From Desulforapulum autotrophicum (GTDB lineage Bacteria > Desulfobacterota > Desulfobacteria > Desulfobacterales > Desulfolunaceae): DNA of 64,000 nt. A program made the translations under genes and the position numbers. The DNA lies in NCBI GenBank assembly GCA_020723285.1, contig DYJE01000005.1, positions 1 to 64,000 on the forward strand. The letters run 5' to 3'. Shown here piece after piece: positions 1 to 64,000 of the stretch; the stretch's first letter is position 1, and each line of letters opens with the position of its first letter. Under the pieces are notes generated by a model. The model was not told the DNA's origin and did not search any database. It saw nothing but the letters and a program-made list of their open reading frames with translations.

Positions 1-35
1 GTTCAACGCTCAACGTCCAACATTCAATAAAAGGA
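1..35 (+). repeat. Degenerate heptamer repeat array
   Basis: Four consecutive 7-base units (GTTCAAC, GCTCAAC, GTCCAAC, ATTCAAT) follow the consensus RTYCAAY. A related stretch in opposite orientation lies at 101-131, so the two flank about 65 bp in inverted arrangement. A third array is at 22026-22063. The function is unknown. Similar short heptamer arrays are known in intergenic DNA of other bacteria. Confidence 0.5.
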
Positions 36-100
36 TCGGGCCGTTTGTATTTTTTCTATAACCTGACCGCCTGATTTTGTTTTGGCGGTGAACCTGCCAC

Positions 101-131
101 CATTCGACGTTGGACGTTCTCTGACGTTCAC
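101..131 (-). repeat. Inverted copy of the heptamer array
   Basis: On the minus strand this reads AGAGAAC, GTCCAAC, GTCGAAT in 7-base steps, related to the array at 1-35 and inverted to it. It sits just downstream of the stop of the repeat-protein gene that ends at 144. Confidence 0.45.
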
Positions 132-143
132 TCCAAAGCAACC

Positions 144-866
144 TTAACCGATATCAGCCTCTCCGCACAACCTTTTCCATATCCGCCCCAGGGCTTTTTT
201 CCATACCGGGTTTTCAAAGGCCAGACCGCGCCAGCGTTCACCGGCTGCGACCTCCGATTCCAGAAGGTTCCAGGCTGTTTCAAAATCAAAGGCGGGCCAG
301 CGGGTCCCGGCTTTGTAGATGTGCTCCGCATCGCGGGTGGCCAGAAGGGCGTCGAATCCTTTCAGGTGGTCGAAGGTTTTCCAGTAGGTCCCGGCATAGA
401 AAATGTAATCGGCTTCGCCGAACCGGAACAGGGCGGCGGCGGCTTTTTCGAAATCAAAGACTTTCCAGTTGAGACCGGCCTGGTAAATGTATTTGGCGGA
501 TTTCAGGCGGATCAGTTCCGATAATCCGGCCCCGTGGTCGAAAACCTTCCAGTACCAGCCGCATTTGTAAAGCGTTTCGGGGTCGTTGAGCCGCAATATG
601 GCCTGATAGCCTTTTTCGAAATCGAACACCTTCCAGGTGTTGCCCGCCCGGTAGATATCGTGGCCGTTTGAAAGGTTCACAAGGGCATCGAAACCGGCCT
701 GATAATCGAAATTCCGCCAGTTGCGTCCCGCAAGGAAGAGATACCCGGAATGACGGAGCCGGATCAGGGCCCGAGTTCCTTCTACACCATCGAAACCGGG
801 ATCGGAAAGCCCCCGGCTGTAAAGATCCTCCGCCTGTTTTTCCATAGACCGGTCTTCGTCTTTCAT
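144..866 (-). CDS. Tandem 28-residue WK-FD repeat protein
   Basis: A 240-residue cytoplasmic protein with no signal peptide or membrane segment. Residues from about 45 to 215 consist of five consecutive repeats of exactly 28 residues plus a partial sixth. Each carries the core AG-x-x-W-K-x-F-D followed by a hydrophobic L/A pattern and a Tyr-rich end; the cores read NWRNFDY, TWKVFDF, YWKVFDH, NWKVFDF, YWKTFDH and RWPAFDF. The regular period suggests a helical solenoid used as a binding scaffold, which is inference. I do not recognise a named family. The start overlaps the stop of the VWA gene as ATGA and has a GGAGG ribosome-binding site. It is the last gene of the MoxR/VWA operon, so it may be an adaptor or substrate of that AAA machine. 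Confidence 0.8.
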   Translation of the reverse strand: MKDEDRSMEKQAEDLYSRGLSDPGFDGVEGTRALIRLRHSGYLFLAGRNWRNFDYQAGFDALVNLSNGHDIYRAGNTWKVFDFEKGYQAILRLNDPETLYKCGWYWKVFDHGAGLSELIRLKSAKYIYQAGLNWKVFDFEKAAAALFRFGEADYIFYAGTYWKTFDHLKGFDALLATRDAEHIYKAGTRWPAFDFETAWNLLESEVAAGERWRGLAFENPVWKKALGRIWKRLCGEADIG

Positions 867-2269
867 GGTTCCTCCAGAATGATGACGGTTCCGAACGGCG
901 GTTCAAAGGGTTGCGCGGGAGGCACGGGAAGCAGCCACAGCGTGCGGGGATAGGGCGTGAGCATCTGAAGGTCGTAGATCTGGCCGTCAGTGATCACGAT
1001 GAGCATGTCTTTGCGGCCCTTCATATGCTGATTGAACAAACCCGTGAAAAACGTGGTGCCGGAACTGCCGCTCCGGATGTAACGCCAGTCCCCCTTTTTA
1101 TAGACATAGGATGAACCGGCGGATTCCGAGGCCACGAAGCGGTCGCCCTTACGTACCGGAACGAACACGGTCTCGTCAACGCAGAGAAGGTTCACCCGGC
1201 AGGTTTTGATCAGGGCTTCCACGGCACCGAAGGCTTTTTCAAGGGTTTCGGGCCGAGTCACCATGGAGGCGGACACGTCCACGGCCACGGTGAGGGTCCG
1301 GTGATTCACGTAGCGTCGGCCCGGCGAATAGACCCCGCTGGCGAAATAGCGGCGGTTGAACGTGTCGAAGGACGGTCGCCATTCCGAAGACTGGGAAAAC
1401 CGGTGGACCACGGTCTTGATTTTTCGGATCACCGGTGCCATGGCAACGTCCTTTGGACCGGTGATCAGGGCGCTGATGTCCATGAAAAGGCGGTCGTTCA
1501 TGGCTGCGTCATCGTTGGCCGACAGCCGAACCGCCGTGAGGAGGTTCTGGGTCAGGCCCTTTTTGCCCGCGTTGTATTCCAGCATGTGACTGCCCGTGGG
1601 CAAGGGCTGGTTGTCATCGGACCGGAACACGAAAAACGCCTCGTCCGTTTTGCCTGAAAGGGCCGGATCATCGTCGAAGAACGCGATGTGCCGCTCCTCT
1701 TCGGGTCCGGGTCCGGCCTCTTCAGGGCGGCTTACATGGTCATGGGTAAACAGGGTTTTGATCCCTTCGCAGAAATCCTTGAGTTCCCTGGGCCCCCGGG
1801 TTTTCAGCCAGCGGTACACCGATTCCCAGGCCGGGTCCCTTATGCCGGTGTCGGCGAAGAACTCCCGGGGCACCTGCGGAAGTCCTATCGGCAGCGTCAG
1901 CCTTATACGTTCCGCACGGCTCCGGTTGTTTACAAGGGAAAAGAACGAATCTTTCCGGTCTGTCATGTAGGTGTTCACCACCATGTCCTGGGCCAGGTTC
2001 TGGAGAAAGGGGTTTTCATGCCGGAACATCCGGTGGTTGTGGCTGAACACCACATGAAGCATCTCGTGGACCAGAAGCCCCGCCGTTTCATGGACCGTAA
2101 GGGTGCTGAGAAAATCGGGGTTGTAAAAAAGAACCGCCCGCCGTTCATGCATGGAAAGGGTGAGGGTCGGGACCGAGAGGTCTTCCCGGAACCTTACGGT
2201 CTGGTAGAAATACGACGTGAACCGGCTGTTTTTCCACAGGAATTCAAGGACGCTATCCAGCGGATTCAT
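863..2269 (-). CDS. Putative metallopeptidase/VWA-like protein (DUF2201 type)
   Basis: A 468-residue protein with an N-terminal putative metallopeptidase domain carrying the zinc motif HEMLH (about residue 70). A C-terminal von Willebrand A-like domain has a MIDAS-type D-x-S-x-S (VAVDVSASM). This architecture (DUF2201 N-terminal plus VWA-like) is regularly encoded beside MoxR ATPases, where the VWA partner is thought to contact substrates during AAA-driven remodelling or metal insertion. A longer frame exists upstream, but the start at 2269 is preferred because GGAG lies 8 bases before it and it overlaps the end of the MoxR gene by only 17 bases. Its stop overlaps the next start (ATGA). The actual client is not visible. 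Confidence 0.85.
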   Translation of the reverse strand: MNPLDSVLEFLWKNSRFTSYFYQTVRFREDLSVPTLTLSMHERRAVLFYNPDFLSTLTVHETAGLLVHEMLHVVFSHNHRMFRHENPFLQNLAQDMVVNTYMTDRKDSFFSLVNNRSRAERIRLTLPIGLPQVPREFFADTGIRDPAWESVYRWLKTRGPRELKDFCEGIKTLFTHDHVSRPEEAGPGPEEERHIAFFDDDPALSGKTDEAFFVFRSDDNQPLPTGSHMLEYNAGKKGLTQNLLTAVRLSANDDAAMNDRLFMDISALITGPKDVAMAPVIRKIKTVVHRFSQSSEWRPSFDTFNRRYFASGVYSPGRRYVNHRTLTVAVDVSASMVTRPETLEKAFGAVEALIKTCRVNLLCVDETVFVPVRKGDRFVASESAGSSYVYKKGDWRYIRSGSSGTTFFTGLFNQHMKGRKDMLIVITDGQIYDLQMLTPYPRTLWLLPVPPAQPFEPPFGTVIILEEP

Positions 2270-3437
2270 GGGATTCTCCGGGAAGGACGATGTCGGTGAA
2301 CCGTTTGAAAAGACGGGCCTTTTCCTCAGGATTTTCAATGCAGTTCAGGGCTGCGGGGATCAGAGTGAACACCCCGCATTCCTTCAGAAGGAGATAGAAG
2401 AAACTGAAGCGGAGGTCCGTCCGGGAGCCGCCGATGAACCGAAGGAGGTTCGAAAGGGGGTGAAGCAGAGGGGACGGGTCGCCGCCGGCATGCTCGATCC
2501 GAAGATCGCGGAGGATGTGCATGGCCCCGGTGACGGCCCACAGCAGGTCTTCCGAGGGCAGATCGCCGGATGTGAGCTGTGAAAGGGCCGTTTTGTCCCC
2601 TTCGAGAATCCGGGCGCTGGTGATCTGGCGCGGGGCCGTTACCTCGTTTAAAAAATCGCTGCACACCGTTTCGCCGATGAGGGACATCACCAGTTTCACC
2701 AGGGAGGATTCCGGGTTTTCCTGGAGATGCCGCCTCAGCTGTTCATCGGTCCTCACGTTGTAAGAAAGGGACAGGGCGTTAGACACCTGGTGCCAGCCCC
2801 TGGGGTTGGGGTGGATGTGGACTTCGTCCCAGATTTTTTCGGGAAAAAGGGTGATGTAGCTGATGATGCTGGGATGGACGGCGTTTTTTGACGCCCAGGC
2901 CAGCCAGGTTTCCGCCGAGGGTTTCAGGTGGAACACCGCCAGCCGTCCGTCCAGCGCCGAATCATCGAAATCCGTGATCACCGTGTGGTCGTCTTCCCCC
3001 AGGTTTCCCGCAAGGACGATGGCCGTTTTTTCAGGCAGGGCGTGCTCGCCGCACATGCGCTCGGTGATGATCTGGAACAGTGTCTGGATCACGGTGGGGT
3101 GGGCCCGGTTGGCTTCGTCGAGAAACCAGAGAATGCCCCGGTAGCCATCGGGTACTTTTTCAGGCGGAATGAACCGGGGCCGGTAATAGATCATCCGGTT
3201 CCGGCTGTGATCGGGCACGGGATAGCCTCCAAGATCGATGTTTTCCTTGAAGGCGAGCCGGGTGTCCATAAACAGGAATTCTTTTTTTTCAGCCACCTGC
3301 CGCACGATGGACGATTTCCCCACACCGGGATGGCCCACGATTTTCATGGCGAAGTTGATGTCCGGCCCGGAATCGAGAAAATTGGACAGAAGTTCAGAAA
3401 GTTCTTTGACCGATACATCCACAGGGTTTTTGCTCAT
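2253..3437 (-). CDS. MoxR-family AAA+ ATPase
   Basis: A 394-residue AAA+ ATPase. Walker A is GHPGVGKSS (about residues 35-43), Walker B is WFLDEANRA (about 104-112), and a sensor-1 like AGNLG follows. MoxR proteins act as chaperones that remodel or insert cofactors into partner proteins together with VWA proteins, and such a partner is encoded directly downstream. The start codon overlaps the stop of the upstream acyltransferase fusion (ATGA at 3434-3437). All four genes from 4942 to 144 therefore form one translationally coupled operon. The family is clear; the substrate is unknown. Confidence 0.9.
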   Translation of the reverse strand: MSKNPVDVSVKELSELLSNFLDSGPDINFAMKIVGHPGVGKSSIVRQVAEKKEFLFMDTRLAFKENIDLGGYPVPDHSRNRMIYYRPRFIPPEKVPDGYRGILWFLDEANRAHPTVIQTLFQIITERMCGEHALPEKTAIVLAGNLGEDDHTVITDFDDSALDGRLAVFHLKPSAETWLAWASKNAVHPSIISYITLFPEKIWDEVHIHPNPRGWHQVSNALSLSYNVRTDEQLRRHLQENPESSLVKLVMSLIGETVCSDFLNEVTAPRQITSARILEGDKTALSQLTSGDLPSEDLLWAVTGAMHILRDLRIEHAGGDPSPLLHPLSNLLRFIGGSRTDLRFSFFYLLLKECGVFTLIPAALNCIENPEEKARLFKRFTDIVLPGESHESAG

Positions 3438-4942
3438 ATGTCATTTCTCTTGTCTTTGGATTCCAGATAGTTGCTGTAAAGCACGCTGGCGCAGACGGTC
3501 AGGAACTTGACCATGTCCGTGTCGCTCCGGGAGGTGAGGATCACCGGGGCTTTTGCGCCGAGGACAATGTTGGCCACTTCGGCACCCATGGTCATGACCC
3601 AGCTTTTGTAGAGGATGTTGCCGCTGACGATGAAGGGCACCACCAGGATGTCCGCTTTTCCGGCCACGGGATGGTTCTTGAATCCTTTCTTTTCCGCAAA
3701 TTCCTCGTAAAGGGCGATGTCGTAGGACAGGGGGCCGAACACGTCGGCGTCCGGCCAGTCCCTTTCGGAAAGGGTCCTGGCGTGGACCGTGGTGGGGATG
3801 CTGGCGGTGGGGACTTCGTTGGCGTCGAGAATGGCGATTTTCGGCCGGGTCACCCCCAGGCTTTTCGCCACGTCAATGGCGTTGTTGACGATGTCGAGGC
3901 CACTGTCGGCCCTGTCCCCGGTGAAAAGCTCGGGGTTGATGCCGGGGTCGGTGAGCATGATCAGCCGGTCCACACCGGGAATTTCGAAAATCCCCACCAG
4001 GGAAAGGCGGCGTCCGGTGCCGATGCCGGAATTTTTGTCCAGAATGGCTTTCACGTAGGCCGAGGTGTTGATCTTGCCTTTCATGATCATGTGGGCCTTT
4101 TTTTCACGGATGAATGCCACGGCTTTGGCTGCGGCCGTCTGTTCGTAACTGTCTTCGGGGGCCTTGATGTCCACGAATTCGTAGCGTTCCGGATACCGGA
4201 TTTCTTCGCCGCACAGGGCTTTTGTCTGTTCGGTGTCGCCCACCAGATAGGCTTTTCCGATGATCTGTTCGTCAATGGCCTTGTTCACGGCGGACAGGCT
4301 GGTTTCATCGGGACAGGCCACCACGATGTTTTTCCGCTCGACCAGTTTCGCGGCTTCGATGATGGCTTTCATGGAACGGCCGCGGGTCATGTCCACCATG
4401 GAGTCGCTTTTGTAGATCGCCGCCACCAGCCGGGCTTTTTCCGTGACGGCGTTCACCGAATGGGGAAGTGCGGAATCGAAGTAGAACGAATCGCCTTCAT
4501 CGAGAATGTGCTCCGTTCCATCGACATTGATGCAGAGACGTCCTTCGTAAACAAAGAGAAACTCCTGGCCTTCATGGCGGCTGACGGTCACGGCCGAAGG
4601 GTCCTGGCGGTAGATGGTGACAAGGAGCGGTTCCATCTTCCGGCCGGTGTAGGCGGGTGAAAGACACTGGTAATCGATGCTTCCGGCTTTTTTGATTCCC
4701 ACCCGCTCATCCGGCCGGGTCCTTATGGCGTGTTTCTCCCCGTATTCCTTGCCGTACAAAAGGGCCGGGATATCGGTCTTGAGCAAGGTGGCGAGCTTGA
4801 GAAGCTCCGACACCTCCGGCGACAGCTGTCCGGCCAAAAGCCGCCCCATTTTTTCATCGTCATAGCCGAGCACCGATGCGATCCGCTCTTTGCCGACGTT
4901 TTTCGCGGCCATGTATTTTTTGATGTTTACCCCGATGTTCAT
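3434..4942 (-). CDS. XRE regulator-cupin-phosphate acyltransferase fusion
   Basis: A 502-residue protein with three parts. Residues 1-65 are an XRE-type helix-turn-helix. Residues about 100-185 are a cupin barrel (HEGQEFLFVYEG and the GDSFYFDSALPHSV segment). Residues about 190-495 resemble phosphate acetyl/butyryltransferases (DPGINPELFTGDRADSG, ILTSRSDTDMVK). The first two parts alone form a common small-molecule-sensing regulator, while the last is normally a free metabolic enzyme making acyl phosphates from acyl-CoA. The fusion suggests a DNA-binding protein that senses or turns over an acyl-CoA/acyl-phosphate, which is inference. The start has a strong GGGGGGAAAAG ribosome-binding site. 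It is the first gene of the MoxR/VWA operon. Whether the enzyme domain is active cannot be judged here. Confidence 0.85.
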   Translation of the reverse strand: MNIGVNIKKYMAAKNVGKERIASVLGYDDEKMGRLLAGQLSPEVSELLKLATLLKTDIPALLYGKEYGEKHAIRTRPDERVGIKKAGSIDYQCLSPAYTGRKMEPLLVTIYRQDPSAVTVSRHEGQEFLFVYEGRLCINVDGTEHILDEGDSFYFDSALPHSVNAVTEKARLVAAIYKSDSMVDMTRGRSMKAIIEAAKLVERKNIVVACPDETSLSAVNKAIDEQIIGKAYLVGDTEQTKALCGEEIRYPERYEFVDIKAPEDSYEQTAAAKAVAFIREKKAHMIMKGKINTSAYVKAILDKNSGIGTGRRLSLVGIFEIPGVDRLIMLTDPGINPELFTGDRADSGLDIVNNAIDVAKSLGVTRPKIAILDANEVPTASIPTTVHARTLSERDWPDADVFGPLSYDIALYEEFAEKKGFKNHPVAGKADILVVPFIVSGNILYKSWVMTMGAEVANIVLGAKAPVILTSRSDTDMVKFLTVCASVLYSNYLESKDKRNDI

Positions 4943-5109
4943 GTCTTTTCCCCCCGATGATGCTGTTCAAACCTACAGTTGAGCGTGACATTTGACGATA
5001 ACAGAATGACAGACCGTGGAAAACCAAAAAATCAGGCTCGTGTTTTTATGGCTATGATGGCGAGGAACGAACTTTTTTCGTGAGGTCATGGCCGTTTGAC
5101 TCTTGTTAG

Positions 5110-5125
5110 AACGATGTAGATCGTT
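5110..5125. promoter_or_regulatory. Inverted repeat, possible operator
   Basis: AACGAT-GTAG-ATCGTT is a perfect 6-base inverted repeat. It lies in the divergent intergenic region between the XRE-cupin fusion (minus) and the response regulator (plus). It could be an operator for the XRE protein, but this rests on position only. Confidence 0.3.
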
Positions 5126-5177
5126 TAGGATATCATCGCGTTATCACTCCATCCATATTTCGTGGGAATCGCTGACA

Positions 5178-6206
5178 ATGAAAATTCTCATTATCGACAG
5201 CTCGCTTGAAGACCGGGAGCAGCTCAAGTTCCTTCTCAACCTGGGAGGGCATTTCGAGCTGTTCTGCGTGGACTCCATCTCCAAAGCCTTCAAGCTTCTG
5301 GGGATCGAGGGAAGCCGGGACATGCTGAGCCAGAGCTACGATCTCATCATCATCGATATTTTCATGGAAGGCGGCAAAGGCATTCCCGCCTGCGAAACGA
5401 TCAAGTCCATATCCCACCTGAAAGACATTCCCCTTATCGCGGTCACCGAAACGGTGAGCATGGAGCATATGCTGATGGCCTTTGAAGTCGGCGTGTCCGA
5501 TTACATCAGCAAGCCCCTTGAAAACAAGATCGAGCTGATCCCGCGCGTGAACTCGGCGCTGAACCTGAAAAAAGAGATGGAAATCCGCAAGGCCCGGGAA
5601 AAGGATCTGCGAAAAATGACCGCGCTCCTGGAAGCTTCCAACAGGAAACTCCAGGGCGCGAACCGGATGCTGAAGGATATGGCCACCATCGACAGCCTCA
5701 CCGGCGTCGCCAACCGGCGTTTTTTCGAACTGTTCATCCGCATGGAATGGAAAGTCGCTTTACGGAAAAAAACCTGTATTTCCGTTCTTCTGGCGGACAT
5801 CGATTATTTCAAAGCCTACAATGATGTTTACGGGCATCAGCGGGGTGACAAATGCCTGAAACTGTTCGCATCGGCCTTGAAAAACAGCCTGAAACGTCCA
5901 TCCGACGTGGTGGCCCGCTATGGCGGGGAGGAATTCATCGTTCTCCTTCCCGACACCCATCAGGACGGTGCGGAGGTCATGGCCCGGCGGATGCAGTCCA
6001 TGGTCCATGATCTGAAAATCCGTCATTCCGGGTCCACGGTCAGTTCGCGATTGACTTTCAGCATGGGTATTTCCTCTCTGGTGCCCGATGCGAAAACCAC
6101 CATCGAATTCCTCATCGCCACCGCCGACAAGGCCCTGTACCAGGCCAAACATGAAGGACGGAACCGTTTTGCCGTTTACCGGCCTGAAAACGGAAGCAGC
6201 CTCTGA
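5178..6206 (+). CDS. Response regulator with diguanylate cyclase (GGDEF) output
   Basis: A 342-residue protein. The N-terminal receiver domain has an aspartate phosphoacceptor in LIIIDIFMEGG (about residue 60) and the conserved KP at about 113. A short coiled linker (about 125-170) leads to a GGDEF domain with GGEEF in the active site. An RxxD inhibitory site (RPSD) lies exactly five residues before GGEEF, so product inhibition is expected. The protein should make cyclic di-GMP in response to phosphorylation by a histidine kinase, and no cognate kinase is adjacent. The reading frame extends 25 codons upstream, but MKILIIDSS is the natural receiver N-terminus. It stands alone on the plus strand. 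Confidence 0.9.
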   Translation: MKILIIDSSLEDREQLKFLLNLGGHFELFCVDSISKAFKLLGIEGSRDMLSQSYDLIIIDIFMEGGKGIPACETIKSISHLKDIPLIAVTETVSMEHMLMAFEVGVSDYISKPLENKIELIPRVNSALNLKKEMEIRKAREKDLRKMTALLEASNRKLQGANRMLKDMATIDSLTGVANRRFFELFIRMEWKVALRKKTCISVLLADIDYFKAYNDVYGHQRGDKCLKLFASALKNSLKRPSDVVARYGGEEFIVLLPDTHQDGAEVMARRMQSMVHDLKIRHSGSTVSSRLTFSMGISSLVPDAKTTIEFLIATADKALYQAKHEGRNRFAVYRPENGSSL

Positions 6207-6417
6207 CATCCCCCTGACGGGATGAAGCGGTCATTAGTCGTTGTTTTTTGGTGTTTCATTTTGTAAGAATGAATCATCCGGTGATCATTGGGGGTGGTGA
6301 CATCCTGTCGGTTTCAAGCTGGCGGGAGTAAATCCGGAATGTTTTTCAGTGCTGCCGTTTGAACAGTTAAATCACCTCAACGCTGAAGAACGGCTTGGGT
6401 ATACCTTGGGGGAGATC

Positions 6418-7485
6418 ATGAAAAAAAAGGCTTCAATGATGGTTTGGATGACAGGGTTCATCCTTTTGTCAGGAACGGCGGCATTCGCCGAAAACAGTTT
6501 CGAACGTGAGCTGGTGGTCAAGGACCAGACCCGGTCCATGAAAGTGGAATCGGTTTTCAAGGAGCTGATCAAGGCTTACGAAGATGAAGACGCCCAGGCC
6601 TTCCTGGCCCTGGTGTCCGACGAACGTTTCAGGCAGGACTACATCACGTTTACCGATGCGCTTTACAGCGATTGCAGGACGTTCGACATTCATCAGGTCG
6701 ATTACTGGATCGACCGTATTGTTCCGGACAACGTCAAACAGTTTCTCTATGTCAAATGGGAAAAACGGTATGAAACCCTGGACAATGGCCGACAGAACAC
6801 TGCAAGGGGCTACTCCCGGTTTCTTTTTGACGAGGTCAACGGCAAATACCTGCTGGTGGAACTGGCTGGAAATTCGCTGTTCGGCGGCAGTCTGAAAGAA
6901 TGGAACGATGAACTGCCAAAGATCGCGGGCGCTGTGGTGACCAAGGAATCCAATCCCGGCCCTGTGACCGATCCCTGCGCACCCGGCTCCGTCGCCGGCT
7001 GCACCCTGGAAAACTGCGAAATCAACGGCGGATACTGGTACAACAATCAGTGCAACGCCACGCCGGAACCTGTTGTAACGCCCTGTGCGCCTGGTTCGCT
7101 GTTCGGCTGCGTCGAGGGTAACTGCATGGAAAACGGCGGTTACTGGTACAACGGCCAGTGCAACACCACGCCGGATCCCACCGCCCTCCCGGACCTTGAG
7201 ATCGCGTCCTTCAGCTACATCAATCCTGCTCCGGGTGTGTTTGTGGTCTCGTTCGCGGTCAGGAACACCGGCACCTCATCGACCACGGCACCGACCACCC
7301 TGTCCTGGCAATCCATATCCGGCCCTCCGGGATCCGAATCGATTCCGGTGATCACCGCAGGCAGTACCTCTCACTTCAAGACAACGGTAGCCTACGAGCC
7401 CCAGGGTCAGGCGGAGATCGACCCGGACCGGCAGATCGCCGAAAGCAACGAAGACAACAACCTGTTCAGCATCACAGCACCTTGA
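6418..7485 (+). CDS. Secreted CARDB-domain protein
   Basis: A 355-residue exported protein with a signal peptide ending near AFA-EN. Residues about 25-165 form an NTF2-like or uncharacterised alpha/beta domain. A cysteine-bearing segment occurs twice in tandem (PCAPGS-x-x-GC, then NGGYWYN-x-QCN), about 33 residues each. The C-terminus is a CARDB-type adhesion module (about 255-350; IASFSYINPAPG, ESNEDNNLF). The start is set by MKKKASMM with GGGGGAG just upstream. It begins a run of four exported proteins (6418-19484) on the same strand, which suggests a shared cell-surface role. No enzymatic motif is visible. Confidence 0.75.
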   Translation: MKKKASMMVWMTGFILLSGTAAFAENSFERELVVKDQTRSMKVESVFKELIKAYEDEDAQAFLALVSDERFRQDYITFTDALYSDCRTFDIHQVDYWIDRIVPDNVKQFLYVKWEKRYETLDNGRQNTARGYSRFLFDEVNGKYLLVELAGNSLFGGSLKEWNDELPKIAGAVVTKESNPGPVTDPCAPGSVAGCTLENCEINGGYWYNNQCNATPEPVVTPCAPGSLFGCVEGNCMENGGYWYNGQCNTTPDPTALPDLEIASFSYINPAPGVFVVSFAVRNTGTSSTTAPTTLSWQSISGPPGSESIPVITAGSTSHFKTTVAYEPQGQAEIDPDRQIAESNEDNNLFSITAP

Positions 7486-7503
7486 ACACGAAGAAATCAA
7501 CGG

Positions 7504-7527
7504 GGCGGCATGGCCTTGTGTGCCGCC
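7504..7527 (+). other. Intergenic hairpin
   Basis: A GGCGGCA/TGCCGCC inverted repeat with a 10-base loop lies between the CARDB gene and the barrel gene. It has no immediate U-run, so it may be an mRNA-processing or weak attenuation hairpin rather than a terminator. Confidence 0.35.
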
Positions 7528-7556
7528 TCTGATCATACTTTTTGGGGGGAGAAATC

Positions 7557-9188
7557 ATGAAGCGTTTTTGTTCGGCGGTCCTGACCGCCATGGTCCTGTT
7601 TTGCGCATCGGCCGCCGTGGCCGAGGAAGAGCCGGCACCTGCCGGACCTGTTGAAACACCGGCCCCGGCCGTTGAGCCGGAGGTCGAAAAACCCAGTCCC
7701 TGGAGCGTAAGGGGACGGTCCGAATCCGTTGTGGAATGGAAAAACGACAGCACCGCAAACAACGAAACCACCTTTCGCCAGGAACTGTCCGTCGGTATCA
7801 GCCGGAATGAAAAGGCATCCTCCATGGGACTGGATATCAGCGGCCGTGCCACGAACAACGAGACGGTGGATGAAAAAGACGCCCGTCTTCTGTACCTTCA
7901 CGGCTATTATAAAAACAATGGGAATCAGGCGGAAATAGGGGACGTGGCGGCCTCGTTCAATCCCCTGGTGATCAGTGCCTCCCTCAAAGGGACCAAACTC
8001 AGCCATCAGTCGGGTGATACAGTCACGGGCTGGAACGCCAGCCTGATCGGCGGGGTCCAGAAAGCCGGATGGGACGAACTTTTCGAAACGAACAGCCAGG
8101 AACCTTACGACCGGTACATCGTCAGCGCCAGCACCGACCGGTTTTTCGGCCCCGGCCGGCAGATTTCCTTGTCCACCGCCTTTGTCACGGACAGCGACTA
8201 TTCGGGCGGCGACGATCCCCTGGCCCTGACCACAGGGCCTGCGGAAGCCGTCACCGTGGGGGCCTCCTGGGACTGGCGGTTCAACCGTTACTTCAAAACC
8301 CGGGGAGAGGCGGCCATGACCCGCTGTGATGCCAACACGGATGACAGCCAGTCCTCCGACAACGCGGGCGCGGTGAGGTTCAAGCTGATGACCGTACCCC
8401 ACTCCCGCTACCTGAAAAGTGACTTTTATTACGAACGCATCGATACGGATTTCACCCCGTTCACCGCATCCGCAGCACCGGACCGCGAAAAGTACGAAAA
8501 CGACACGACCCTGATGGTCAGCCGCACAGCCAAAATCCGCCTGACGCTGAAGCAGAGCCGGGACAATCTGGACGGTTCACTGGGCGACGCCCAGACCATC
8601 CGGGACGGGGTGACGGACCTTACCTTGCGCCCCGACTGGCTGAAACGGGGCGAATGCTCGGTAAGACAGCAGATGAAACACACCGAAGGCCGGGGAACGG
8701 ATCAGGCCATCGCCATCTCTCAGGTGGATTTCTCCATCCGGCCCGCCAGCGGCTGGAAGTATGGCCTGGGTTTTATCTATACCGACATCGATGAGGACAC
8801 CCAGGGCATGGAGGACCAGGATATCTACACCGTGCGGAACACTCTGGGCTGGACCCGGACGTTTGCCAGCGACCATCAGTTCCGTTCAACCCTCCGCATC
8901 GACACCAACCGGATCAACCGGAATTCGGGCGACCAGAATTCCCTGGGTGGAAAAATCGACCTGGGTTACGACGCGGGCACCACCTGGTCGGCCGATTTTT
9001 CAGCCACCACCCGTGAAACCTACCGGGACGCGGCCGATGACAGCGAATACACAGCCTATGAGATCAGCGGCAGTTACCATCCCGGCGGCGACCGGTCCAG
9101 GGCGGTCCGCATCAACGCGGCCCGGCGTGACACCGATTCCGGAACCACCGAAGAGACGGCCAGGATATCCTATATTTTTTCTTTTTAG
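7557..9188 (+). CDS. Outer-membrane beta-barrel protein
   Basis: A 543-residue protein with a signal peptide (cleavage near AVA-EEE) and a short acidic/Pro-rich linker. About 480 residues follow of alternating polar/hydrophobic beta-strand segments, such as FRQELSVGIS and QISLSTAFV. The chain ends in ARISYIFSF, and a terminal aromatic residue is typical of BAM-inserted barrels. The start is fixed by MKRFCSAV after GGGGGGAG. No family name can be assigned from sequence alone. It lies 23 bp upstream of the giant secreted protein in the same direction, so it could be a conduit or surface anchor for it, which is inference. Confidence 0.75.
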   Translation: MKRFCSAVLTAMVLFCASAAVAEEEPAPAGPVETPAPAVEPEVEKPSPWSVRGRSESVVEWKNDSTANNETTFRQELSVGISRNEKASSMGLDISGRATNNETVDEKDARLLYLHGYYKNNGNQAEIGDVAASFNPLVISASLKGTKLSHQSGDTVTGWNASLIGGVQKAGWDELFETNSQEPYDRYIVSASTDRFFGPGRQISLSTAFVTDSDYSGGDDPLALTTGPAEAVTVGASWDWRFNRYFKTRGEAAMTRCDANTDDSQSSDNAGAVRFKLMTVPHSRYLKSDFYYERIDTDFTPFTASAAPDREKYENDTTLMVSRTAKIRLTLKQSRDNLDGSLGDAQTIRDGVTDLTLRPDWLKRGECSVRQQMKHTEGRGTDQAIAISQVDFSIRPASGWKYGLGFIYTDIDEDTQGMEDQDIYTVRNTLGWTRTFASDHQFRSTLRIDTNRINRNSGDQNSLGGKIDLGYDAGTTWSADFSATTRETYRDAADDSEYTAYEISGSYHPGGDRSRAVRINAARRDTDSGTTEETARISYIFSF

Positions 9189-9211
9189 ATCATCAAACGC
9201 GGGGTGACGGC

Positions 9212-12200
9212 ATGATCCACCGATACACACGTTGGGGCCTTTTCTTTTTTCTGTCAGGTCTTTTGTTTCTGTCCGGCGGGTCGGACGTCTTTGCCTACGA
9301 AGGCGACGACCTGGGCTTTATCGACGCCATAACCGTCAATGACCGTCACTTCGAGGATCTGGATGAAAACCGCATCGTGTTTTATCCCGAAGACCTTGTG
9401 AACGGTGAAGTTGTCATCCGGGGGCTTCTGGAACAAGAAAAAAAGGACATCCCTCTCACGTCCCTGGCTGTGGAAGTGACATTCGACGGGGGGAAAAGCT
9501 GGAAAAAAGCCGAAGGGAACGCCAGATGGACCGTGAAATTCAGACCTGAACTGGAGCGGGAGTATGCCTTCGCAGTGCGGGTGGTCAAGGCCGCCGTGGA
9601 AACCAGACCCCCTTCATCCGGCCCGGAGATGCTCCGGCTGGGTATCGGCCAGTTCACCCTCATGGCCCAGGCCCGTGAGACCAACGGACGCCTCAGCGGA
9701 ACCGGCGTGATTCACCTGGGATTTCTCAACAGCTACCTGCCCGGGGAGCTGCTGGCACGTTCGGGGGGGGAGGGTCCGGGCACAGCGGGAAAACCGGACA
9801 TGGCCAGTGGAATTCCGGTTTCCTTCAACGGCCTGAAACTGGACAGCTCCCGCAGCCGGGTCACCGAAGGGGAGATCCTGAAGACGGCCGCCTTCGACAT
9901 CCCACTCTCCGCCCGATCCCTTCTTTGCATCCGCTCCCTGAAACTCTCGCCCAATGGCGCAAGCCTCTCCGGCCGTTTCAACTATATGGGCGACATTTCC
10001 CTGCCCACGGTCCCGGTGAACGACCTGGCCTTCACCCTTTCCGGAATCACGGGCACCGTCAACTACCGTCCCATGAAGCCCGTCAGCATCCCCCTTTTCA
10101 GCGGCGCGTTTCTGACCACCGTGAAGCTCACCTCCATCGCCCTCGGCATCGACACGGCGGCGATGTCAGTGTCCATCCGCGACATGGATCTGTCCCTTGT
10201 TTTTGGCAGCAGCTTCGGAACCGTGAAGCCCCAGAAGGTGGCTCTGATGAATGGTGCCTACCGCTGGGGGCGTCTGGTGCCGGGCCATGCGCCGTCTGTC
10301 CTCACAATCCCCGGCACCCCGGTCACGGTCCGGGACATCGGGGGAACCCTCGACAAAGGTTTCGGCGGCCTGACACTTTCCGGCACCCTGTCCATCCCCT
10401 CGTACAGCGGGAAAACCCTGGACCTTGACCTTACCAGGCTGTCGGATCTGCGCATCGATTCCGAAGGTGTCTCCACCGTCAGGCCCATCGCGCTCAAGAA
10501 CTTGAATCAGACCTTCTCTCTGGGCGGATTCGATGCGGGGCTGCGGGAACTGATGCTGGACATCCGAAACAACGGGGTCAGCGGGTCGATGAAGGGCGAA
10601 CTTTCCCTGAAACGGCTGGGCGGTGCGAAACTCCGGTTCATCGCAGACATCGGAAACCGGGGCATCGGAACCCTGACAGCGGATTTCAAGGACGCCGGGA
10701 AAACCCTGTCCATCCCGTCCTTTGCCGACCTGACCCTCGCGTCCGCCAGCATCGGCGTGTCCGGCAAGGGCGGACTTGCCGTGGCGCTCGACGGGTCCCT
10801 TGCCCTGACCAACCCGGCCCTCGTCTCCCTTCGAAAGGACACGGCCATCACGGCCGTTGACCGGGAAGGCGCGTATTACGCCCGGATGGGAAAAACCACG
10901 GTTTCAAACACGGTGGCCGATGTTCAGGGCAAGGCCTCCGAAGAATTAAATAGCGGCCGGGGCCTGACGAAAGAGGCCCTTTCAGGAGGCAAAGCCGCTG
11001 TGTCCGCAGGCGCGGATTTTGTGTTCCGTGAACTGACCGTCACCCCAGACGGCATCCGCCTGCCCGACAATCTCAGCGGCTGGCGCACCCTGTCAACGCC
11101 CCTCACCGCCCAGGTGGAGGCCATGAACCTTTCGGCGGACGGCTGGGGCCTGGGAACCGACGCCAAGGGCCTTTGGGCCGGAATCAAAGGGTCGGTGGCA
11201 ACCAAGGGCTCCAAAGCCTCAGGCGCTGCGGCCAGCGTCGCCTTCTACACCGACGGGTCATACAACATACTGGATTTCAAGGCCAACACCACCCTCACCC
11301 TCGGCGGATTCCTGCTGTACACCGATGTGGCCCTGGCCGGAGGGTCCATCACGGGCAGCGGCCGGATCGTGTCGGCCCAGCCCATGCCGTCTCTGCCGGG
11401 TGCACTCAAGGACAGCCAGGGCCGGTTGAACCTGGATGTGCGTTTTTCGGATCTTGACGTCAATCCCACGACCCTCGCCGTCATCGCCGGGTCCATCGAG
11501 GTGCCGGTGGACGTGACATTGCCCTTTGACATGGCGGACATCACGCTCTCCAGACTGACCTTTTCACCGCAGTCCGCCCTGGCCGACGGCCGGGTCTTTC
11601 TGAAAGGCCTGCCGGGCATCGAGGGAATCTCCCTGTCCAACGTGGCTCTTTCAGCCGGCGGATTCAGCGCCACGGCGTCATACACACCCAAAAATCCCCT
11701 GGTGTACAGCTTTTTCCAGGGCCCTTACGCCCTGACCGCCGTGTTCAGGGGCATGGACCTGTCGTTCAGCACCCTTGACAACCGATTTTCCATCACCCGG
11801 CTGGACGCCTTCCTTGAAACCGGAGAAGCCTACGATTCCAAACGGTTTATTCTGGGTGTGAAAAACAACCTTTTGGCCTGGGGCAACACCCTTGCCGCCG
11901 GTGCGGGTGACGCTGCACAGAATGCCACCCTGAGGATTCCGGGCGGTCTGTGTGTGATCGAAAATCCCGGCGGGATTCTGTCGCTCAGGGATGCCGCAAG
12001 TGTCAACATCACAGGAAACATCGTGGTGCCGGGCCTTGATGGATTTTCCCTGACCATTCCCGACACGGCTCCGCTGACGGTGTCGGCCAGGGGCATCAGC
12101 ACCCGCGCCGACATCGTGCTCGACCGCCTGAGCCAGAAACTGAGTTTCGAAGGGTTCCCGGCGGCAATCCGGCGGTTTTCCATGAACATCAGTCAGAATG

Positions 12201-15200
12201 TGGTCAAAGCCTCCTTTGCATCCGATGTCACGTTGGAAAGCTTCGGCGGAGTGACCCTGGGGATCAAGGGAGTCATCGGCAACCAGGGCATTCGAAGCGT
12301 GACCCTTGAGTCGGATCTTCCTTCGCTTAAAACATCCATCCGCGGATTTGCCGACATCGATCTGAAGAACATCCGGGTCGGATACGGGGAAAACGGCTTT
12401 CACGTCGACTTTGATTCGGACATCCGCTTGACCAGCACGGCCCTCACGGGGTTCACCGACAGCGCGGCCGCCGCCGAAGGTGAGGCCCGGTCCAAAGCGC
12501 GGGCCATCGTTCTTCAGAACGTCAGCATTTTCAAGGATTTCATCTCGCTTCCAGACAATGTTGAGGGCTGGCATGATCTGGCCCCTCACGCCGCGGGGGC
12601 CATCGGCGGGGTGAATCTCGCCCTTGCCGAGTGGGGGGCGGGCACCGAAGGAAACCGCCTGTGGGTGGGATTGAAGGGACGCGCCGGAGGAGAAGGAACA
12701 GGGTCTGACGCTGCGGCCTCGGTCACGGCGCAGTTTTTCACCGACGGCAGCTTCCGGATTCTTGATTTCGACTTTGCAGGCATGTTCACTTTCGGCCCCT
12801 TCAAGCTCCTCACCGATGCCAGCGTGAGCAACGGCAAACTGTCCGGGTCGGGCAGCCTGATCACCGAAACTCCCCTGTCGGACCAGGCCATCGCCTGTCT
12901 TCCGGCTTTTCTCATCGACGCACGGACAAAAACCCTCAATGCCGCCGTATCGTTTCAGAACCTTGCGGTCACAGAGGCCCGGAAAATGATCACCGGCGGA
13001 ACGATCGCCCTTGAGCAGCAGTTCTCCATCGCCGTTCCCGGCATACCCGCCATGGATATTTCGAAACTGGGCTTCACCACCGAGGGCATCGGCCTTGACG
13101 GTGTGATGGATATCCCGTCCATCGGGGGCATGGTGTCTGTTCCTTCGTTCCGTTTCCGGAACCTGAAACTGGGTCTTGGCGGGTTTTCAGGCATCGCCAG
13201 CCTCGAAACCGCCTTTGAGACCCCTTTTGATGTTCCTGTCATCGACAACCTGGGCATCGCCCTGAAACTGAATTCCATAAGTCTCCGGATCAACTGGGAC
13301 AAACCGGGGATCGACAAATTCTCCTTTGCCGGGATCAGCGGCTACCTGGATTTCGGTACCGTGTTTGCCGCCACCGACGCCCTGAAAAACCAGACTCTGA
13401 GGTTTGTGAACAACGCCCTTTCCATCGACATCCCGGAAGTCAGGTTCCCCGGAACAAACCTTGCCCTTTCAGCTCTTTCCGCAATCCTTGACATCTCCGG
13501 CAATCTTCCGAAAATCCGTTTCAACAGGGCCAGCCTGAACCTTCCTTTTTACGACGAAGTGCTGACCATCGCGGGAAGCGGCCTGTCCATCGACGCGTCG
13601 GGCCTTTCCGGGACCTTTGCCATGGATGCCGTAAACGGCCCCCTGACCTTGAACCGGTTCGGGTTCAATGCCCGTCTCAAAGGATTGTCCGTTGAATTTT
13701 CAGACACCCTGATCACACGCGGGACCTTTGATCTCGGTCTCAAGGTCGACCGGTTCTTCAATCTGGCTTTCGACGTGTCCGGCCGCCTGTCCATGGACGG
13801 TATCAGCGACATCCGCCTTGCCGTGGACCCGTCGGCCATTCCCAAGGTCAACGCCTGCGGCATTGCCGACATCTCCCTGAACTCCCTGGACATCGGATAT
13901 CTGGAAGGTGAAGGTGTCTTCATCAACCTGGAGCCGGTGTTCGACATCACCCACGCCGCTCTGGCTTCCCTCGACGCCTTGACCATGAACAATGTGAAAG
14001 TCTACAAAGACAGGATTTCCGTGGAGGGTGCCGCCATTTCCCAGAGCCTTTCCAACATGGATTTCGACCTGGGTCCGGCCAGTGTGTCCCTGAAACGGGT
14101 GGGTCTGGCCCTCACGGGCCAGGACCTGTCGTTCAGCATCGGAGGCAATATCAAGCTGGCGGACCTGTGCACCGCCGGGGCCGACATCAGCCTCAGCCGG
14201 TCAGGCTTGAGTGTTCAGGGCATCGAGCTTGCCTACCAGAAACCGGGCATCAATCTGGGCGGCCTGCTGGAATGGTCCGACGGCCGTTTCAGGTCTGCCG
14301 TGAACATGGCCGTGGCCGATGCGTTCCACTTTGACGGGGACATCACCATCGGCCGTGAAAAAACCGAGACAGCGTCTTTTTCCTACTGGCGGGTGGACAT
14401 CCGCTTCCCTGCGGCCATTCCCCTGACGCCCCTGCCCCTTAGCATCTACAAAGTCGGAGGCGGGCTGGCCTACCACATGAAAGCCGAGACCGGAGTGTCG
14501 GCCACCAGCCCCGTCACGTTCAAGCCCGACGGCAATACGGAATTCGTTTTCATCGCCAACACCCAGCTGGGCACCACCGCCGACAACGGGTTTTCATGGC
14601 ACGGGGATTTCAAGCTCGTGGTGGACCCTGCCCGTTTCCATATCCTGTTCAAAGGGGATTCCTACGTGATGTGCACGCGGGAAGAGACTCCAGCCAACCG
14701 CAGACTGAGCGCCATGATCGAAATGGGTGCCTCGCCCATGCTTTTCCACCTTTCCGCCACGGCCCAGCTGGCTGAAACCCGAGGCTCCGTGGAACTGTTC
14801 AAGGTGGCGGGGATGTTCGACATCCTGTTTGCCCAGGACGACTGGCATATCCATGTGGGCACCCGGGAAAACAAACTGTCCGTGTCCGCCATCAACCATA
14901 TCTTCAGCGGCCAGGGCTATGTGATGATCGATTCGTCGGGCCTGATGCTGGGGGTGAGCAAAGAGTTCAATGTCAGCGAATCCGTGGCCTGTTTTTACGG
15001 CAAGCTCTACGGGGGCGCGTCCCTCGACCTCCTGGCCAGCGTCCGTCCGTTTTTTATCGACGCCGAAGGCAAAATCTGGGTGGGCATCGAAGCCGGAGTC
15101 GAGGCCCTTGGGGAAAAATTCGAGATTTTCGATGCCTACGGGTCCCTGGACATGAAGATCAGGTGTCCTGATCCCACCTACGTCCGGGTCAAGGCGAAAT

Positions 15201-17431
15201 TCAAGTATTCCTTTCTGGACGGCTGGGTTTCGGGCACGTACAAGATGACGTTCTGGCTGCCTGACAAACCCGAGGAAGCCAAGTCGGACAAGCTCAGTTT
15301 TCCGCTGATCAGCTTCCTGTCGCCTGACAACAACGGATCGGATATTTCACGGATCACCCGGTTTGAGCTGAACACGTCTCTGCCCATCGACGAGGTGGTT
15401 CGCCTGGACAACGGCAACCAGTACGTCCTCAGGATCGTGGATTCGGTGGAACCGGGCGAGACCAGCATCGGTCCGGTCAAGCTTTACAAGTACATCAATG
15501 TGTACGACAGTTCCAACGTTTACAACGCCATGGCTGTGACCGACGCCAGCGGAGCCCGGCTGCCGAGGGTGGTGGGCGGCGTTCTGGATGTGGACACCCT
15601 CGTGATCCAGTCCTTTGACCAGCTGAAACGGAACCACACTTACAAACTGAAAGCCCAGGCCCACCTGATCCGGTTGAACGACAAGGCTCTGCCGGGGAAG
15701 ATCGATTTTTCGTCGACGGACCTGAAAACGGTGATCGCCGGAATCGAATACATCGAGCCTCCCATCGTCAACACGTTTCGCACGGCGGATTCGGCGGACC
15801 TTGCATCGGCCCGGGATATCATTGAATCGGTGTATCCGAACTACGCGAGCCCGGTGGTCTACCCGGATACGGAAGTCCGGGTCACCTACCGGGTTCCAGC
15901 CGGAGGTCAGGCCCTGTCCATGACCAACAAACACTATGTTCTGGATCCTCTGAAGCGGGTGGTGGTTTCACCCGCCCAGTGGAAACAGGGCCTCGGCACC
16001 ACCGACGACATCATGGCCACTGAGCAGTATGTCAAATTCGTGAAGCCCCAGACGCCCCTCAATCCTGTGGCGGCCTGGATGGACAAACAGACCGGGGAAC
16101 TCCGGGAGCCTCTTTTTGTCGACGGTGCGGAAGTGAACCCCTTTACCGGAGCCGCCGTCACCCCTTCGTCATCGGCGCCCGCCCCAGAATCAAGCGGCTC
16201 CGTCTCCAAGGGCACGAGGGGACGTTACAGCCTGTCCCAGAACACCCCGAACCTGGGTTCGGCGGGATACGCCGCAGGCCTGGGCCTCGCCTCCGGGACC
16301 CTTGAGCGGTATGAACGGAAAATGCTGACGACTTACTACATCCAGATCAAGGACCCCGCCGACAAAGACATCGTGTACCAGAACAGGTTCGAAATCGCGG
16401 CCCGTGAGGACGGGGGCGGCAACGCGGATATCATCGGCGGCATGGTTGAGGACAACTCCAGCGAAGGCAACGACCCGTTCAATATCGTGATGATCATCAA
16501 CGCCCTTTACAGCGAAGACACCCGTGCCCGCAGCGATTACGAGCAGCGGCACAATGCCTTCAAAGACTCCCTTTTTGCACGGTTCATGAGCCGGGAGTTC
16601 AGTGACGGAGGCCCTGGGTGCCTGTCCCAGCTGGCAGCGCTGCCACCTCAAAGCGCCCATTATTTCGACGCGGACAGCGCGGCCCACCGCCATCCCAAGC
16701 AGAGTTGCTATCCGGGAACCTGCGGCTACGGAGGCACCTGCACCCATTGCTATCCGGACGGGTATACCTACGATTACGGGTATTCCCCTCCGCCTGAGAG
16801 CAGCCTTCCGGCGTTTTCCGACATGCTGGCCTGCCCGGATTTCCTGCGGGAATACGAACTCTGGCTGATGAACAATCCCGAGCCCCGGAATTACCATGCC
16901 TATGGGGCTCCCGATGACATCATGTTCTACTTTGACACCGAAAGGCCCCTCAACTGGGACGCCCTGGACCTGAAATTCGACATCCGTTTCGGGGAAATCA
17001 TCAGCCAGGTCTCCAACCGTACCCTGAATATCGGCACCTATTCGTTCCACCGGGGTGATTACACCATTTTAAGCCAGCCCGAGAGTCTCAGCCACATCAT
17101 CCGGATTCCCATCGCGGCCCTGATGCCCGCGGACAAGGCCCAGGATTATATGGAGTTTGTCAACAGCGACGTCACCACTGCAAACATCATGGGCCATGCG
17201 GCGGTGTCCCTCTGGGCCGTCGAATCCTACCAGGCCCAGAACGGAGCCATTGCAACCCGGGCAACGACCCGGCTGAACTCCTGGATGTTCAACCTCGAAC
17301 GGGGGAGAACGGGTGAAGGATACCCCTGCCGGAATTGTCAGACTTACGGGTACGGGGCCACCTATTGTTACGACACGACCTGCTATACGAGGACGGATCC
17401 CCATTTCGTGCTCAGCAATTCACAACACTAA
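9212..17431 (+). CDS. Giant (2739-residue) secreted superrepeat protein
   Basis: A signal peptide (residues 1-28, ending VFA-YEG) leads into about 2000 residues of short amphipathic beta segments. Superrepeats of roughly 490-500 residues are visible. LPDNLSGW near residue 617 and LPDNVEGW near 1113 each precede a similar sequence of about 100 residues (GLGTD..LWAGIKG; GAGTEGNRLWVGLKG), with a diverged third copy near 1591. The repeats resemble long lipid-transfer or beta-helix/AsmA-like proteins in texture, but I cannot name the family. Residues about 2000-2480 are non-repetitive. The last 240 residues contain two Cys/Tyr/Gly-rich patches (CGYGGTCTHCYPDGY near 2507; CRNCQTYGYGATYC near the end) that may bind metal or form disulfides. 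The gene is flanked by a barrel gene and a fibronectin-type protein. Confidence 0.85.
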   Translation: MIHRYTRWGLFFFLSGLLFLSGGSDVFAYEGDDLGFIDAITVNDRHFEDLDENRIVFYPEDLVNGEVVIRGLLEQEKKDIPLTSLAVEVTFDGGKSWKKAEGNARWTVKFRPELEREYAFAVRVVKAAVETRPPSSGPEMLRLGIGQFTLMAQARETNGRLSGTGVIHLGFLNSYLPGELLARSGGEGPGTAGKPDMASGIPVSFNGLKLDSSRSRVTEGEILKTAAFDIPLSARSLLCIRSLKLSPNGASLSGRFNYMGDISLPTVPVNDLAFTLSGITGTVNYRPMKPVSIPLFSGAFLTTVKLTSIALGIDTAAMSVSIRDMDLSLVFGSSFGTVKPQKVALMNGAYRWGRLVPGHAPSVLTIPGTPVTVRDIGGTLDKGFGGLTLSGTLSIPSYSGKTLDLDLTRLSDLRIDSEGVSTVRPIALKNLNQTFSLGGFDAGLRELMLDIRNNGVSGSMKGELSLKRLGGAKLRFIADIGNRGIGTLTADFKDAGKTLSIPSFADLTLASASIGVSGKGGLAVALDGSLALTNPALVSLRKDTAITAVDREGAYYARMGKTTVSNTVADVQGKASEELNSGRGLTKEALSGGKAAVSAGADFVFRELTVTPDGIRLPDNLSGWRTLSTPLTAQVEAMNLSADGWGLGTDAKGLWAGIKGSVATKGSKASGAAASVAFYTDGSYNILDFKANTTLTLGGFLLYTDVALAGGSITGSGRIVSAQPMPSLPGALKDSQGRLNLDVRFSDLDVNPTTLAVIAGSIEVPVDVTLPFDMADITLSRLTFSPQSALADGRVFLKGLPGIEGISLSNVALSAGGFSATASYTPKNPLVYSFFQGPYALTAVFRGMDLSFSTLDNRFSITRLDAFLETGEAYDSKRFILGVKNNLLAWGNTLAAGAGDAAQNATLRIPGGLCVIENPGGILSLRDAASVNITGNIVVPGLDGFSLTIPDTAPLTVSARGISTRADIVLDRLSQKLSFEGFPAAIRRFSMNISQNVVKASFASDVTLESFGGVTLGIKGVIGNQGIRSVTLESDLPSLKTSIRGFADIDLKNIRVGYGENGFHVDFDSDIRLTSTALTGFTDSAAAAEGEARSKARAIVLQNVSIFKDFISLPDNVEGWHDLAPHAAGAIGGVNLALAEWGAGTEGNRLWVGLKGRAGGEGTGSDAAASVTAQFFTDGSFRILDFDFAGMFTFGPFKLLTDASVSNGKLSGSGSLITETPLSDQAIACLPAFLIDARTKTLNAAVSFQNLAVTEARKMITGGTIALEQQFSIAVPGIPAMDISKLGFTTEGIGLDGVMDIPSIGGMVSVPSFRFRNLKLGLGGFSGIASLETAFETPFDVPVIDNLGIALKLNSISLRINWDKPGIDKFSFAGISGYLDFGTVFAATDALKNQTLRFVNNALSIDIPEVRFPGTNLALSALSAILDISGNLPKIRFNRASLNLPFYDEVLTIAGSGLSIDASGLSGTFAMDAVNGPLTLNRFGFNARLKGLSVEFSDTLITRGTFDLGLKVDRFFNLAFDVSGRLSMDGISDIRLAVDPSAIPKVNACGIADISLNSLDIGYLEGEGVFINLEPVFDITHAALASLDALTMNNVKVYKDRISVEGAAISQSLSNMDFDLGPASVSLKRVGLALTGQDLSFSIGGNIKLADLCTAGADISLSRSGLSVQGIELAYQKPGINLGGLLEWSDGRFRSAVNMAVADAFHFDGDITIGREKTETASFSYWRVDIRFPAAIPLTPLPLSIYKVGGGLAYHMKAETGVSATSPVTFKPDGNTEFVFIANTQLGTTADNGFSWHGDFKLVVDPARFHILFKGDSYVMCTREETPANRRLSAMIEMGASPMLFHLSATAQLAETRGSVELFKVAGMFDILFAQDDWHIHVGTRENKLSVSAINHIFSGQGYVMIDSSGLMLGVSKEFNVSESVACFYGKLYGGASLDLLASVRPFFIDAEGKIWVGIEAGVEALGEKFEIFDAYGSLDMKIRCPDPTYVRVKAKFKYSFLDGWVSGTYKMTFWLPDKPEEAKSDKLSFPLISFLSPDNNGSDISRITRFELNTSLPIDEVVRLDNGNQYVLRIVDSVEPGETSIGPVKLYKYINVYDSSNVYNAMAVTDASGARLPRVVGGVLDVDTLVIQSFDQLKRNHTYKLKAQAHLIRLNDKALPGKIDFSSTDLKTVIAGIEYIEPPIVNTFRTADSADLASARDIIESVYPNYASPVVYPDTEVRVTYRVPAGGQALSMTNKHYVLDPLKRVVVSPAQWKQGLGTTDDIMATEQYVKFVKPQTPLNPVAAWMDKQTGELREPLFVDGAEVNPFTGAAVTPSSSAPAPESSGSVSKGTRGRYSLSQNTPNLGSAGYAAGLGLASGTLERYERKMLTTYYIQIKDPADKDIVYQNRFEIAAREDGGGNADIIGGMVEDNSSEGNDPFNIVMIINALYSEDTRARSDYEQRHNAFKDSLFARFMSREFSDGGPGCLSQLAALPPQSAHYFDADSAAHRHPKQSCYPGTCGYGGTCTHCYPDGYTYDYGYSPPPESSLPAFSDMLACPDFLREYELWLMNNPEPRNYHAYGAPDDIMFYFDTERPLNWDALDLKFDIRFGEIISQVSNRTLNIGTYSFHRGDYTILSQPESLSHIIRIPIAALMPADKAQDYMEFVNSDVTTANIMGHAAVSLWAVESYQAQNGAIATRATTRLNSWMFNLERGRTGEGYPCRNCQTYGYGATYCYDTTCYTRTDPHFVLSNSQH

Positions 17432-17444
17432 GGAAAACAGGAAT

Positions 17445-19484
17445 ATGGCCATGACCATCCATTCAACGATTTCTCCCGCCGTTATCCGGCGCGTGGCCCT
17501 GAGGACCGCCGTGGCGCTGATCTTCGCGGCGCTGACCATCTCAAATCCGGTCTGGGCCAAAGATGAGGCACCGGCTTTGCGGCTCAAGGCCAAATATGAC
17601 GGAAAGCGGGTGATTCTTAGATGGGCCCCGTCGGACATGAAGACCGACTACGCCTACACCCTGACCAGAGTGACAGGCGGCAAGGAAACCCCGGTGGGCA
17701 CCTATGGTAAAACAGCCCTCAAAGACATCGGACGCGATGTTTCCAAGGATACGGCCAAACTGCTCACCGCCCTTTTGTATCCCCAGTCCCTTTACACCAC
17801 CGATGACCGGAAGCTCGAAGCCTTGAGCCAGAAAGACAATCAGACGGGCATGGCTTTTTTTCTCGCGGAACTCAAGCCCGACGTGGCAAGAGCCCTGGGC
17901 CTCCGGGCGGAAGACATGGCCGTTTCGGCGGGCAAAACCTATACCTATGTGCTTCGCGCACGGGACGGCGGCAAGGATGTGGCGGTTCAGCGCGTAACCG
18001 TGTCCACCGCAGCGGTGGCGGTGCTGTCCGCGCCGAATGTCACAGCCCGGCGCTATGACTGGGGATGCGCCCTGCGCTGGACCCGTTACGACGATTTCAC
18101 GGCGTTTCATGTCTATCGGAGCACCCATGAACACAAGGGATTTGAAAAAATCACGTCCTCACCGGTCAGTGTCAATACCGTAAGGAAAGACAACGGGCAG
18201 GTGGAAACGCCCCCGTATTTCTACTCGGACACAAACACGAAAAAAGAACGGCCCGTTTATTTCTACAAAGTCAGCGGCATCGATTCCTTTGGGGACGAAT
18301 CGCCCCTGTCGGTGCCCACGCTGGCCATCCGTGACGATTCCCTGAGACCCCCTCCCCAGTTGCCGGTAACCCCTGTCATCAATGAACCGTACATCGATCT
18401 GTCCTGGGAAACCGACCCCGCAGGATCCGCCGCCCTTTATCATGTCTACCGTTCATCGCGGTATAACGGCCCCTATGAACGGTTGACCCAGACCCCGATT
18501 CCCGGACGCACTTACACCGACCGGAACGTCTCTTACGGCGTGAATTATTTCTACTGCCATTCGGCCCTGGACCGCGAGGGCAGGGAAAGCGTGATGTCTC
18601 TGCCCCGGCTTGCGGTGCTGAAAGACAGGACCCCGCCCGCCGTTCCCGGCCAGTTCAAGGCCGTGGCTGAAAAAGGGGCGGTCCACCTGTCCTGGCTTCC
18701 TGTCCAGGATCCGGACATCGCCGGGTATGAACTTTACAGGGCCACGTCCAAAGACGCCATGGACTGGGCCATGCTGACGTCGAAAGACCACAGGGCCAGC
18801 ACATTCACCGACTCCATGAGCGCCCTTCTCGACAAAAAGCCCTATTATTACAAAGTCCTGGCCAAAGACCGGGAGACCAACCGGAGCGCTTTTTCTGACA
18901 TCATCGAAATCACCCTCCCGGATGTCACCGCCCCTTCGGCCCCGGCCTGGAAAGCGACCACCTGGGCTGGAGACATTCCCGTGCTCGGCTGGCACCCCTC
19001 GACGTCAATCGATATGTCGTCTTACAAAATCTACCGGGGACGGGGCAACACACGCGTCCTTGCAGCGACCCTGCCCAAAACCGCCCTGACCTGGACCGAA
19101 ACACAGGCTGAACCCGGTGAAACCGTCTGGTATGTTCTGACCGCCGTGGATACGGCCGGAAACGAATCGGACCTGTCCTCGGCCCTTGCCGTCAAACACC
19201 GGGATAAAACGCCACCCTCACTTTCCGGTCTGCGCATCGAACCGGCAGATAACGGCATCCTGATCTCCCTTTCCACCCCGGACAAGGATTTCAGCTCCAT
19301 GACCATCCAGAGAAAGACCGGGCCCAAGGCTCCGTTCAAAACCCTGGTGTCCGGCCACCGTATGCCCGATTTTCTGGACAGGTTCGTGGACCCCGGAAAA
19401 ACATACACCTACAAGGTTCGGGCTTACGACACCTCCGGCAATGTGGCGATAAGCGCTGAAATGACTGGGAGGGTTAAGCCCTGA
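17445..19484 (+). CDS. Secreted multi-fibronectin type III protein
   Basis: A 679-residue exported protein with a long basic N-region and a signal sequence ending near VWA-KDE. At least four fibronectin type III-like domains run from about residue 190 to the end. They are recognised by repeated W-(x)n-Y-x-V/L-YR (FHVYRSTHEH, YHVYRSSRY, YELYRATS, YKIYRGRG) and terminal YYYKV or YTYKVRAYD strands. Such modules act as extracellular spacers or adhesion units. The start at 17445 lies 13 bases after the stop of the giant protein and follows AGGAAAACAGGA; the frame runs further upstream but overlaps the giant gene. No catalytic domain is seen. Confidence 0.8.
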   Translation: MAMTIHSTISPAVIRRVALRTAVALIFAALTISNPVWAKDEAPALRLKAKYDGKRVILRWAPSDMKTDYAYTLTRVTGGKETPVGTYGKTALKDIGRDVSKDTAKLLTALLYPQSLYTTDDRKLEALSQKDNQTGMAFFLAELKPDVARALGLRAEDMAVSAGKTYTYVLRARDGGKDVAVQRVTVSTAAVAVLSAPNVTARRYDWGCALRWTRYDDFTAFHVYRSTHEHKGFEKITSSPVSVNTVRKDNGQVETPPYFYSDTNTKKERPVYFYKVSGIDSFGDESPLSVPTLAIRDDSLRPPPQLPVTPVINEPYIDLSWETDPAGSAALYHVYRSSRYNGPYERLTQTPIPGRTYTDRNVSYGVNYFYCHSALDREGRESVMSLPRLAVLKDRTPPAVPGQFKAVAEKGAVHLSWLPVQDPDIAGYELYRATSKDAMDWAMLTSKDHRASTFTDSMSALLDKKPYYYKVLAKDRETNRSAFSDIIEITLPDVTAPSAPAWKATTWAGDIPVLGWHPSTSIDMSSYKIYRGRGNTRVLAATLPKTALTWTETQAEPGETVWYVLTAVDTAGNESDLSSALAVKHRDKTPPSLSGLRIEPADNGILISLSTPDKDFSSMTIQRKTGPKAPFKTLVSGHRMPDFLDRFVDPGKTYTYKVRAYDTSGNVAISAEMTGRVKP

Positions 19485-19571
19485 AGTCCATGAACCCCAG
19501 TTGCTTTAAAAATCTGCTTTGATCGTTTTCCGTGTTTGAAAAAAAGCTTGACCCTGCTCGTGCCATCCTTT

Positions 19572-19595
19572 ATATATCAAAAAATCTTGATATAT
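19572..19595. promoter_or_regulatory. Palindromic operator upstream of sahR-ahcY
   Basis: ATATATCAA-AAAATC-TTGATATAT is a perfect 9-base inverted repeat with a 6-base spacer, ending 16 bases before the sahR start. The shape is typical of ArsR/SmtB-family operators. Its position fits autoregulation by the gene it precedes. Confidence 0.7.
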
Positions 19596-19611
19596 TGATA
19601 TTTGGAGTTCC

Positions 19612-21982
<2,371 letters not shown>

Positions 21983-22025
21983 CATGACCGGATGGATGAA
22001 CGGGTGAGCGGACGGAGCGACGAAC

Positions 22026-22063
22026 ATCCGTCATCGAACGCCCAGCGTACAACATCGAATGGC
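22026..22063 (+). repeat. Third heptamer repeat array
   Basis: Units ATCGAAC, GCCCAGC, GTACAAC and ATCGAAT repeat every 7 bases, matching the arrays at 1-35 and 101-131. It lies between the ahcY stop and its terminator. Confidence 0.45.
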
Positions 22064-22073
22064 CGCACGATCA

Positions 22074-22108
22074 CGGCCCCCGGAGGTATTTCGGGGGCCG
22101 TTTTTTTT
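22074..22108 (+). terminator. Rho-independent terminator of sahR-ahcY
   Basis: A perfect 9-bp GC stem (CGGCCCCCG/CGGGGGCCG) with a 9-base loop is followed by eight T residues. Confidence 0.9.
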
Positions 22109-22117
22109 CAATCCGTC

Positions 22118-22302
22118 CCCGGCGGCCCTCCCGGGGGGCCAGCTTTTGAAAAGCTGGGCAAACCGTTTTTTTATGGGAATGGCAAGTTGCTGCCATGAAA
22201 ACATTCAACACCGCTCACAGGGCCATCATGGTGTTTCTTCGTATGGCACGTATTCCCAATGTATTTGTCCCGCTTTTTAAAAGCGGGCCGCCGGAGGCAA
22301 AG
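22118..22302. repeat. MITE-like palindromic element, copy 1
   Basis: The left end has CGGCGGCCCTCCCGGG, then a small AGCTTTTGAAAAGCT hairpin and GCAAAC. The right end has ATTTGTCC, a CGCTTTTTAAAAGCG hairpin and GGGCCGCCGGAGGC. The same order of parts occurs at 51313-51458. The right arm here lacks the inner CCCGGGA part. No coding capacity is evident. It fills the gap between the ahcY terminator and the SNF2 gene end. Confidence 0.6.
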
Positions 22303-22321
22303 AGATTTTTTCATCGCCCAT

Positions 22322-25024
22322 TCACGCAATCAGATTTTTCAGCGTCGACTCGTCAAACGGCACGGCTTTGGGGGCGGTGGCGGTGATCACGGCGGATTCG
22401 ATGTCCTGTTTCAGGGATTTGAGTTCGTTGACTTTTTCTTCGATGGACCCTCGAGTGATGAACCGGTAAACAGTGACGGGCTGCTGCTGGCCCATGCGGT
22501 GGCTCCGGTCGATGGCCTGGTTTTCCACGGCGGGGTTCCACCACGGGTCCAGCAGGAAAACGTAGGACGCCTCACTGAGGTTGAGGCCCGTGCCGCCGGT
22601 TTTTAGCGAGATGAAGAACAGGCAGGGGCCGTCATGGGTTTTGAACGCCTGGATTACGGCGGCCCGGTCCGGGGTCTGTCCGTCCAGGTAGTAACCGGTA
22701 ATTTTTTCACGGGCGAACTGGGTTTCCATCAGCCTCAAATGCCGTGTGAACTGTGAAAAAACCAGGATTTTATGGCCTTCGGAAAGGATCTCAAGGGCGG
22801 CGTGAAACACATCCTCGGTTTTTCCGCTGGAAAGGGGCCTGAGACTGTGGCGGATCGCGAGGGCCGGATGGCAGGCGATCTGGCGGAGCCGCAAAATCAG
22901 CCGGAGGATATGGAAAGCCTTGGAACCTTCCAGGTGTTCCATCTCCTGCCGCGCCTCGGCCACCGCCTGTTCGTATACGGCTTTCTGGTCATCGGAAAAT
23001 TCGCAGAACACCGTGACTTCGGTTTTGGGGGGTAGCTCCGCCAGAACCTGGGATTTCAGCCGCCGCAGGATAAACGGTGTCGTTTTTTCACGAAGCTCCG
23101 GGAGGTTGCGGGACGTGTCGCCGTATGTCTCTTTAAACGAGGCGAGATCACCCAGAAATCCTGGCATCAGGACATCGAACAGGCTCCACAGGTCGGCTGC
23201 GGAATTTTCCACCGGCGTGCCCGTCACCGCCAGCCTGAATGCGGCGGGGATATGCCGGACGGCTTTTGCGGTCAGGGTTTCAGGGTTTTTGACGGCGTGG
23301 GCCTCGTCAAGGATCATGTAACCCCAGGACACGCTGCACAGTAAAGGGATCTCCGTTCTCATCAGGCCGTAAGACGTGAGGACGATGTCGTGCTTTTCCA
23401 GAAACTCGGGGTTCCGGATGCGTGACGGGCCGGAAAAGACACAGGTGACAAGACCCGGTGCGAATTTTCCGATTTCAAGCTCCCAGTTGAACAACAGGGT
23501 TCTGGGGGCGATGAGCAGGACAGGTCCCGGCCAGTCTCCGCTGTCCTTGAGGCTTTGAATCAGGGCCAGAATCTGTATCGTTTTTCCAAGTCCCATGTCG
23601 TCGGCGAGAATTCCGTTCAAATCCAGGCCTTTCAGGGTTTTCAGCCAGCGGTATCCCAGAACCTGGTAGGGCCGGAGAACCTGTTCGAAAGAGGAGGGCA
23701 CCGGGTATGGGCGAACGCCGTCAACGCCGCCCCTGAAACGGCAGAGGGCCTCATAGGCCGGATCGGAGGTTACGGCTTCCCCGTCAAGGCAGGCCCTGAC
23801 CCTTACGTAATCGGCTTTGTTGAACGTGACGGAACCCTGTCCGGCATGGCCGCTCCGGGACAAATCCGAAAGAATGCGCTGAAGCTCCACAGAGATAATA
23901 CCCAGGGACCCGTCGGAACGCTCGACCCAGTTTCGACCTTCGCGGCCACACTGGAAAAGACCGTCCATGCCCAGCTCAAGGTCCCCGGACACCACGGTTC
24001 CGCCCACCCGGATCGTGTTGGCCACCGAACGGACATCCCAGCGCACCTCCACCTTGCCTGCAAGCTTCCGCTGTCCCACGTTGACGGTGAACCCCTGGTT
24101 TTCAAGAGCGGCCGCAAGCTGTTCAAGGGGCGCGTCCGGAACCCGCCAGTTGAAATCCTTTTCAGGCCGGGGAGAAAAACCCAGGGCCAAAAGCGATTCC
24201 CTGAATCGTGTTTCCTCAAAGGTGTTCCGATGAATGTCGAGGTTTCGGCCGACGTCGCAGATCACCCGGACCTCGTCGTTGTCTTTGACCGTGACATCGT
24301 TGTACGAAAAATAAAGCCGGGCTTTTACCGCCCGCTCGTCAAAGCGAAGGACGGGACGGACCGGAAGGTCCCTGGCCGGGCGCACCGCCTTTTTCTCTCC
24401 GGTGCTTCTGATACGGAGGCGGCCGGGCTGACCTGACAGATCGATGAGAATCCGGTTCCGCTCGTCGTCGGAAGGGATTTCATCGGTGGGAATCGATGTG
24501 AGGTACGAATAGGGGATGTCCTTTCGAACCTGGATGATGCGGTCGCCCCGGATGACCGTCACCGGCATGGTTTTGACCACATAATCCGCATCGGAAAGGG
24601 CCGTGTTTCCCAGGTAAATCACGATGCGCCGGTCTTTGACGCCGATTTCCGGTACGGCATCCCTGTCCACGCGGAACGAGGCCACGGAACCGTCGGTCCG
24701 GGCCAGCAGCCGGTGCTTCCGGCAGGCGGTGATGAATGTGAAAAGGTGGCGGCTATCGATGCGGAGACGGGTGAACTCCTGATTGTGAGAAAAAAACCGG
24801 CCCTCGTTTTTTCTGAAGGACATTTCGCTTTCAAGGGCGGTCCGAAGCACGGTTTTGTCCGGCATCCGGGCGGCGATGGCTTCCAGGTCCTTGACGAAGA
24901 AGATCCTGGGATGTTTCGAAATCACCCACTGTCCTCCTCTGAAGGAGGCGGGAACCAGCGTTACGGTGAACTGGGCGTTCTTTAGGGACAGGTCCCGGTC
25001 GTATGTGAAGATGATGTTTTCCAT
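22322..25024 (-). CDS. SNF2/Rad54-family DEAH helicase
   Basis: A 900-residue SWI2/SNF2 ATPase. The N-terminal 430 residues are an accessory region found in bacterial SNF2 proteins. The ATPase core begins at about 455, with Walker A DDMGLGKTIQ, the DEAH box (ILDEAHAVKN) and the C-terminal helicase motif VI region (DRSHRMGQQQPV). Bacterial members translocate on duplex DNA and can remodel RNA polymerase or other bound proteins; the exact role here is not known. A longer frame would start at 25126 inside the amtB terminator, so MENIIFTYDRD at 25024 is preferred. No methylase or other defence partner is adjacent. Confidence 0.9.
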   Translation of the reverse strand: MENIIFTYDRDLSLKNAQFTVTLVPASFRGGQWVISKHPRIFFVKDLEAIAARMPDKTVLRTALESEMSFRKNEGRFFSHNQEFTRLRIDSRHLFTFITACRKHRLLARTDGSVASFRVDRDAVPEIGVKDRRIVIYLGNTALSDADYVVKTMPVTVIRGDRIIQVRKDIPYSYLTSIPTDEIPSDDERNRILIDLSGQPGRLRIRSTGEKKAVRPARDLPVRPVLRFDERAVKARLYFSYNDVTVKDNDEVRVICDVGRNLDIHRNTFEETRFRESLLALGFSPRPEKDFNWRVPDAPLEQLAAALENQGFTVNVGQRKLAGKVEVRWDVRSVANTIRVGGTVVSGDLELGMDGLFQCGREGRNWVERSDGSLGIISVELQRILSDLSRSGHAGQGSVTFNKADYVRVRACLDGEAVTSDPAYEALCRFRGGVDGVRPYPVPSSFEQVLRPYQVLGYRWLKTLKGLDLNGILADDMGLGKTIQILALIQSLKDSGDWPGPVLLIAPRTLLFNWELEIGKFAPGLVTCVFSGPSRIRNPEFLEKHDIVLTSYGLMRTEIPLLCSVSWGYMILDEAHAVKNPETLTAKAVRHIPAAFRLAVTGTPVENSAADLWSLFDVLMPGFLGDLASFKETYGDTSRNLPELREKTTPFILRRLKSQVLAELPPKTEVTVFCEFSDDQKAVYEQAVAEARQEMEHLEGSKAFHILRLILRLRQIACHPALAIRHSLRPLSSGKTEDVFHAALEILSEGHKILVFSQFTRHLRLMETQFAREKITGYYLDGQTPDRAAVIQAFKTHDGPCLFFISLKTGGTGLNLSEASYVFLLDPWWNPAVENQAIDRSHRMGQQQPVTVYRFITRGSIEEKVNELKSLKQDIESAVITATAPKAVPFDESTLKNLIA

Positions 25025-25118
25025 GGCTGCCTGTTTGATCGGATAAGCGGTATGATATGTTTTTGAATACACCGAAGCAGGACGGGCTGTCCACAGATGT
25101 TTGACCGGTGAGGGTGTG

Positions 25119-25160
25119 AACATCAAAAACCACCGGCGGCAACCGGTGGTTTTTGATGTT
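25119..25160 (-). terminator. Terminator of amtB
   Basis: A perfect 18-base inverted repeat with a 6-base loop. On the minus strand the GC stem CCACCGG/CCGGTGG is followed by TTTTT. It lies 23 bases past the amtB stop and separates amtB from the SNF2 gene. Confidence 0.9.
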
Positions 25161-25182
25161 GTAAGGGTCTGGGCAGGGACGA

Positions 25183-26499
25183 TCAGGTGAAATCGTAACC
25201 CCGTTCACCGTGAAGGGCCTGATCAAGTCCTAAGACTTCACCTTCTTCGTTGATTCTGAAACCCACGGTTTTCTGGACAAGATAGCAGATGATGAGGGTC
25301 ATGACCACCGACAGGGCGATGGTCGCACCCATGCCTTTCAGCTGGACAAAGAGCTGGTCCCATGGGGTCCATGTGCGGCCAGCGGCTTCCGAAGCTTTGG
25401 CCATGAAACTGTCGCGGATGAAAAAGGACAGGACAAGAACACCCATGCCGCTTCCCACGCCGTGAATGCCGAAACAGTCCAGGGTGTCGTCGTAGTTCAG
25501 CTTCATTTTCATTTTCAGGGCGTAATAGCAGATGATGGAGGACAGGGCTCCCAGAGTGAGGGCACCCAGGGGCTGGACCACGGCGGCGGCCGGAGTGATG
25601 GCCACAAGACCCGCGAGGATGCCTGATGCAAAACCCAGGGCCGTGGCCTTTCGGAAAGCCAGGGCTTCGATCACCAGCCAGGCCAGGGCTCCGCTGGCAG
25701 CGGATATCTGGGTCATGGTGAGGGCCCGTGCCGTATCGAGACCGCTCTGAAGGGTGGAGCCCGCGTTAAAACCGAACCAGCCCACCCAGAGAAGGCCCGC
25801 GCCCATGAGAGTCATCACGAGGTTGTTGGGCTGGGCGATCATTTTTGGAAAACCTTTCCGGGCACCAAGGAATATGGCCACGGTCAGGGCGCTGATACCG
25901 GCTGAAACATGGATGACCAGGCCTCCGGCCAGGTCGATGACGCCCATTTTGAACAGCCAGCCTTCGGGAGCCCAGATCCAGTGGCAGAGCGGACAGTACA
26001 CCAGGAGAAACCACAGTGCGATAAACAGGATGTAGCCTCTGAAATAAACCCTTTCCGCCAGGGCACCGCTGATGAGGGCCGGGGTGATGATGGCGAATTT
26101 TCCCTGGAACATGGCGATGATGTACTCGGGGATTCCGTTGGTGATCCGGTCATCGATTCCGTTCAGAAAGAAAAAATCGGGATTCCATCCCACAAATCCT
26201 CCCCAAATGCTGGTCCCGAAGGTCAGGGCGTATCCGCACACCACCCAGAGGACACCGATCACCGCCAGGGAGACAAAGCTGTGCATCATGGTCCCCAGCA
26301 CGTTTTTTGTCCGGACAAGACCGCCGTAAAACATGGCGAGTCCCGGCACCATGAGAAGGACAAGGGCGGTTGAGATCAGCATCCAGCAGGTGCTGCCCGT
26401 GTCGATGGCGTTCTCCTGCCCGGCGAACGCGGCAATCGGCGCGATAAGCGTTAAAAGGAGCATCGGAAAAAAACCGGCGCGTAAACGATTTACAAACAT
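25183..26499 (-). CDS. amtB: Ammonium transporter AmtB
   Basis: A 438-residue inner-membrane ammonium channel with a signal-like first helix and eleven further hydrophobic segments. Family signatures include MVPGLAMFYGGLVRTKN near the N-terminus and the DTLDCFGIHGVGSGMG segment with a pore histidine. AmtB conducts ammonium and is blocked by the PII protein, which is encoded upstream at 28206. A strong GGAGG precedes the start, and a sigma-54 promoter lies 58 bases upstream, consistent with induction on nitrogen limitation. In most genomes glnK and amtB are adjacent. Here a fic gene and about 390 bp of AT-rich DNA separate them. Confidence 0.97.
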   Translation of the reverse strand: MFVNRLRAGFFPMLLLTLIAPIAAFAGQENAIDTGSTCWMLISTALVLLMVPGLAMFYGGLVRTKNVLGTMMHSFVSLAVIGVLWVVCGYALTFGTSIWGGFVGWNPDFFFLNGIDDRITNGIPEYIIAMFQGKFAIITPALISGALAERVYFRGYILFIALWFLLVYCPLCHWIWAPEGWLFKMGVIDLAGGLVIHVSAGISALTVAIFLGARKGFPKMIAQPNNLVMTLMGAGLLWVGWFGFNAGSTLQSGLDTARALTMTQISAASGALAWLVIEALAFRKATALGFASGILAGLVAITPAAAVVQPLGALTLGALSSIICYYALKMKMKLNYDDTLDCFGIHGVGSGMGVLVLSFFIRDSFMAKASEAAGRTWTPWDQLFVQLKGMGATIALSVVMTLIICYLVQKTVGFRINEEGEVLGLDQALHGERGYDFT

Positions 26500-26888
26500 G
26501 TTAATCCTCCAGGGTTCAAAGAGACAAATCCGTCATAAATGATTCGCCAGGTTATTTGCAATTCGTGTGCCTGTTTTGAATAATGGGTATATCCATCTGA
26601 TATATCATGATATATGTTCGAATATATGGGAGCTTGTTTTTCCCGAAAAAACATATCTGTTATTTAAAAAAATATTTATTTCATATATGTCGCCGTTTTG
26701 TCCTGATTCCCCACATAATTGTCAGGGCGACCCGCCAAATGAGGGTCAGACACACCGGCTGGCCCCGGTGAAACAGGCCAGGAATGACACTTATGTACAC
26801 GATGAAAAAATGGACGGTCGCTGAGCGAAGGAAGATTTGCGTATGGCGTGAACTGAAGAAAAAAACGAAGGGAAGCTACGCGGACCAG
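26500..26888. other. AT-rich intergenic region between fic and amtB
   Basis: This stretch holds the amtB sigma-54 promoter (26557-26572), a perfect 16-base palindrome ATATATCATGATATAT (26600-26615), and two GACATATATS-like sites on the minus strand (26681-26691 and 26609-26619) that recur upstream of glnA. A short plus-strand frame (26784-26906, 40 codons, Lys/Arg-rich) is probably a remnant or chance frame. Confidence 0.5.
26557..26572 (-). promoter_or_regulatory. Sigma-54 promoter of amtB
   Basis: On the minus strand AGGCAC-ACGAA-TTGCA matches the -24/-12 consensus TGGCAC-N5-TTGCW except at the first base. The predicted transcript starts near 26545, leaving a leader of about 45 bases before amtB. 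Confidence 0.8.
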
Positions 26889-27770
26889 TTACAACAAATC
26901 GTTTAAAACCATTTCCAGTGTTTCAATTAATTCAGACGCGATGAATACTATAAACGGGTTTATGTTACCTTGATCCGCCTTGTGAAGGGTTTCAAGATAC
27001 GTTCTTTTTTTTTCTGTTTTGATGACTGCGGGGAAATAACCTTTTTTCATTAAAATAAGATTCATCAAAATTCTTGCCCCTCTGCCGTTCCCGTCATCAA
27101 AAGCATGTATCCTCACCAGGTGGTAATGAAATATTGAGGCTAAAGCCAGGGGGTGTAGTTTATCACCGTGGGTGTTTATCCATTCCACCAGCGCCTGCAT
27201 TTGAATTTGAACATGAACAGGGTCAACGTAATGGTGAATATCCCCGTTTGGCAGAAGCACATGATTCGGTTGGGTTTTGTAATGTCCGGGGGTGGCTTTT
27301 TTTTGGATTTTTTGACCAAAGGAGTTTACGGCCTGCGTTGAATCGACTCCAAAAAGCAAAAGGGCATTTATCTCTTTGATCAACCCTTCGCTTATCTCTC
27401 TTTGATCATGGATAATATCCTGTAGCCAGTCGATGGCTGCGGCATGATTTTTTGTATCCACAAAATCTTTGAACGGCCGACCTTCAACGGTCAGCCCTTC
27501 AGTTAAAAAAAAGTGCGTTTCCCCCCGTGTTAACGTGCTTCCCTCGATGCTGTTTGAATGGTACGTCCAATCAATTTTCAATTTTGTCCGGACTGTATCC
27601 CACAGTTTAATGTCTTTATTTTTTAAGCTTTTGATGTGGTTATTTAATGAATCCGCTTTTTCAAAAAAAGAATTGAGGGCGGAATCCATGTTAACATCAT
27701 ACAATCCCCAAGCTCCGTGATTATCCGGCATGCCATTTAAAAAGGTATTGTCGCCTTCGGTTTGATCCAT
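26889..27770 (-). CDS. Fic-domain protein with N-terminal inhibitory motif
   Basis: A 293-residue Fic protein, a family that usually transfers AMP from ATP to target hydroxyls. The active-site motif HAFDDGNGRGAR is near residue 225. Before it, SNSIEGS fits the inhibitory helix pattern [S/T]xxxE[G/N] at about residue 75, which places it in the class with an N-terminal self-inhibitory helix. Coding DNA here is visibly more AT-rich than the flanking nitrogen genes, and it splits glnK from amtB, so recent acquisition is likely. The start at 27770 is uncertain because no clear ribosome-binding site is visible. The target is unknown; a link to PII or AmtB is only suggested by position. Confidence 0.9.
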   Translation of the reverse strand: MDQTEGDNTFLNGMPDNHGAWGLYDVNMDSALNSFFEKADSLNNHIKSLKNKDIKLWDTVRTKLKIDWTYHSNSIEGSTLTRGETHFFLTEGLTVEGRPFKDFVDTKNHAAAIDWLQDIIHDQREISEGLIKEINALLLFGVDSTQAVNSFGQKIQKKATPGHYKTQPNHVLLPNGDIHHYVDPVHVQIQMQALVEWINTHGDKLHPLALASIFHYHLVRIHAFDDGNGRGARILMNLILMKKGYFPAVIKTEKKRTYLETLHKADQGNINPFIVFIASELIETLEMVLNDLL

Positions 27771-27867
27771 GTGTTTATTTCATCAATTTATTTTTATTAA
27801 GCATCAATGAACGTTCTTCAAAGCAGGGATTTAAAAAACTGCTGAATGCAAGGCGTCTGAGTGATGT

Positions 27868-28251
<384 letters not shown>

Positions 28252-28425
28252 TCAGGGTGCATTCGGTCAAGCCGTTTCCGTTCCCTGTGGATCCGCGTGT
28301 TTTAAAAAACGTTTACACCATACACTAAAGTCACGGGACGCACAAGGTTTTAGCCGCTCCCCGGCATCCGCATCCCATTGATAAGATTGAAAGATATCAT
28401 CAGCATAAGATCAGGACCATGGACT

Positions 28426-31038
28426 TCAGGCTTCGAAAGGCCTTCCGATAGCCGAAAGAAGGGCCTGCTCGACGTCCTTCAGCACGGCTTCGTCATGAAT
28501 CTTGCCCCCCAAAAGGTTGCGGACATAGAATATGTCCACCACCTGCTCCACATGGGTGGCGATTTTTGCGTAAACGATGTCGAGACCGGCGTGATAAAGG
28601 GTGCTGGTCAGCGTGTAAAGAAGCCCTGGATAATCGTAGGTGAAAACTTCGATGATGGTGAAAAAACTCGATATTCTGTTGTCGATTTCCACCCGGTCCG
28701 CCTGGTCCGACACGCGCGGGTTTTTTTTGAAAACCGGGTTCGACGTTTTCCCCTTGAGGGCAGCGGCCAGATCGAGGCTGCCGTTCAGAACGTTTTCAAA
28801 ATCGTTCCTGACTTTGGTCCAGCGCTCGTCTTCACGGCTCAGGTCGTAAAACGGTTTGATGGTGAACAGGTCAAAGGCTGTTTTCCGTCCCCAGGAAAAA
28901 ATCTGGGCATCCAGGATGTCGAAATCGTTCAGGGTGAAAACCCCGGCGATCTTTGAAAAGAAGCCCGGCTTGTCCGTACCGCAGATGGCGGCGTTCCGGC
29001 TGCTGGACTGGTTCATTTTCCGGACTTTCATCACGAATTCCGAACTCCCTTTGGATTCGTAAAGGGCGATATGCTCCAGAATCTTTTTTTCCGGCATGGA
29101 CAGAAGATAACGGGGAGACATGCTGTCGACGAGATCGGAAATCTGGTCTCTGCTCAGGGTCAGCCTGTTTCCGTCGGACAGCAGTTTTTCTTTTTTATGC
29201 TGAATGGATTTTTCTTTCCGGCTCGACACCTGGTCCCCCGACTCCAGTATTTCGAGGACCTTGAAAAACAGATCGCGAAGGAGACTGGCCGTCCAGGTGT
29301 TCCAGGCGTTGGGGCCAGTGGACACCGAGTCGGCCACCGTGAGGAGGTACAGCATTTTTAACCGGTCCGTTTCGATGATGGTCCGGGCGCAGGCCATGAC
29401 AGTTTCCTCGTCGTCGATGTCACGCCGTTTGGCGATGTTGATCAGGTACAGGTGATGTTCCACGAGAAACGCAACGGTTTCAAGGGTTTTGGGATTCATG
29501 TCCCGCCGCCCCAGAATGTCTCGGACCAGTTCAGCGCCGGTTTTGCAGTGTTCGTCACCGGGAACGCCTTTGCCGATGTCGTGGAGAAGGGCCGCCCAGA
29601 GTAACGCTTTCCTGTTTTGGATTTCACCGAACAGCCTGGCATGAAAGGAGGGACGGTCCTGGTCTTTTTCCGCTCCAAACGAAGCCACGGCCTCAAGAAC
29701 ATGGATGGAGTGCTTGTCCACAGGATAGATGTGATACTGGTTGTACTGGATTCGGTTGGATATGGCGTTGAACTCCGGCAGGAGTCTGACGAGAAAACCT
29801 GTGCTCAGCATATCGTTCAGCACGTTGAACTCCGGGGAAACCGACGCGAGGATGCGTTCAAAGGTCCGGGTGGTCTCTTTGGAATGGCGAAGCTTTTTTG
29901 TCAGATCGCCGAATTCCTGGATCATGCGACGCGCCCCCACCGCAAGAGGGATTTTCAGCCGGGCGCTTTCCGCGAAGATGTCCATGACAATGGCGGGATT
30001 CCGGGCGATGATGTCGTCGGATGTAAACCGAAGAGCGCCCTTTGAAATGGAAAGTCCCGGCACCTGGGTCCGTTTGAACAGGTCCTTGGCAAAGAAAAAG
30101 GTTTTCTGCTGAACCAGTTCGGCGATGAACATCAGGTGAATCTGTTTGACAAATTCCATTCGCGAATGAAGCACACCCATGAATCGTTCCACGGGTTTCT
30201 GGCCGTTTTTCATTTTAAAATTGAAGGAACGGGCCAGTTCGTCCTGATGGGCGAAATGAAGCTGGTCTGTTTTCCGGCCCGTGATCAGGTGAAGCCGGTT
30301 CCGGACATCCCAGATGAACTCCAGGGCCTTAATGAGGCCGGCGTATTCATTGGCCGTCAGATATCCCAGGGTCAGAAAATCCTCGGGTTGCTTGATCATG
30401 GCACGGATCCGGCCCAGCCAGAGCATGGCGTGGTAGTCTCTCAACCCGCCCATGCCGTTTTTCAGGTGGGGTTCGATCAGATCCGACGAATCGCCGAAAT
30501 TTTTATGCCTTTCTTCGCTGCTTGTTTTGATCCACGAGACAATTTTGTTCTTCATGGACGGTATCAGCTTGTCGTTGATGGAGGCGGTCAGCCGGCTGTA
30601 AAGAGGTGACATGCCGCAGATGAATCGGGCGCTGAGGAGAGACGTGAACACCTCCATGTCCGCCGCAGCCATTTTCATGCATTCGTCGATGGAGCGCGTG
30701 GCGTGCCCCACATCCAGCCCGGCGTCCCACAGGGGGTAGATGATTTCACGGACCAGTTCTTCCGCCTCGTCGGGGACGTTTTTTTCAAAAAGAATCAGGA
30801 TGTCCACATCGGAATGGACGCACTGTTCGTCCCGACCGTACCCGCCCAGAGCCACAAAGGCACAGGGGGTCTTTTTGAGGTTCAGGCGTGGCCCCACCGA
30901 GCTCCGTCCGAACCCTTCAAGAAAATAGTCGTCGAGAATCCTGGCGTTTTCCTTGATGAATGCCGTGGCGTTCATTTTGGAATATGAGGTGTTGAGAGCG
31001 TCTCTTTTCTGTTTCAACGATAGGGCCGATTGCTGCAT
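28426..31038 (-). CDS. glnD: Bifunctional PII uridylyltransferase / uridylyl-removing enzyme
   Basis: An 870-residue glutamine sensor that adds UMP to PII when nitrogen is scarce and removes it when glutamine is high. Domains in order are: a nucleotidyltransferase with GGYGRDE (65-71) and DVD metal ligands, a helical linker, an HD hydrolase domain (LLHDIGKG, about 480), and two ACT domains in the C-terminal 200 residues (NAAICGTDKPGFFSKIAGVF; VFTYDYPGLLYTLTSTLY). The length is normal. It is immediately upstream of its substrate gene glnB (219 bp apart) on the same strand. Confidence 0.95.
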   Translation of the reverse strand: MQQSALSLKQKRDALNTSYSKMNATAFIKENARILDDYFLEGFGRSSVGPRLNLKKTPCAFVALGGYGRDEQCVHSDVDILILFEKNVPDEAEELVREIIYPLWDAGLDVGHATRSIDECMKMAAADMEVFTSLLSARFICGMSPLYSRLTASINDKLIPSMKNKIVSWIKTSSEERHKNFGDSSDLIEPHLKNGMGGLRDYHAMLWLGRIRAMIKQPEDFLTLGYLTANEYAGLIKALEFIWDVRNRLHLITGRKTDQLHFAHQDELARSFNFKMKNGQKPVERFMGVLHSRMEFVKQIHLMFIAELVQQKTFFFAKDLFKRTQVPGLSISKGALRFTSDDIIARNPAIVMDIFAESARLKIPLAVGARRMIQEFGDLTKKLRHSKETTRTFERILASVSPEFNVLNDMLSTGFLVRLLPEFNAISNRIQYNQYHIYPVDKHSIHVLEAVASFGAEKDQDRPSFHARLFGEIQNRKALLWAALLHDIGKGVPGDEHCKTGAELVRDILGRRDMNPKTLETVAFLVEHHLYLINIAKRRDIDDEETVMACARTIIETDRLKMLYLLTVADSVSTGPNAWNTWTASLLRDLFFKVLEILESGDQVSSRKEKSIQHKKEKLLSDGNRLTLSRDQISDLVDSMSPRYLLSMPEKKILEHIALYESKGSSEFVMKVRKMNQSSSRNAAICGTDKPGFFSKIAGVFTLNDFDILDAQIFSWGRKTAFDLFTIKPFYDLSREDERWTKVRNDFENVLNGSLDLAAALKGKTSNPVFKKNPRVSDQADRVEIDNRISSFFTIIEVFTYDYPGLLYTLTSTLYHAGLDIVYAKIATHVEQVVDIFYVRNLLGGKIHDEAVLKDVEQALLSAIGRPFEA

Positions 31039-31530
31039 GGTCTTGTTCCCCGACTCCGCCGTGGCGGTTCATGTCAACGGTTATGATATCAGAATAAAAG
31101 TGACAAGCAACTTTCCTGCCATGGCAAGTCCTTGGGCTTGCAGTCATGGAACGGTCTGAAAATAAATGAAATATGGAAACATCGGTTTTCACGGATCATC
31201 GAGTGTTTTTTATTAATAACACAATTGTCATGAACGGATGCCGTAAATGTCAAATTCGGAGTGGCAGGTCACAGCCGGGTTGTCCCAAGGGCTTAAAGGC
31301 CTGAAACCACAGCTCCAATAATCGGTTGTGCCCCACACGGAAGTGTGTTAGGATCAGCTCAAAAAACACACATCTCATATCTTTATCAAATATTCGGATA
31401 TCATTATTCAAAAACAGAGACGATGGACCTCCTTTCACGGATTTGATGTTTATCACGGGTCGATAAAAAACAACGTGATTTATCGCCAATCCGTCCATTG
31501 TGCAATCTCCGAAAAAAGGAAAGCTGCGCT
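31039..31530. other. Divergent intergenic region glnD/channel
   Basis: About 490 bp between divergent genes. I see only a small CACAC-GGAA-GTGTG hairpin (31334-31347) and AT-rich stretches (31380-31420). No convincing sigma-54 element or gene is evident. Confidence 0.4.
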
Positions 31531-33135
31531 TTGAAAGATGTTTTTTTCAGAAAAAGAACCCTGAGAGAATCGGTCCGGGAAATCATGGAGCCCTTCAGGA
31601 ATTCCAGCGATTCCACCCTCATGAGCCTGGCCGTGGACGTGATCATCCTCGTCAGCATTCTGGCGGCCTGTCTGCTGATCCCGGCGGAATACCTGTTTCC
31701 GGAATACCGGGAGATTTTTTTAACCATCGAGATCTGGATCACCGTGGTTTTTATCGTGGAATACGTCTTACGATGGTACGCCTCCGAAGACAGGCTGAAG
31801 TATCCCCTGACACCCCTTGCCCTCATCGACTTTGTCGCCATTCTTCCCACGTTCATCACCACCCAGCACGGTCCCATGTACTTCAGTATCATCCGTAGCA
31901 TACGGCTTCTCCGGCTGATGAAAATCATCCGATACAGTTTCCTGATGAGGCGCTGGTATTCGGATTTTGTCCTCTGGGTGATCAGCATGAAAGAGAAAAA
32001 CAGGGCCAACCAGCTGCTTAAAGTCTTTTTTTACGCCCTGTTCACCTGGATCATCGGGTCCAATCTCATCTACATCACGGAGATTCACCTGGGAGATTAC
32101 AGGCTGGGGCCCTACAGCAATTACTGGCAATCGTACTGGAACATCATCGTCATCCTGTTTTCCGGAATCGAGGATAAAGCCCCCATGTCCATTGCCGGAC
32201 GTATCGAGGCGGCGGTCCTGCTCATCGCGGGAATCTGTTTCGCCGGTCTCATCACCGGTGAAATCGTCAGTATTCTGGTCCGGCATATCCAGCGAACAGG
32301 AAAAATCAACCTGAAGCCCCCGGGAAGCGTTCTTGAAGACCATATTGTCATCATCGGGCAGAACAAGCATCTTCACAATGTCATCACCCAGATTTATCAT
32401 GCCCTCAAAGGCAGCCACCATATCCTGGTGGTCAGCCGGGCTGCGGAGGAGCTGAAAGCCCTCGATTCCACCATCTACAAAAAAGTCCTGGCCCTGCCCG
32501 GAGACGCCCTTGATTCCAGAATTCTCCAGGCGGCCAATATCAAGGATGCGTTGCGGGTGGTTCTCCTGTCATCGTCTTTCAGGGCCGGGGATTCGGAGCA
32601 GGAGGTGGACAACCGGACCCTGATGAAAACCATGGCCGTTTTAGGAAAAAACGAGCGGGTCCCCATTGTGGCCGAGCTCCAGAGCGAAGATAATCTTCAC
32701 GGGGCATCCACTCTGGACAGTGTGGAGTTCGTGGTGAGCCGGCGTTTCGGAGAAAGGCTGATCAGCCAGGCGGTCCTGAACCCCGGTGTTACAGAGGTTT
32801 ACGACACCCTGATGACTTTCAACGACTGTGGCAGCGAATTTTTTACAGTGCCCGTTCCCCCGGATCTCGTTGGAAAAACATTCATGAAGGCCCAGCTCTT
32901 TTTTCTGGATATCGAAGAAGAGCCCATGGTGCTTGTGGGCGTTGACCGCTCACCGTTGGAAAACCCCACCACGGATTTCAGAATGTGTCCTTACGCCATG
33001 GAAAGCGGATACAAAACAGCCGATCTGATTTTAAGGCAGACCGACCGGCTCATCGTCATCGCCCAGGAACAGCCGACTTTTACCGAAATCTCAAAAACCC
33101 AGCTCTGGCGGGGCAAAATCTATCTGAGGAACTGA
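31531..33135 (+). CDS. Six-TM voltage-sensor-type ion channel with RCK domain
   Basis: A 534-residue membrane protein. S1-S4 lie in the first 135 residues, with ExxxR in S2 (FIVEYVLRWY) and an S4-like RSIRLLRLMKIIR. S5, a pore helix and S6 follow, then RCK-type Rossmann domains from about 270 to the end (HIVIIGQNKHLHN). The pore reads WNIIVILFSGIEDKAPMS, not the usual TxGYG filter, so ion selectivity is uncertain. Some distant relatives of CASTOR/POLLUX channels also deviate. A TTG start at 31531 with AAAGGAAAG upstream is preferred; ATG at 31585 is an alternative. It ends one base before the next RCK gene. Confidence 0.8.
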   Translation: MKDVFFRKRTLRESVREIMEPFRNSSDSTLMSLAVDVIILVSILAACLLIPAEYLFPEYREIFLTIEIWITVVFIVEYVLRWYASEDRLKYPLTPLALIDFVAILPTFITTQHGPMYFSIIRSIRLLRLMKIIRYSFLMRRWYSDFVLWVISMKEKNRANQLLKVFFYALFTWIIGSNLIYITEIHLGDYRLGPYSNYWQSYWNIIVILFSGIEDKAPMSIAGRIEAAVLLIAGICFAGLITGEIVSILVRHIQRTGKINLKPPGSVLEDHIVIIGQNKHLHNVITQIYHALKGSHHILVVSRAAEELKALDSTIYKKVLALPGDALDSRILQAANIKDALRVVLLSSSFRAGDSEQEVDNRTLMKTMAVLGKNERVPIVAELQSEDNLHGASTLDSVEFVVSRRFGERLISQAVLNPGVTEVYDTLMTFNDCGSEFFTVPVPPDLVGKTFMKAQLFFLDIEEEPMVLVGVDRSPLENPTTDFRMCPYAMESGYKTADLILRQTDRLIVIAQEQPTFTEISKTQLWRGKIYLRN

Positions 33136-33136
33136 T

Positions 33137-33967
33137 ATGGAACACCGCACCATTGACCCTCCCCTTGAAAACCATGTGGTGATCTGCAACTGCAATGAAA
33201 AAGTCAGGGCCATTGTCGAGGAAATCCACATGGACGTATCGGGAAAGCCCTACGATATCGTTCTCCTCATTCAGGACAAAACACTCTGGGATTTCAATCC
33301 GGACTGGCATCCCAGGGAAACGGACAGGGCCCGGTTCATCACCCTGGTGGGCAGCCCCTTTGACCGGGAGGTGCTTAAATCCGCGTGCATCGAAAAAGCC
33401 CGGGCCGCCATCATCCTCGCCGACCCCCGGCACGGACAGCTTGCGGACGCCCAGTCCACCCTGATGGCTGTGGCCATCGAAAAACAGAACCCCCAGGTCC
33501 ATACCATTCAGGAGCTGATCCTCACCACCAACCGGGACCACCTCAAGGCCATGAACGTGGACGAGGTGATCTGCCTTGGGGAAATCTCCGAAAAACTCAT
33601 CGCCCAGAGCTGCATTTCACCTGGGGTGAAAAATATTTTCGAAAGCCTGCTCACCACCGGCAGGGGCACCTCCCAGATTTTTCTCCAGCAGATCGGGCCT
33701 GAGCTGGCCGGGCTGAGTTACAGGAAAATCACACGGGCAAGCATTGAGGCCAAGGCACCGTTCATCGTCATCGGATACATTATTTCGCCTCCGGATCTGG
33801 GAGCCCTCAAGGGATCTGTCACCCAGATCCGGTCCGTCCTGATGATCAACCCCAAAAAAAAGGCCAAGGACATGCCTTTGTCCGAATTCGACAAACTGAT
33901 TCTCATCGGCTATCAGCAGCCCGTGTCCCTTGATGAATACGTGGGCATGATGCGCGAGGAGCTTTGA
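33137..33967 (+). CDS. Stand-alone RCK (TrkA-N-like) regulatory protein
   Basis: A 276-residue soluble protein resembling the ligand-binding RCK half of ion channels. The N-terminal Rossmann fold starts with HVVICNCNEKVRAIV, in which the normal GxGxxG is replaced by CNCNEK. A TrkA-C-like tail occupies about 190-250. It is one base downstream of the channel gene, so the two are probably made together and may form a gating ring. Binding of NAD(H) or a nucleotide is doubtful given the changed glycine motif. Confidence 0.8.
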   Translation: MEHRTIDPPLENHVVICNCNEKVRAIVEEIHMDVSGKPYDIVLLIQDKTLWDFNPDWHPRETDRARFITLVGSPFDREVLKSACIEKARAAIILADPRHGQLADAQSTLMAVAIEKQNPQVHTIQELILTTNRDHLKAMNVDEVICLGEISEKLIAQSCISPGVKNIFESLLTTGRGTSQIFLQQIGPELAGLSYRKITRASIEAKAPFIVIGYIISPPDLGALKGSVTQIRSVLMINPKKKAKDMPLSEFDKLILIGYQQPVSLDEYVGMMREEL

Positions 33968-33990
33968 AACCGTAATCCGACGGACTGACC

Positions 33991-35862
33991 ATGCACACTG
34001 CCGAAGACATCCTGAACATGAAAGGCCGTGAAATCATCTGCGTCCCCCCGGAGACGCCCCTTCATGCAGCCCTTGAAACCATGGTGGCCTGCAAGATCGG
34101 TGCACTGCTGGTGGGCACTTACGATGATATCCGGGGCATCTGGACCGAACGGGATTTCATGCGGAACAGCCTGGAAAACGGATTCGACGCCGAAACCACG
34201 AAAATCGGCGATGTGATGAACCCCCATGTTTTCAAAGTCCCCCACGATCACGACAAAAACCGGCTTTTAGACGCCTTTCACCACAACAAGCTCCGCTATA
34301 TGGTTGTTGAAAAACATGGGCGGAATGTGGGCCTCATCGCCATCAGCGATGTGATCATGGCCTGTCTGGCGGAAAAAACCGAAGACTACCACCGGCTGTT
34401 TCAGAGCATGAAATGCGGGGCCTTCATCTGTGAATCCAACGGAACCCTGATAGATGCCAACCCAGCCCTGCTCTCCATGCTGGGCTATCGGGATAAAAAT
34501 CAGTTCATGGACAGAAATTTCGCCGCCTGCCTCACCTGCATCCCGGAAGACGGAAAAGTACAGGATGTCCTGGCCGCCCACGGGGACAGGGTTTCCGATC
34601 ATGCCATCGATTTTATTGCCAGTGACGGTTCCATCGTTCCGGGGCTCATCACCAGTCACACGCTGCGGGACATCCACGGAGGCATCAAAGGGTTTGAAGG
34701 CATCGTGGTGGACGAATCCAGCCGGAAATCCATGGAGCGCGAGCTTCGAAAAGCCCATGACGTCCTGAACAACGTGATCCAGAGTTCGCCCAACGTGATC
34801 ATCGCCGCAGACATCAAAGGCACCATCATCATCTGGAACAAGGCCGCCGAAGAAACATTGGGTTACACCAGCGAGGAAGCTATCGGCCGGCTCCACATCG
34901 CGAAAATCTACCCGGAAGGCATCGCCAGGAACATCATGGCCCTGATGCGGGGGCCGGAATACGGAGGAAAAGGACGTCTCAGATCCTTCCCCATGGTGTT
35001 TGTAAAAAAAGACGGGGGAACGGTTCAGGTCAAGCTGTCGGCGTCCATCATCACCAACGAGCAGGACCAGGCCATCGCTTCGGTGGGAATTTTCGTGGAT
35101 TTCGAAGAGCAGCTGGACATGGCCCGAAGGCTGAAACACACCCAGAACCTTCTCCTTCAGTCGGAAAAACTGGCGGCCATGGGCCGTCTCACCTCCCTGA
35201 TCGCCCATGAGGTGAACAACCCCCTTTACGGCATCATCAACACCCTGGAACTCTTGAAAACGGAAGTCCCTGAAGAAAACAGAAAACGGAAAGTCCTGGA
35301 CATGGCCCTGACGGAAACCGAACGCCTGTCGGACATGCTTCGGAAAATGCTGTCCTTTGCCCGGCCCGATCCCGAAGACCGGCAGATGACGGATATCAAC
35401 CGGCTGGTGGATGAAATCATCACCCTTCACCGCAAGCAGTTCATCGAAAAAAACATCCGGATCAAGACACGGTTCGAAAAAGGGCTCCCCCTGGTTCAGG
35501 CGTCAAAAAACCAGCTTCGTCAGGTTTTTCTGAACATGATCACCAACGCCAGGGATGCCATGCCCGAAGGCGGGATGCTCGAAATCGGAACGGCGAAAAA
35601 AGCTGAAACCCTTGAAATCCGGATTAAAGATACCGGCGTGGGCATCAGCGACGAAAACATGGACAAGATCTTCGACACGTTTTTCACCACCAAGGATGAT
35701 GTGAAAGGAGTTGGACACGGCCTTTCCATCTGCTATACGTTCATCAAAGACCACGGAGGGGATATCCGGGTTGAAAGCGAAGTGAACAAAGGAACTGTTT
35801 TCACCATTATTCTTCCCATACCCAAGAAAAAGGAAAAGGAGACGAACCATGACGCACCGTAA
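33991..35862 (+). CDS. CBS-PAS-PAS sensor histidine kinase
   Basis: A 623-residue cytoplasmic kinase. A CBS-domain pair (1-130) likely binds adenine nucleotides. Two PAS domains follow (about 135-250 and 255-375), then a HisKA domain with phosphoacceptor IAHEVNNPL (about 415) and an HATPase_c domain with N box NMITNARDAM, DTGVGI and GHGLSI. There is no transmembrane segment, so it senses an internal signal, perhaps energy charge through CBS. It follows the channel/RCK pair by 23 bases. No response regulator is adjacent; the diguanylate cyclase regulator at 5178 is a distant candidate only. Confidence 0.9.
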   Translation: MHTAEDILNMKGREIICVPPETPLHAALETMVACKIGALLVGTYDDIRGIWTERDFMRNSLENGFDAETTKIGDVMNPHVFKVPHDHDKNRLLDAFHHNKLRYMVVEKHGRNVGLIAISDVIMACLAEKTEDYHRLFQSMKCGAFICESNGTLIDANPALLSMLGYRDKNQFMDRNFAACLTCIPEDGKVQDVLAAHGDRVSDHAIDFIASDGSIVPGLITSHTLRDIHGGIKGFEGIVVDESSRKSMERELRKAHDVLNNVIQSSPNVIIAADIKGTIIIWNKAAEETLGYTSEEAIGRLHIAKIYPEGIARNIMALMRGPEYGGKGRLRSFPMVFVKKDGGTVQVKLSASIITNEQDQAIASVGIFVDFEEQLDMARRLKHTQNLLLQSEKLAAMGRLTSLIAHEVNNPLYGIINTLELLKTEVPEENRKRKVLDMALTETERLSDMLRKMLSFARPDPEDRQMTDINRLVDEIITLHRKQFIEKNIRIKTRFEKGLPLVQASKNQLRQVFLNMITNARDAMPEGGMLEIGTAKKAETLEIRIKDTGVGISDENMDKIFDTFFTTKDDVKGVGHGLSICYTFIKDHGGDIRVESEVNKGTVFTIILPIPKKKEKETNHDAP

Positions 35863-36436
35863 GAATACAAGCCTCTTTATATTGTGTTGTGTGCTGAATT
35901 TTTTATGTATTCTGGGTGGGCCGGTTTTGCCGGGAAGCGTTCAGTCCGCTTTTGCCGGGAGTTCTCTGGAGCAATGGATGGGTGGATCGCTGCCCCTGTC
36001 CCCCGGACTTCTGAGCACTCACATCCTCCCCCGCATGGAAACGCCGGGAGACGTTTCGGCGGCTGAAACACCATCAGCGGATCGACCTTCGGGTTTCGGA
36101 ATGGATTCGGCCCACAAATACCTGGGGTACAGTACCCTTCTTCTGGCTGTGGGGGCGGCGGTTTCAAGTTCCAGTGAAGACCTGCACAAATCCATGGGAT
36201 ATGCAGCGGCGGGCATGGCCACCCTGACCTGTATCAGCGGCTATCTGGAATACAGCGATTATTTCAACCTGGACGACGGATTCAGCAAAACCAACATCCA
36301 CATTGTCAGCGGTGCCGCCGCCACGGCGGGCTTCATCATCACTGCCATCCTCGGAGCCGACGGTGAAGGTCACGGCGGCATCGGCGGGGCATCCACGGTG
36401 CTCATGGCCGTTCCCATCGTGATTCTTAAATGGTAA
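35849..36436 (+). CDS. Small exported/membrane protein of the channel operon
   Basis: A 195-residue protein with a signal peptide (ending AFA-GSS), a Ser/Pro-rich linker, then three or four hydrophobic segments from about residue 85. Histidines lie at helix ends (DSAHKYLGYS, DLHKSMGYA, NIHIVSGAAA), a pattern reminiscent of small b-type heme membrane proteins, although heme binding is inference. The start overlaps the kinase gene by 14 bases with AGGAG upstream, so it belongs to the same transcript. Confidence 0.7.
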   Translation: MTHRKNTSLFILCCVLNFLCILGGPVLPGSVQSAFAGSSLEQWMGGSLPLSPGLLSTHILPRMETPGDVSAAETPSADRPSGFGMDSAHKYLGYSTLLLAVGAAVSSSSEDLHKSMGYAAAGMATLTCISGYLEYSDYFNLDDGFSKTNIHIVSGAAATAGFIITAILGADGEGHGGIGGASTVLMAVPIVILKW

Positions 36437-36452
36437 CTCTGCCTGTTCAGGC

Positions 36453-37475
36453 CTACCGCAGTTCACGTTGTCCGGTAAGCAGTCCGTCTCTGTAATATTC
36501 CAACGGCGCCAGCTCATCGGACCCGTTCCAGCCGTTTTGCGTAAGATGGCTGCGGATATCGTTGCAGAGGTCGCATCGTCCGGCGAACATCTCTCGTGAG
36601 GGGACATAGCCAAAATCGATCCGGGCCAGGTCGTACAGGCCCCTCACCCCTTTTTCCATCAGGATGTGGATCAGCGGATAAGAGGATCGGTCAAGTGTGG
36701 ACCCGAGGTCGGAAAGACGGATCGATAGGCCGGAACACAAACCCGGAATGTACCGGCCGTGAAGATCCACATGGAAGTGGGACGTGTCGGACAAGACCTT
36801 TTCGCATCCGTAAAGGTCGCGTTCAAAAATGCGGTCGAGGGTGTCCGTCTGTCCCCAGGTCCTCAGAAAATTTAGAGCCCGTCCCCCGGGATGAAGCCAG
36901 TACCCGTTCAGGACAAAGGAGGCCAGGTGACCTTTGAAAGCTTTTTCAAGGGTCTGCCAGTCCTGGGCTTTCGATGCATCGCCTTTGGACAGGAGAGGGT
37001 TGAAGATGTGGGACCAGGGGATCACACCGATGCCTTCGTCATGGCAAGCCCGCATCAGGCCGATCACGCGGCCATAAGGGATAAAGGCGTTGTGAAAGGG
37101 GCTGACGGAAACAAGAAAGGCATTCAGCCCCTGGGACTTCAGCGTTCTCAGGCTTTCCAGCGTCCCGCCGCCTTCGGTGAACCAGGCGGCGTTTGTTTCC
37201 ACATAGTCGATATCCATGCCCGCGTCAGCGGCCGCTTCGAGCACTTCCCCGAGCTTTTCCGGCCGGAGAACCGGTTCTCCCCCGCCGATGTGCATGGATC
37301 GGCATCCCAGTTCCCTGATCCTCGTGAAGCAGTCCACGGCGGTCTCCCGGTCCATGTAGCCCCTGCTTCGCTCAGGCCCGCAGTTGTAAAGGCAGTGCCC
37401 GCAGCGGGACACGCAGTGGTAGGTCGTGATCAGCCCGCCCGATTTAAGGCGGGGGATACGGAAGGTTCTCGCCAT
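36453..37475 (-). CDS. Radical SAM protein
   Basis: A 340-residue radical S-adenosylmethionine enzyme. The [4Fe-4S] motif is CVSRCGHC (CxxxCxxC) near residue 22 and the SAM-binding GGGEP is near residue 60. A C-terminal pair of cysteines (GRCDLCNDI) may hold an auxiliary cluster. The substrate cannot be assigned. GGAG precedes the start at 37475. It points away from the FemAB-like gene and lies at the edge of the peptide-biosynthesis island, so it may or may not belong to it. Confidence 0.85.
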   Translation of the reverse strand: MARTFRIPRLKSGGLITTYHCVSRCGHCLYNCGPERSRGYMDRETAVDCFTRIRELGCRSMHIGGGEPVLRPEKLGEVLEAAADAGMDIDYVETNAAWFTEGGGTLESLRTLKSQGLNAFLVSVSPFHNAFIPYGRVIGLMRACHDEGIGVIPWSHIFNPLLSKGDASKAQDWQTLEKAFKGHLASFVLNGYWLHPGGRALNFLRTWGQTDTLDRIFERDLYGCEKVLSDTSHFHVDLHGRYIPGLCSGLSIRLSDLGSTLDRSSYPLIHILMEKGVRGLYDLARIDFGYVPSREMFAGRCDLCNDIRSHLTQNGWNGSDELAPLEYYRDGLLTGQRELR

Positions 37476-37543
37476 GGGTTGCTCCGTCGTTTTCTCCGAA
37501 TTAACCAAGCATGAATGAATGGTTCGTTTTCAATGATTGAAAC

Positions 37544-37582
37544 GTTTCACAGATCGGGGGGGTGTCAACATGCAAAGGGCGG
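37544..37582 (+). repeat. Dispersed repeat A, copy 1
   Basis: A roughly 39-base segment (GTTTCACAGATCGGGG through TGTCAACATGCAAAGGG) recurs at 47528-47567 with only a few changes. Both copies are intergenic in the accessory part of the window. Confidence 0.6.
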
Positions 37583-37731
37583 ATAAACAAGGGTGAAATG
37601 TGTGGGGTCATCCCTCCATGATCCGCTTTATCCTGGACTGAACCGACATTCCCGTGATGAAAAAACAGTTGCACCGGGAGGCTGTTTTTGTTTAGGTTCA
37701 TTGAACATCACTTGCCCAATCAGGGATGACT

Positions 37732-38790
37732 ATGAATCAGACATCACAGGTTTATATCCGTGAGCTGTCCGAGGGGGAGTACGGCCGCTGGACACGGTTT
37801 GTCGCGGAGTCTGAAACGGGGAGCGTTTACGCTCTGCCCGCCTACCTTCGGGCCTTATGCCGTGTGACATCACGGAGCTTTTCCATCTTAGGGGCGTTCC
37901 GGGGCGACAATCTGGTGGGGGGCATGGCCATGTACATGGGGAAAACAGAAGCGGGGCTCGTTTCGGCGGATCACCATCTTCTTTTTTACCACAGTCCGGT
38001 GATCCGGGATTACACGACAAAATACGCCCATGAACGGACAGCGCGGCAATTCACCATTCTGGCGGCCCTGGAACAGCATCTCCGGCATCATGCCTGCGAC
38101 CATCTCGTCCTTTACATGCGCCACAGCCTCACCGACCTTCGGCCGTTCAACGCCGGGGGCTGGCGGATTGTTCCGCGCTACACGTATCTGGTGACCCTGG
38201 ATCACGCAGACCAGATCTGGAACCGCATGGCACCGTATCAGCGGCATCTCGTGGAAAAAGCGATGGACCAAGGCGTCACATGCTGCGATGACGGCGATTT
38301 TTCGAGTTTTTATGCGCATCACCTGAAAACATGCCGGAAAAAAGGCCTGAAACCCTATCTCCCGGAACCGGCGTTTCATTCGTTCTATCAGGAACTCAAG
38401 GCCGAAAATCTCTGTCGGCTGTACCACGCGAGACTGACGGACGGGCGAAACGCGGCGTCGCTTCTCGTTCTCGGCGGTCCCCATCCGGTGAGTCACACCC
38501 TCTGCGCGGCTTCGGATCCCGATTTTCATGGCCTGGGCGTCAATCCCTTTCTTCGCTGGGCCGTGTTCAACGACCTGATGGCACGGGGGTACACGGCCAA
38601 CGACTTGAGCGGTGCGCCTCTCAACGATGTGGCCCGGTTCAAGCGGCAGCTGGGCGGAGACCTGGTGGTCAACTGGCAGGTGATCCGTCCTGTTTCAGCG
38701 GGTTTTTATGTCCGCCGTGAAATGGTAAAATTCAGAAAGCGGGTTGTTTCACGGATCAGGCGGACCTTTGGCAGGGGAACCGCTCCATGA
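37732..38790 (+). CDS. FemAB/GNAT-like acyltransferase
   Basis: A 352-residue cytosolic protein with two weakly similar acyltransferase halves. It resembles the Acetyltransf_6/FemAB-like group, which attaches amino acids or acyl groups to peptides or glycans. Typical segments are AGGWRIVPRYTYLVTL and the C-terminal DLSGAPLNDVARFKRQLGG. The start at 37732 has CAGGG at proper distance. It overlaps the next gene by ATGA. The acceptor is unknown; location beside a predicted peptide natural-product cluster makes a tailoring role possible. Confidence 0.75.
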   Translation: MNQTSQVYIRELSEGEYGRWTRFVAESETGSVYALPAYLRALCRVTSRSFSILGAFRGDNLVGGMAMYMGKTEAGLVSADHHLLFYHSPVIRDYTTKYAHERTARQFTILAALEQHLRHHACDHLVLYMRHSLTDLRPFNAGGWRIVPRYTYLVTLDHADQIWNRMAPYQRHLVEKAMDQGVTCCDDGDFSSFYAHHLKTCRKKGLKPYLPEPAFHSFYQELKAENLCRLYHARLTDGRNAASLLVLGGPHPVSHTLCAASDPDFHGLGVNPFLRWAVFNDLMARGYTANDLSGAPLNDVARFKRQLGGDLVVNWQVIRPVSAGFYVRREMVKFRKRVVSRIRRTFGRGTAP

Positions 38791-40226
38791 ACGTCCTTCT
38801 GATTTCGCCCTTCCCTGCAAAACCTGACGGACGGACCGTCATGCCCTCCGTGGGCTGGATGCCCCTGGGCCTTGCCTCCATTGCCGCTGTCCTTCGAAAC
38901 CACGGGCACACGGTTTCCATTTTCGACCGGTTCGCCGAAGCCTTTCGCTGCAAGGGGTTGAAGGAGCCTGTGGACCGGCGCATGCTGGAACACCTGGAGG
39001 CTTTCCAACCCGATCTGCTGGGATTTAACACCGTGTCTCCGCTGATATACGACACCGTGTTCTGTGCAAACCTTATCCGCAGGAACTTCCGTGGGCTGAT
39101 GATCGCCGGAGGCCACCATGCCACCGCGTTGCCGGAATGGACCCTGATGAGGATTCCCGAGCTGGACGGGGTGATCACCGGGGAAGGGGAAGAAACCCTT
39201 GCCCGTTTGGCAGACGGTGAGTCGTTTGAAACCATCCCGGGGCTGACCTGGCGGAAAAACGGGACCATTTTCGGGTCCCGCCACCGTTGTATCGACGATC
39301 TGGACCGGCTGCCTTTTGCCGCCGTGGATCTTCTGGATTTGCCGTTTTACACAAAGAAACGAAGCTCCGTGGGCCGGGGAAGGCGTCTTTCCGTGCTTTC
39401 CCTGTTCACCAGCAGAGGCTGCGGCCATTGTTGCCCGTTTTGTTCCGAGTCCATGGCCCAGGGGAAAAAAATCCGTTTCCACAGCACGGATTACGTCATG
39501 GACCAGCTGCGGCACCGTCTTGCCACCTGTGGGGTGAACGGGTTTTATTTCCTGGACAGCGATTTTCTTTCGGATCCGGAAAGGGCCGCCGCCCTGTGCG
39601 AAGCCATGATCCGGGAGGGTTTGAACAAACGGGCCTCGTTTATCATCCAGGCCCGGGTGGACGGGATCACGCCCGGTATCCTGAGCCTTTTGAAGCGGGC
39701 CGGATGCGTTCTGGTGGAGCTGGGGGTGGAATCCTTTGTTCAGAACCATCTGGATTTCATTGGAAAAGGGGTGGCCGTGCAACAGAACCAGGAGGCCCTG
39801 GGCATGCTGAGGAAGGCGGGAATGGCCGCCCATGTCTACATGATGACCGGTTTTCCCGGCGAAACACGATCCGATCTTGAGGCTTGTCTTGAACGGATGA
39901 AAGCTGTGAAAGGCGATGTGACCTTTACCCTGAGCCCTTTGACCGTCGATCCCGGAACACGGCTGTACCTGGAGACGGGCGGGCAATGGTTCGAGGAAAA
40001 GGACTGGACGCCTTCCGCGATAGGGGATTACTACTCCCGGAGTCCTCTTTCCAGGGTGTCTCCCGCAGAATACAAACAGTGGGAAACGGAAGAAGTCCGG
40101 CCCTGGATGGAAAAAAACCGCAGAAAGGCGGTTTGGCGGAGAAATCCATTTTTCGAGAACCTGACGCTGTCCGGGATAGCCCTGATTCGGCACAACGTCA
40201 ACCGGGTCCGCGACCTGATTCGTTGA
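38787..40226 (+). CDS. B12-binding-domain radical SAM protein
   Basis: A 479-residue enzyme. The N-terminal 140 residues are a cobalamin-binding-type Rossmann fold (MNVLLISPFPA, GGHHATALPE). The radical SAM core begins near residue 200 with GCGHCCPFC, which fits CxxxCxxC. Members of this group perform methylations or rearrangements on unactivated carbon, but the reaction cannot be predicted here. It is coupled to the FemAB-like gene by a 4-base overlap and converges on the minus-strand peptide cluster. Confidence 0.9.
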   Translation: MNVLLISPFPAKPDGRTVMPSVGWMPLGLASIAAVLRNHGHTVSIFDRFAEAFRCKGLKEPVDRRMLEHLEAFQPDLLGFNTVSPLIYDTVFCANLIRRNFRGLMIAGGHHATALPEWTLMRIPELDGVITGEGEETLARLADGESFETIPGLTWRKNGTIFGSRHRCIDDLDRLPFAAVDLLDLPFYTKKRSSVGRGRRLSVLSLFTSRGCGHCCPFCSESMAQGKKIRFHSTDYVMDQLRHRLATCGVNGFYFLDSDFLSDPERAAALCEAMIREGLNKRASFIIQARVDGITPGILSLLKRAGCVLVELGVESFVQNHLDFIGKGVAVQQNQEALGMLRKAGMAAHVYMMTGFPGETRSDLEACLERMKAVKGDVTFTLSPLTVDPGTRLYLETGGQWFEEKDWTPSAIGDYYSRSPLSRVSPAEYKQWETEEVRPWMEKNRRKAVWRRNPFFENLTLSGIALIRHNVNRVRDLIR

Positions 40227-40269
40227 ATGGCAAAAAACGAGAGGTCGAATGTCGCCTCAAATCGACTGA

Positions 40270-40434
40270 TTAAGACAGAGGCGAACCAGAAGGACCATCG
40301 CTCACCCCTCCCAATTTTCCCAGGGTGTCGCCGCAATCGAGTTTTTTAAGTTTCGGCGGGGTCCAGGGCTTGGGTTCCGGCCGTTCCGTGTGTTCCTCAT
40401 GGGTGTCTTTGCGGGTCGAGTCGTTTTGTTTCAT
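40270..40434 (-). CDS. Predicted lasso-type RiPP precursor peptide
   Basis: A 54-residue peptide. The leader (1-38) is charged and holds KPWTPPKLKKL, a W-x-x-P-x-L element like the YxxPxL site bound by RRE proteins of lasso systems. A Thr occupies the -2 position of the predicted cleavage site (DTL/GKL). The predicted core GKLGGVSDGPSGSPLS begins with Gly1, has Asp8 placed for an eight-membered macrolactam ring, and ends in Ser16. C-terminal Ser is the phosphorylation site in paeninodin-type lasso peptides, whose clusters carry an HprK-like kinase as here. AAGGGG lies 7 bases before the ATG at 40434. It follows the cyclase gene by 19 bases. The assignment is by pattern, not by homology search. 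Confidence 0.7.
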   Translation of the reverse strand: MKQNDSTRKDTHEEHTERPEPKPWTPPKLKKLDCGDTLGKLGGVSDGPSGSPLS

Positions 40435-40453
40435 GGTTTTTCCCCTTGTCATT

Positions 40454-42370
40454 TTATTGAGATTCCGAAATGAATCGGCCGGCCATCACGGCCCGAAGCA
40501 GCCGGGCCGAACTCAGGCGGTGTAACGGATCACGCGGGTTACTCCTGATGGCGTTCCACATTCGTCTGACCTGACAAAAGTCGAGAACCTCCGTAACGCC
40601 TGTGTGCTTTTCAAGATCATCTAATTCCCGGTTCATGTCATGGGCATGGGCGGCGAGCCTCACCGCCAGATCAGCGGCCTGTCTGCCCCGGCGTTCGTTC
40701 AGCCTGACCGATTCCGGCAAAATACCTTTCATGGCGTCCCGGATCAGGGTCCGGCTCGATCCCCCTTGTGTGTAAAGGGATTCAGGAATTCCGAGGCAGA
40801 ATTCCACCAGATCCTGGTCCGCCGTAGGGTCCCGGATATCCAGGCCGTACATCGCTCCAAGGTGCTGATACGTACTGCCCTGGGTTGCCATCCTCTGGAG
40901 AATGCCGATTCGGTCTGTTTTCATGATACCGCCCCTGGACTCACGAGCCATGGCTTCCCAAAGGCCGCTCTGCCGCGCGAAACCCGCGTGGATGGCATTT
41001 ACATGGATCGATTTTCGGAATTCAGCGCCGGACAGGGCCAATGCCGTCCCTGCCGCGCGCCTTACGGCGGGAAGCATCAGCTGTGTGAACACCGCCTGCC
41101 ATAAGGTCATGTGCCTCTGCCGCCTGGATTGCTTAAGGGCCTTCCACCCTTCGTCCCATCGCCCTTCACACCATAAAAAAAATATTCTGTTTTGTCCACC
41201 GGTCCATGACACCCCGGCATTTCCGGCCTGACCGGTGAGCATCACCCCGATGTTCTTTGCCCGTGCCGCTTCCAGGATGGACATCATCCAGAAGAGATTC
41301 CCCGCCCCGTGGACCGGATGGCCGAGAAAGGACAGAAGGAGGCGGACCGCGTCGAGGGGCGGCAGGGTTTCTGCTGTGACCGGCATGTGGGTGATGTTGC
41401 CGTGACATCTGTCCACATCATGGGCCAGATCCCATTCGTTAGAGAGGATTCGTTTGGTTTCTGGCCGGTAGCCGGCCAGGGGGACCGAGGTGAAGGCGCT
41501 GAGTGTTTGGCCTGATCCGGCAAGCTCACCGGCGGCCAGGGCCGTGACCGACCCCGAATCCAGTCCGCCGCTGAGCTGGGTTCCGATGGCGCGGGAGGAT
41601 CTCAGGCGCACGCGCACGGCCCGCTGAAACAGTTCGAGAAATCGCTCAGGATAGTCCGAAGGGGACGGGTAGCGGCAAACCGGGGCGTTTTCAAGATGAT
41701 AAAAGATCCCGGTTCTGAAAGAATCACGGGTTGCGGAAAGGTAAGAGGCCGGGGGAAGAAGACGGATGCCCGCCCAGAACGTCCGGCTCCGGTCCGGGCT
41801 TTTTTCTGGCAGAACGGCAAGAAGCCGGGCCAGATGCGGTTCATCCGGTTTTCTGGCTATTTCCGGCAGGGCCAGCAGAGCCGAAGGGCTTGTGGAGAAA
41901 AACAGACAAGGCGGGATGTGGCTGTAATAGAGCCCTGTGACACCCAGGGTGTCCCGGGCCATGAACAGGCGCTTGCTTCGGACATCCCAGGCGGCGAAAG
42001 CCCAATCTCCCCGGAGCCGTTCCAAAGACCGATCGCCCCAGGTCAGGTAGGCCAGGCACACCAGGCGGCTGTCCGTCACACGTTCCACCTGGCTGTATGA
42101 AAGGCCCAGGCCGTCGCAGAGTTCCCGCCGGTTGTCGAGCCGGGCGGCCGCCGTGAATCGGAGGCCCGATTTTTCATCTGTAAACGGCATGGTTTCATGG
42201 CGGGATTCGGGCATGTCGATCCTGTGGGCATGCCCCAGGCCTGAGGCCCCTTCAAAATGAAGGGATACCCCGTCCGGACCCCAGGGCGCAAGGGCCGATC
42301 CCATGGTCTCAAGGGTGCTTGTCGTCGTATTCCGCTCTTCGAAACAGATCACACCAAATATGGCGCTCAT
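40454..42370 (-). CDS. Asparagine-synthetase-like lasso cyclase (C protein)
   Basis: A 638-residue homologue of AsnB. The N-terminal amidotransferase-like domain begins MSAIFGV, where true AsnB has Cys2 (MCGIFG); the catalytic cysteine is missing, so it cannot hydrolyse glutamine. The synthetase domain keeps the PP-loop SGGLDSGS near residue 265. Loss of Cys2 with an intact adenylation site is the hallmark of lasso-peptide macrolactam synthetases, which adenylate an Asp/Glu side chain and join it to the N-terminus of the core. GGAG precedes the start. It sits directly upstream of the precursor gene and downstream of sulfotransferase, kinase and RRE genes. Confidence 0.8.
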   Translation of the reverse strand: MSAIFGVICFEERNTTTSTLETMGSALAPWGPDGVSLHFEGASGLGHAHRIDMPESRHETMPFTDEKSGLRFTAAARLDNRRELCDGLGLSYSQVERVTDSRLVCLAYLTWGDRSLERLRGDWAFAAWDVRSKRLFMARDTLGVTGLYYSHIPPCLFFSTSPSALLALPEIARKPDEPHLARLLAVLPEKSPDRSRTFWAGIRLLPPASYLSATRDSFRTGIFYHLENAPVCRYPSPSDYPERFLELFQRAVRVRLRSSRAIGTQLSGGLDSGSVTALAAGELAGSGQTLSAFTSVPLAGYRPETKRILSNEWDLAHDVDRCHGNITHMPVTAETLPPLDAVRLLLSFLGHPVHGAGNLFWMMSILEAARAKNIGVMLTGQAGNAGVSWTGGQNRIFFLWCEGRWDEGWKALKQSRRQRHMTLWQAVFTQLMLPAVRRAAGTALALSGAEFRKSIHVNAIHAGFARQSGLWEAMARESRGGIMKTDRIGILQRMATQGSTYQHLGAMYGLDIRDPTADQDLVEFCLGIPESLYTQGGSSRTLIRDAMKGILPESVRLNERRGRQAADLAVRLAAHAHDMNRELDDLEKHTGVTEVLDFCQVRRMWNAIRSNPRDPLHRLSSARLLRAVMAGRFISESQ

Positions 42371-42422
42371 GGGTGTCTCCGGATATGGCTTATGGATGTG
42401 GCGTTACCGGCGTTGGACCGTT

Positions 42423-43283
42423 TCAATACACGATGTCTCCGTTTTGGTCCAGATACCCGAATCGGCGCATGATGATTCGGTGGTCCTCCACGACCCGCTG
42501 TGCCTGGCCAAGGTTCAGTTCGTCACGCCAGGAGCCGAAAGAACCCTTTCGGAAGAAACAGGGGGCCGAGGGGCTTTTTTCCTTGAAACCCTTCGACGCC
42601 TCCTGTTTTTGCAGGGTCTCGAAGGCACAGTGGTCCAGGGCTTTTTCGATGTCCTTGGTCGTGTGGGGCAGTTCCATGAAACGGACGGCTTTTTCGAAGG
42701 TTTCAAGGGGGTTTGTTTTCATGTCCTCGTAGCGCATCACGCAGACCGGGAACGGCGCGTTGTCCACCCAGCTCGCCACATGGCCGCTCCACGTAAAGAG
42801 CTTCTGGCGGAGCTGGGTGTTGAGGCGGTTCGGAGTTTCACTAAAAGAGAAAGAGCCATCGGACATGTTCTCGAGGGTTCTGTCGTAATTCCATCCGCTG
42901 TGAATGGCGAAGGATACAACCACGTCCAGGGGATTCCGGATAAAGTACAGGGCTCCGAAGGTGGCTTCCGTGGGAATCAGCGGTGTTCCGTCAGGAAGAT
43001 GGGTGTAGGCGTCATGGATTTTCATGCAAAGGGGGGCGTCATAATTTTCCGAAAGCCAGCGATACAGATCGGGCCTCAAACGGTCGATTTCTTCGGCGCT
43101 GAGGTCCGACGAGGCGAATCCCATGTTTTCGTCGAATATTCTTCTGGCGCTGGCGTTGGGGGCCTGTTCCAGGGCGTTGATGTCTGCCGGATCATCACCG
43201 CCGTTCAGGAGGTTGGCAAGGAAAATCCGGAACCAGGTGTTTCCGGATTTGGGGTAGGAGGCGAGCCAGATGATTTTTTTCAT
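42423..43283 (-). CDS. PAPS-dependent sulfotransferase
   Basis: A 286-residue cytosolic sulfotransferase. The 5'-phosphosulfate loop YPKSGNTWFR is at residues 10-19, and the 3'-phosphate segment (FIRNPLDVVVSFAIHS) follows near residue 115. It transfers sulfate from PAPS to a hydroxyl acceptor. The ATG overlaps the stop of the HprK-like gene (TCAT at 43280-43283), which indicates coupled expression. The best local candidates for acceptor are the Ser residues of the predicted peptide, but this is inference; a glycan or small-molecule target is possible. Confidence 0.85.
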   Translation of the reverse strand: MKKIIWLASYPKSGNTWFRIFLANLLNGGDDPADINALEQAPNASARRIFDENMGFASSDLSAEEIDRLRPDLYRWLSENYDAPLCMKIHDAYTHLPDGTPLIPTEATFGALYFIRNPLDVVVSFAIHSGWNYDRTLENMSDGSFSFSETPNRLNTQLRQKLFTWSGHVASWVDNAPFPVCVMRYEDMKTNPLETFEKAVRFMELPHTTKDIEKALDHCAFETLQKQEASKGFKEKSPSAPCFFRKGSFGSWRDELNLGQAQRVVEDHRIIMRRFGYLDQNGDIVY

Positions 43284-44179
43284 GACAGGATCTTTTCCTC
43301 CACAGCGTCGGCCAGCTCGGAAAGAAGAAAACCACCGTTGGGTCTCAGAACCTTGAACACGCGAGCGGTGTTCCCCAAGACCACGCAGTGGTGGAAATGG
43401 CTGCTTTTTCCTCCCAGACCTTTCAGAAAATTCATGCGGAACGTGTTGTCCACCAGGCTGTTGATTTTGTCCGATCCTTTCAACGGAATGATGTCTATGG
43501 TGTCCCGGTTTGCCGGCTGTATCACGAAAATGTCTTTGACCGGAACAGCCCGGGTTTGCTGGAACGCAACCGGCATAACGTATTTTTCCAGGCAGTTGCC
43601 CCATCTGACAGATGTCAGACAGCGTGGGTCGATCTCAAGCTTTTTTAGGGTGTCGGACCAAAGCTTCAGCTGCGGGAAGCCGGCCATCACCGAGGGGCGA
43701 CCGTTTCCGGTTGAAACAGCGCTGAGGTCGTCCGCCAGGAACGGGTAACCTTTTTTGTGAAAACAGGCGGTGAGAGTGGATTTCCCCACACCTGAAACAC
43801 CCGAGAACAGGGCGCTTCCTCCGTCAACCTGAACGGCTCCGGCATGAAGAACCAGCATGGCCCGCTGATGGAGAAGGGCACCCATGGCCGAGCCCATGAG
43901 AAAGACCAGGATGTCGTCCGCCTTGGCCCCTTTTTCAGGAGCAATGGTGATGCGGCTGCCCTTTCGGATATGGTAAACGGCAATCCCGTCCACCTTGAGC
44001 AAAAGTTCACCGTCCGCGGCCTGGAAGCGGACGCCTTTGAACCGAACGTCAGCAAGGTGTTCCGGCACGGCTCCCACATCGATGGTCACGTCGCTCTCCG
44101 GGCCGAATGCCATTTCAGGGGCGGGAAGCGGGATGGATGAAACGATCCTCAATCCGAATGAGACGTAATGAAAATCCAT
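43280..44179 (-). CDS. HprK-like peptide kinase
   Basis: A 299-residue protein related to the C-terminal domain of HPr kinase. The P-loop GVSGVGKST is near residue 126 and FLADDLSAV follows. Such kinases occur in RiPP clusters together with PqqD-like proteins. In paeninodin biosynthesis a homologue phosphorylates the C-terminal Ser of the precursor. Here the precursor also ends in Ser. The reading frame runs upstream, but MDFHYVSFG starts 7 bases after the PqqD-like stop and is preferred. No PTS HPr gene is nearby, which argues against a classical HprK role. Confidence 0.8.
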   Translation of the reverse strand: MDFHYVSFGLRIVSSIPLPAPEMAFGPESDVTIDVGAVPEHLADVRFKGVRFQAADGELLLKVDGIAVYHIRKGSRITIAPEKGAKADDILVFLMGSAMGALLHQRAMLVLHAGAVQVDGGSALFSGVSGVGKSTLTACFHKKGYPFLADDLSAVSTGNGRPSVMAGFPQLKLWSDTLKKLEIDPRCLTSVRWGNCLEKYVMPVAFQQTRAVPVKDIFVIQPANRDTIDIIPLKGSDKINSLVDNTFRMNFLKGLGGKSSHFHHCVVLGNTARVFKVLRPNGGFLLSELADAVEEKILS

Positions 44180-44186
44180 AGGCCGT

Positions 44187-44489
44187 TCACACCACGTCCG
44201 GGTCCAGGATCTCGATAATTCCCTCAACCAGAAGATCTTCGAGAAACGCCAGGACGTCTTTTTCGCAGGTGGTTCGGTCCACATCAAACCGTGTTTGCAA
44301 TGTGTCGATGATCAGGGACACGGCCAAAGGCTTTTTTAGGATATCCCACACCTCTCGGCCCACGGAATCCAGACCGTAGTATTGGCCAGTGGCCATGCTC
44401 ATCATGACCTTTTCATCGTCGATGTCACTGGCAAGGAGGTCCTTGTTCTGTCTGACGATGGTGTTGGTTGAAAGGGTTTGCTGTTTCAT
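44187..44489 (-). CDS. PqqD-like RiPP recognition element (B1 protein)
   Basis: A 100-residue protein of the PqqD family. The pattern MMSMATGQYYGLDSVGREVW with a downstream helical region is characteristic of stand-alone RREs that bind the leader of a precursor peptide and present it to enzymes. AAGGAG lies 7 bases before the start. Its presence with an AsnB-like cyclase and an HprK-like kinase supports the lasso/RiPP assignment. The usual second half of the B system, a transglutaminase-like leader protease (B2), is not encoded next to it. Confidence 0.85.
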   Translation of the reverse strand: MKQQTLSTNTIVRQNKDLLASDIDDEKVMMSMATGQYYGLDSVGREVWDILKKPLAVSLIIDTLQTRFDVDRTTCEKDVLAFLEDLLVEGIIEILDPDVV

Positions 44490-44512
44490 GGCAGGTCTCC
44501 TTGGGCCAGACA

Positions 44513-44893
44513 TCACTTCTGGATAAACCGGACCACTTCAGCCACCACCACCACGACCCAGATCAGGATGCTGATGCCGGTGGCGGCTGCGGAAATATCC
44601 TTGATGATTTTGATCTTCTCGTTGTGCCGTGACTCGACAAAATCGCACAGGGCCTCGATGGCCGTGTTGAACATTTCAGAAACCATCATCATGCCCGTGA
44701 CCACCAGGACAAGCCCGAAATCGATCCAGCGCCTGTTGTAAAAGCAGGCGATGAGAAGAAGGATGGACAGAACGGTTTTATAGGCCACGGCGAAATCGTA
44801 CACCACGGCGTATCTCACCCCGGAGAGGGCCACGCGCACTTTCCGCAGCGGGTGGAATCCCGGTTGTCCTGTTCCAAGAAATTTGTTTCGCAT
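44513..44893 (-). CDS. dgkA: Diacylglycerol kinase-type membrane protein
   Basis: A 126-residue small membrane protein with three hydrophobic helices. The DgkA signature E-x-F-N-T-A-I-E (SEMFNTAIEALCDF) is near residue 65. It phosphorylates diacylglycerol or undecaprenol at the inner membrane. It precedes the PqqD-like gene by 23 bases on the same strand and may share its transcript, though its function looks unrelated to the peptide cluster. AAAAGGA precedes the chosen start. Confidence 0.85.
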   Translation of the reverse strand: MRNKFLGTGQPGFHPLRKVRVALSGVRYAVVYDFAVAYKTVLSILLLIACFYNRRWIDFGLVLVVTGMMMVSEMFNTAIEALCDFVESRHNEKIKIIKDISAAATGISILIWVVVVVAEVVRFIQK

Positions 44894-45189
44894 AGGGTTG
44901 TTCCTTTTAACCAAAACCATCATGAAAATTATATTTTGGTAGCCAGTATCCTCGTTCCATGGATAACGGCAAGTACGTCATGTTGTGTCACGACGATAAG
45001 AGTCGCATTTTTATTGTTGATAAAATTTTAACATCAATCATTGGCGTGCACAATCGTCATGTCAGAGCGGCTGCATGCAATTTCGAGATGGTTTTACCGT
45101 ACTGGCGTGGATTCCGGTGAGGGAAAATGTTTTGATATCTTGCGGTATTTATATTATTTATATCGCCAGATTGTCGTTCATGGAGGCTC

Positions 45190-45627
45190 ATGGAAACTTC
45201 GGACAAAATAAGATCCGTGGCATGGCTGCTCCGGGGGATAAGCAGTGTCCCCGGCGAACTGAAACTCGCCGGAGGGCGGCTGTCGTACAAGGCTTTCGGT
45301 TTTGGTACGCTGTGGCGCTATCAGCTGAACCGGCTGGAACGGGACGTTAGGATTCACGGGCTCGCGGACAGGCTGGACAACGGCGAAACGGCCGTGGTCT
45401 TCGATGTGCCCCTGACGGCGGTCACGGTCCGGATTCCCTGGTACTACTTTTCGGGCGGTCTTGTTGTGGAAACCGGCGGGGCTGTTTTCAAGTTCAGTTT
45501 CGGACAGCCCGCGAATTCCGGCCCGTCCCTTGGAAACAGGGACCTTGCCCGGGTGCTGAACGAACTCAAGACCGTCGAAAGCATGAGAAAGACCGGTAAA
45601 ATCTGGCGAACAGCCTTGGGCTTGTAG
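45190..45627 (+). CDS. PH-like domain protein of unknown function
   Basis: A 145-residue soluble protein dominated by beta strands (LKLAGGRLSYKAFG, VFDVPLTAVTVRIPWYYFSGGLVVETGGAVFKFSFG) and closed by a basic helix. The layout resembles GRAM or bacterial PH domains, which bind membranes or peptides. No close family is recognised. GGAGG is only three bases from the ATG, so the start is tentative. Neighbours on both sides are on the opposite strand. Confidence 0.55.
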   Translation: METSDKIRSVAWLLRGISSVPGELKLAGGRLSYKAFGFGTLWRYQLNRLERDVRIHGLADRLDNGETAVVFDVPLTAVTVRIPWYYFSGGLVVETGGAVFKFSFGQPANSGPSLGNRDLARVLNELKTVESMRKTGKIWRTALGL

Positions 45628-45701
45628 TCTGCCCCTGTCATCAGCCAGAGGGCGATATTGATAAATCCTCCTGTTCAATTCATAGGCAGTTCCCTTACGG
45701 C

Positions 45702-47090
45702 CTAAATGGATATACCGCCTGAAATGATCTGGACCACCATTTCATCGTATTGCTCATCAGGAATGCCGTCATTCCAGGACCCGGCTTCTTCTCCGCCCGG
45801 CCAGAACAGGTTGCCGCTGAAAAGAATGGCACCGGTTTTTTTGTCCCGGATGATGAAAAGGAACGGTGAACTGTCCTTGATCCCTTCTTTTTCATAAATC
45901 CCGCGTCCTGTGGTAATGATCACCGATCCATTCCCATTCGGATCATCCCATACCGTATCCGGCTCGTCCGATGTGGCATCGAAGATGGCCCCGGATTTTC
46001 CCGTCGCAGAAATGGAAAGGGAGTTCAGGTCAAGGGACGTTGATACGAAAACGGATTTGAGGAAAAGAAAGCCCAGCCCATTGACGCCCGAGAAGTCCTG
46101 GTCAGCCGGTTCAAGGAGTTCTGCAACCGATAAACCGTACCAGGATTCGATGGAGAATTCCGGAACTGAAAACGAGACTTCCGTTTTTTGTAAAGAAGCG
46201 AGAATGGTCGAAACCGATTCATCGAGATTCTCTTCAAGCGACTGGAACGCTTCCCGGCTTGATGGAAAAATGAACAGCATCGATAGGGAGCCGTTATCCG
46301 AAGAGGTGTCGTAGGCGGTGAAGTTCCCGGTGGTGACGTATCCGTATTCACCCTGGATTCTCACGTGCGGTTTTCTGTACTGGATGCCTTCGAATATTTC
46401 AAAAAGTCCGTTAAACCTTTCGGCGACATGGAACACGGATTCCGTGGCCACATCTATGGATGATTTTGATCCAATAACGAGACGGGTCATGCCGCAGATT
46501 GCTTCACAATCCAGAGTGATTCCCAGCATCGAAAAGATCCCGGCGCTTTCTGTAACCCAGTTTTTTCTGAGATCATGGGCGGAAAGTGCCGGGTGAGTCT
46601 GTTTGTCCAGTTTCTGAAGAAATATTTCTTCGAACCTGTAGCCGGACTGTCCCATGGCGGCATGTGAACAGACGATCGAGGGATTGTCCGGGAAGCACGG
46701 GTCAAAGGCCAGTTTTTCGCCATCAAGAAACGGATAGAAGCCTGCCAGCCAGGCGGATGTTTCCCCTGCTGCTCCCAGCGAGACCATGGCTATGGTGCTG
46801 AAAAAACTGCCAGCGCCCACAACATGATTGGAGGGATCAAGGCTGTTTAACGGCCTTGAATTCTTATGCAGAGAAATGGCGCATGTGTTATAGTCCGTGT
46901 AATCAGCGATAACCGTTTCCGAATCTTCACCGGCCACAATGTTTCTATCCGTCCGCGTCAAATACTCTTCTATGGTCACACCGATCGTGCTTTGAGAGCC
47001 AGCCGGGGAATTATCCTTCCCGCAACTTAGGGTCATGAGCAAAAGTATCAGAGAAAAGATAATCATCTGGAGGGTGTTATGCATTTTCAT
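45702..47090 (-). CDS. Serpin-like lipoprotein
   Basis: A 462-residue lipoprotein with lipobox LMTLSC (acylated Cys near residue 23). The mature part fits a serpin fold: the helix F/strand 3A-like segments (LDKQTHPALSAHDLRKNW), strand s5A-like FSVPEFSIESWYGL, and the C-terminal strand FLFIIRDKKTGAILFSGNLFWPG, which closely matches the serpin PFLFxIRxxxTGxILFxG end. The reactive loop region (ISATGKSGAIFDATSDEPDT and on) is acidic and does not show the canonical Ala-rich hinge, so protease inhibition is uncertain. It stands alone on the minus strand. Confidence 0.75.
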   Translation of the reverse strand: MKMHNTLQMIIFSLILLLMTLSCGKDNSPAGSQSTIGVTIEEYLTRTDRNIVAGEDSETVIADYTDYNTCAISLHKNSRPLNSLDPSNHVVGAGSFFSTIAMVSLGAAGETSAWLAGFYPFLDGEKLAFDPCFPDNPSIVCSHAAMGQSGYRFEEIFLQKLDKQTHPALSAHDLRKNWVTESAGIFSMLGITLDCEAICGMTRLVIGSKSSIDVATESVFHVAERFNGLFEIFEGIQYRKPHVRIQGEYGYVTTGNFTAYDTSSDNGSLSMLFIFPSSREAFQSLEENLDESVSTILASLQKTEVSFSVPEFSIESWYGLSVAELLEPADQDFSGVNGLGFLFLKSVFVSTSLDLNSLSISATGKSGAIFDATSDEPDTVWDDPNGNGSVIITTGRGIYEKEGIKDSSPFLFIIRDKKTGAILFSGNLFWPGGEEAGSWNDGIPDEQYDEMVVQIISGGISI

Positions 47091-47229
47091 GGCGCGTGAT
47101 CCTGATCAAATCGGTTTGTATTGGGCGAACTGTAAGGTAACACATACGATACATGAAGGCCGGAGTTGCCGCAACAGATAATCGGCTACGGCGATAAGTA
47201 AATCTTCCTGTCAGATAAGAAAAAGTGGT

Positions 47230-47511
47230 TTACAGGAGAGGCCCGACATGGTGTGAACAGATCCAATAAACCTGTTCGGCGTCGATGTCGAAATAATGAT
47301 GGGCGATGATGTCACGAAACCCGATGGCACCCTTCCAGTCGATTTCCGGGTAACGTGATAGCAGCCGCCCGGATGTTATTTTATCGATTTTCTTCAGTGA
47401 TTCTCCAATGGCCATGAAAAGCATGCAGACGCCATCCAGTTTTTCCATTCCTTCCGGTGAATCGGTAAAATCATTCGCACAGGATTTTTTGAGGTTCGCC
47501 GGGCTGTCTTT
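47230..47511 (-). pseudogene. Truncated HepT/DUF86-like toxin gene
   Basis: The frame encodes a segment containing FTDSPEGMEKLDG and the HEPN RNase motif R-x4-H-x-Y as RDIIAHHY. Full HepT proteins of this type start about 20-30 residues earlier and extend past the present C-terminus. Upstream, a stop at 47512-47514 and repeat A (47528-47567) replace the expected N-terminus, and no start codon precedes the FTDSPEG segment. No MntA nucleotidyltransferase partner is present. This looks like a decayed toxin-antitoxin remnant. Confidence 0.6.
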
Positions 47512-47527
47512 TCAAGGGCGTTAAAAA

Positions 47528-47567
47528 GTTTCATACATCGGGGGAGTTGTCAACATGCAAAGGGTGG
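47528..47567 (+). repeat. Dispersed repeat A, copy 2
   Basis: Nearly identical to 37544-37582, including TGTCAACATGCAAAGGG. It abuts the truncated end of the HepT-like remnant. Confidence 0.6.
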
Positions 47568-47575
47568 GGATTTAT

Positions 47576-47640
47576 GAGGATGGGGGCATTTGATGGTCAA
47601 TCGGGAGATTGTGGCGCGCCTGGGATCGCGGCCTTTCCTG
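47576..47640 (+). repeat. Dispersed repeat B, copy 1
   Basis: Shares GGGGCATTTGATGGTCAATC, the GGGA-capped CAATC/GATTG hairpin and TGGGATCGC with 48592-48675. It ends next to the vapC stop. Confidence 0.5.
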
Positions 47641-47656
47641 GTGCTTGATTCTCGGC

Positions 47657-48055
47657 TTACACCCAATTGGCCAAACGCAATGCTTCAACCCGCTCAAATT
47701 CACGGACATTATTAGAAACCAGCGTTAAACCTTCACTGCGTGCGTGACCTGCGATATGCAAATCGTTGACACCAATAGAGGTTCCTTTTCTCTCAAGATT
47801 TGCCCTGATTTCACCATAATGCGCAGCAGCCTTAATTCCATAGGGCAAGACTTCCAGTCTGGAAATAAAATCCTCCACCTGCAACAGGTTATGGTCCGGC
47901 ATGGAGCTTTTCTCAACACCATGAAGGAGTTCGGCAACCGTAATTGAGCTGACACACATCTGACCGGTGTGGCGATTGAACACATCTAAAAGTTCCACCG
48001 GACGGCGCTTCAATACATAGATAACAATATTTGTATCCAGCATATATTTCAACAT
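47657..48055 (-). CDS. vapC: VapC-type PIN-domain toxin
   Basis: A 132-residue PIN ribonuclease. Conserved acidic residues are seen in YMLDTNIVIY, VAELLHGVE and GVNDLHIAGHA, with a terminal VSNNVREFERV. It would cleave specific RNAs unless bound by VapB. The ATG overlaps the vapB stop by one base (TGATG), showing a standard antitoxin-toxin operon; a GTG one codon earlier is an alternative. The length is normal and the gene appears intact. Confidence 0.9.
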   Translation of the reverse strand: MLKYMLDTNIVIYVLKRRPVELLDVFNRHTGQMCVSSITVAELLHGVEKSSMPDHNLLQVEDFISRLEVLPYGIKAAAHYGEIRANLERKGTSIGVNDLHIAGHARSEGLTLVSNNVREFERVEALRLANWV

Positions 48056-48291
48056 CACAAAGACTCTCTTTCCGGTTGGTCCTGCGACGCACGCTCGGTC
48101 ATGAAATCATCACTGACAGCCTCTTTGGTCAGAAAAAAACTATCCCAGGTATTATTGGTCGGTGAGATAATGCGGTCCATCCCAACAACACGGACGGCGA
48201 CTTTTTTAACACCTTCGGGAAATCGGGTTTCAACCGGCAACCGTATCGCCTGGGTCCGATTGTTTTCAAATACCGATCCTAATAAAACCAT
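48055..48291 (-). CDS. vapB: VapB-type antitoxin
   Basis: A 78-residue AbrB/SpoVT-type antitoxin. The N-terminal DNA-binding segment [20 protein letters not shown] is typical of VapB, and the acidic C-terminal tail would wrap the VapC active site. AAGGAG lies before the ATG at 48291. It precedes vapC with a one-base overlap, and both probably repress their own promoter. Confidence 0.9.
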
Positions 48292-48678
48292 AATTTTCTC
48301 CTTCTTATTTGTGCTATATACAAGAACTATATAGCATGAATTTGTATATGGCAAGTGTATATAGCGGTCAAAAATGACCAGTCAAAGGGCCAGGTGAATC
48401 ATTCAATTGAAATATGAAATTCGGGTGTCATCACTAAATTCATGACACCAATAAAACCGACCACAAGATGAGAAGCCTTAATCAAACCCATACCCATTTG
48501 TCCGGATTTTTAATGCTTGTCCCAGCGAAGAGAGGGATCTGGCCTCCGGAGGCAGGCTATTTAATCGGAAACTGTTTTTGAAAACGTTATGGATGGGAGC
48601 ATTTGATAGCCAATCGGGAGATTGGCGTGCCCAGGGATCGCCGCGCTTTTTAAAGGCGGCGAATCCCTGGGTGTGGGA
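48292..48678. other. Repeat-filled intergenic region
   Basis: About 390 bp between vapB and the glutamate synthase operon end. It contains a decayed relic of the MITE-like element (ATTTGTCCGGATTTTTAA near 48495 and GGCCTCCGGAGGC near 48541) followed by repeat B. No gene is seen. Confidence 0.5.
48592..48675 (-). repeat. Dispersed repeat B, copy 2, with double hairpin
   Basis: Contains a perfect GCCAATC-GGGA-GATTGGC hairpin (48609-48626) and a larger stem of CCCAGGGAT/ATCCCTGGG plus CGCCGC/GCGGCG (48630-48671). It lies just past the stop of the last gene of the glutamate synthase operon, so it may act as a 3' end or RNA-stability element, although no long U-run follows. Confidence 0.5.
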
Positions 48679-51285
48679 CTAATGTTTGTTCAGGGCCACG
48701 GCGTGAACCTTGATGTACACGTCGCTGTAGTGCTTTTTCTCGCCGTTGACGGTTAAAAGGTCGTCGTCGACGCGGATGCCGAAAAGACGCTGGTTTTCTT
48801 CGAGGTAGGGAAGAATTAAAGCCCAGTCGGCGTCGGAGAGTCTGGCGAAAGATCCGCCGTTCAGCTGCTCATCCACGATTTTCCGTTCGGGGTCGCGCAT
48901 GTAGATCGCGCCGCCCGAGGCCAGGGAAAAGAGGTTGGAGCCGGGATACGGGGTATCCTGGGCTTTGAGTTTGCCTTTTTCGTCGTAGGCCATGCCGTTC
49001 AGGATGGCGAAACCGCCGCCGTTCAAAGGATCACCGGCCATGAAGGATTCGGCCAGGTAATCGAGGCAGGTGCCGTTGATCACCACCCGGGGTTTGCCCG
49101 TGGCGTTGATCAGGGGCCTGCCTGCGGCGTTGCCCATGATGTAGACTTCGCCGCCTTTGGCACCGTACATGAAGGTCTGGCCCACGTCGCCGTGAATCAC
49201 CAGTTTTCCGCTTTTCATGATCTGGCCGAGCTGGTCCTGGGCGTTGCCGTGAACCTGGATTTCGAGGCCGTCGATGCCGGACGCCAGATAGTCGCCGGAG
49301 CTGTCATACACATGGATGGTGACATCGGTGGTTTTGGGGCCGAACCCGCAGCCGGTGAAGCGCTGGCCTTTGTAGCCGAAGCAGATGTAATGCTTCCAGC
49401 CCAGGTTGAAGGCCTTGTTCATCAGACGGGAATCGCAGTTCGGTCCTTCGGGTTCAAAGGCCCGGGCGTTGATGACGAGAACGCTTTCGTTGCCTTCGGG
49501 GGAGCGAAGGGTGTCCCGGCTGTCCCAGTCGATATAGGAATAACGGCTGCCCGCTTTTTCACTGAGTTTGGGGAAACTCATGAAAATGTCGGTGAGCGTT
49601 GTTCTCACCATATCCAGCACGGAGCTCAGTTTCTTTTTGCCTGAATCGTAGCGGCGGTCGCTCAAGTAGGTGAGGATCTCGATGGCGTTGGCTTTGGCCG
49701 TGTCGCTTTTCCCTGCATTTTTTACCACGGCTTTGCAGAACGCTGAAACATCGGCAAAGGTCCAGGCGGTAATGTTTGCCATACAGTAAGCTTTGAGAGC
49801 TGAAAGGTCAGCGGCTTCGATGTGCTTCGACACTTCGCCTTCAATGGATGAAGCTTTGTCAGAAACCATGACCGGTGCTTTCACGTCGAAATGTTCCTGA
49901 CCTTTGGGCAGCACGATCGGTTCACCGAATTTGTTTTCCGTGCTGAGAACCTTGGAGCCGTCTCCTTTGCCGGAATCTTTGATGGTGAAGGCAAAAGCTC
50001 CTCCGTCCGTCGAGCTGCCGCCTCGGGCGTTCCAGTATTTATCGGCCACGGGGCAGAACCTTGGATCTTCTTTGGCCAGGTTCTGGAGCGTGGCGTCAAT
50101 GGCCTGTTTTTCCGAACAGACCAGGCCGATCTGGACCTCGTCCCGTTCAAGCAGCGCGAAAACCTGGGGCCGCAGCATGGCGGTGTCGGTGATGCCGAGA
50201 AGCTGCATGAAGTCGTTGTACGGGTCGTTCCGGGCGATGATGAAGAACCAGGGACCGTCGGGGGACCCTGCGGTATGCTGGCTCTGGATGTAACGATACA
50301 CCTTCTGTTTTTCTTCGGGCAGACTGTCGAAGTCATACTCGGTGGTGGGCGCGATGGCTTCGATGATGTACTCCAGCGGGTACTCGAAGGTGCGGTTGTA
50401 CAGATCCAGAAGCTGGACAGACACCTCGGTGTCGGTCAGAAACTGCTGGTGAATCTTGTACTGGTGCAGGTATTCGGAAACCGCATGGTAATTGGCAAAA
50501 TCGCCGTTGTGAACCAGGGCTTCGTGCATGCCTGAAAACGGATGGGCCCCGCCGGGATGCCAGAGACGTCCCCGGGTGGGGTAACGCTGATGGGCGATCC
50601 AGCCGTGGGCTTTGAAATCCTCCAGGCAGTAATACTGGGTGGCCTGTTCGGCGTACCCCACGACCTTGAGGATCATGATGTTCCGGCCGTGGGACAGCAC
50701 AAAGGCCTGTTTGTCGCCCAGAGACGCATAATACGCCTGATTCAGGCGGTAGGTGTTCTGGCTGACGAATTCGTCCTCGGCTTTGCGTTCGGGGAGAGTT
50801 TCAAGGTGGTGTTCCTTGATGAACGCAGCGAGCACATCGGGTTTCACCCGGACGAAATACCGGCAAACGTCCGGGGGTTTCACTTCAAGTCCGATGGCGG
50901 TGTGGTCGCTAATGGTGGGGATCATGCCGCTGGTATGAACATTGAAGTTCGGCAGGATGAACCGTTTCTCAAGCTCTTCCTTGCAGGTGGGGTCGATGTA
51001 GGCCACCTGAAGCAGGTAATGGTCTTCGAGAACATCCTGGGGAATGCCCAGGCTTTCCGCCGAAAGACCCACCGCCGCAATACCGCCGCCTTTGCCGTTG
51101 CCCCGGTTGTGCATCTGAACCGAGGGTTCGTAGATGTGACGGCCGGCCACGGGAATCGAACACATGAAACCGGTGACCCCGCAACCGCCTTCCTCGTCGC
51201 ACTTGGCGATGGGCGTCTGGATATGGGGAAGCCCGGCCCGTGAGGCCAGAAGCTTTTGGATGGTATCTGTCTGGTTTGTTTTCAT
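48679..51285 (-). CDS. Glutamate synthase amidotransferase and GXGXG subunit
   Basis: An 868-residue protein. The N-terminal part is a class II glutamine amidotransferase: nucleophile Cys35 in GGCGVTGF is preceded by a 34-residue segment that would be removed as a propeptide. The C-terminal 250 residues are the GltB-type beta-helix (GXGXG) domain (HGNAQDQLGQ, GGEVYIMGNAAGRPL). The central FMN domain of ordinary GltB is absent and is supplied by the next gene upstream, giving an archaeal-type split enzyme. It forms glutamate from glutamine and 2-oxoglutarate. The start at 51285 follows the MITE-like element; an upstream extension would translate that repeat and is rejected. Confidence 0.85.
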   Translation of the reverse strand: MKTNQTDTIQKLLASRAGLPHIQTPIAKCDEEGGCGVTGFMCSIPVAGRHIYEPSVQMHNRGNGKGGGIAAVGLSAESLGIPQDVLEDHYLLQVAYIDPTCKEELEKRFILPNFNVHTSGMIPTISDHTAIGLEVKPPDVCRYFVRVKPDVLAAFIKEHHLETLPERKAEDEFVSQNTYRLNQAYYASLGDKQAFVLSHGRNIMILKVVGYAEQATQYYCLEDFKAHGWIAHQRYPTRGRLWHPGGAHPFSGMHEALVHNGDFANYHAVSEYLHQYKIHQQFLTDTEVSVQLLDLYNRTFEYPLEYIIEAIAPTTEYDFDSLPEEKQKVYRYIQSQHTAGSPDGPWFFIIARNDPYNDFMQLLGITDTAMLRPQVFALLERDEVQIGLVCSEKQAIDATLQNLAKEDPRFCPVADKYWNARGGSSTDGGAFAFTIKDSGKGDGSKVLSTENKFGEPIVLPKGQEHFDVKAPVMVSDKASSIEGEVSKHIEAADLSALKAYCMANITAWTFADVSAFCKAVVKNAGKSDTAKANAIEILTYLSDRRYDSGKKKLSSVLDMVRTTLTDIFMSFPKLSEKAGSRYSYIDWDSRDTLRSPEGNESVLVINARAFEPEGPNCDSRLMNKAFNLGWKHYICFGYKGQRFTGCGFGPKTTDVTIHVYDSSGDYLASGIDGLEIQVHGNAQDQLGQIMKSGKLVIHGDVGQTFMYGAKGGEVYIMGNAAGRPLINATGKPRVVINGTCLDYLAESFMAGDPLNGGGFAILNGMAYDEKGKLKAQDTPYPGSNLFSLASGGAIYMRDPERKIVDEQLNGGSFARLSDADWALILPYLEENQRLFGIRVDDDLLTVNGEKKHYSDVYIKVHAVALNKH

Positions 51286-51312
51286 ATCTCTATGTTTCCT
51301 TATATTGAATAG

Positions 51313-51458
51313 TGCCTCCGGCGGCCCTGCCGGGAGCCAAACTTTTGAAAAGTTTGACAAACAGGTTTTGCAGGGGCACGGCACGCCGTGTCCCTGCCCA
51401 GACACATTTGTCCAGATTTTTAAAATCTGGCCCCCCGGGAGGGCCGCCGGAGGCAAAA
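51313..51458. repeat. MITE-like palindromic element, copy 2
   Basis: Terminal inverted repeats GCCTCCGGCGGCCCT and AGGGCCGCCGGAGGC (15 bases, perfect) enclose two AT hairpins (ACTTTTGAAAAGT; AGATTTTTAAAATCT) and an inner GGCACGGCACGCCGTGTCC palindrome. It lies inside the operon, between the FMN-subunit gene and the amidotransferase gene, so it is transcribed and probably folds in the mRNA. Confidence 0.7.
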
Positions 51459-51472
51459 TATGCAAATCCTGA

Positions 51473-53023
51473 TCAGATGATGACCTTATACGACGGAGCA
51501 GGTTGGTATGTCGCCCGTTCCTGTTCGTCCAGATAATCCAGATGAACGAGAAGATCAGACCTGCCCACCAGTTCCCGGATGCTCGTCATGCCGAGAGACC
51601 TCAAAAGATCGCACCACTGTTTGCGCCAGGCCATGTACATGTTGACGATGCGCTGTTCGCAGTATTCTTCCGTGGTCATGAATCCCAGTTCGGGGTCGGT
51701 GGAGGCGATGCCCCTTGCGCAGCCGCGACCGCTTTCGCAGTTGCTGCAACGGACACATTCCACGGCCACGATTTCCGCCGTGCCGATGACCACGCCGTCG
51801 GCCCCCAGGGCAATGGCTTTGGCCACGTCCATGGCGGAGCGGATGCCGCCGCTGGCGATCAGGGTCACCTTGTCTCTCGCCCCTTCGTTCTTAAGGAAGT
51901 TGTGAACCTTGGGAATGGCGTACTCAATGGGCATGGCGATGTTTTTCTTGGCGATGTCGGGAGCTGCCCCGGTTCCGCCGTAGCTGCCGTCGATGTGAAC
52001 GATGTGGGCCCCGGCGTAATAGGCACCGACAGCCACCATGTCCACGTCTGTGGGGGTGGAAACCTTGACGGACACCAGAACCTCGTTGTTGATCTCCTTC
52101 ATCCAGTCCACGTGCTTTTTGTGGTCTTCCACGCTGTACACGCTGTGGAAGGGGAAGGGCGAGAACAGGGAGCTGCCCACTACGGTTTCACGCATGGCTG
52201 CCACGGCCTCGGTGACTTTTTCACCGAGAAGATGGCCGCCGAGACCGGGTTTCGCCCCTTGGGCGTATTTGAATTCCATCACCGGGCAGTACTTGATGGT
52301 TTCCTCTCGGACCCCGAAAAGACCGGTGGCCACCTGGGTGATCACGTGTTCTTTATAAGGAAGGAGATCGGGAGGATATCCGCCTTCACCGGTGCAGGTG
52401 AGGGTGTTGAGGCGTTTCGCCGCCCGGGCCCTTCCGATGATCACCGGCAGGGCCGTGGAGCCGAAGGACATGCCGCCGCCGTAACAGGGAATGGAGATGG
52501 TCCGTTTCGGTCGGTCGTCGCCAGTCTTGTTCAGCTCGATGCTGGTGTCCATCTCCTCGTCGGAAAGCGTGACGGCTTTGGCCGGATCGGGGTGTTTGAA
52601 GCGGATCTTGTCGAAACCCCCGCCGGATGCCCCAAGGTTGTGTTCCAGATCCACCTTGGGAACTTCTCCCGTTTCGGCCATGGCGAAATGGCCGAGAAGC
52701 ATTTCAGCGGTCCAGCGGTAGTCGCCCAGGGTTTCGAGAAGGGGGTTTTCCTTGACGGACAACGCCCCTTGCGGACAGTTCTTTACACAGTAAAAGGAAT
52801 TCTCCTTGCATTTGAACCCGATGCACTTGTGGCTGACGGGCCGCTGGGATTTATCGTAGTTCTCGTATCGGAGATGCACGCCGTAGGGGCAGATTTCCGC
52901 GCAGAGTCCGCACGATATGCACTTGGAATTCCTTTTGACCACGAATTTTCCGATGGTGTTCCGAAACCGGGAAGGTGTTTCCACGATTTCAGGGAGTTTC
53001 CATGCTGTAGTGTTGTCGCTCAT
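51473..53023 (-). CDS. Glutamate synthase FMN-domain subunit with ferredoxin domain
   Basis: A 516-residue protein. An N-terminal ferredoxin-like pair of clusters (CISCGLCAEICPYG; CVKNCPQG) leads to an FMN/glutamate synthase barrel with GGGMSFGSTALP, TGEGGYPPDLL and GGTGAAP. A cysteine cluster VRCSNCESGRGC near residue 445 corresponds to the 3Fe-4S site. It makes glutamate from 2-oxoglutarate and ammonia passed from the amidotransferase subunit, probably with ferredoxin as donor. The start at 53023 has GGGA upstream; the longer frame overlaps the previous gene. Confidence 0.9.
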   Translation of the reverse strand: MSDNTTAWKLPEIVETPSRFRNTIGKFVVKRNSKCISCGLCAEICPYGVHLRYENYDKSQRPVSHKCIGFKCKENSFYCVKNCPQGALSVKENPLLETLGDYRWTAEMLLGHFAMAETGEVPKVDLEHNLGASGGGFDKIRFKHPDPAKAVTLSDEEMDTSIELNKTGDDRPKRTISIPCYGGGMSFGSTALPVIIGRARAAKRLNTLTCTGEGGYPPDLLPYKEHVITQVATGLFGVREETIKYCPVMEFKYAQGAKPGLGGHLLGEKVTEAVAAMRETVVGSSLFSPFPFHSVYSVEDHKKHVDWMKEINNEVLVSVKVSTPTDVDMVAVGAYYAGAHIVHIDGSYGGTGAAPDIAKKNIAMPIEYAIPKVHNFLKNEGARDKVTLIASGGIRSAMDVAKAIALGADGVVIGTAEIVAVECVRCSNCESGRGCARGIASTDPELGFMTTEEYCEQRIVNMYMAWRKQWCDLLRSLGMTSIRELVGRSDLLVHLDYLDEQERATYQPAPSYKVII

Positions 53024-53051
53024 ATGTATTCCCACGTTGTTGTTTGGGTGT

Positions 53052-54458
53052 TTATCCGATGACCTTCCGTTCGCCGAACAGGGGACCGAAGTTCTCTTTT
53101 TCCAGGTTTTCGAACCACATGCTGCGGCCCACTTCACCCCTAAGTCTCCGGGCTTCACGGATTCCCATGGCACCCAGGATTTCCAGGATCTGGTTCCGCC
53201 AGGCGGCCATCAGGTTGGTGATCCGGTTTTTTCCGAAATCGGGGTCTGCGGCTTCCAGTTTTCCCGTGCAGCTGAGGCCGTCCTTGCAGCGTCCGCAGAG
53301 CCGGCATTCCAGGGCAAGGAGAAGGGTGGCGTCCAGAACTACGCCGTCGGCACCGCAGATCACGCTTTTCACCACATGCTCGGCCATGGCGATGCCGCCG
53401 GAGAACAGGAGATTTACCGTGAGGCGGGCCGCGTTTTCAACAAGAGCCACGTGCACGTCACGGATGGCGTCTCTCAAGTAGCGGGGATTAGCCACGTTCA
53501 CTTCCTTGCCGTGGTGGCTGGCGATGAAGTGGATGGTGTCGATGCCCGCGTCCAGAAGATCAACGGCTGTTTTTGCGGCATCACCGTCAAGGGGTGCTGC
53601 GACGGCGATGAACAGGTCTTTTTTGATGTCACGAAGCTGGTTGACCGTGTCTTTCACACCGGGGCCGTATGGAATCTGCACCATCTGACAGGCTTTGACC
53701 AGATCGGGGTAATTTTTCCAGTTTTCAGCCGTGAATTCCGGGATCAGGTGGGCCGCGTGGTCTTTCAGCTCGCCCTTGACCTTGCCCGGATCGATGAACA
53801 TGAACGTGCCCAGACTGCTGGCGGCCCTGGCCATGGCAAGGCGCACGTTGTCCGTATCCACGCCGAATTCGCCGTGTTCCCTGAACAGCATGGGGAACGG
53901 CGCTTCCAGGATCGGTGGAACGTCTGTTGCGAGATTCATGTCCTTGTCAAAGGTGAGACCCATGGGGCGGCGGGACAGTTCGATCATGGTGTTGATGTAC
54001 TCCCTGCCGTGGATGCCGTCACGGGTGGGGCGGACGATTTCGCTCATGTCCGTCCACATGCTGTCGAACCCTTCGCCCACGAAGGGTCCCCGGTAGCCTG
54101 CGCCGGAAACGGGGATGCTCCCGGTGTGGGCCTGGTACCAGGTCCGGTGGATGATGGACGGGGTCCAGTAATCGTCACCCAGAAAACGGTATTCGGGGTT
54201 CACGACTCTGGAGAAGATGCCCTTGGTGCATTCCTGAACGCAACGGAAGCAGCTGTTGCAGGTGTACAGGTATTCGGGATCTCCCATCTGGCTCATGTGG
54301 TAGTAGTTGTCGGCAAAGATGTTGTACACGCATTTTTTCTTCACGCATTTCCGACAGCTTCCCGCGCAGTCTTCCCGGAATTCCACCGTGGCGTATTTCC
54401 CCACAGGGTGAAGCCTGGGCGGCGCGGGTTTGGTTGCGATATGGTATTTCTTAGGCAT
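53052..54458 (-). CDS. Iron-sulfur glutamate-synthase-like paralogue
   Basis: A 468-residue protein. Two N-terminal Fe-S motifs (CRKCVKKKC; CNSCFRCVQEC) precede a barrel related to the FMN domain of glutamate synthase (FSGGIAMAEHVVKSVICGADGVV). A cysteine-rich C-terminal site (CRLCGRCKDGLSC) is present. The GGMSFGS flavin signature of the neighbouring gene is not conserved, so this may be an electron-transfer or regulatory paralogue rather than a second synthase. It sits between metF and the FMN subunit, 15 and 28 bases away. AGGGG precedes the start. Confidence 0.8.
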   Translation of the reverse strand: MPKKYHIATKPAPPRLHPVGKYATVEFREDCAGSCRKCVKKKCVYNIFADNYYHMSQMGDPEYLYTCNSCFRCVQECTKGIFSRVVNPEYRFLGDDYWTPSIIHRTWYQAHTGSIPVSGAGYRGPFVGEGFDSMWTDMSEIVRPTRDGIHGREYINTMIELSRRPMGLTFDKDMNLATDVPPILEAPFPMLFREHGEFGVDTDNVRLAMARAASSLGTFMFIDPGKVKGELKDHAAHLIPEFTAENWKNYPDLVKACQMVQIPYGPGVKDTVNQLRDIKKDLFIAVAAPLDGDAAKTAVDLLDAGIDTIHFIASHHGKEVNVANPRYLRDAIRDVHVALVENAARLTVNLLFSGGIAMAEHVVKSVICGADGVVLDATLLLALECRLCGRCKDGLSCTGKLEAADPDFGKNRITNLMAAWRNQILEILGAMGIREARRLRGEVGRSMWFENLEKENFGPLFGERKVIG

Positions 54459-54473
54459 AGTTACCCCTTATGA

Positions 54474-55394
54474 TTATTTTCTCAGGCCCGCGCCCTGGAC
54501 GATGTCTTTCACCTTTTCTTCCCATTCGATGGCCATGATGTGAACGCCGCTGACACCTTTGATGGTTTTCAGCTCTTCGATGGTTTCAAGGCAGATCTTC
54601 ATGCCTTCATCGGCCTGTTTTTCCTTGGCGACTCCGGCCACGCGGTTGATGATTTCGTCGGGAACGTCCATGCCCGCCACCTTGTTTTTCATGTATTTGG
54701 CCATACCCACGGTTTTGATGGGGGTGACGCCGCCCATGATGTACACTTTTTCGGTGAGGCCCTCTTCACCCGCGAGCCGCATCCATTCCTTGAAGCGGGG
54801 CATGTTGTAAATGCACTGGGTCTGGATGAAATCGACACCCGCGTCGATTTTCTTGCCAAGACGGAGCACACGGTATTCAAAGGGGTCGGCAAAGGGGTTG
54901 GCTGCGGCACCGATGAACATCTTCGGAGATTCCTTGAGGTCGAAGCCGCTCATGTCCTTGCCGGAATCCCGCATGTCGCGGACGGTGCGGATCAGGTTCA
55001 TGCTGTCGATATCGAACACGTTCAGGGCGTCGGGCTGGCTGCCGAAACTCTGGTGATCGCCGGAAAGGCAGAGGATGTTCCGGATGCCCATGGAATACGC
55101 GCCCAGGATGTCGCTCTGAATGGCGATACGGTTTCTGTCTCTACAGACCATCTGCATCACCGGCTCCAGGCCCATGTCAAGGAGGTGCTTGGAGGCCGCG
55201 ATGCTGGACATGCGCACGATGGCGGTCTGATTGTCGGTGACGTTTACAGCGTCCACCCAGCCACGGAGCATGTCGCCCTTGGTTTTCATGACGCTAAGAT
55301 CCGCGCCCCTGGGGGGACCGCATTCCCCTGTTACGGCGAATTCGCCTTTCAAGAATTTTTCGTGAAGGTTGCTGATGGCTTGTGTCGTTGTCAT
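54474..55394 (-). CDS. metF: Methylenetetrahydrofolate reductase
   Basis: A 306-residue FAD-dependent TIM-barrel enzyme that reduces 5,10-methylene-tetrahydrofolate to methyl-tetrahydrofolate. Typical segments are GECGPPRGAD, VNVTDNQTAIVRMSS, ILCLSGDHQ and DFIQTQCIYNMPRF. In anaerobes this is the methyl-branch step of the Wood-Ljungdahl pathway, and the adjacent MetV and MvhD genes point to that ferredoxin- or disulfide-linked form. GGAGG lies upstream, and the start overlaps the metV stop by ATGA. Confidence 0.95.
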   Translation of the reverse strand: MTTTQAISNLHEKFLKGEFAVTGECGPPRGADLSVMKTKGDMLRGWVDAVNVTDNQTAIVRMSSIAASKHLLDMGLEPVMQMVCRDRNRIAIQSDILGAYSMGIRNILCLSGDHQSFGSQPDALNVFDIDSMNLIRTVRDMRDSGKDMSGFDLKESPKMFIGAAANPFADPFEYRVLRLGKKIDAGVDFIQTQCIYNMPRFKEWMRLAGEEGLTEKVYIMGGVTPIKTVGMAKYMKNKVAGMDVPDEIINRVAGVAKEKQADEGMKICLETIEELKTIKGVSGVHIMAIEWEEKVKDIVQGAGLRK

Positions 55395-56059
55395 ATGATG
55401 TGATCCTCCCTCACCAATTTACGAGGTCCGCCGGAATGGCTGGTTTTCCAGTTTTTGGGTGGAATGTAGGTTCTAAGGTTGTCAAGCTGGCCCAGGGCTT
55501 TGAGGCGGTCGATGATCTGCTGCCATCCGCATTCGATGCTGGGGTCCACTTCACATATGCCGTTCTGGGAGCCGCCGCAGGGGCCGTTCAAAAGTTTCTT
55601 GGAGCAGCGGGTGATGGGGCAGATGGCCCCGAAAATCCCGAGACCGCAGTTCCCGCAGCCCAGACACTCTTCCGTGAACACGCCGTGGCTTTCCTGGATG
55701 CCCATGAAGGTGGTGTTGAGGCCGGGGTAGATCGGCGCTTTGGGAAAACGTTTGGCCATGGCCTGAACACCCGCGCCACAGGCCAGAGACAGAACGGCGT
55801 CGTTTTCGCCGATTTTTTTGGCCGCTTCCTGGATGAACTCGTTTTCGCACTGGCGTTCCACGGTCTGCTCGTTTATCTCCATGGCGACGCCGTCCATTTT
55901 GAACGCCATCCTGAGGGCCGAGGCAAGGGCCGCCGTTTCGTCTTCGCCGCCGGCAAAACAGGTTTTGACACAGGTGCCGCATCCCAGGATGAGAAGCTTG
56001 TTGTACGGCTTGACCATCTTCTTGATTTCTTCAATCGGTTTCTGGTGACCAACGATCAT
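55391..56059 (-). CDS. metV: MetV-like partner of methylenetetrahydrofolate reductase
   Basis: A 222-residue cysteine-rich protein matching the zinc/Fe-S subunit that partners MetF in acetogens and related anaerobes. It has LGCGTCVKTCFAGG near the N-terminus and a second cluster (CLGCGNCGLGIFGAICPITRC, then GPCGG) near residue 140-170. It is thought to pass electrons to or structure the MetF flavin site. The start MIVGHQKP follows GGAG; the stop overlaps metF. Confidence 0.85.
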   Translation of the reverse strand: MIVGHQKPIEEIKKMVKPYNKLLILGCGTCVKTCFAGGEDETAALASALRMAFKMDGVAMEINEQTVERQCENEFIQEAAKKIGENDAVLSLACGAGVQAMAKRFPKAPIYPGLNTTFMGIQESHGVFTEECLGCGNCGLGIFGAICPITRCSKKLLNGPCGGSQNGICEVDPSIECGWQQIIDRLKALGQLDNLRTYIPPKNWKTSHSGGPRKLVREDHII

Positions 56060-56121
56060 AGGGTACTCCGTTATGGTGAATGGTTTTGTTGACTGTTTGC
56101 TGTGTTCATGTCCGGGCGGGA

Positions 56122-56517
56122 TCACGCCGCCGGATTGGGTCCAAGCGCCTTCAGCTCTTCAAGGATTCCGGCGATGATCTGTTCGGCGTTCGCTCCTTCG
56201 GCGGGTTTGACCTGATGCATGGTAAGACGTTTTCCGCCGACGCCGATTTCATCCAGCACGGAACGGGTTTTTGCCATGCGTTTTCCGGCCCGGATGTTGC
56301 CTTCGGTGTAACGGCAGGCCCCCTCGGGACAGACAAAAATGGACACGGCATCGGCACCCGCCTCGAAGGCTTTGAGGAGAAAGACTTCCGTGACCATGCC
56401 CGAACAGGGCATTTTGATGATTTTCACATCGACACGATCCGTGGAAAGGCTCTTTTTTTCCGTGAATGCATTGATGCAGTGAAACAGGGTGATTTTAGCC
56501 TTGGTAGTGTTTTCCAT
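56122..56517 (-). CDS. mvhD: MvhD/FlpD-type iron-sulfur electron-transfer subunit
   Basis: A 131-residue protein of the MvhD family, which carries a [2Fe-2S] centre and links electron donors to heterodisulfide-reductase-like or MetF complexes. Conserved cysteines are in CINAFTEK, MPCSGM, CPEGACRY. Here it is the first gene of the MetV-MetF-glutamate synthase operon, so it probably delivers electrons to methylenetetrahydrofolate reductase. Its leader contains two ANTAR-type hairpins and a terminator (56562-56640). Confidence 0.85.
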   Translation of the reverse strand: MENTTKAKITLFHCINAFTEKKSLSTDRVDVKIIKMPCSGMVTEVFLLKAFEAGADAVSIFVCPEGACRYTEGNIRAGKRMAKTRSVLDEIGVGGKRLTMHQVKPAEGANAEQIIAGILEELKALGPNPAA

Positions 56518-56561
56518 GAGTTCCGACCATCATTAATCGTTAAAAAAAGGTTTTTCCCAAA

Positions 56562-56603
56562 TAAAAAAGGCGCCAAACCCGTTAAGAGGGTTATGACGCC
56601 TTT
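56562..56603 (-). terminator. Leader terminator upstream of mvhD
   Basis: On the minus strand AAAGGCG and AACCC pair with GGGTT and CGCCTTT around a 7-base loop, with a small internal loop, followed by TTTTTTATTT. It ends about 45 bases before the mvhD start, so it should stop transcription before the operon unless prevented. Confidence 0.8.
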
Positions 56604-56640
56604 GTCCATCCTTCAGAGTGACCGCACGCCATTGTGCGGA
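56588..56640 (-). ncRNA. ANTAR-type two-hairpin antitermination leader
   Basis: On the minus strand the first hairpin is CCGCAC-AATGGC-GTGCGG (56622-56639), a perfect 6-bp stem with a hexaloop. The second is GAC-AAAGGC-GTC (56595-56606), extendable through a bulge, again with a hexaloop. Both loops have A at position 1 and G at position 4, the rule for ANTAR-protein targets. The second hairpin overlaps the 5' arm of the terminator at 56562-56603, so the two are mutually exclusive. The GAF-ANTAR protein at 60649 is the obvious candidate effector. Confidence 0.75.
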
Positions 56641-56663
56641 TCGAAGATTCACATGTTGAACAC

Positions 56664-56692
56664 TGTTTAAACGCTGATCTGATTTCTGTCAA
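56664..56692 (-). promoter_or_regulatory. Probable sigma-70 promoter of the glutamate synthase operon
   Basis: On the minus strand a perfect TTGACA lies 17 bases before TAAACA, which matches the -10 consensus only partly. Transcription from here would begin near 56657 and include the whole two-hairpin leader. Confidence 0.5.
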
Positions 56693-57010
56693 CTCTTTTT
56701 TTTAATAAATGACATATTTGAAACATGGACTTTGATTTCATACAAAACAGGCGGTGATTGAATAAAAAGTGACATATATCTGTTTATCTTTCGGAGATAT
56801 AGACACAAACGAAACGGAAGAACCGATTTATCACTTTTTTACGATTATGAAGACCTTTCGGAAAAAGTGTTACATATTTGTATATATTAACGGGAATGTT
56901 TTTACAAAACTGTCACTGCTTGACCGGGAATCACCTGTCTTGTCATTTCAATCCATCGCTTCATCGCCATCCCGCGCTGGTTCCGGGGTATTGTTCAAGA
57001 ATGATGTCCA

Positions 57011-57026
57011 TGGCACACCTTTTGCT
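57011..57026 (+). promoter_or_regulatory. Sigma-54 promoter of glnA
   Basis: TGGCAC-ACCTT-TTGCT matches the -24/-12 consensus TGGCAC-N5-TTGCW at every fixed position. The start of transcription would be near 57037, about 110 bases before the glnA ATG. Confidence 0.9.
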
Positions 57027-57145
57027 TTTTAATCCGGACAAAAAAACGTGGGTTAAATTGATCGTTATTTTCAGGATCCCGGTTTAGAACGATACATATG
57101 TCACTTATTAACATCCTTCGGGATAACTTAGCAGGAGATACATCC

Positions 57146-59317
<2,172 letters not shown>

Positions 59318-59343
59318 GGCCTTATCCGCCTCCTTGTTCGACG

Positions 59344-59377
59344 AAGCCCGGATCTGAAGCAGGTCCGGGCTTTTTTA
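59344..59377 (+). terminator. Terminator of glnA
   Basis: An AGCCCGGA/TCCGGGCT stem with an 11-base loop is followed by six T residues, 27 bases past the glnA stop. Confidence 0.9.
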
Positions 59378-59498
59378 TTCAAGAACGCCAGCATCACAAT
59401 ACATTCGGAGCCGCCTATCGTGTTTACAAACGAACCGGGATCGTATAAAAAATGATGAACTCGTTTCCACTATCACAATGATTACCACCAAGGTCCCT

Positions 59499-60647
59499 AT
59501 GATCAAAACAAACCCGGTTGTCCCGCCGCCATGGGACAGAATATTCCAGTTCGGAAACCGCCTCCTCGTCTGGGGAATTTTTTTCGGAGTGGTTTTTTTC
59601 CTCAAATCCTTTTTCCTTCTGATGTTCATGACCTTCGTATTTGCGTATATCCAGACACGCAGCGTCAGGCGGCTGAAGCCGTATATCAAACACCGGTCCG
59701 CCCGTGTTTTTCTTGTGGCGTTTCTGTTTCTCGGTATTATGACGGGCATTGGCCTTTTCATTGTTCCGGAAGTGAAAAACCAGACGGAAATGTTCATCGG
59801 GCAGTTCGGAACCTATGTGGCCCGTGTGGATCAGGAAATCATCCGGATCAGCAAGCGATACCCTGTCCTGACGGAAGCCATTCCCCAGCTGAAGGAAAAG
59901 CCCGAAACAGCCGAACCCGGTGAAACCCCGGCCTTCTTTTCACCCACCACGTCCATTGTCCAGGAAATCATCGGGATGGGGGAGGACGCCGAAGGGACAA
60001 AGATCACCCATATTTTCGACACGGCCCAGGACATCGGGAAGCGACTGGTGGCCATTGCCTCGGCGTTTCTTCTGGCCCTTCTTTTCTCGTTTCTCATTGT
60101 CCTTGATCTGCCCGGTCTGACCGAGCATGTTCGGTCCCTGGAACAAACTCGGCTGAAATTCATCTACGAGGAAGTGTCAGACGGCATCTACAATTTTTCA
60201 AGGGTTCTCGGGCAGGCCTTCGAGGCCCAGTTCTTCATTGCATTGCTGAACACGTTTCTCACGGCCGTGGGAATCATCATTATCGGCCTTGGAAGTCATG
60301 TGGCCTTCCTCAGCATGATCGTCTTTCTGTGCAGTTTTATTCCTGTGGTGGGGGTTTTTATCAGTTCGGTACCCATCTGTCTTATCGCCCTTCAGCTCAT
60401 GGGCTTAAAATCCATGTTTCTGGCCATCATCCTGATCATCATCATCCATCTCATCGAAGGGTATATCCTGAATCCCCGGATTTACGGTTCACGGATGCGG
60501 ATCAATCCGGTGATCGTTCTTTTCATCCTGACTGTGGCGGGAAAGATGTTTCACGTCTGGGGTCTTATCCTCGGTGTCCCCGTGTTTTCATACATTTTCG
60601 GCCACGCCATTCAGAACAACCCGAGACAGGACAAGGAACTCCCCTGA
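59499..60647 (+). CDS. AI-2E family (PerM-like) membrane transporter
   Basis: A 382-residue inner-membrane protein of the AI-2E/PerM family. Hydrophobic helices lie at about 20-65 and 70-90, then a periplasmic or cytosolic hydrophilic region (95-190), then five more helices. The family signature region near the end reads LIEGYILNPRIYGSRMRINP. Substrates range from autoinducer-2 to ions and cannot be assigned here. The start at 59499 has AAGG at close distance; ATG at 59478 is an alternative without a site. It ends one base before the ANTAR gene. Confidence 0.85.
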   Translation: MIKTNPVVPPPWDRIFQFGNRLLVWGIFFGVVFFLKSFFLLMFMTFVFAYIQTRSVRRLKPYIKHRSARVFLVAFLFLGIMTGIGLFIVPEVKNQTEMFIGQFGTYVARVDQEIIRISKRYPVLTEAIPQLKEKPETAEPGETPAFFSPTTSIVQEIIGMGEDAEGTKITHIFDTAQDIGKRLVAIASAFLLALLFSFLIVLDLPGLTEHVRSLEQTRLKFIYEEVSDGIYNFSRVLGQAFEAQFFIALLNTFLTAVGIIIIGLGSHVAFLSMIVFLCSFIPVVGVFISSVPICLIALQLMGLKSMFLAIILIIIIHLIEGYILNPRIYGSRMRINPVIVLFILTVAGKMFHVWGLILGVPVFSYIFGHAIQNNPRQDKELP

Positions 60648-60648
60648 T

Positions 60649-61365
60649 ATGGAAGAAAACAATCCGGAAGTTTTCGAAAAATATTTCAACGCCCTCATGG
60701 AAATCAGCCGGGCCATCACCTCGGACCGCTATCTGGAGGACATTCTCAAGCTCATCGTCATGGTCACCGCCAAGGTCATGGGCGTTGAAGTCTGCTCCCT
60801 GTGGCTGATCGAAGAGGGTAAAAGCGGAAAGACCATCCGCCTGAAAACCACCCAGGCCATCGAGCATGAGTATGTGAAAGATCGGATGCTCCAGATGGAC
60901 GAAGGGGTGGTGGGGTATGTGGCGTTCCACAACAAGCCACTGATCGTGAAAAATGTCATCGAAGAACCGCGTTTCAAGGAAAAGGAAATGGCCAAGAAGC
61001 TGAACCTGGTCTCCATGGTGGGTGTGCCCATGCGTGTCAAGGACGGCAACGTCATCGGTGTTCTGAACTGTTTCACCACGGTACCCCATGATTTCAGCGA
61101 AGCGGAAGTGAACCTGATCACCACCGTGGCCAACCAGGCCGCCGTGGCGATTTTCAACACCAAGCTGATGTTCGACGCCCAGGTGATCCGGGAGGAACTT
61201 GAAACCCGGAAACTGGTGGAACGGGCCAAGGAGATCCTGATGATGCGCCGTGGCATGAGCGGTGAAGACGCCTTCAAATGGATGCGGAAACGAAGCATGG
61301 ATTCCAGGAAATCCATGCGGAACATCGCCGAAGCCCTTATTTTATCGGAAGAAATCTATGAATAA
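60649..61365 (+). CDS. GAF-ANTAR transcription antiterminator
   Basis: A 238-residue protein. Residues about 15-165 are a GAF sensor domain (VMGVEVCSLWLIEEG, VGVPMRVKDGNVIGVLNCF). Residues about 180-236 are an ANTAR RNA-binding domain: LETRKLVERAKEILMMRRGM, then EDAFKWMRKRSMDSRKSM and IAEALI. ANTAR proteins bind paired hexaloop hairpins and block terminator formation. The only such RNA I find here is the leader at 56588-56640, so control of the glutamate synthase operon is likely, though unproven. The GAF ligand is unknown. It starts one base after the transporter stop. Confidence 0.9.
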   Translation: MEENNPEVFEKYFNALMEISRAITSDRYLEDILKLIVMVTAKVMGVEVCSLWLIEEGKSGKTIRLKTTQAIEHEYVKDRMLQMDEGVVGYVAFHNKPLIVKNVIEEPRFKEKEMAKKLNLVSMVGVPMRVKDGNVIGVLNCFTTVPHDFSEAEVNLITTVANQAAVAIFNTKLMFDAQVIREELETRKLVERAKEILMMRRGMSGEDAFKWMRKRSMDSRKSMRNIAEALILSEEIYE

Positions 61366-61383
61366 GTCAAGGAGGAGATCATC

Positions 61384-62373
61384 ATGAAACACAAGCCATT
61401 GCACCCCGTCGTGTCCCTTATGCTTCTGATTGCCGTTTTTCCCCTGATCGCCGCGCCAAGCACCGGTGGGCGACCCTACAGCACCAAGGCCAATCCTGTA
61501 CTGGAGCTTGAAGGCGCAGTGGCGGGTTATCTTTTATCCGCCGAAGGAGGTTACCCTTATGCGGAAGTCGTTCCTGAAAAAATCGGTCCGGACCGCATCC
61601 AGAAAAAGCATCTGGGTATGATACGATACGAAGACATCACCCTTTCTTTCGGACTCAACATGTCCGGTGAGGTGTACGCATGGATCAGGGAAACCCTTTC
61701 AGGCAACGGATCCCGCAAAAACGGGGCGGTGATCATGGCCGATTACCAGGGCCAAATTGTTAAACGGATAGACTTTTACAATGCGCGCATCACGGAAATC
61801 ATCTTCTCCCCGTTTGACGCATCCAGCAAATCAACCGGAATGATCAAACTCAAACTCAGTTGCGATTTCAGCCGTGAAAGCCAGCCTGGAGGATCCATTG
61901 CCAGAGCCGCCGGCACCAAGCAGAAAGCGTGGACCCAGAACAATTTCCGGCTGAAAATCGATGGTCTCGAAGCTGCGCTTACACGAGTGACCCGCATCGA
62001 ATCCCTCACGATCCGGCAGATGATTTCCAAGGACATGAACGGCAATCCAAGATTCCCAACAGAAACAACATATGTCGATGCTTTGAATCTGTCGGTGGTC
62101 CTCCCGGAAGAAGATGCCGCCCCGCTCAAACAGTGGATGGGGACGGTGGCTGAAAAAAATGGTTCCATCGAAGTTTTATCCGCCAACATGCAGGAGACCC
62201 TGTTTACGCTGAACCTGTCCAATATCGGGTTGATCCGGCTGGCACCCGAACCCACCACACGTGGAGCCGATGTTCAACTGAACATCAAGGCTGACATGTT
62301 TCTGGAAAAAGTGGATTTCAACATCACATCCGAGGATGACGAACCTGCCACTCCGTCACGCCGAAGCAGTTAA
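61384..62373 (+). CDS. Secreted tandem phage-tail-tube (gp19)-like protein
   Basis: A 329-residue protein with an apparent signal peptide (hydrophobic 8-24). Two domains follow that both resemble the T4 gp19/contractile tail-tube fold. The first (about 35-165) has LGMIRYEDITLSFGL, YAWIRETL, RKNGAVIMADYQGQIVKR and NARITEIIFSPFDA. The second (about 178-312) has FRLKIDGLEAALTRVTRIES, YVDALNLSVVLPEE and LSNIGLIRLAPE. Tail-tube proteins are normally cytoplasmic, so export is unusual, and no sheath or baseplate gene is nearby. AAGGAGGAG precedes the start. Its function is unknown. It follows the ANTAR gene by 18 bases and has its own terminator. Confidence 0.7.
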   Translation: MKHKPLHPVVSLMLLIAVFPLIAAPSTGGRPYSTKANPVLELEGAVAGYLLSAEGGYPYAEVVPEKIGPDRIQKKHLGMIRYEDITLSFGLNMSGEVYAWIRETLSGNGSRKNGAVIMADYQGQIVKRIDFYNARITEIIFSPFDASSKSTGMIKLKLSCDFSRESQPGGSIARAAGTKQKAWTQNNFRLKIDGLEAALTRVTRIESLTIRQMISKDMNGNPRFPTETTYVDALNLSVVLPEEDAAPLKQWMGTVAEKNGSIEVLSANMQETLFTLNLSNIGLIRLAPEPTTRGADVQLNIKADMFLEKVDFNITSEDDEPATPSRRSS

Positions 62374-62411
62374 GAATTGTGCACGGACCGGGCTTGCTTC
62401 ACCTAAACATG

Positions 62412-62448
62412 AAAGCGGTTGAAATCTTTCGTTCAACCGCTTTTTTTT
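62412..62448 (+). terminator. Terminator after the tail-tube-like gene
   Basis: A 12-bp stem AAAGCGGTTGAA/TTCAACCGCTTT with an 8-base loop is followed by a continued T-run. Confidence 0.9.
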
Positions 62449-62484
62449 CGAAACTTTTTGAATCGTGCCGGGTTTAACGAGGTA

Positions 62485-63060
62485 ATGGGGACGGATTCCG
62501 ACATAGAGCTGATGATTCGATTCGCGAAGGGCGACGAAAGTGCGTTCCGGATGCTCTATATGGCCTACAGGAATAAGATCATCACATACTGTTACCGGTT
62601 CTTTTACGATCAGGGGGTTGCGGAGGAGATCAGCCAGGAAGTTTTCCTAAAAGTCTACAAGGCCGGATCGGGTTACAGACCCACGGCCCGGTTTTCAACC
62701 TGGATTTTCACCATCGCCACCCATGCCTGCCTGAACGAGCTGAGACGCGAGAAATACAGGCACCGTGTGGATTCCATAGACTCTGAAGAGGGTTCGGCCG
62801 CCAGAGACATCCCGGACCGTGGCGAAAGCGCCCATGAGCGGATGGAATCACGGGAAAGAAGAAAACGAGTGGGGGCGGCCCTCAGGTCCCTGCCGGGAAA
62901 CCAGCGGGCGGCCCTGCTTCTGAGAGAGTACCAGGGGTTTTCCTACAAGGAAATCGGCGAGCAGCTGAACATGAGCGAGGCCGCCGTCAAATCCCTGATT
63001 TTCAGGGGAAGGGAAAACCTCAAGATTGCGCTTTACAGTGAATTCGGGGAGGATTCATGA
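62485..63060 (+). CDS. ECF RNA polymerase sigma factor (RpoE-like)
   Basis: A 191-residue extracytoplasmic-function sigma factor. The sigma-2 region lies in 20-85 (LYMAYRNKIITYCYRFF, AEEISQEVFLKVYK, FSTWIFTIATHACLNELRR). Sigma-4 lies near 130-180 (LPGNQRAALLLREYQGFSYK, AAVKSLIFRGRENLK). The start MGTDSDIE at 62485 has GAGG close upstream. It overlaps the anti-sigma gene (ATGA), so the two are coupled. It likely activates an envelope-stress or surface regulon. Confidence 0.95.
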   Translation: MGTDSDIELMIRFAKGDESAFRMLYMAYRNKIITYCYRFFYDQGVAEEISQEVFLKVYKAGSGYRPTARFSTWIFTIATHACLNELRREKYRHRVDSIDSEEGSAARDIPDRGESAHERMESRERRKRVGAALRSLPGNQRAALLLREYQGFSYKEIGEQLNMSEAAVKSLIFRGRENLKIALYSEFGEDS

Positions 63061-63524
63061 ACAGACCATGCCCGCACAGTGATTTGCTTAATCCCTACAT
63101 GGACGGTGAACTGCCGGAGGAAAAGAGACGTTTTGTCGAAGACCATCTTGAATCATGCCTGGCCTGCGCGGATGAATTTCAAAACCTTAGAAAACTCAGA
63201 GACCTTCTGATGGATTGTGAGGAAGTTTCGGTCAGCCCGGATTTTGACAGGCTTTTCTGGAAAAAAGTGGATGCCTTTGAAGAAAAAAAGCTGAAAAACG
63301 CATTTCGCCGCTGGCTCGGCAAAAACTGGCGCTTGGGGTTCGCCCCTGTTTTTGCCACCGCAGTCCTTCTCATCGGAACCACTTTTGTGAAAGACACCCG
63401 GACCATGATGGGCCGGGAAACCATGTTTTTTGACCAGATGGAGCTTTTTCAGGATTTTGATGTGGTCAACAATCTGGACCTTCTTGAAGACGTGTCTGGC
63501 GATGGTGATCTGGAGGGTCTGTGA
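63057..63524 (+). CDS. Zinc-finger anti-sigma factor
   Basis: A 155-residue single-pass membrane protein. The N-terminal anti-sigma zinc-binding domain has HLESCLACADEF (HxxxCxxC) near residue 29. A transmembrane helix (FAPVFATAVLLIGTTFV) is at about 98-114, followed by an acidic periplasmic tail. It would hold the adjacent sigma factor at the membrane. It overlaps both the sigma gene and the next gene. Confidence 0.9.
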   Translation: MNRPCPHSDLLNPYMDGELPEEKRRFVEDHLESCLACADEFQNLRKLRDLLMDCEEVSVSPDFDRLFWKKVDAFEEKKLKNAFRRWLGKNWRLGFAPVFATAVLLIGTTFVKDTRTMMGRETMFFDQMELFQDFDVVNNLDLLEDVSGDGDLEGL

Positions 63525-63781
63525 TGGGGGCGAGGGTTCTGGTGTCGATACTCGCCGTGCTCATGCTTTTTGTTACAGGCGCCAAAGCGGATGAACAACG
63601 CCATCATAGGGCCGCAAGCCCTGATAAAAAGCAGGGCCGCGTTGAAAAAGAAAAAAAAGAAGCTAAGGTCAAGGACGAGGATGTGGCTTCGGAGCTTGAA
63701 ATGCTTAAAATGATGGAGATGCTTGAGCATATCGATATGCTGGATGATATGGATGTTTTAGACGGGGGGGATTCCAAATGA
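63524..63781 (+). CDS. Small exported acidic protein of the sigma operon
   Basis: An 85-residue protein with a signal peptide (ending GAKA-DE). A Lys/Glu-rich middle precedes a Met/Leu/Asp-rich tail with near-repeats (EMLEHIDMLDDMDVLDGGD). It may form a short helix and bind a partner or metal, which is inference. It overlaps the genes on both sides (TGATG and ATGA). No family is recognised. Confidence 0.65.
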   Translation: MGARVLVSILAVLMLFVTGAKADEQRHHRAASPDKKQGRVEKEKKEAKVKDEDVASELEMLKMMEMLEHIDMLDDMDVLDGGDSK

Positions 63782-64000
63782 ACATGAAAAAAATAACAGG
63801 TTGGCTTGTCTGCTTCCTCATCCTCACTGGAATCCAGACCTTTGCGATAGCGGATAACCCAAACGCATCCGGTGATTCACCGTCCTGGCAATCCCTATCT
63901 GAAAACGAAAAGGATTCATACAGGGATCTTTACAAAAAATGGCGGGATCTGCCGGAGAGCCGGAAGTCGGAGCTTAAAGAAAAACTTCGGCGTTTTAAAA
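63778..64000 (+). CDS. DUF3106-like exported protein (partial)
   Basis: The first 74 codons of an exported protein, cut by the window edge. A signal peptide (ending AIA-DN) is followed by SWQSLSENEKDSYRDLYKKW and RDLPESRKSELKEKLRRFK, the W-x-x-L...W-x-x-LP pattern of DUF3106 proteins often found beside ECF sigma/anti-sigma pairs. It overlaps the previous gene by ATGA. Confidence 0.75.
   Translation, partial: MNMKKITGWLVCFLILTGIQTFAIADNPNASGDSPSWQSLSENEKDSYRDLYKKWRDLPESRKSELKEKLRRFK

Follow-up and report, generated by a model that had tools for sequence, protein, structure and literature searches.

A class II lasso-peptide operon in Desulforapulum autotrophicum whose product probably carries phosphate and sulfate groups

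What is made by an operon that joins lasso-peptide genes to genes for a kinase and a sulfotransferase? The question arises from a 64,000-nucleotide stretch of a Desulforapulum autotrophicum genome (phylum Desulfobacterota; contig DYJE01000005.1, positions 1 to 64,000), referred to here as the window. The operon is a class II lasso-peptide cluster, and its product is probably tagged with both phosphate and sulfate. We consider the full proposal likely: the kinase (K) would phosphorylate the peptide, the sulfotransferase (S) would sulfate it, and the B2 protease would be supplied in trans. A broader picture is offered tentatively, in which three phosphorylated and sulfated lasso peptides are made from dispersed operons with one B2 in trans, and the K-S module was assembled at least twice, from unrelated sulfotransferase families.

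Operon layout and gene assignments

The first-pass annotation had described a recognition element (RRE), an HprK-like kinase, a PAPS sulfotransferase, an AsnB homologue, and a 54-residue peptide, encoded on one strand with overlaps or short gaps. All are present where it placed them, in the order B1-K-S-C-A, with five of five reading frames intact (Table 1). The coordinates give a gap of 7 nucleotides between B1 and K, an overlap of 4 between K and S, and gaps of 52 between S and C and 19 between C and A.

Table 1. Features of the operon and its neighboring genes
Feature	Product	Coordinates	Strand	Length (aa)	Basis or remark
B1	PqqD-like RiPP recognition element	44187..44489	-	100	NF033536, PF05402, solved-chain matches
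K	HprK-like kinase	43280..44179	-	299	P-loop GVSGVGKS, weak HprK family matches, predicted fold
S	PAPS-dependent sulfotransferase	42423..43283	-	286	PF00685, conserved motifs
C	Lasso cyclase, AsnB-like without Cys2	40454..42370	-	638	NF033535 best match, tree
A	Precursor peptide	40270..40434	-	54	RBS AAGGGG; WxxP / Thr(-2) / Asp8 / C-terminal Ser
Radical SAM, cobalamin type	Cobalamin-type radical SAM protein	38787-40226	+		Convergent with A; best NCBIfam match ApyD, under cutoff
FemAB-like		37726-38790			
Radical SAM		36453-37508			

The reading as a lasso cluster is upheld by B1 and C. In profile searches, B1 exceeded the cutoff of the lasso-specific family NF033536 (lasso_PqqD_Bac; 97.0 bits, cutoff 80) and also matched PF05402; its nearest solved chains are 9x90_B and TbiB1. 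C begins with MSAIFGV and retains SGGLDS, as expected of the AsnB homologue without Cys2 that had been reported, and its top NCBIfam match is the lasso cyclase family NF033535 (313.1 bits, under the cutoff of 525).

Similarity of C to TIGR01536 and to TIGR03108 (XrtA/PEP-CTERM amidotransferase), both below cutoff (for the latter, 123.1 bits versus 816.9), could also point to an asparagine synthetase of the ordinary kind, or to an exopolysaccharide amidotransferase, beside a spurious peptide. Clustering with such proteins had been named as the outcome that would count against a lasso cluster. In a tree of 14 lasso-locus cyclases (13 of the phylum and one from L007) and three controls, with E. 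coli AsnB and L006 omitted and one control (L082) on a very long branch, C instead joined the 13 other lasso-locus cyclases and was separated from the genome's three further Asn_synthase proteins (support, 97/97). Two of those three paralogues keep Cys2, and the precursor pattern described below recurs at other loci. The ordinary-synthetase reading, rejected on the tree, is hardly credible.

Precursor peptide

The AAGGGG ribosome binding site lies six bases 5' of the ATG of A. The leader contains WTPP (in WTPPKL) and has Thr at -2; cleavage is expected after Thr-Leu, to give the core GKLGGVSDGPSGSPLS with a predicted Gly1-Asp8 ring and a C-terminal Ser. The features sought in a precursor (Y/WxxP leader, Thr at -2, Asp or Glu at positions 7 to 9, and a Cys-free core) are thus all found in A. 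A strict form of this pattern, which was modeled on A and the sister peptides, so that the test is not blind, turned up in 14 small open reading frames over 60 dinucleotide shuffles of 64 kb (0.23 per shuffle) versus one in the window. The sister precursor of L017 fails the strict pattern, with Thr at -3 if its core begins at Gly.

The combination of WxxP, Thr(-2), Asp8, and C-terminal Ser was found again at independent lasso loci. Conservation of the peptide frame, on which the first-pass annotation had made the assignment depend, is supported in part, by the return of the leader/core pattern at related loci. C-terminal Ser was present in seven of the eight precursors found at loci with both K and S (the exception, at L064, ends in Lys), in agreement with the known specificity of the kinases for the C-terminal Ser of the precursor, as given in the accessible text of PMC8498205.

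Kinase and related loci

The best NCBIfam match of K, to HprK_rel_A (TIGR04352), scored 38.2 bits, far under the cutoff of 200. Its structure model (pLDDT 91.1) has a fold that matches PEPCK and HprK structures, and a profile of 10 relatives matched HprK 1jb1 best. K is predicted to phosphorylate the C-terminal Ser of the precursor.

The genome has three A/B1/C/K/S loci, the window and two more, and another genus of the family has one. B1 matches outside this genome numbered 22, and regions from 20 were examined (G275:C37 and G371:C173 were left out). A four-sequence cyclase profile detected the cyclase in 8 of these 20 regions; the remaining 12 are uncounted, and some of them, with B1 beside B2, may carry a more divergent cyclase. 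K was present at 13 of 13 loci of the phylum where both B1 and C were found (three in this genome, two in G001, and the eight sampled regions). The K, S, and C profiles were derived from sequences of the window and its sister loci, and matches therefore lean toward those loci. In Gemmatimonadota, L006 has B1 and a cyclase relative, and K was not found within the 11,380 bases searched.

Sulfotransferase and its pairing with the kinase

S matched PF00685 with 86.4 bits, and its YPKSGNT, KxH, and RNPLD motifs are conserved in six of six aligned sequences. An APS kinase for PAPS supply is encoded in the genome. Genes for a sulfotransferase lie directly 3' of K at eight places, seven with the S type of the window and one with an unrelated Stf0-type enzyme. 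In the seven window-type copies (five genomes), the K-S junction is an overlap of 4 or 8 nucleotides or a gap of 4, and the Stf0-type gene overlaps K by 4 nucleotides. For the G134 pair, other lasso genes are not in view. Among the eight sampled loci with B1 and C, two (L055 and L064) have S; the higher overall share of S is due to five loci of the window genome's family. In the copy of S at L017, a TGA codon occurs in frame within the profile match, right at its end. For the fused sulfotransferase encoded at the sister loci, a structure model made from a two-row alignment had a mean pLDDT of 32.5 and was not used.

The lasso cluster could be real and S could still act on a coproduced small molecule or a surface glycan. 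PF00685 enzymes have many acceptors; the nearest solved chains to S are Teg14 and Teg12, and sulfotransferases that act on glycopeptide antibiotics and small molecules are among its best solved relatives. Furthermore, L063 (G239), the nearest cyclase relative (44% identity), has K but no detected S. Against this, the S subfamily of the window, found in at least four of 390 phylum genomes (E ≤ 1e-30; best six candidates per genome scored), lies directly behind the HprK-like kinase in all six copies among the matches listed, and another lasso locus has an unrelated Stf0 enzyme in that position. Sulfation of a nonpeptide acceptor is therefore improbable.

If S does act on the peptide, K and S could compete for the C-terminal Ser, leaving either phosphate or sulfate, or S could act on the phosphate installed by K. 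To our knowledge, enzymatic sulfation of a peptide phosphate has no precedent. The tight K-S pairing is compatible with either variant, and the tail of one L055 precursor (core AHTGMVYDGEIGAGS) has no hydroxyl other than that of the C-terminal Ser; nevertheless, every core has a further hydroxyl besides the C-terminal one. A partial parallel for modification of the phosphate is the pseudomycoidin nucleotidyltransferase, which adds hexose to the phosphorylated peptide according to the accessible text of PMC8498205. Overall, we regard such competition or phosphate sulfation as rather unlikely, and separate phosphorylation and sulfation of the peptide is preferred.

A search for a conserved sulfate acceptor found a hydroxyl immediately ahead of the acceptor Asp or Glu in six of the seven precursors found with the window S type. 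This residue is not claimed as the sulfate site, as the observation is post hoc, Ser and Thr are abundant in the cores, and L063, which has K only, also has one.

B2 protease and export

B2 was not found in the window, and in 15 of the 22 phylum-sample genomes with a B1 match the genes for B1 and B2 are no more than 5 kb apart. A defective or decaying cluster that yields no mature peptide could account for this difference. However, all five frames are open, the layout without B2 is kept at the three loci of this genome and the one in another genus, and B2 is encoded elsewhere in both genomes. Formation of pseudomycoidin, moreover, does not require a leader or a leader peptidase, according to a title cited in PMC13381572. 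Decay is consequently quite improbable, and supply of B2 in trans remains the favored reading.

The sole B2 detected in the genome is solitary on another contig (C85) and scored 111.9 bits against NF033537 (cutoff 33). The possibility of a second copy was rejected, as a 10-sequence profile at E ≤ 1 returned only the known one. One protease may thus serve three lines. No report of a B2 shared in trans was found in the literature searched, which omitted most subscription papers. A pattern search for the ABC-transporter signature found none in window open reading frames of ≥400 amino acids or in long frames of the other regions scanned.

Neighboring genes

The cobalamin-type radical SAM protein could be a third tailoring enzyme for peptide A. 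It is considered because it shares 36% identity over 478 amino acids with a G334 protein whose gene overlaps that of a lasso-type B1, at a locus that adjoins B2 and a weak K match; ApyD, its best family match, is a RiPP enzyme. However, its gene lies on the strand opposite to the operon, identity is at most 27% at the other loci scanned (sister loci included), the cyclase was not found at the G334 locus, and proteins of this type are widespread. A role in tailoring A is therefore doubtful, and the operon is read as the five genes B1 to A. In the regions scanned, the FemAB-like gene had no relative at E ≤ 1e-4, and the sole match of the second radical SAM gene was a weak one, to the L021 radical SAM protein.

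Proposed pathway and significance

From gene content and known relatives, we infer the following order of steps. B1 would bind the WTPPKL leader of A, and K, like its relatives, would phosphorylate Ser16 at the C terminus of the linear precursor. S would move sulfate from PAPS to a peptide hydroxyl, with Ser7, Ser11, Ser13, and Ser16 as candidates. B1 would then recruit B2, encoded on another contig, for cleavage after Thr-Leu, and C would activate Asp8 and close the Gly1-Asp8 ring to give a product of putatively threaded topology. The calculated mass of the core minus water is 1395.699 Da, against 1475.666 with HPO3, 1475.656 with SO3, and about 1555.62 with both groups; phosphate and sulfate forms differ by 9.5 mDa (about 6.4 ppm). 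One B2 would act for the three such lines in the genome.

If this is true, sulfation would be new among the tailoring reactions of lasso peptides, and a single B2 for three RRE/precursor pairs would be a natural system for testing how pathways are shared or kept apart by their RREs. The K-S module is a small, testable enzyme pair for placing two anionic groups on one peptide.

Comparison with known systems

The combination of kinase and sulfotransferase genes in a lasso cluster is not new. It was noted in 2014 for “some gene clusters,” which the accessible text does not specify (PMC4289311). Some Firmicutes paeninodin-type clusters contain a sulfotransferase gene (PMC8498205, in part), and a sulfotransferase occurs together with a nucleotidyltransferase in an operon of paeninodin type from Paenibacillus sp. 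APC 4171, as in P. polymyxa CR1 (PMC11381294, in part). The first-pass statement that no characterized lasso cluster combines the two enzymes thus stands for the chemistry, as far as searched, but not for the gene pair: the literature covered (most subscription papers omitted) yielded no description of sulfation in a lasso peptide. In another RiPP class, products with sulfated tyrosine are known (PMC9484694, in part). New here are the two sister loci and the one in another genus, the layout without B2, and the recurrent K-S adjacency. The first-pass annotation had mentioned neither the sister loci nor the local lack of B2 and a transporter.

One locus with K and S (G268) probably belongs to Desulfobacca acetoxidans, an already mined genome of a species with a cultured type strain, and we infer that it is the predicted lasso cluster Desac_0932. 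As in the window, S directly follows K, accompanied by B1, C, and WxxP precursors (two at G268); unlike the window, G268 has B2 adjoining B1. The proteobacterial polyphosphorylating lasso kinases (Zhu et al. 2016) resemble K in being HprK-like and in acting on the C-terminal Ser of the linear precursor, but the accessible text of PMC8498205 mentions no sulfotransferase for them.

The closest parallel in traits is with the paeninodin-type clusters, with which the window shares a discrete B1, an HprK-like kinase, a WxxP leader, and a C-terminal Ser. It differs in phylum, in having B2 outside the cluster, and in having no nucleotidyltransferase among the five genes. The RREs also differ. B1 has Asp at the positions of both PbaB1 Gln79 and Gly42, to which LppB D70 and N33 appear to correspond, and a hydrophobic pocket that is kept or conservatively changed. 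The window RRE is therefore without the paeninodin-type exclusion residues, and the loss of hydrogen-bonding residues typical of the paeninodin-type pocket was not found. Paeninodins have been called restricted to Bacillota (PMC13381572, in part); in the window, the paeninodin trait set of WxxP leader, HprK-like kinase, and C-terminal Ser occurs outside that phylum, with RREs that retain generalist residues.

Layout of the cluster

The five genes that the first-pass annotation had grouped as a candidate lasso cluster, encoding a PqqD-like RRE (B1), an HprK-like kinase (K), a PAPS sulfotransferase (S), an AsnB-like cyclase (C), and a precursor (A), are present where it placed them, all on one strand. 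The junctions from B1 to A are a 7-base gap, a 4-base overlap, and gaps of 52 and 19 bases. The lasso cluster with both K and S is real as a set of genes, and its chemistry is predicted.

Genes of the cluster and the adjacent radical SAM gene
Gene	Position	Strand	Evidence or remark
B1	44187-44489	minus	NF033536, 97.0 bits (curated cut-off, 80)
K	43280-44179	minus	weak matches to HprK families; HprK/PEPCK fold in model
S	42423-43283	minus	PF00685
C	40454-42370	minus	best family NF033535 (lasso cyclase), 313.1 bits (cut-off, 525)
A	40270-40434	minus	54-residue precursor
Cobalamin-type radical SAM protein	38787-40226	plus	ends 43 bases from end of A, opposite strand

The reading of B1 as an RRE holds, as it scores above the threshold curated for an RRE family specific to lasso systems. 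C opens with MSAIFGV and has therefore lost the glutaminase Cys2, as had been noted, and SGGLDS is kept; its sub-cut-off lasso cyclase score is higher than those for asparagine synthase (152.4 bits) and XrtA amidotransferase (123.1 bits). The kinase identification is borne out by a ten-sequence profile, whose best match among solved chains is HprK 1jb1, and by the predicted model (pLDDT, 91.1), for which PEPCK is the first structure match and HprK appears lower down. S was rightly called a sulfotransferase: a six-sequence alignment retains its conserved motifs, which we take to be PAPS binding and catalytic. The genome encodes an APS kinase, and PAPS can therefore be made.

The precursor reads MKQNDSTRKDTHEEHTERPEPKPWTPPKLKKLDCGDTL/GKLGGVSDGPSGSPLS, with an AAGGGG ribosome site upstream of its second ATG. 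It bears the hallmarks of lasso precursors modified by a kinase: a WxxP leader, Thr at -2, Asp as the eighth core residue, and Ser at the C terminus. In 60 shuffles of the 64 kb, 14 small ORFs of this strict pattern arose on either strand and at any position (0.23 per shuffle), a figure that is a guide only because the pattern was modelled on these very peptides.

The radical SAM gene is a possible sixth member of the cluster. Its product is 36% identical over 478 amino acids to a protein of genome G334 (L068:8498-10021), whose gene overlaps a lasso-type B1 gene and is adjoined by a leader protease (B2) gene and a weak K match; no cyclase was found at that locus, and the sister loci described below yielded no relative as close. 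Also near the operon is a bacterial protein with a serpin domain (45702-47090, minus strand; PF00079, 54.3 bits). Elsewhere in the window, an Ion_trans protein and its neighbor (31498-33967, plus strand) both carry Slo-like RCK domains.

Sister loci and cyclase relatives

Two further loci of this genome, on contigs C67 (~163 to 170 kb) and C32 (~40 to 46 kb), contain B1, K, C, A, and sulfotransferases. The C67 precursor ends ...AWEDPELIELSVSKTEVGGSWPNASDGASTYS and fails the strict pattern; that of C32 ends ...QWIAPQFIDLSSKATAGGANVNSEAFSYHPAS. In G001, another genus of the family, A, B1, C, K, and S occur together on contig C210 (precursor ...NWEKPDFDILDIAFDTALSSGSGADGNGRTS). G001 aside, no cyclase relatives at E<=1e-40 were found in the 57 other genomes searched among relatives, six of them from the same family. 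Beside a window-like S, both sister loci encode a second sulfotransferase (L017:8751-10379 and L018:8483-10141), fused to an N-terminal region of ~270 amino acids that contains a conserved CAYTCPARTCYLGFSQ segment and matches no Pfam family above cut-off. A relative of this region without the sulfotransferase part is encoded at G209:C5:35344-36060.

A tree built from 14 cyclases of lasso loci plus this genome's three other Asn_synthase proteins places the lasso-locus cyclases on one side of a branch (support, 97/97), which separates the AsnB homologue from those proteins. The tree partner of the window cyclase (44% identity) is from G239, at a locus with K and no detected S.

Pairing of kinase and sulfotransferase genes

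Within the phylum, K was found at all 13 loci where both B1 and C were detected (this genome contributes three, G001 two, and the 20 sampled regions eight), and a sulfotransferase at seven of them (only two of the eight sampled). Outside it, K is present at an acidobacterial locus (L007), and none was found within the 11,380 bases examined of a Gemmatimonadota locus with B1 and a cyclase relative (L006). All seven examined copies of the window's S type sit directly behind K, overlapping it by 4 bases (window, L022, L095, and L055 [ATG 9180]) or 8 bases (L064 and L018 [ATG 11041]) or following a 4-base gap (L017). No other lasso gene is seen in the 3-kb stretch of L095 (G134). At E<=1e-30, with up to six candidates scored per genome, the S subfamily occurs in at least four of 390 phylum genomes (at least six copies), and among the matches listed six of six are behind a kinase. 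In the second G001 lasso locus, a Stf0-type sulfotransferase unrelated to S fills the slot behind K, with a 4-base overlap. That locus (L076, G001:C295) comprises B1, B2, A, K, the Stf0-type gene, another B1-like protein, and C.

A fourth kinase (L019:8576-9484; G000:C68:560593-561474), 48% identical to the window K, follows an NlpC/P60-SPOR protein gene, and no precursor-like ORF was found in its neighborhood. At L021:4162-6615 (G000:C33), adjacent genes encode a PqqD protein, a radical SAM protein, and a P-loop protein weakly matching K, perhaps another RiPP-like locus. At 99.1 bits, the RRE of L054 (G270:C40) tops the lasso-B1 scores in the sample, and a kinase-like gene lies close to it; no cyclase was found beside it and no B2 in the genome, and this is perhaps a linear kinase-modified peptide system resembling the LPPs of PMC13381572.

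Leader protease

Searches with PF13471 and with a B2 profile of ten sequences each recover one B2 in this genome, on contig C85. Its NF033537 score (111.9 bits; cut-off, 33) places it firmly in the lasso B2 family, one Cys and one His are invariant across ten sequences, and no lasso genes were found in the surrounding 17 kb. Of the 22 phylum-sample genomes whose B1 match reached E<=1e-12, 15 have B2 no more than 5 kb from B1, one has the two 7 kb apart (G173), and four have them on separate contigs (G000, G087, G144, and G226). The remaining two, G270 and G363, yielded no B2 at E<=1e-8, the latter having a weak match in a 502-amino-acid frame. The only detected B2 of G001 belongs to its second lasso locus, so that its C210 locus is also without its own. 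The C85 B2 would act in trans on the window cluster. The cluster may instead be defective, or maturation may proceed without B2. A B2 could also have been overlooked, because the assembly is in draft form, with 92 contigs and a completeness of 97.2%.

Comparison with known systems

The first-pass annotation knew of no characterized lasso cluster pairing a kinase with a sulfotransferase, which stands for the chemistry within the literature searched. No report of a sulfated lasso peptide was found in the literature searched (PMC8498205, PMC4289311, PMC12325987, PMC9484694, PMC7794033, PMC6511847, PMC11381294, PMC13352647, and PMC13381572), most subscription papers being outside its reach; a June 2026 review lists both phosphorylation and acetylation as modifications of lasso peptides and contains neither "sulfotransferase" nor "sulfon" (PMC13352647). 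The gene combination itself is not new, being already visible in genome mining: kinase and sulfotransferase genes were reported in some lasso clusters in 2014 (PMC4289311). The paeninodin-type operon of Paenibacillus sp. APC 4171, like that of P. polymyxa CR1, includes genes for a sulfotransferase and a nucleotidyltransferase, in a report whose main text lacks the word "kinase" (PMC11381294). The recurrence of the K-S module, its three copies in this one genome, and the lone B2 go beyond the descriptions found.

According to PMC13381572 (2026), paeninodins are Bacillota restricted and their RREs favor WxxP leaders. Chain 9x90_B agrees with the PbaB1 numbering of that paper at 12 of 12 checked residues; when the window RRE is mapped on this chain, its hydrophobic pocket proves to be retained, with conservative substitutions. 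Across 13 aligned RREs, including that of the window, the Gln79 position is Asp in 11, Lys in one, and Glu in one, and the Gly42 position is Asp or Asn in all. Judged by sequence, the leaders look paeninodin-like but the RREs generalist-like, and the system is therefore not classed as paeninodin.
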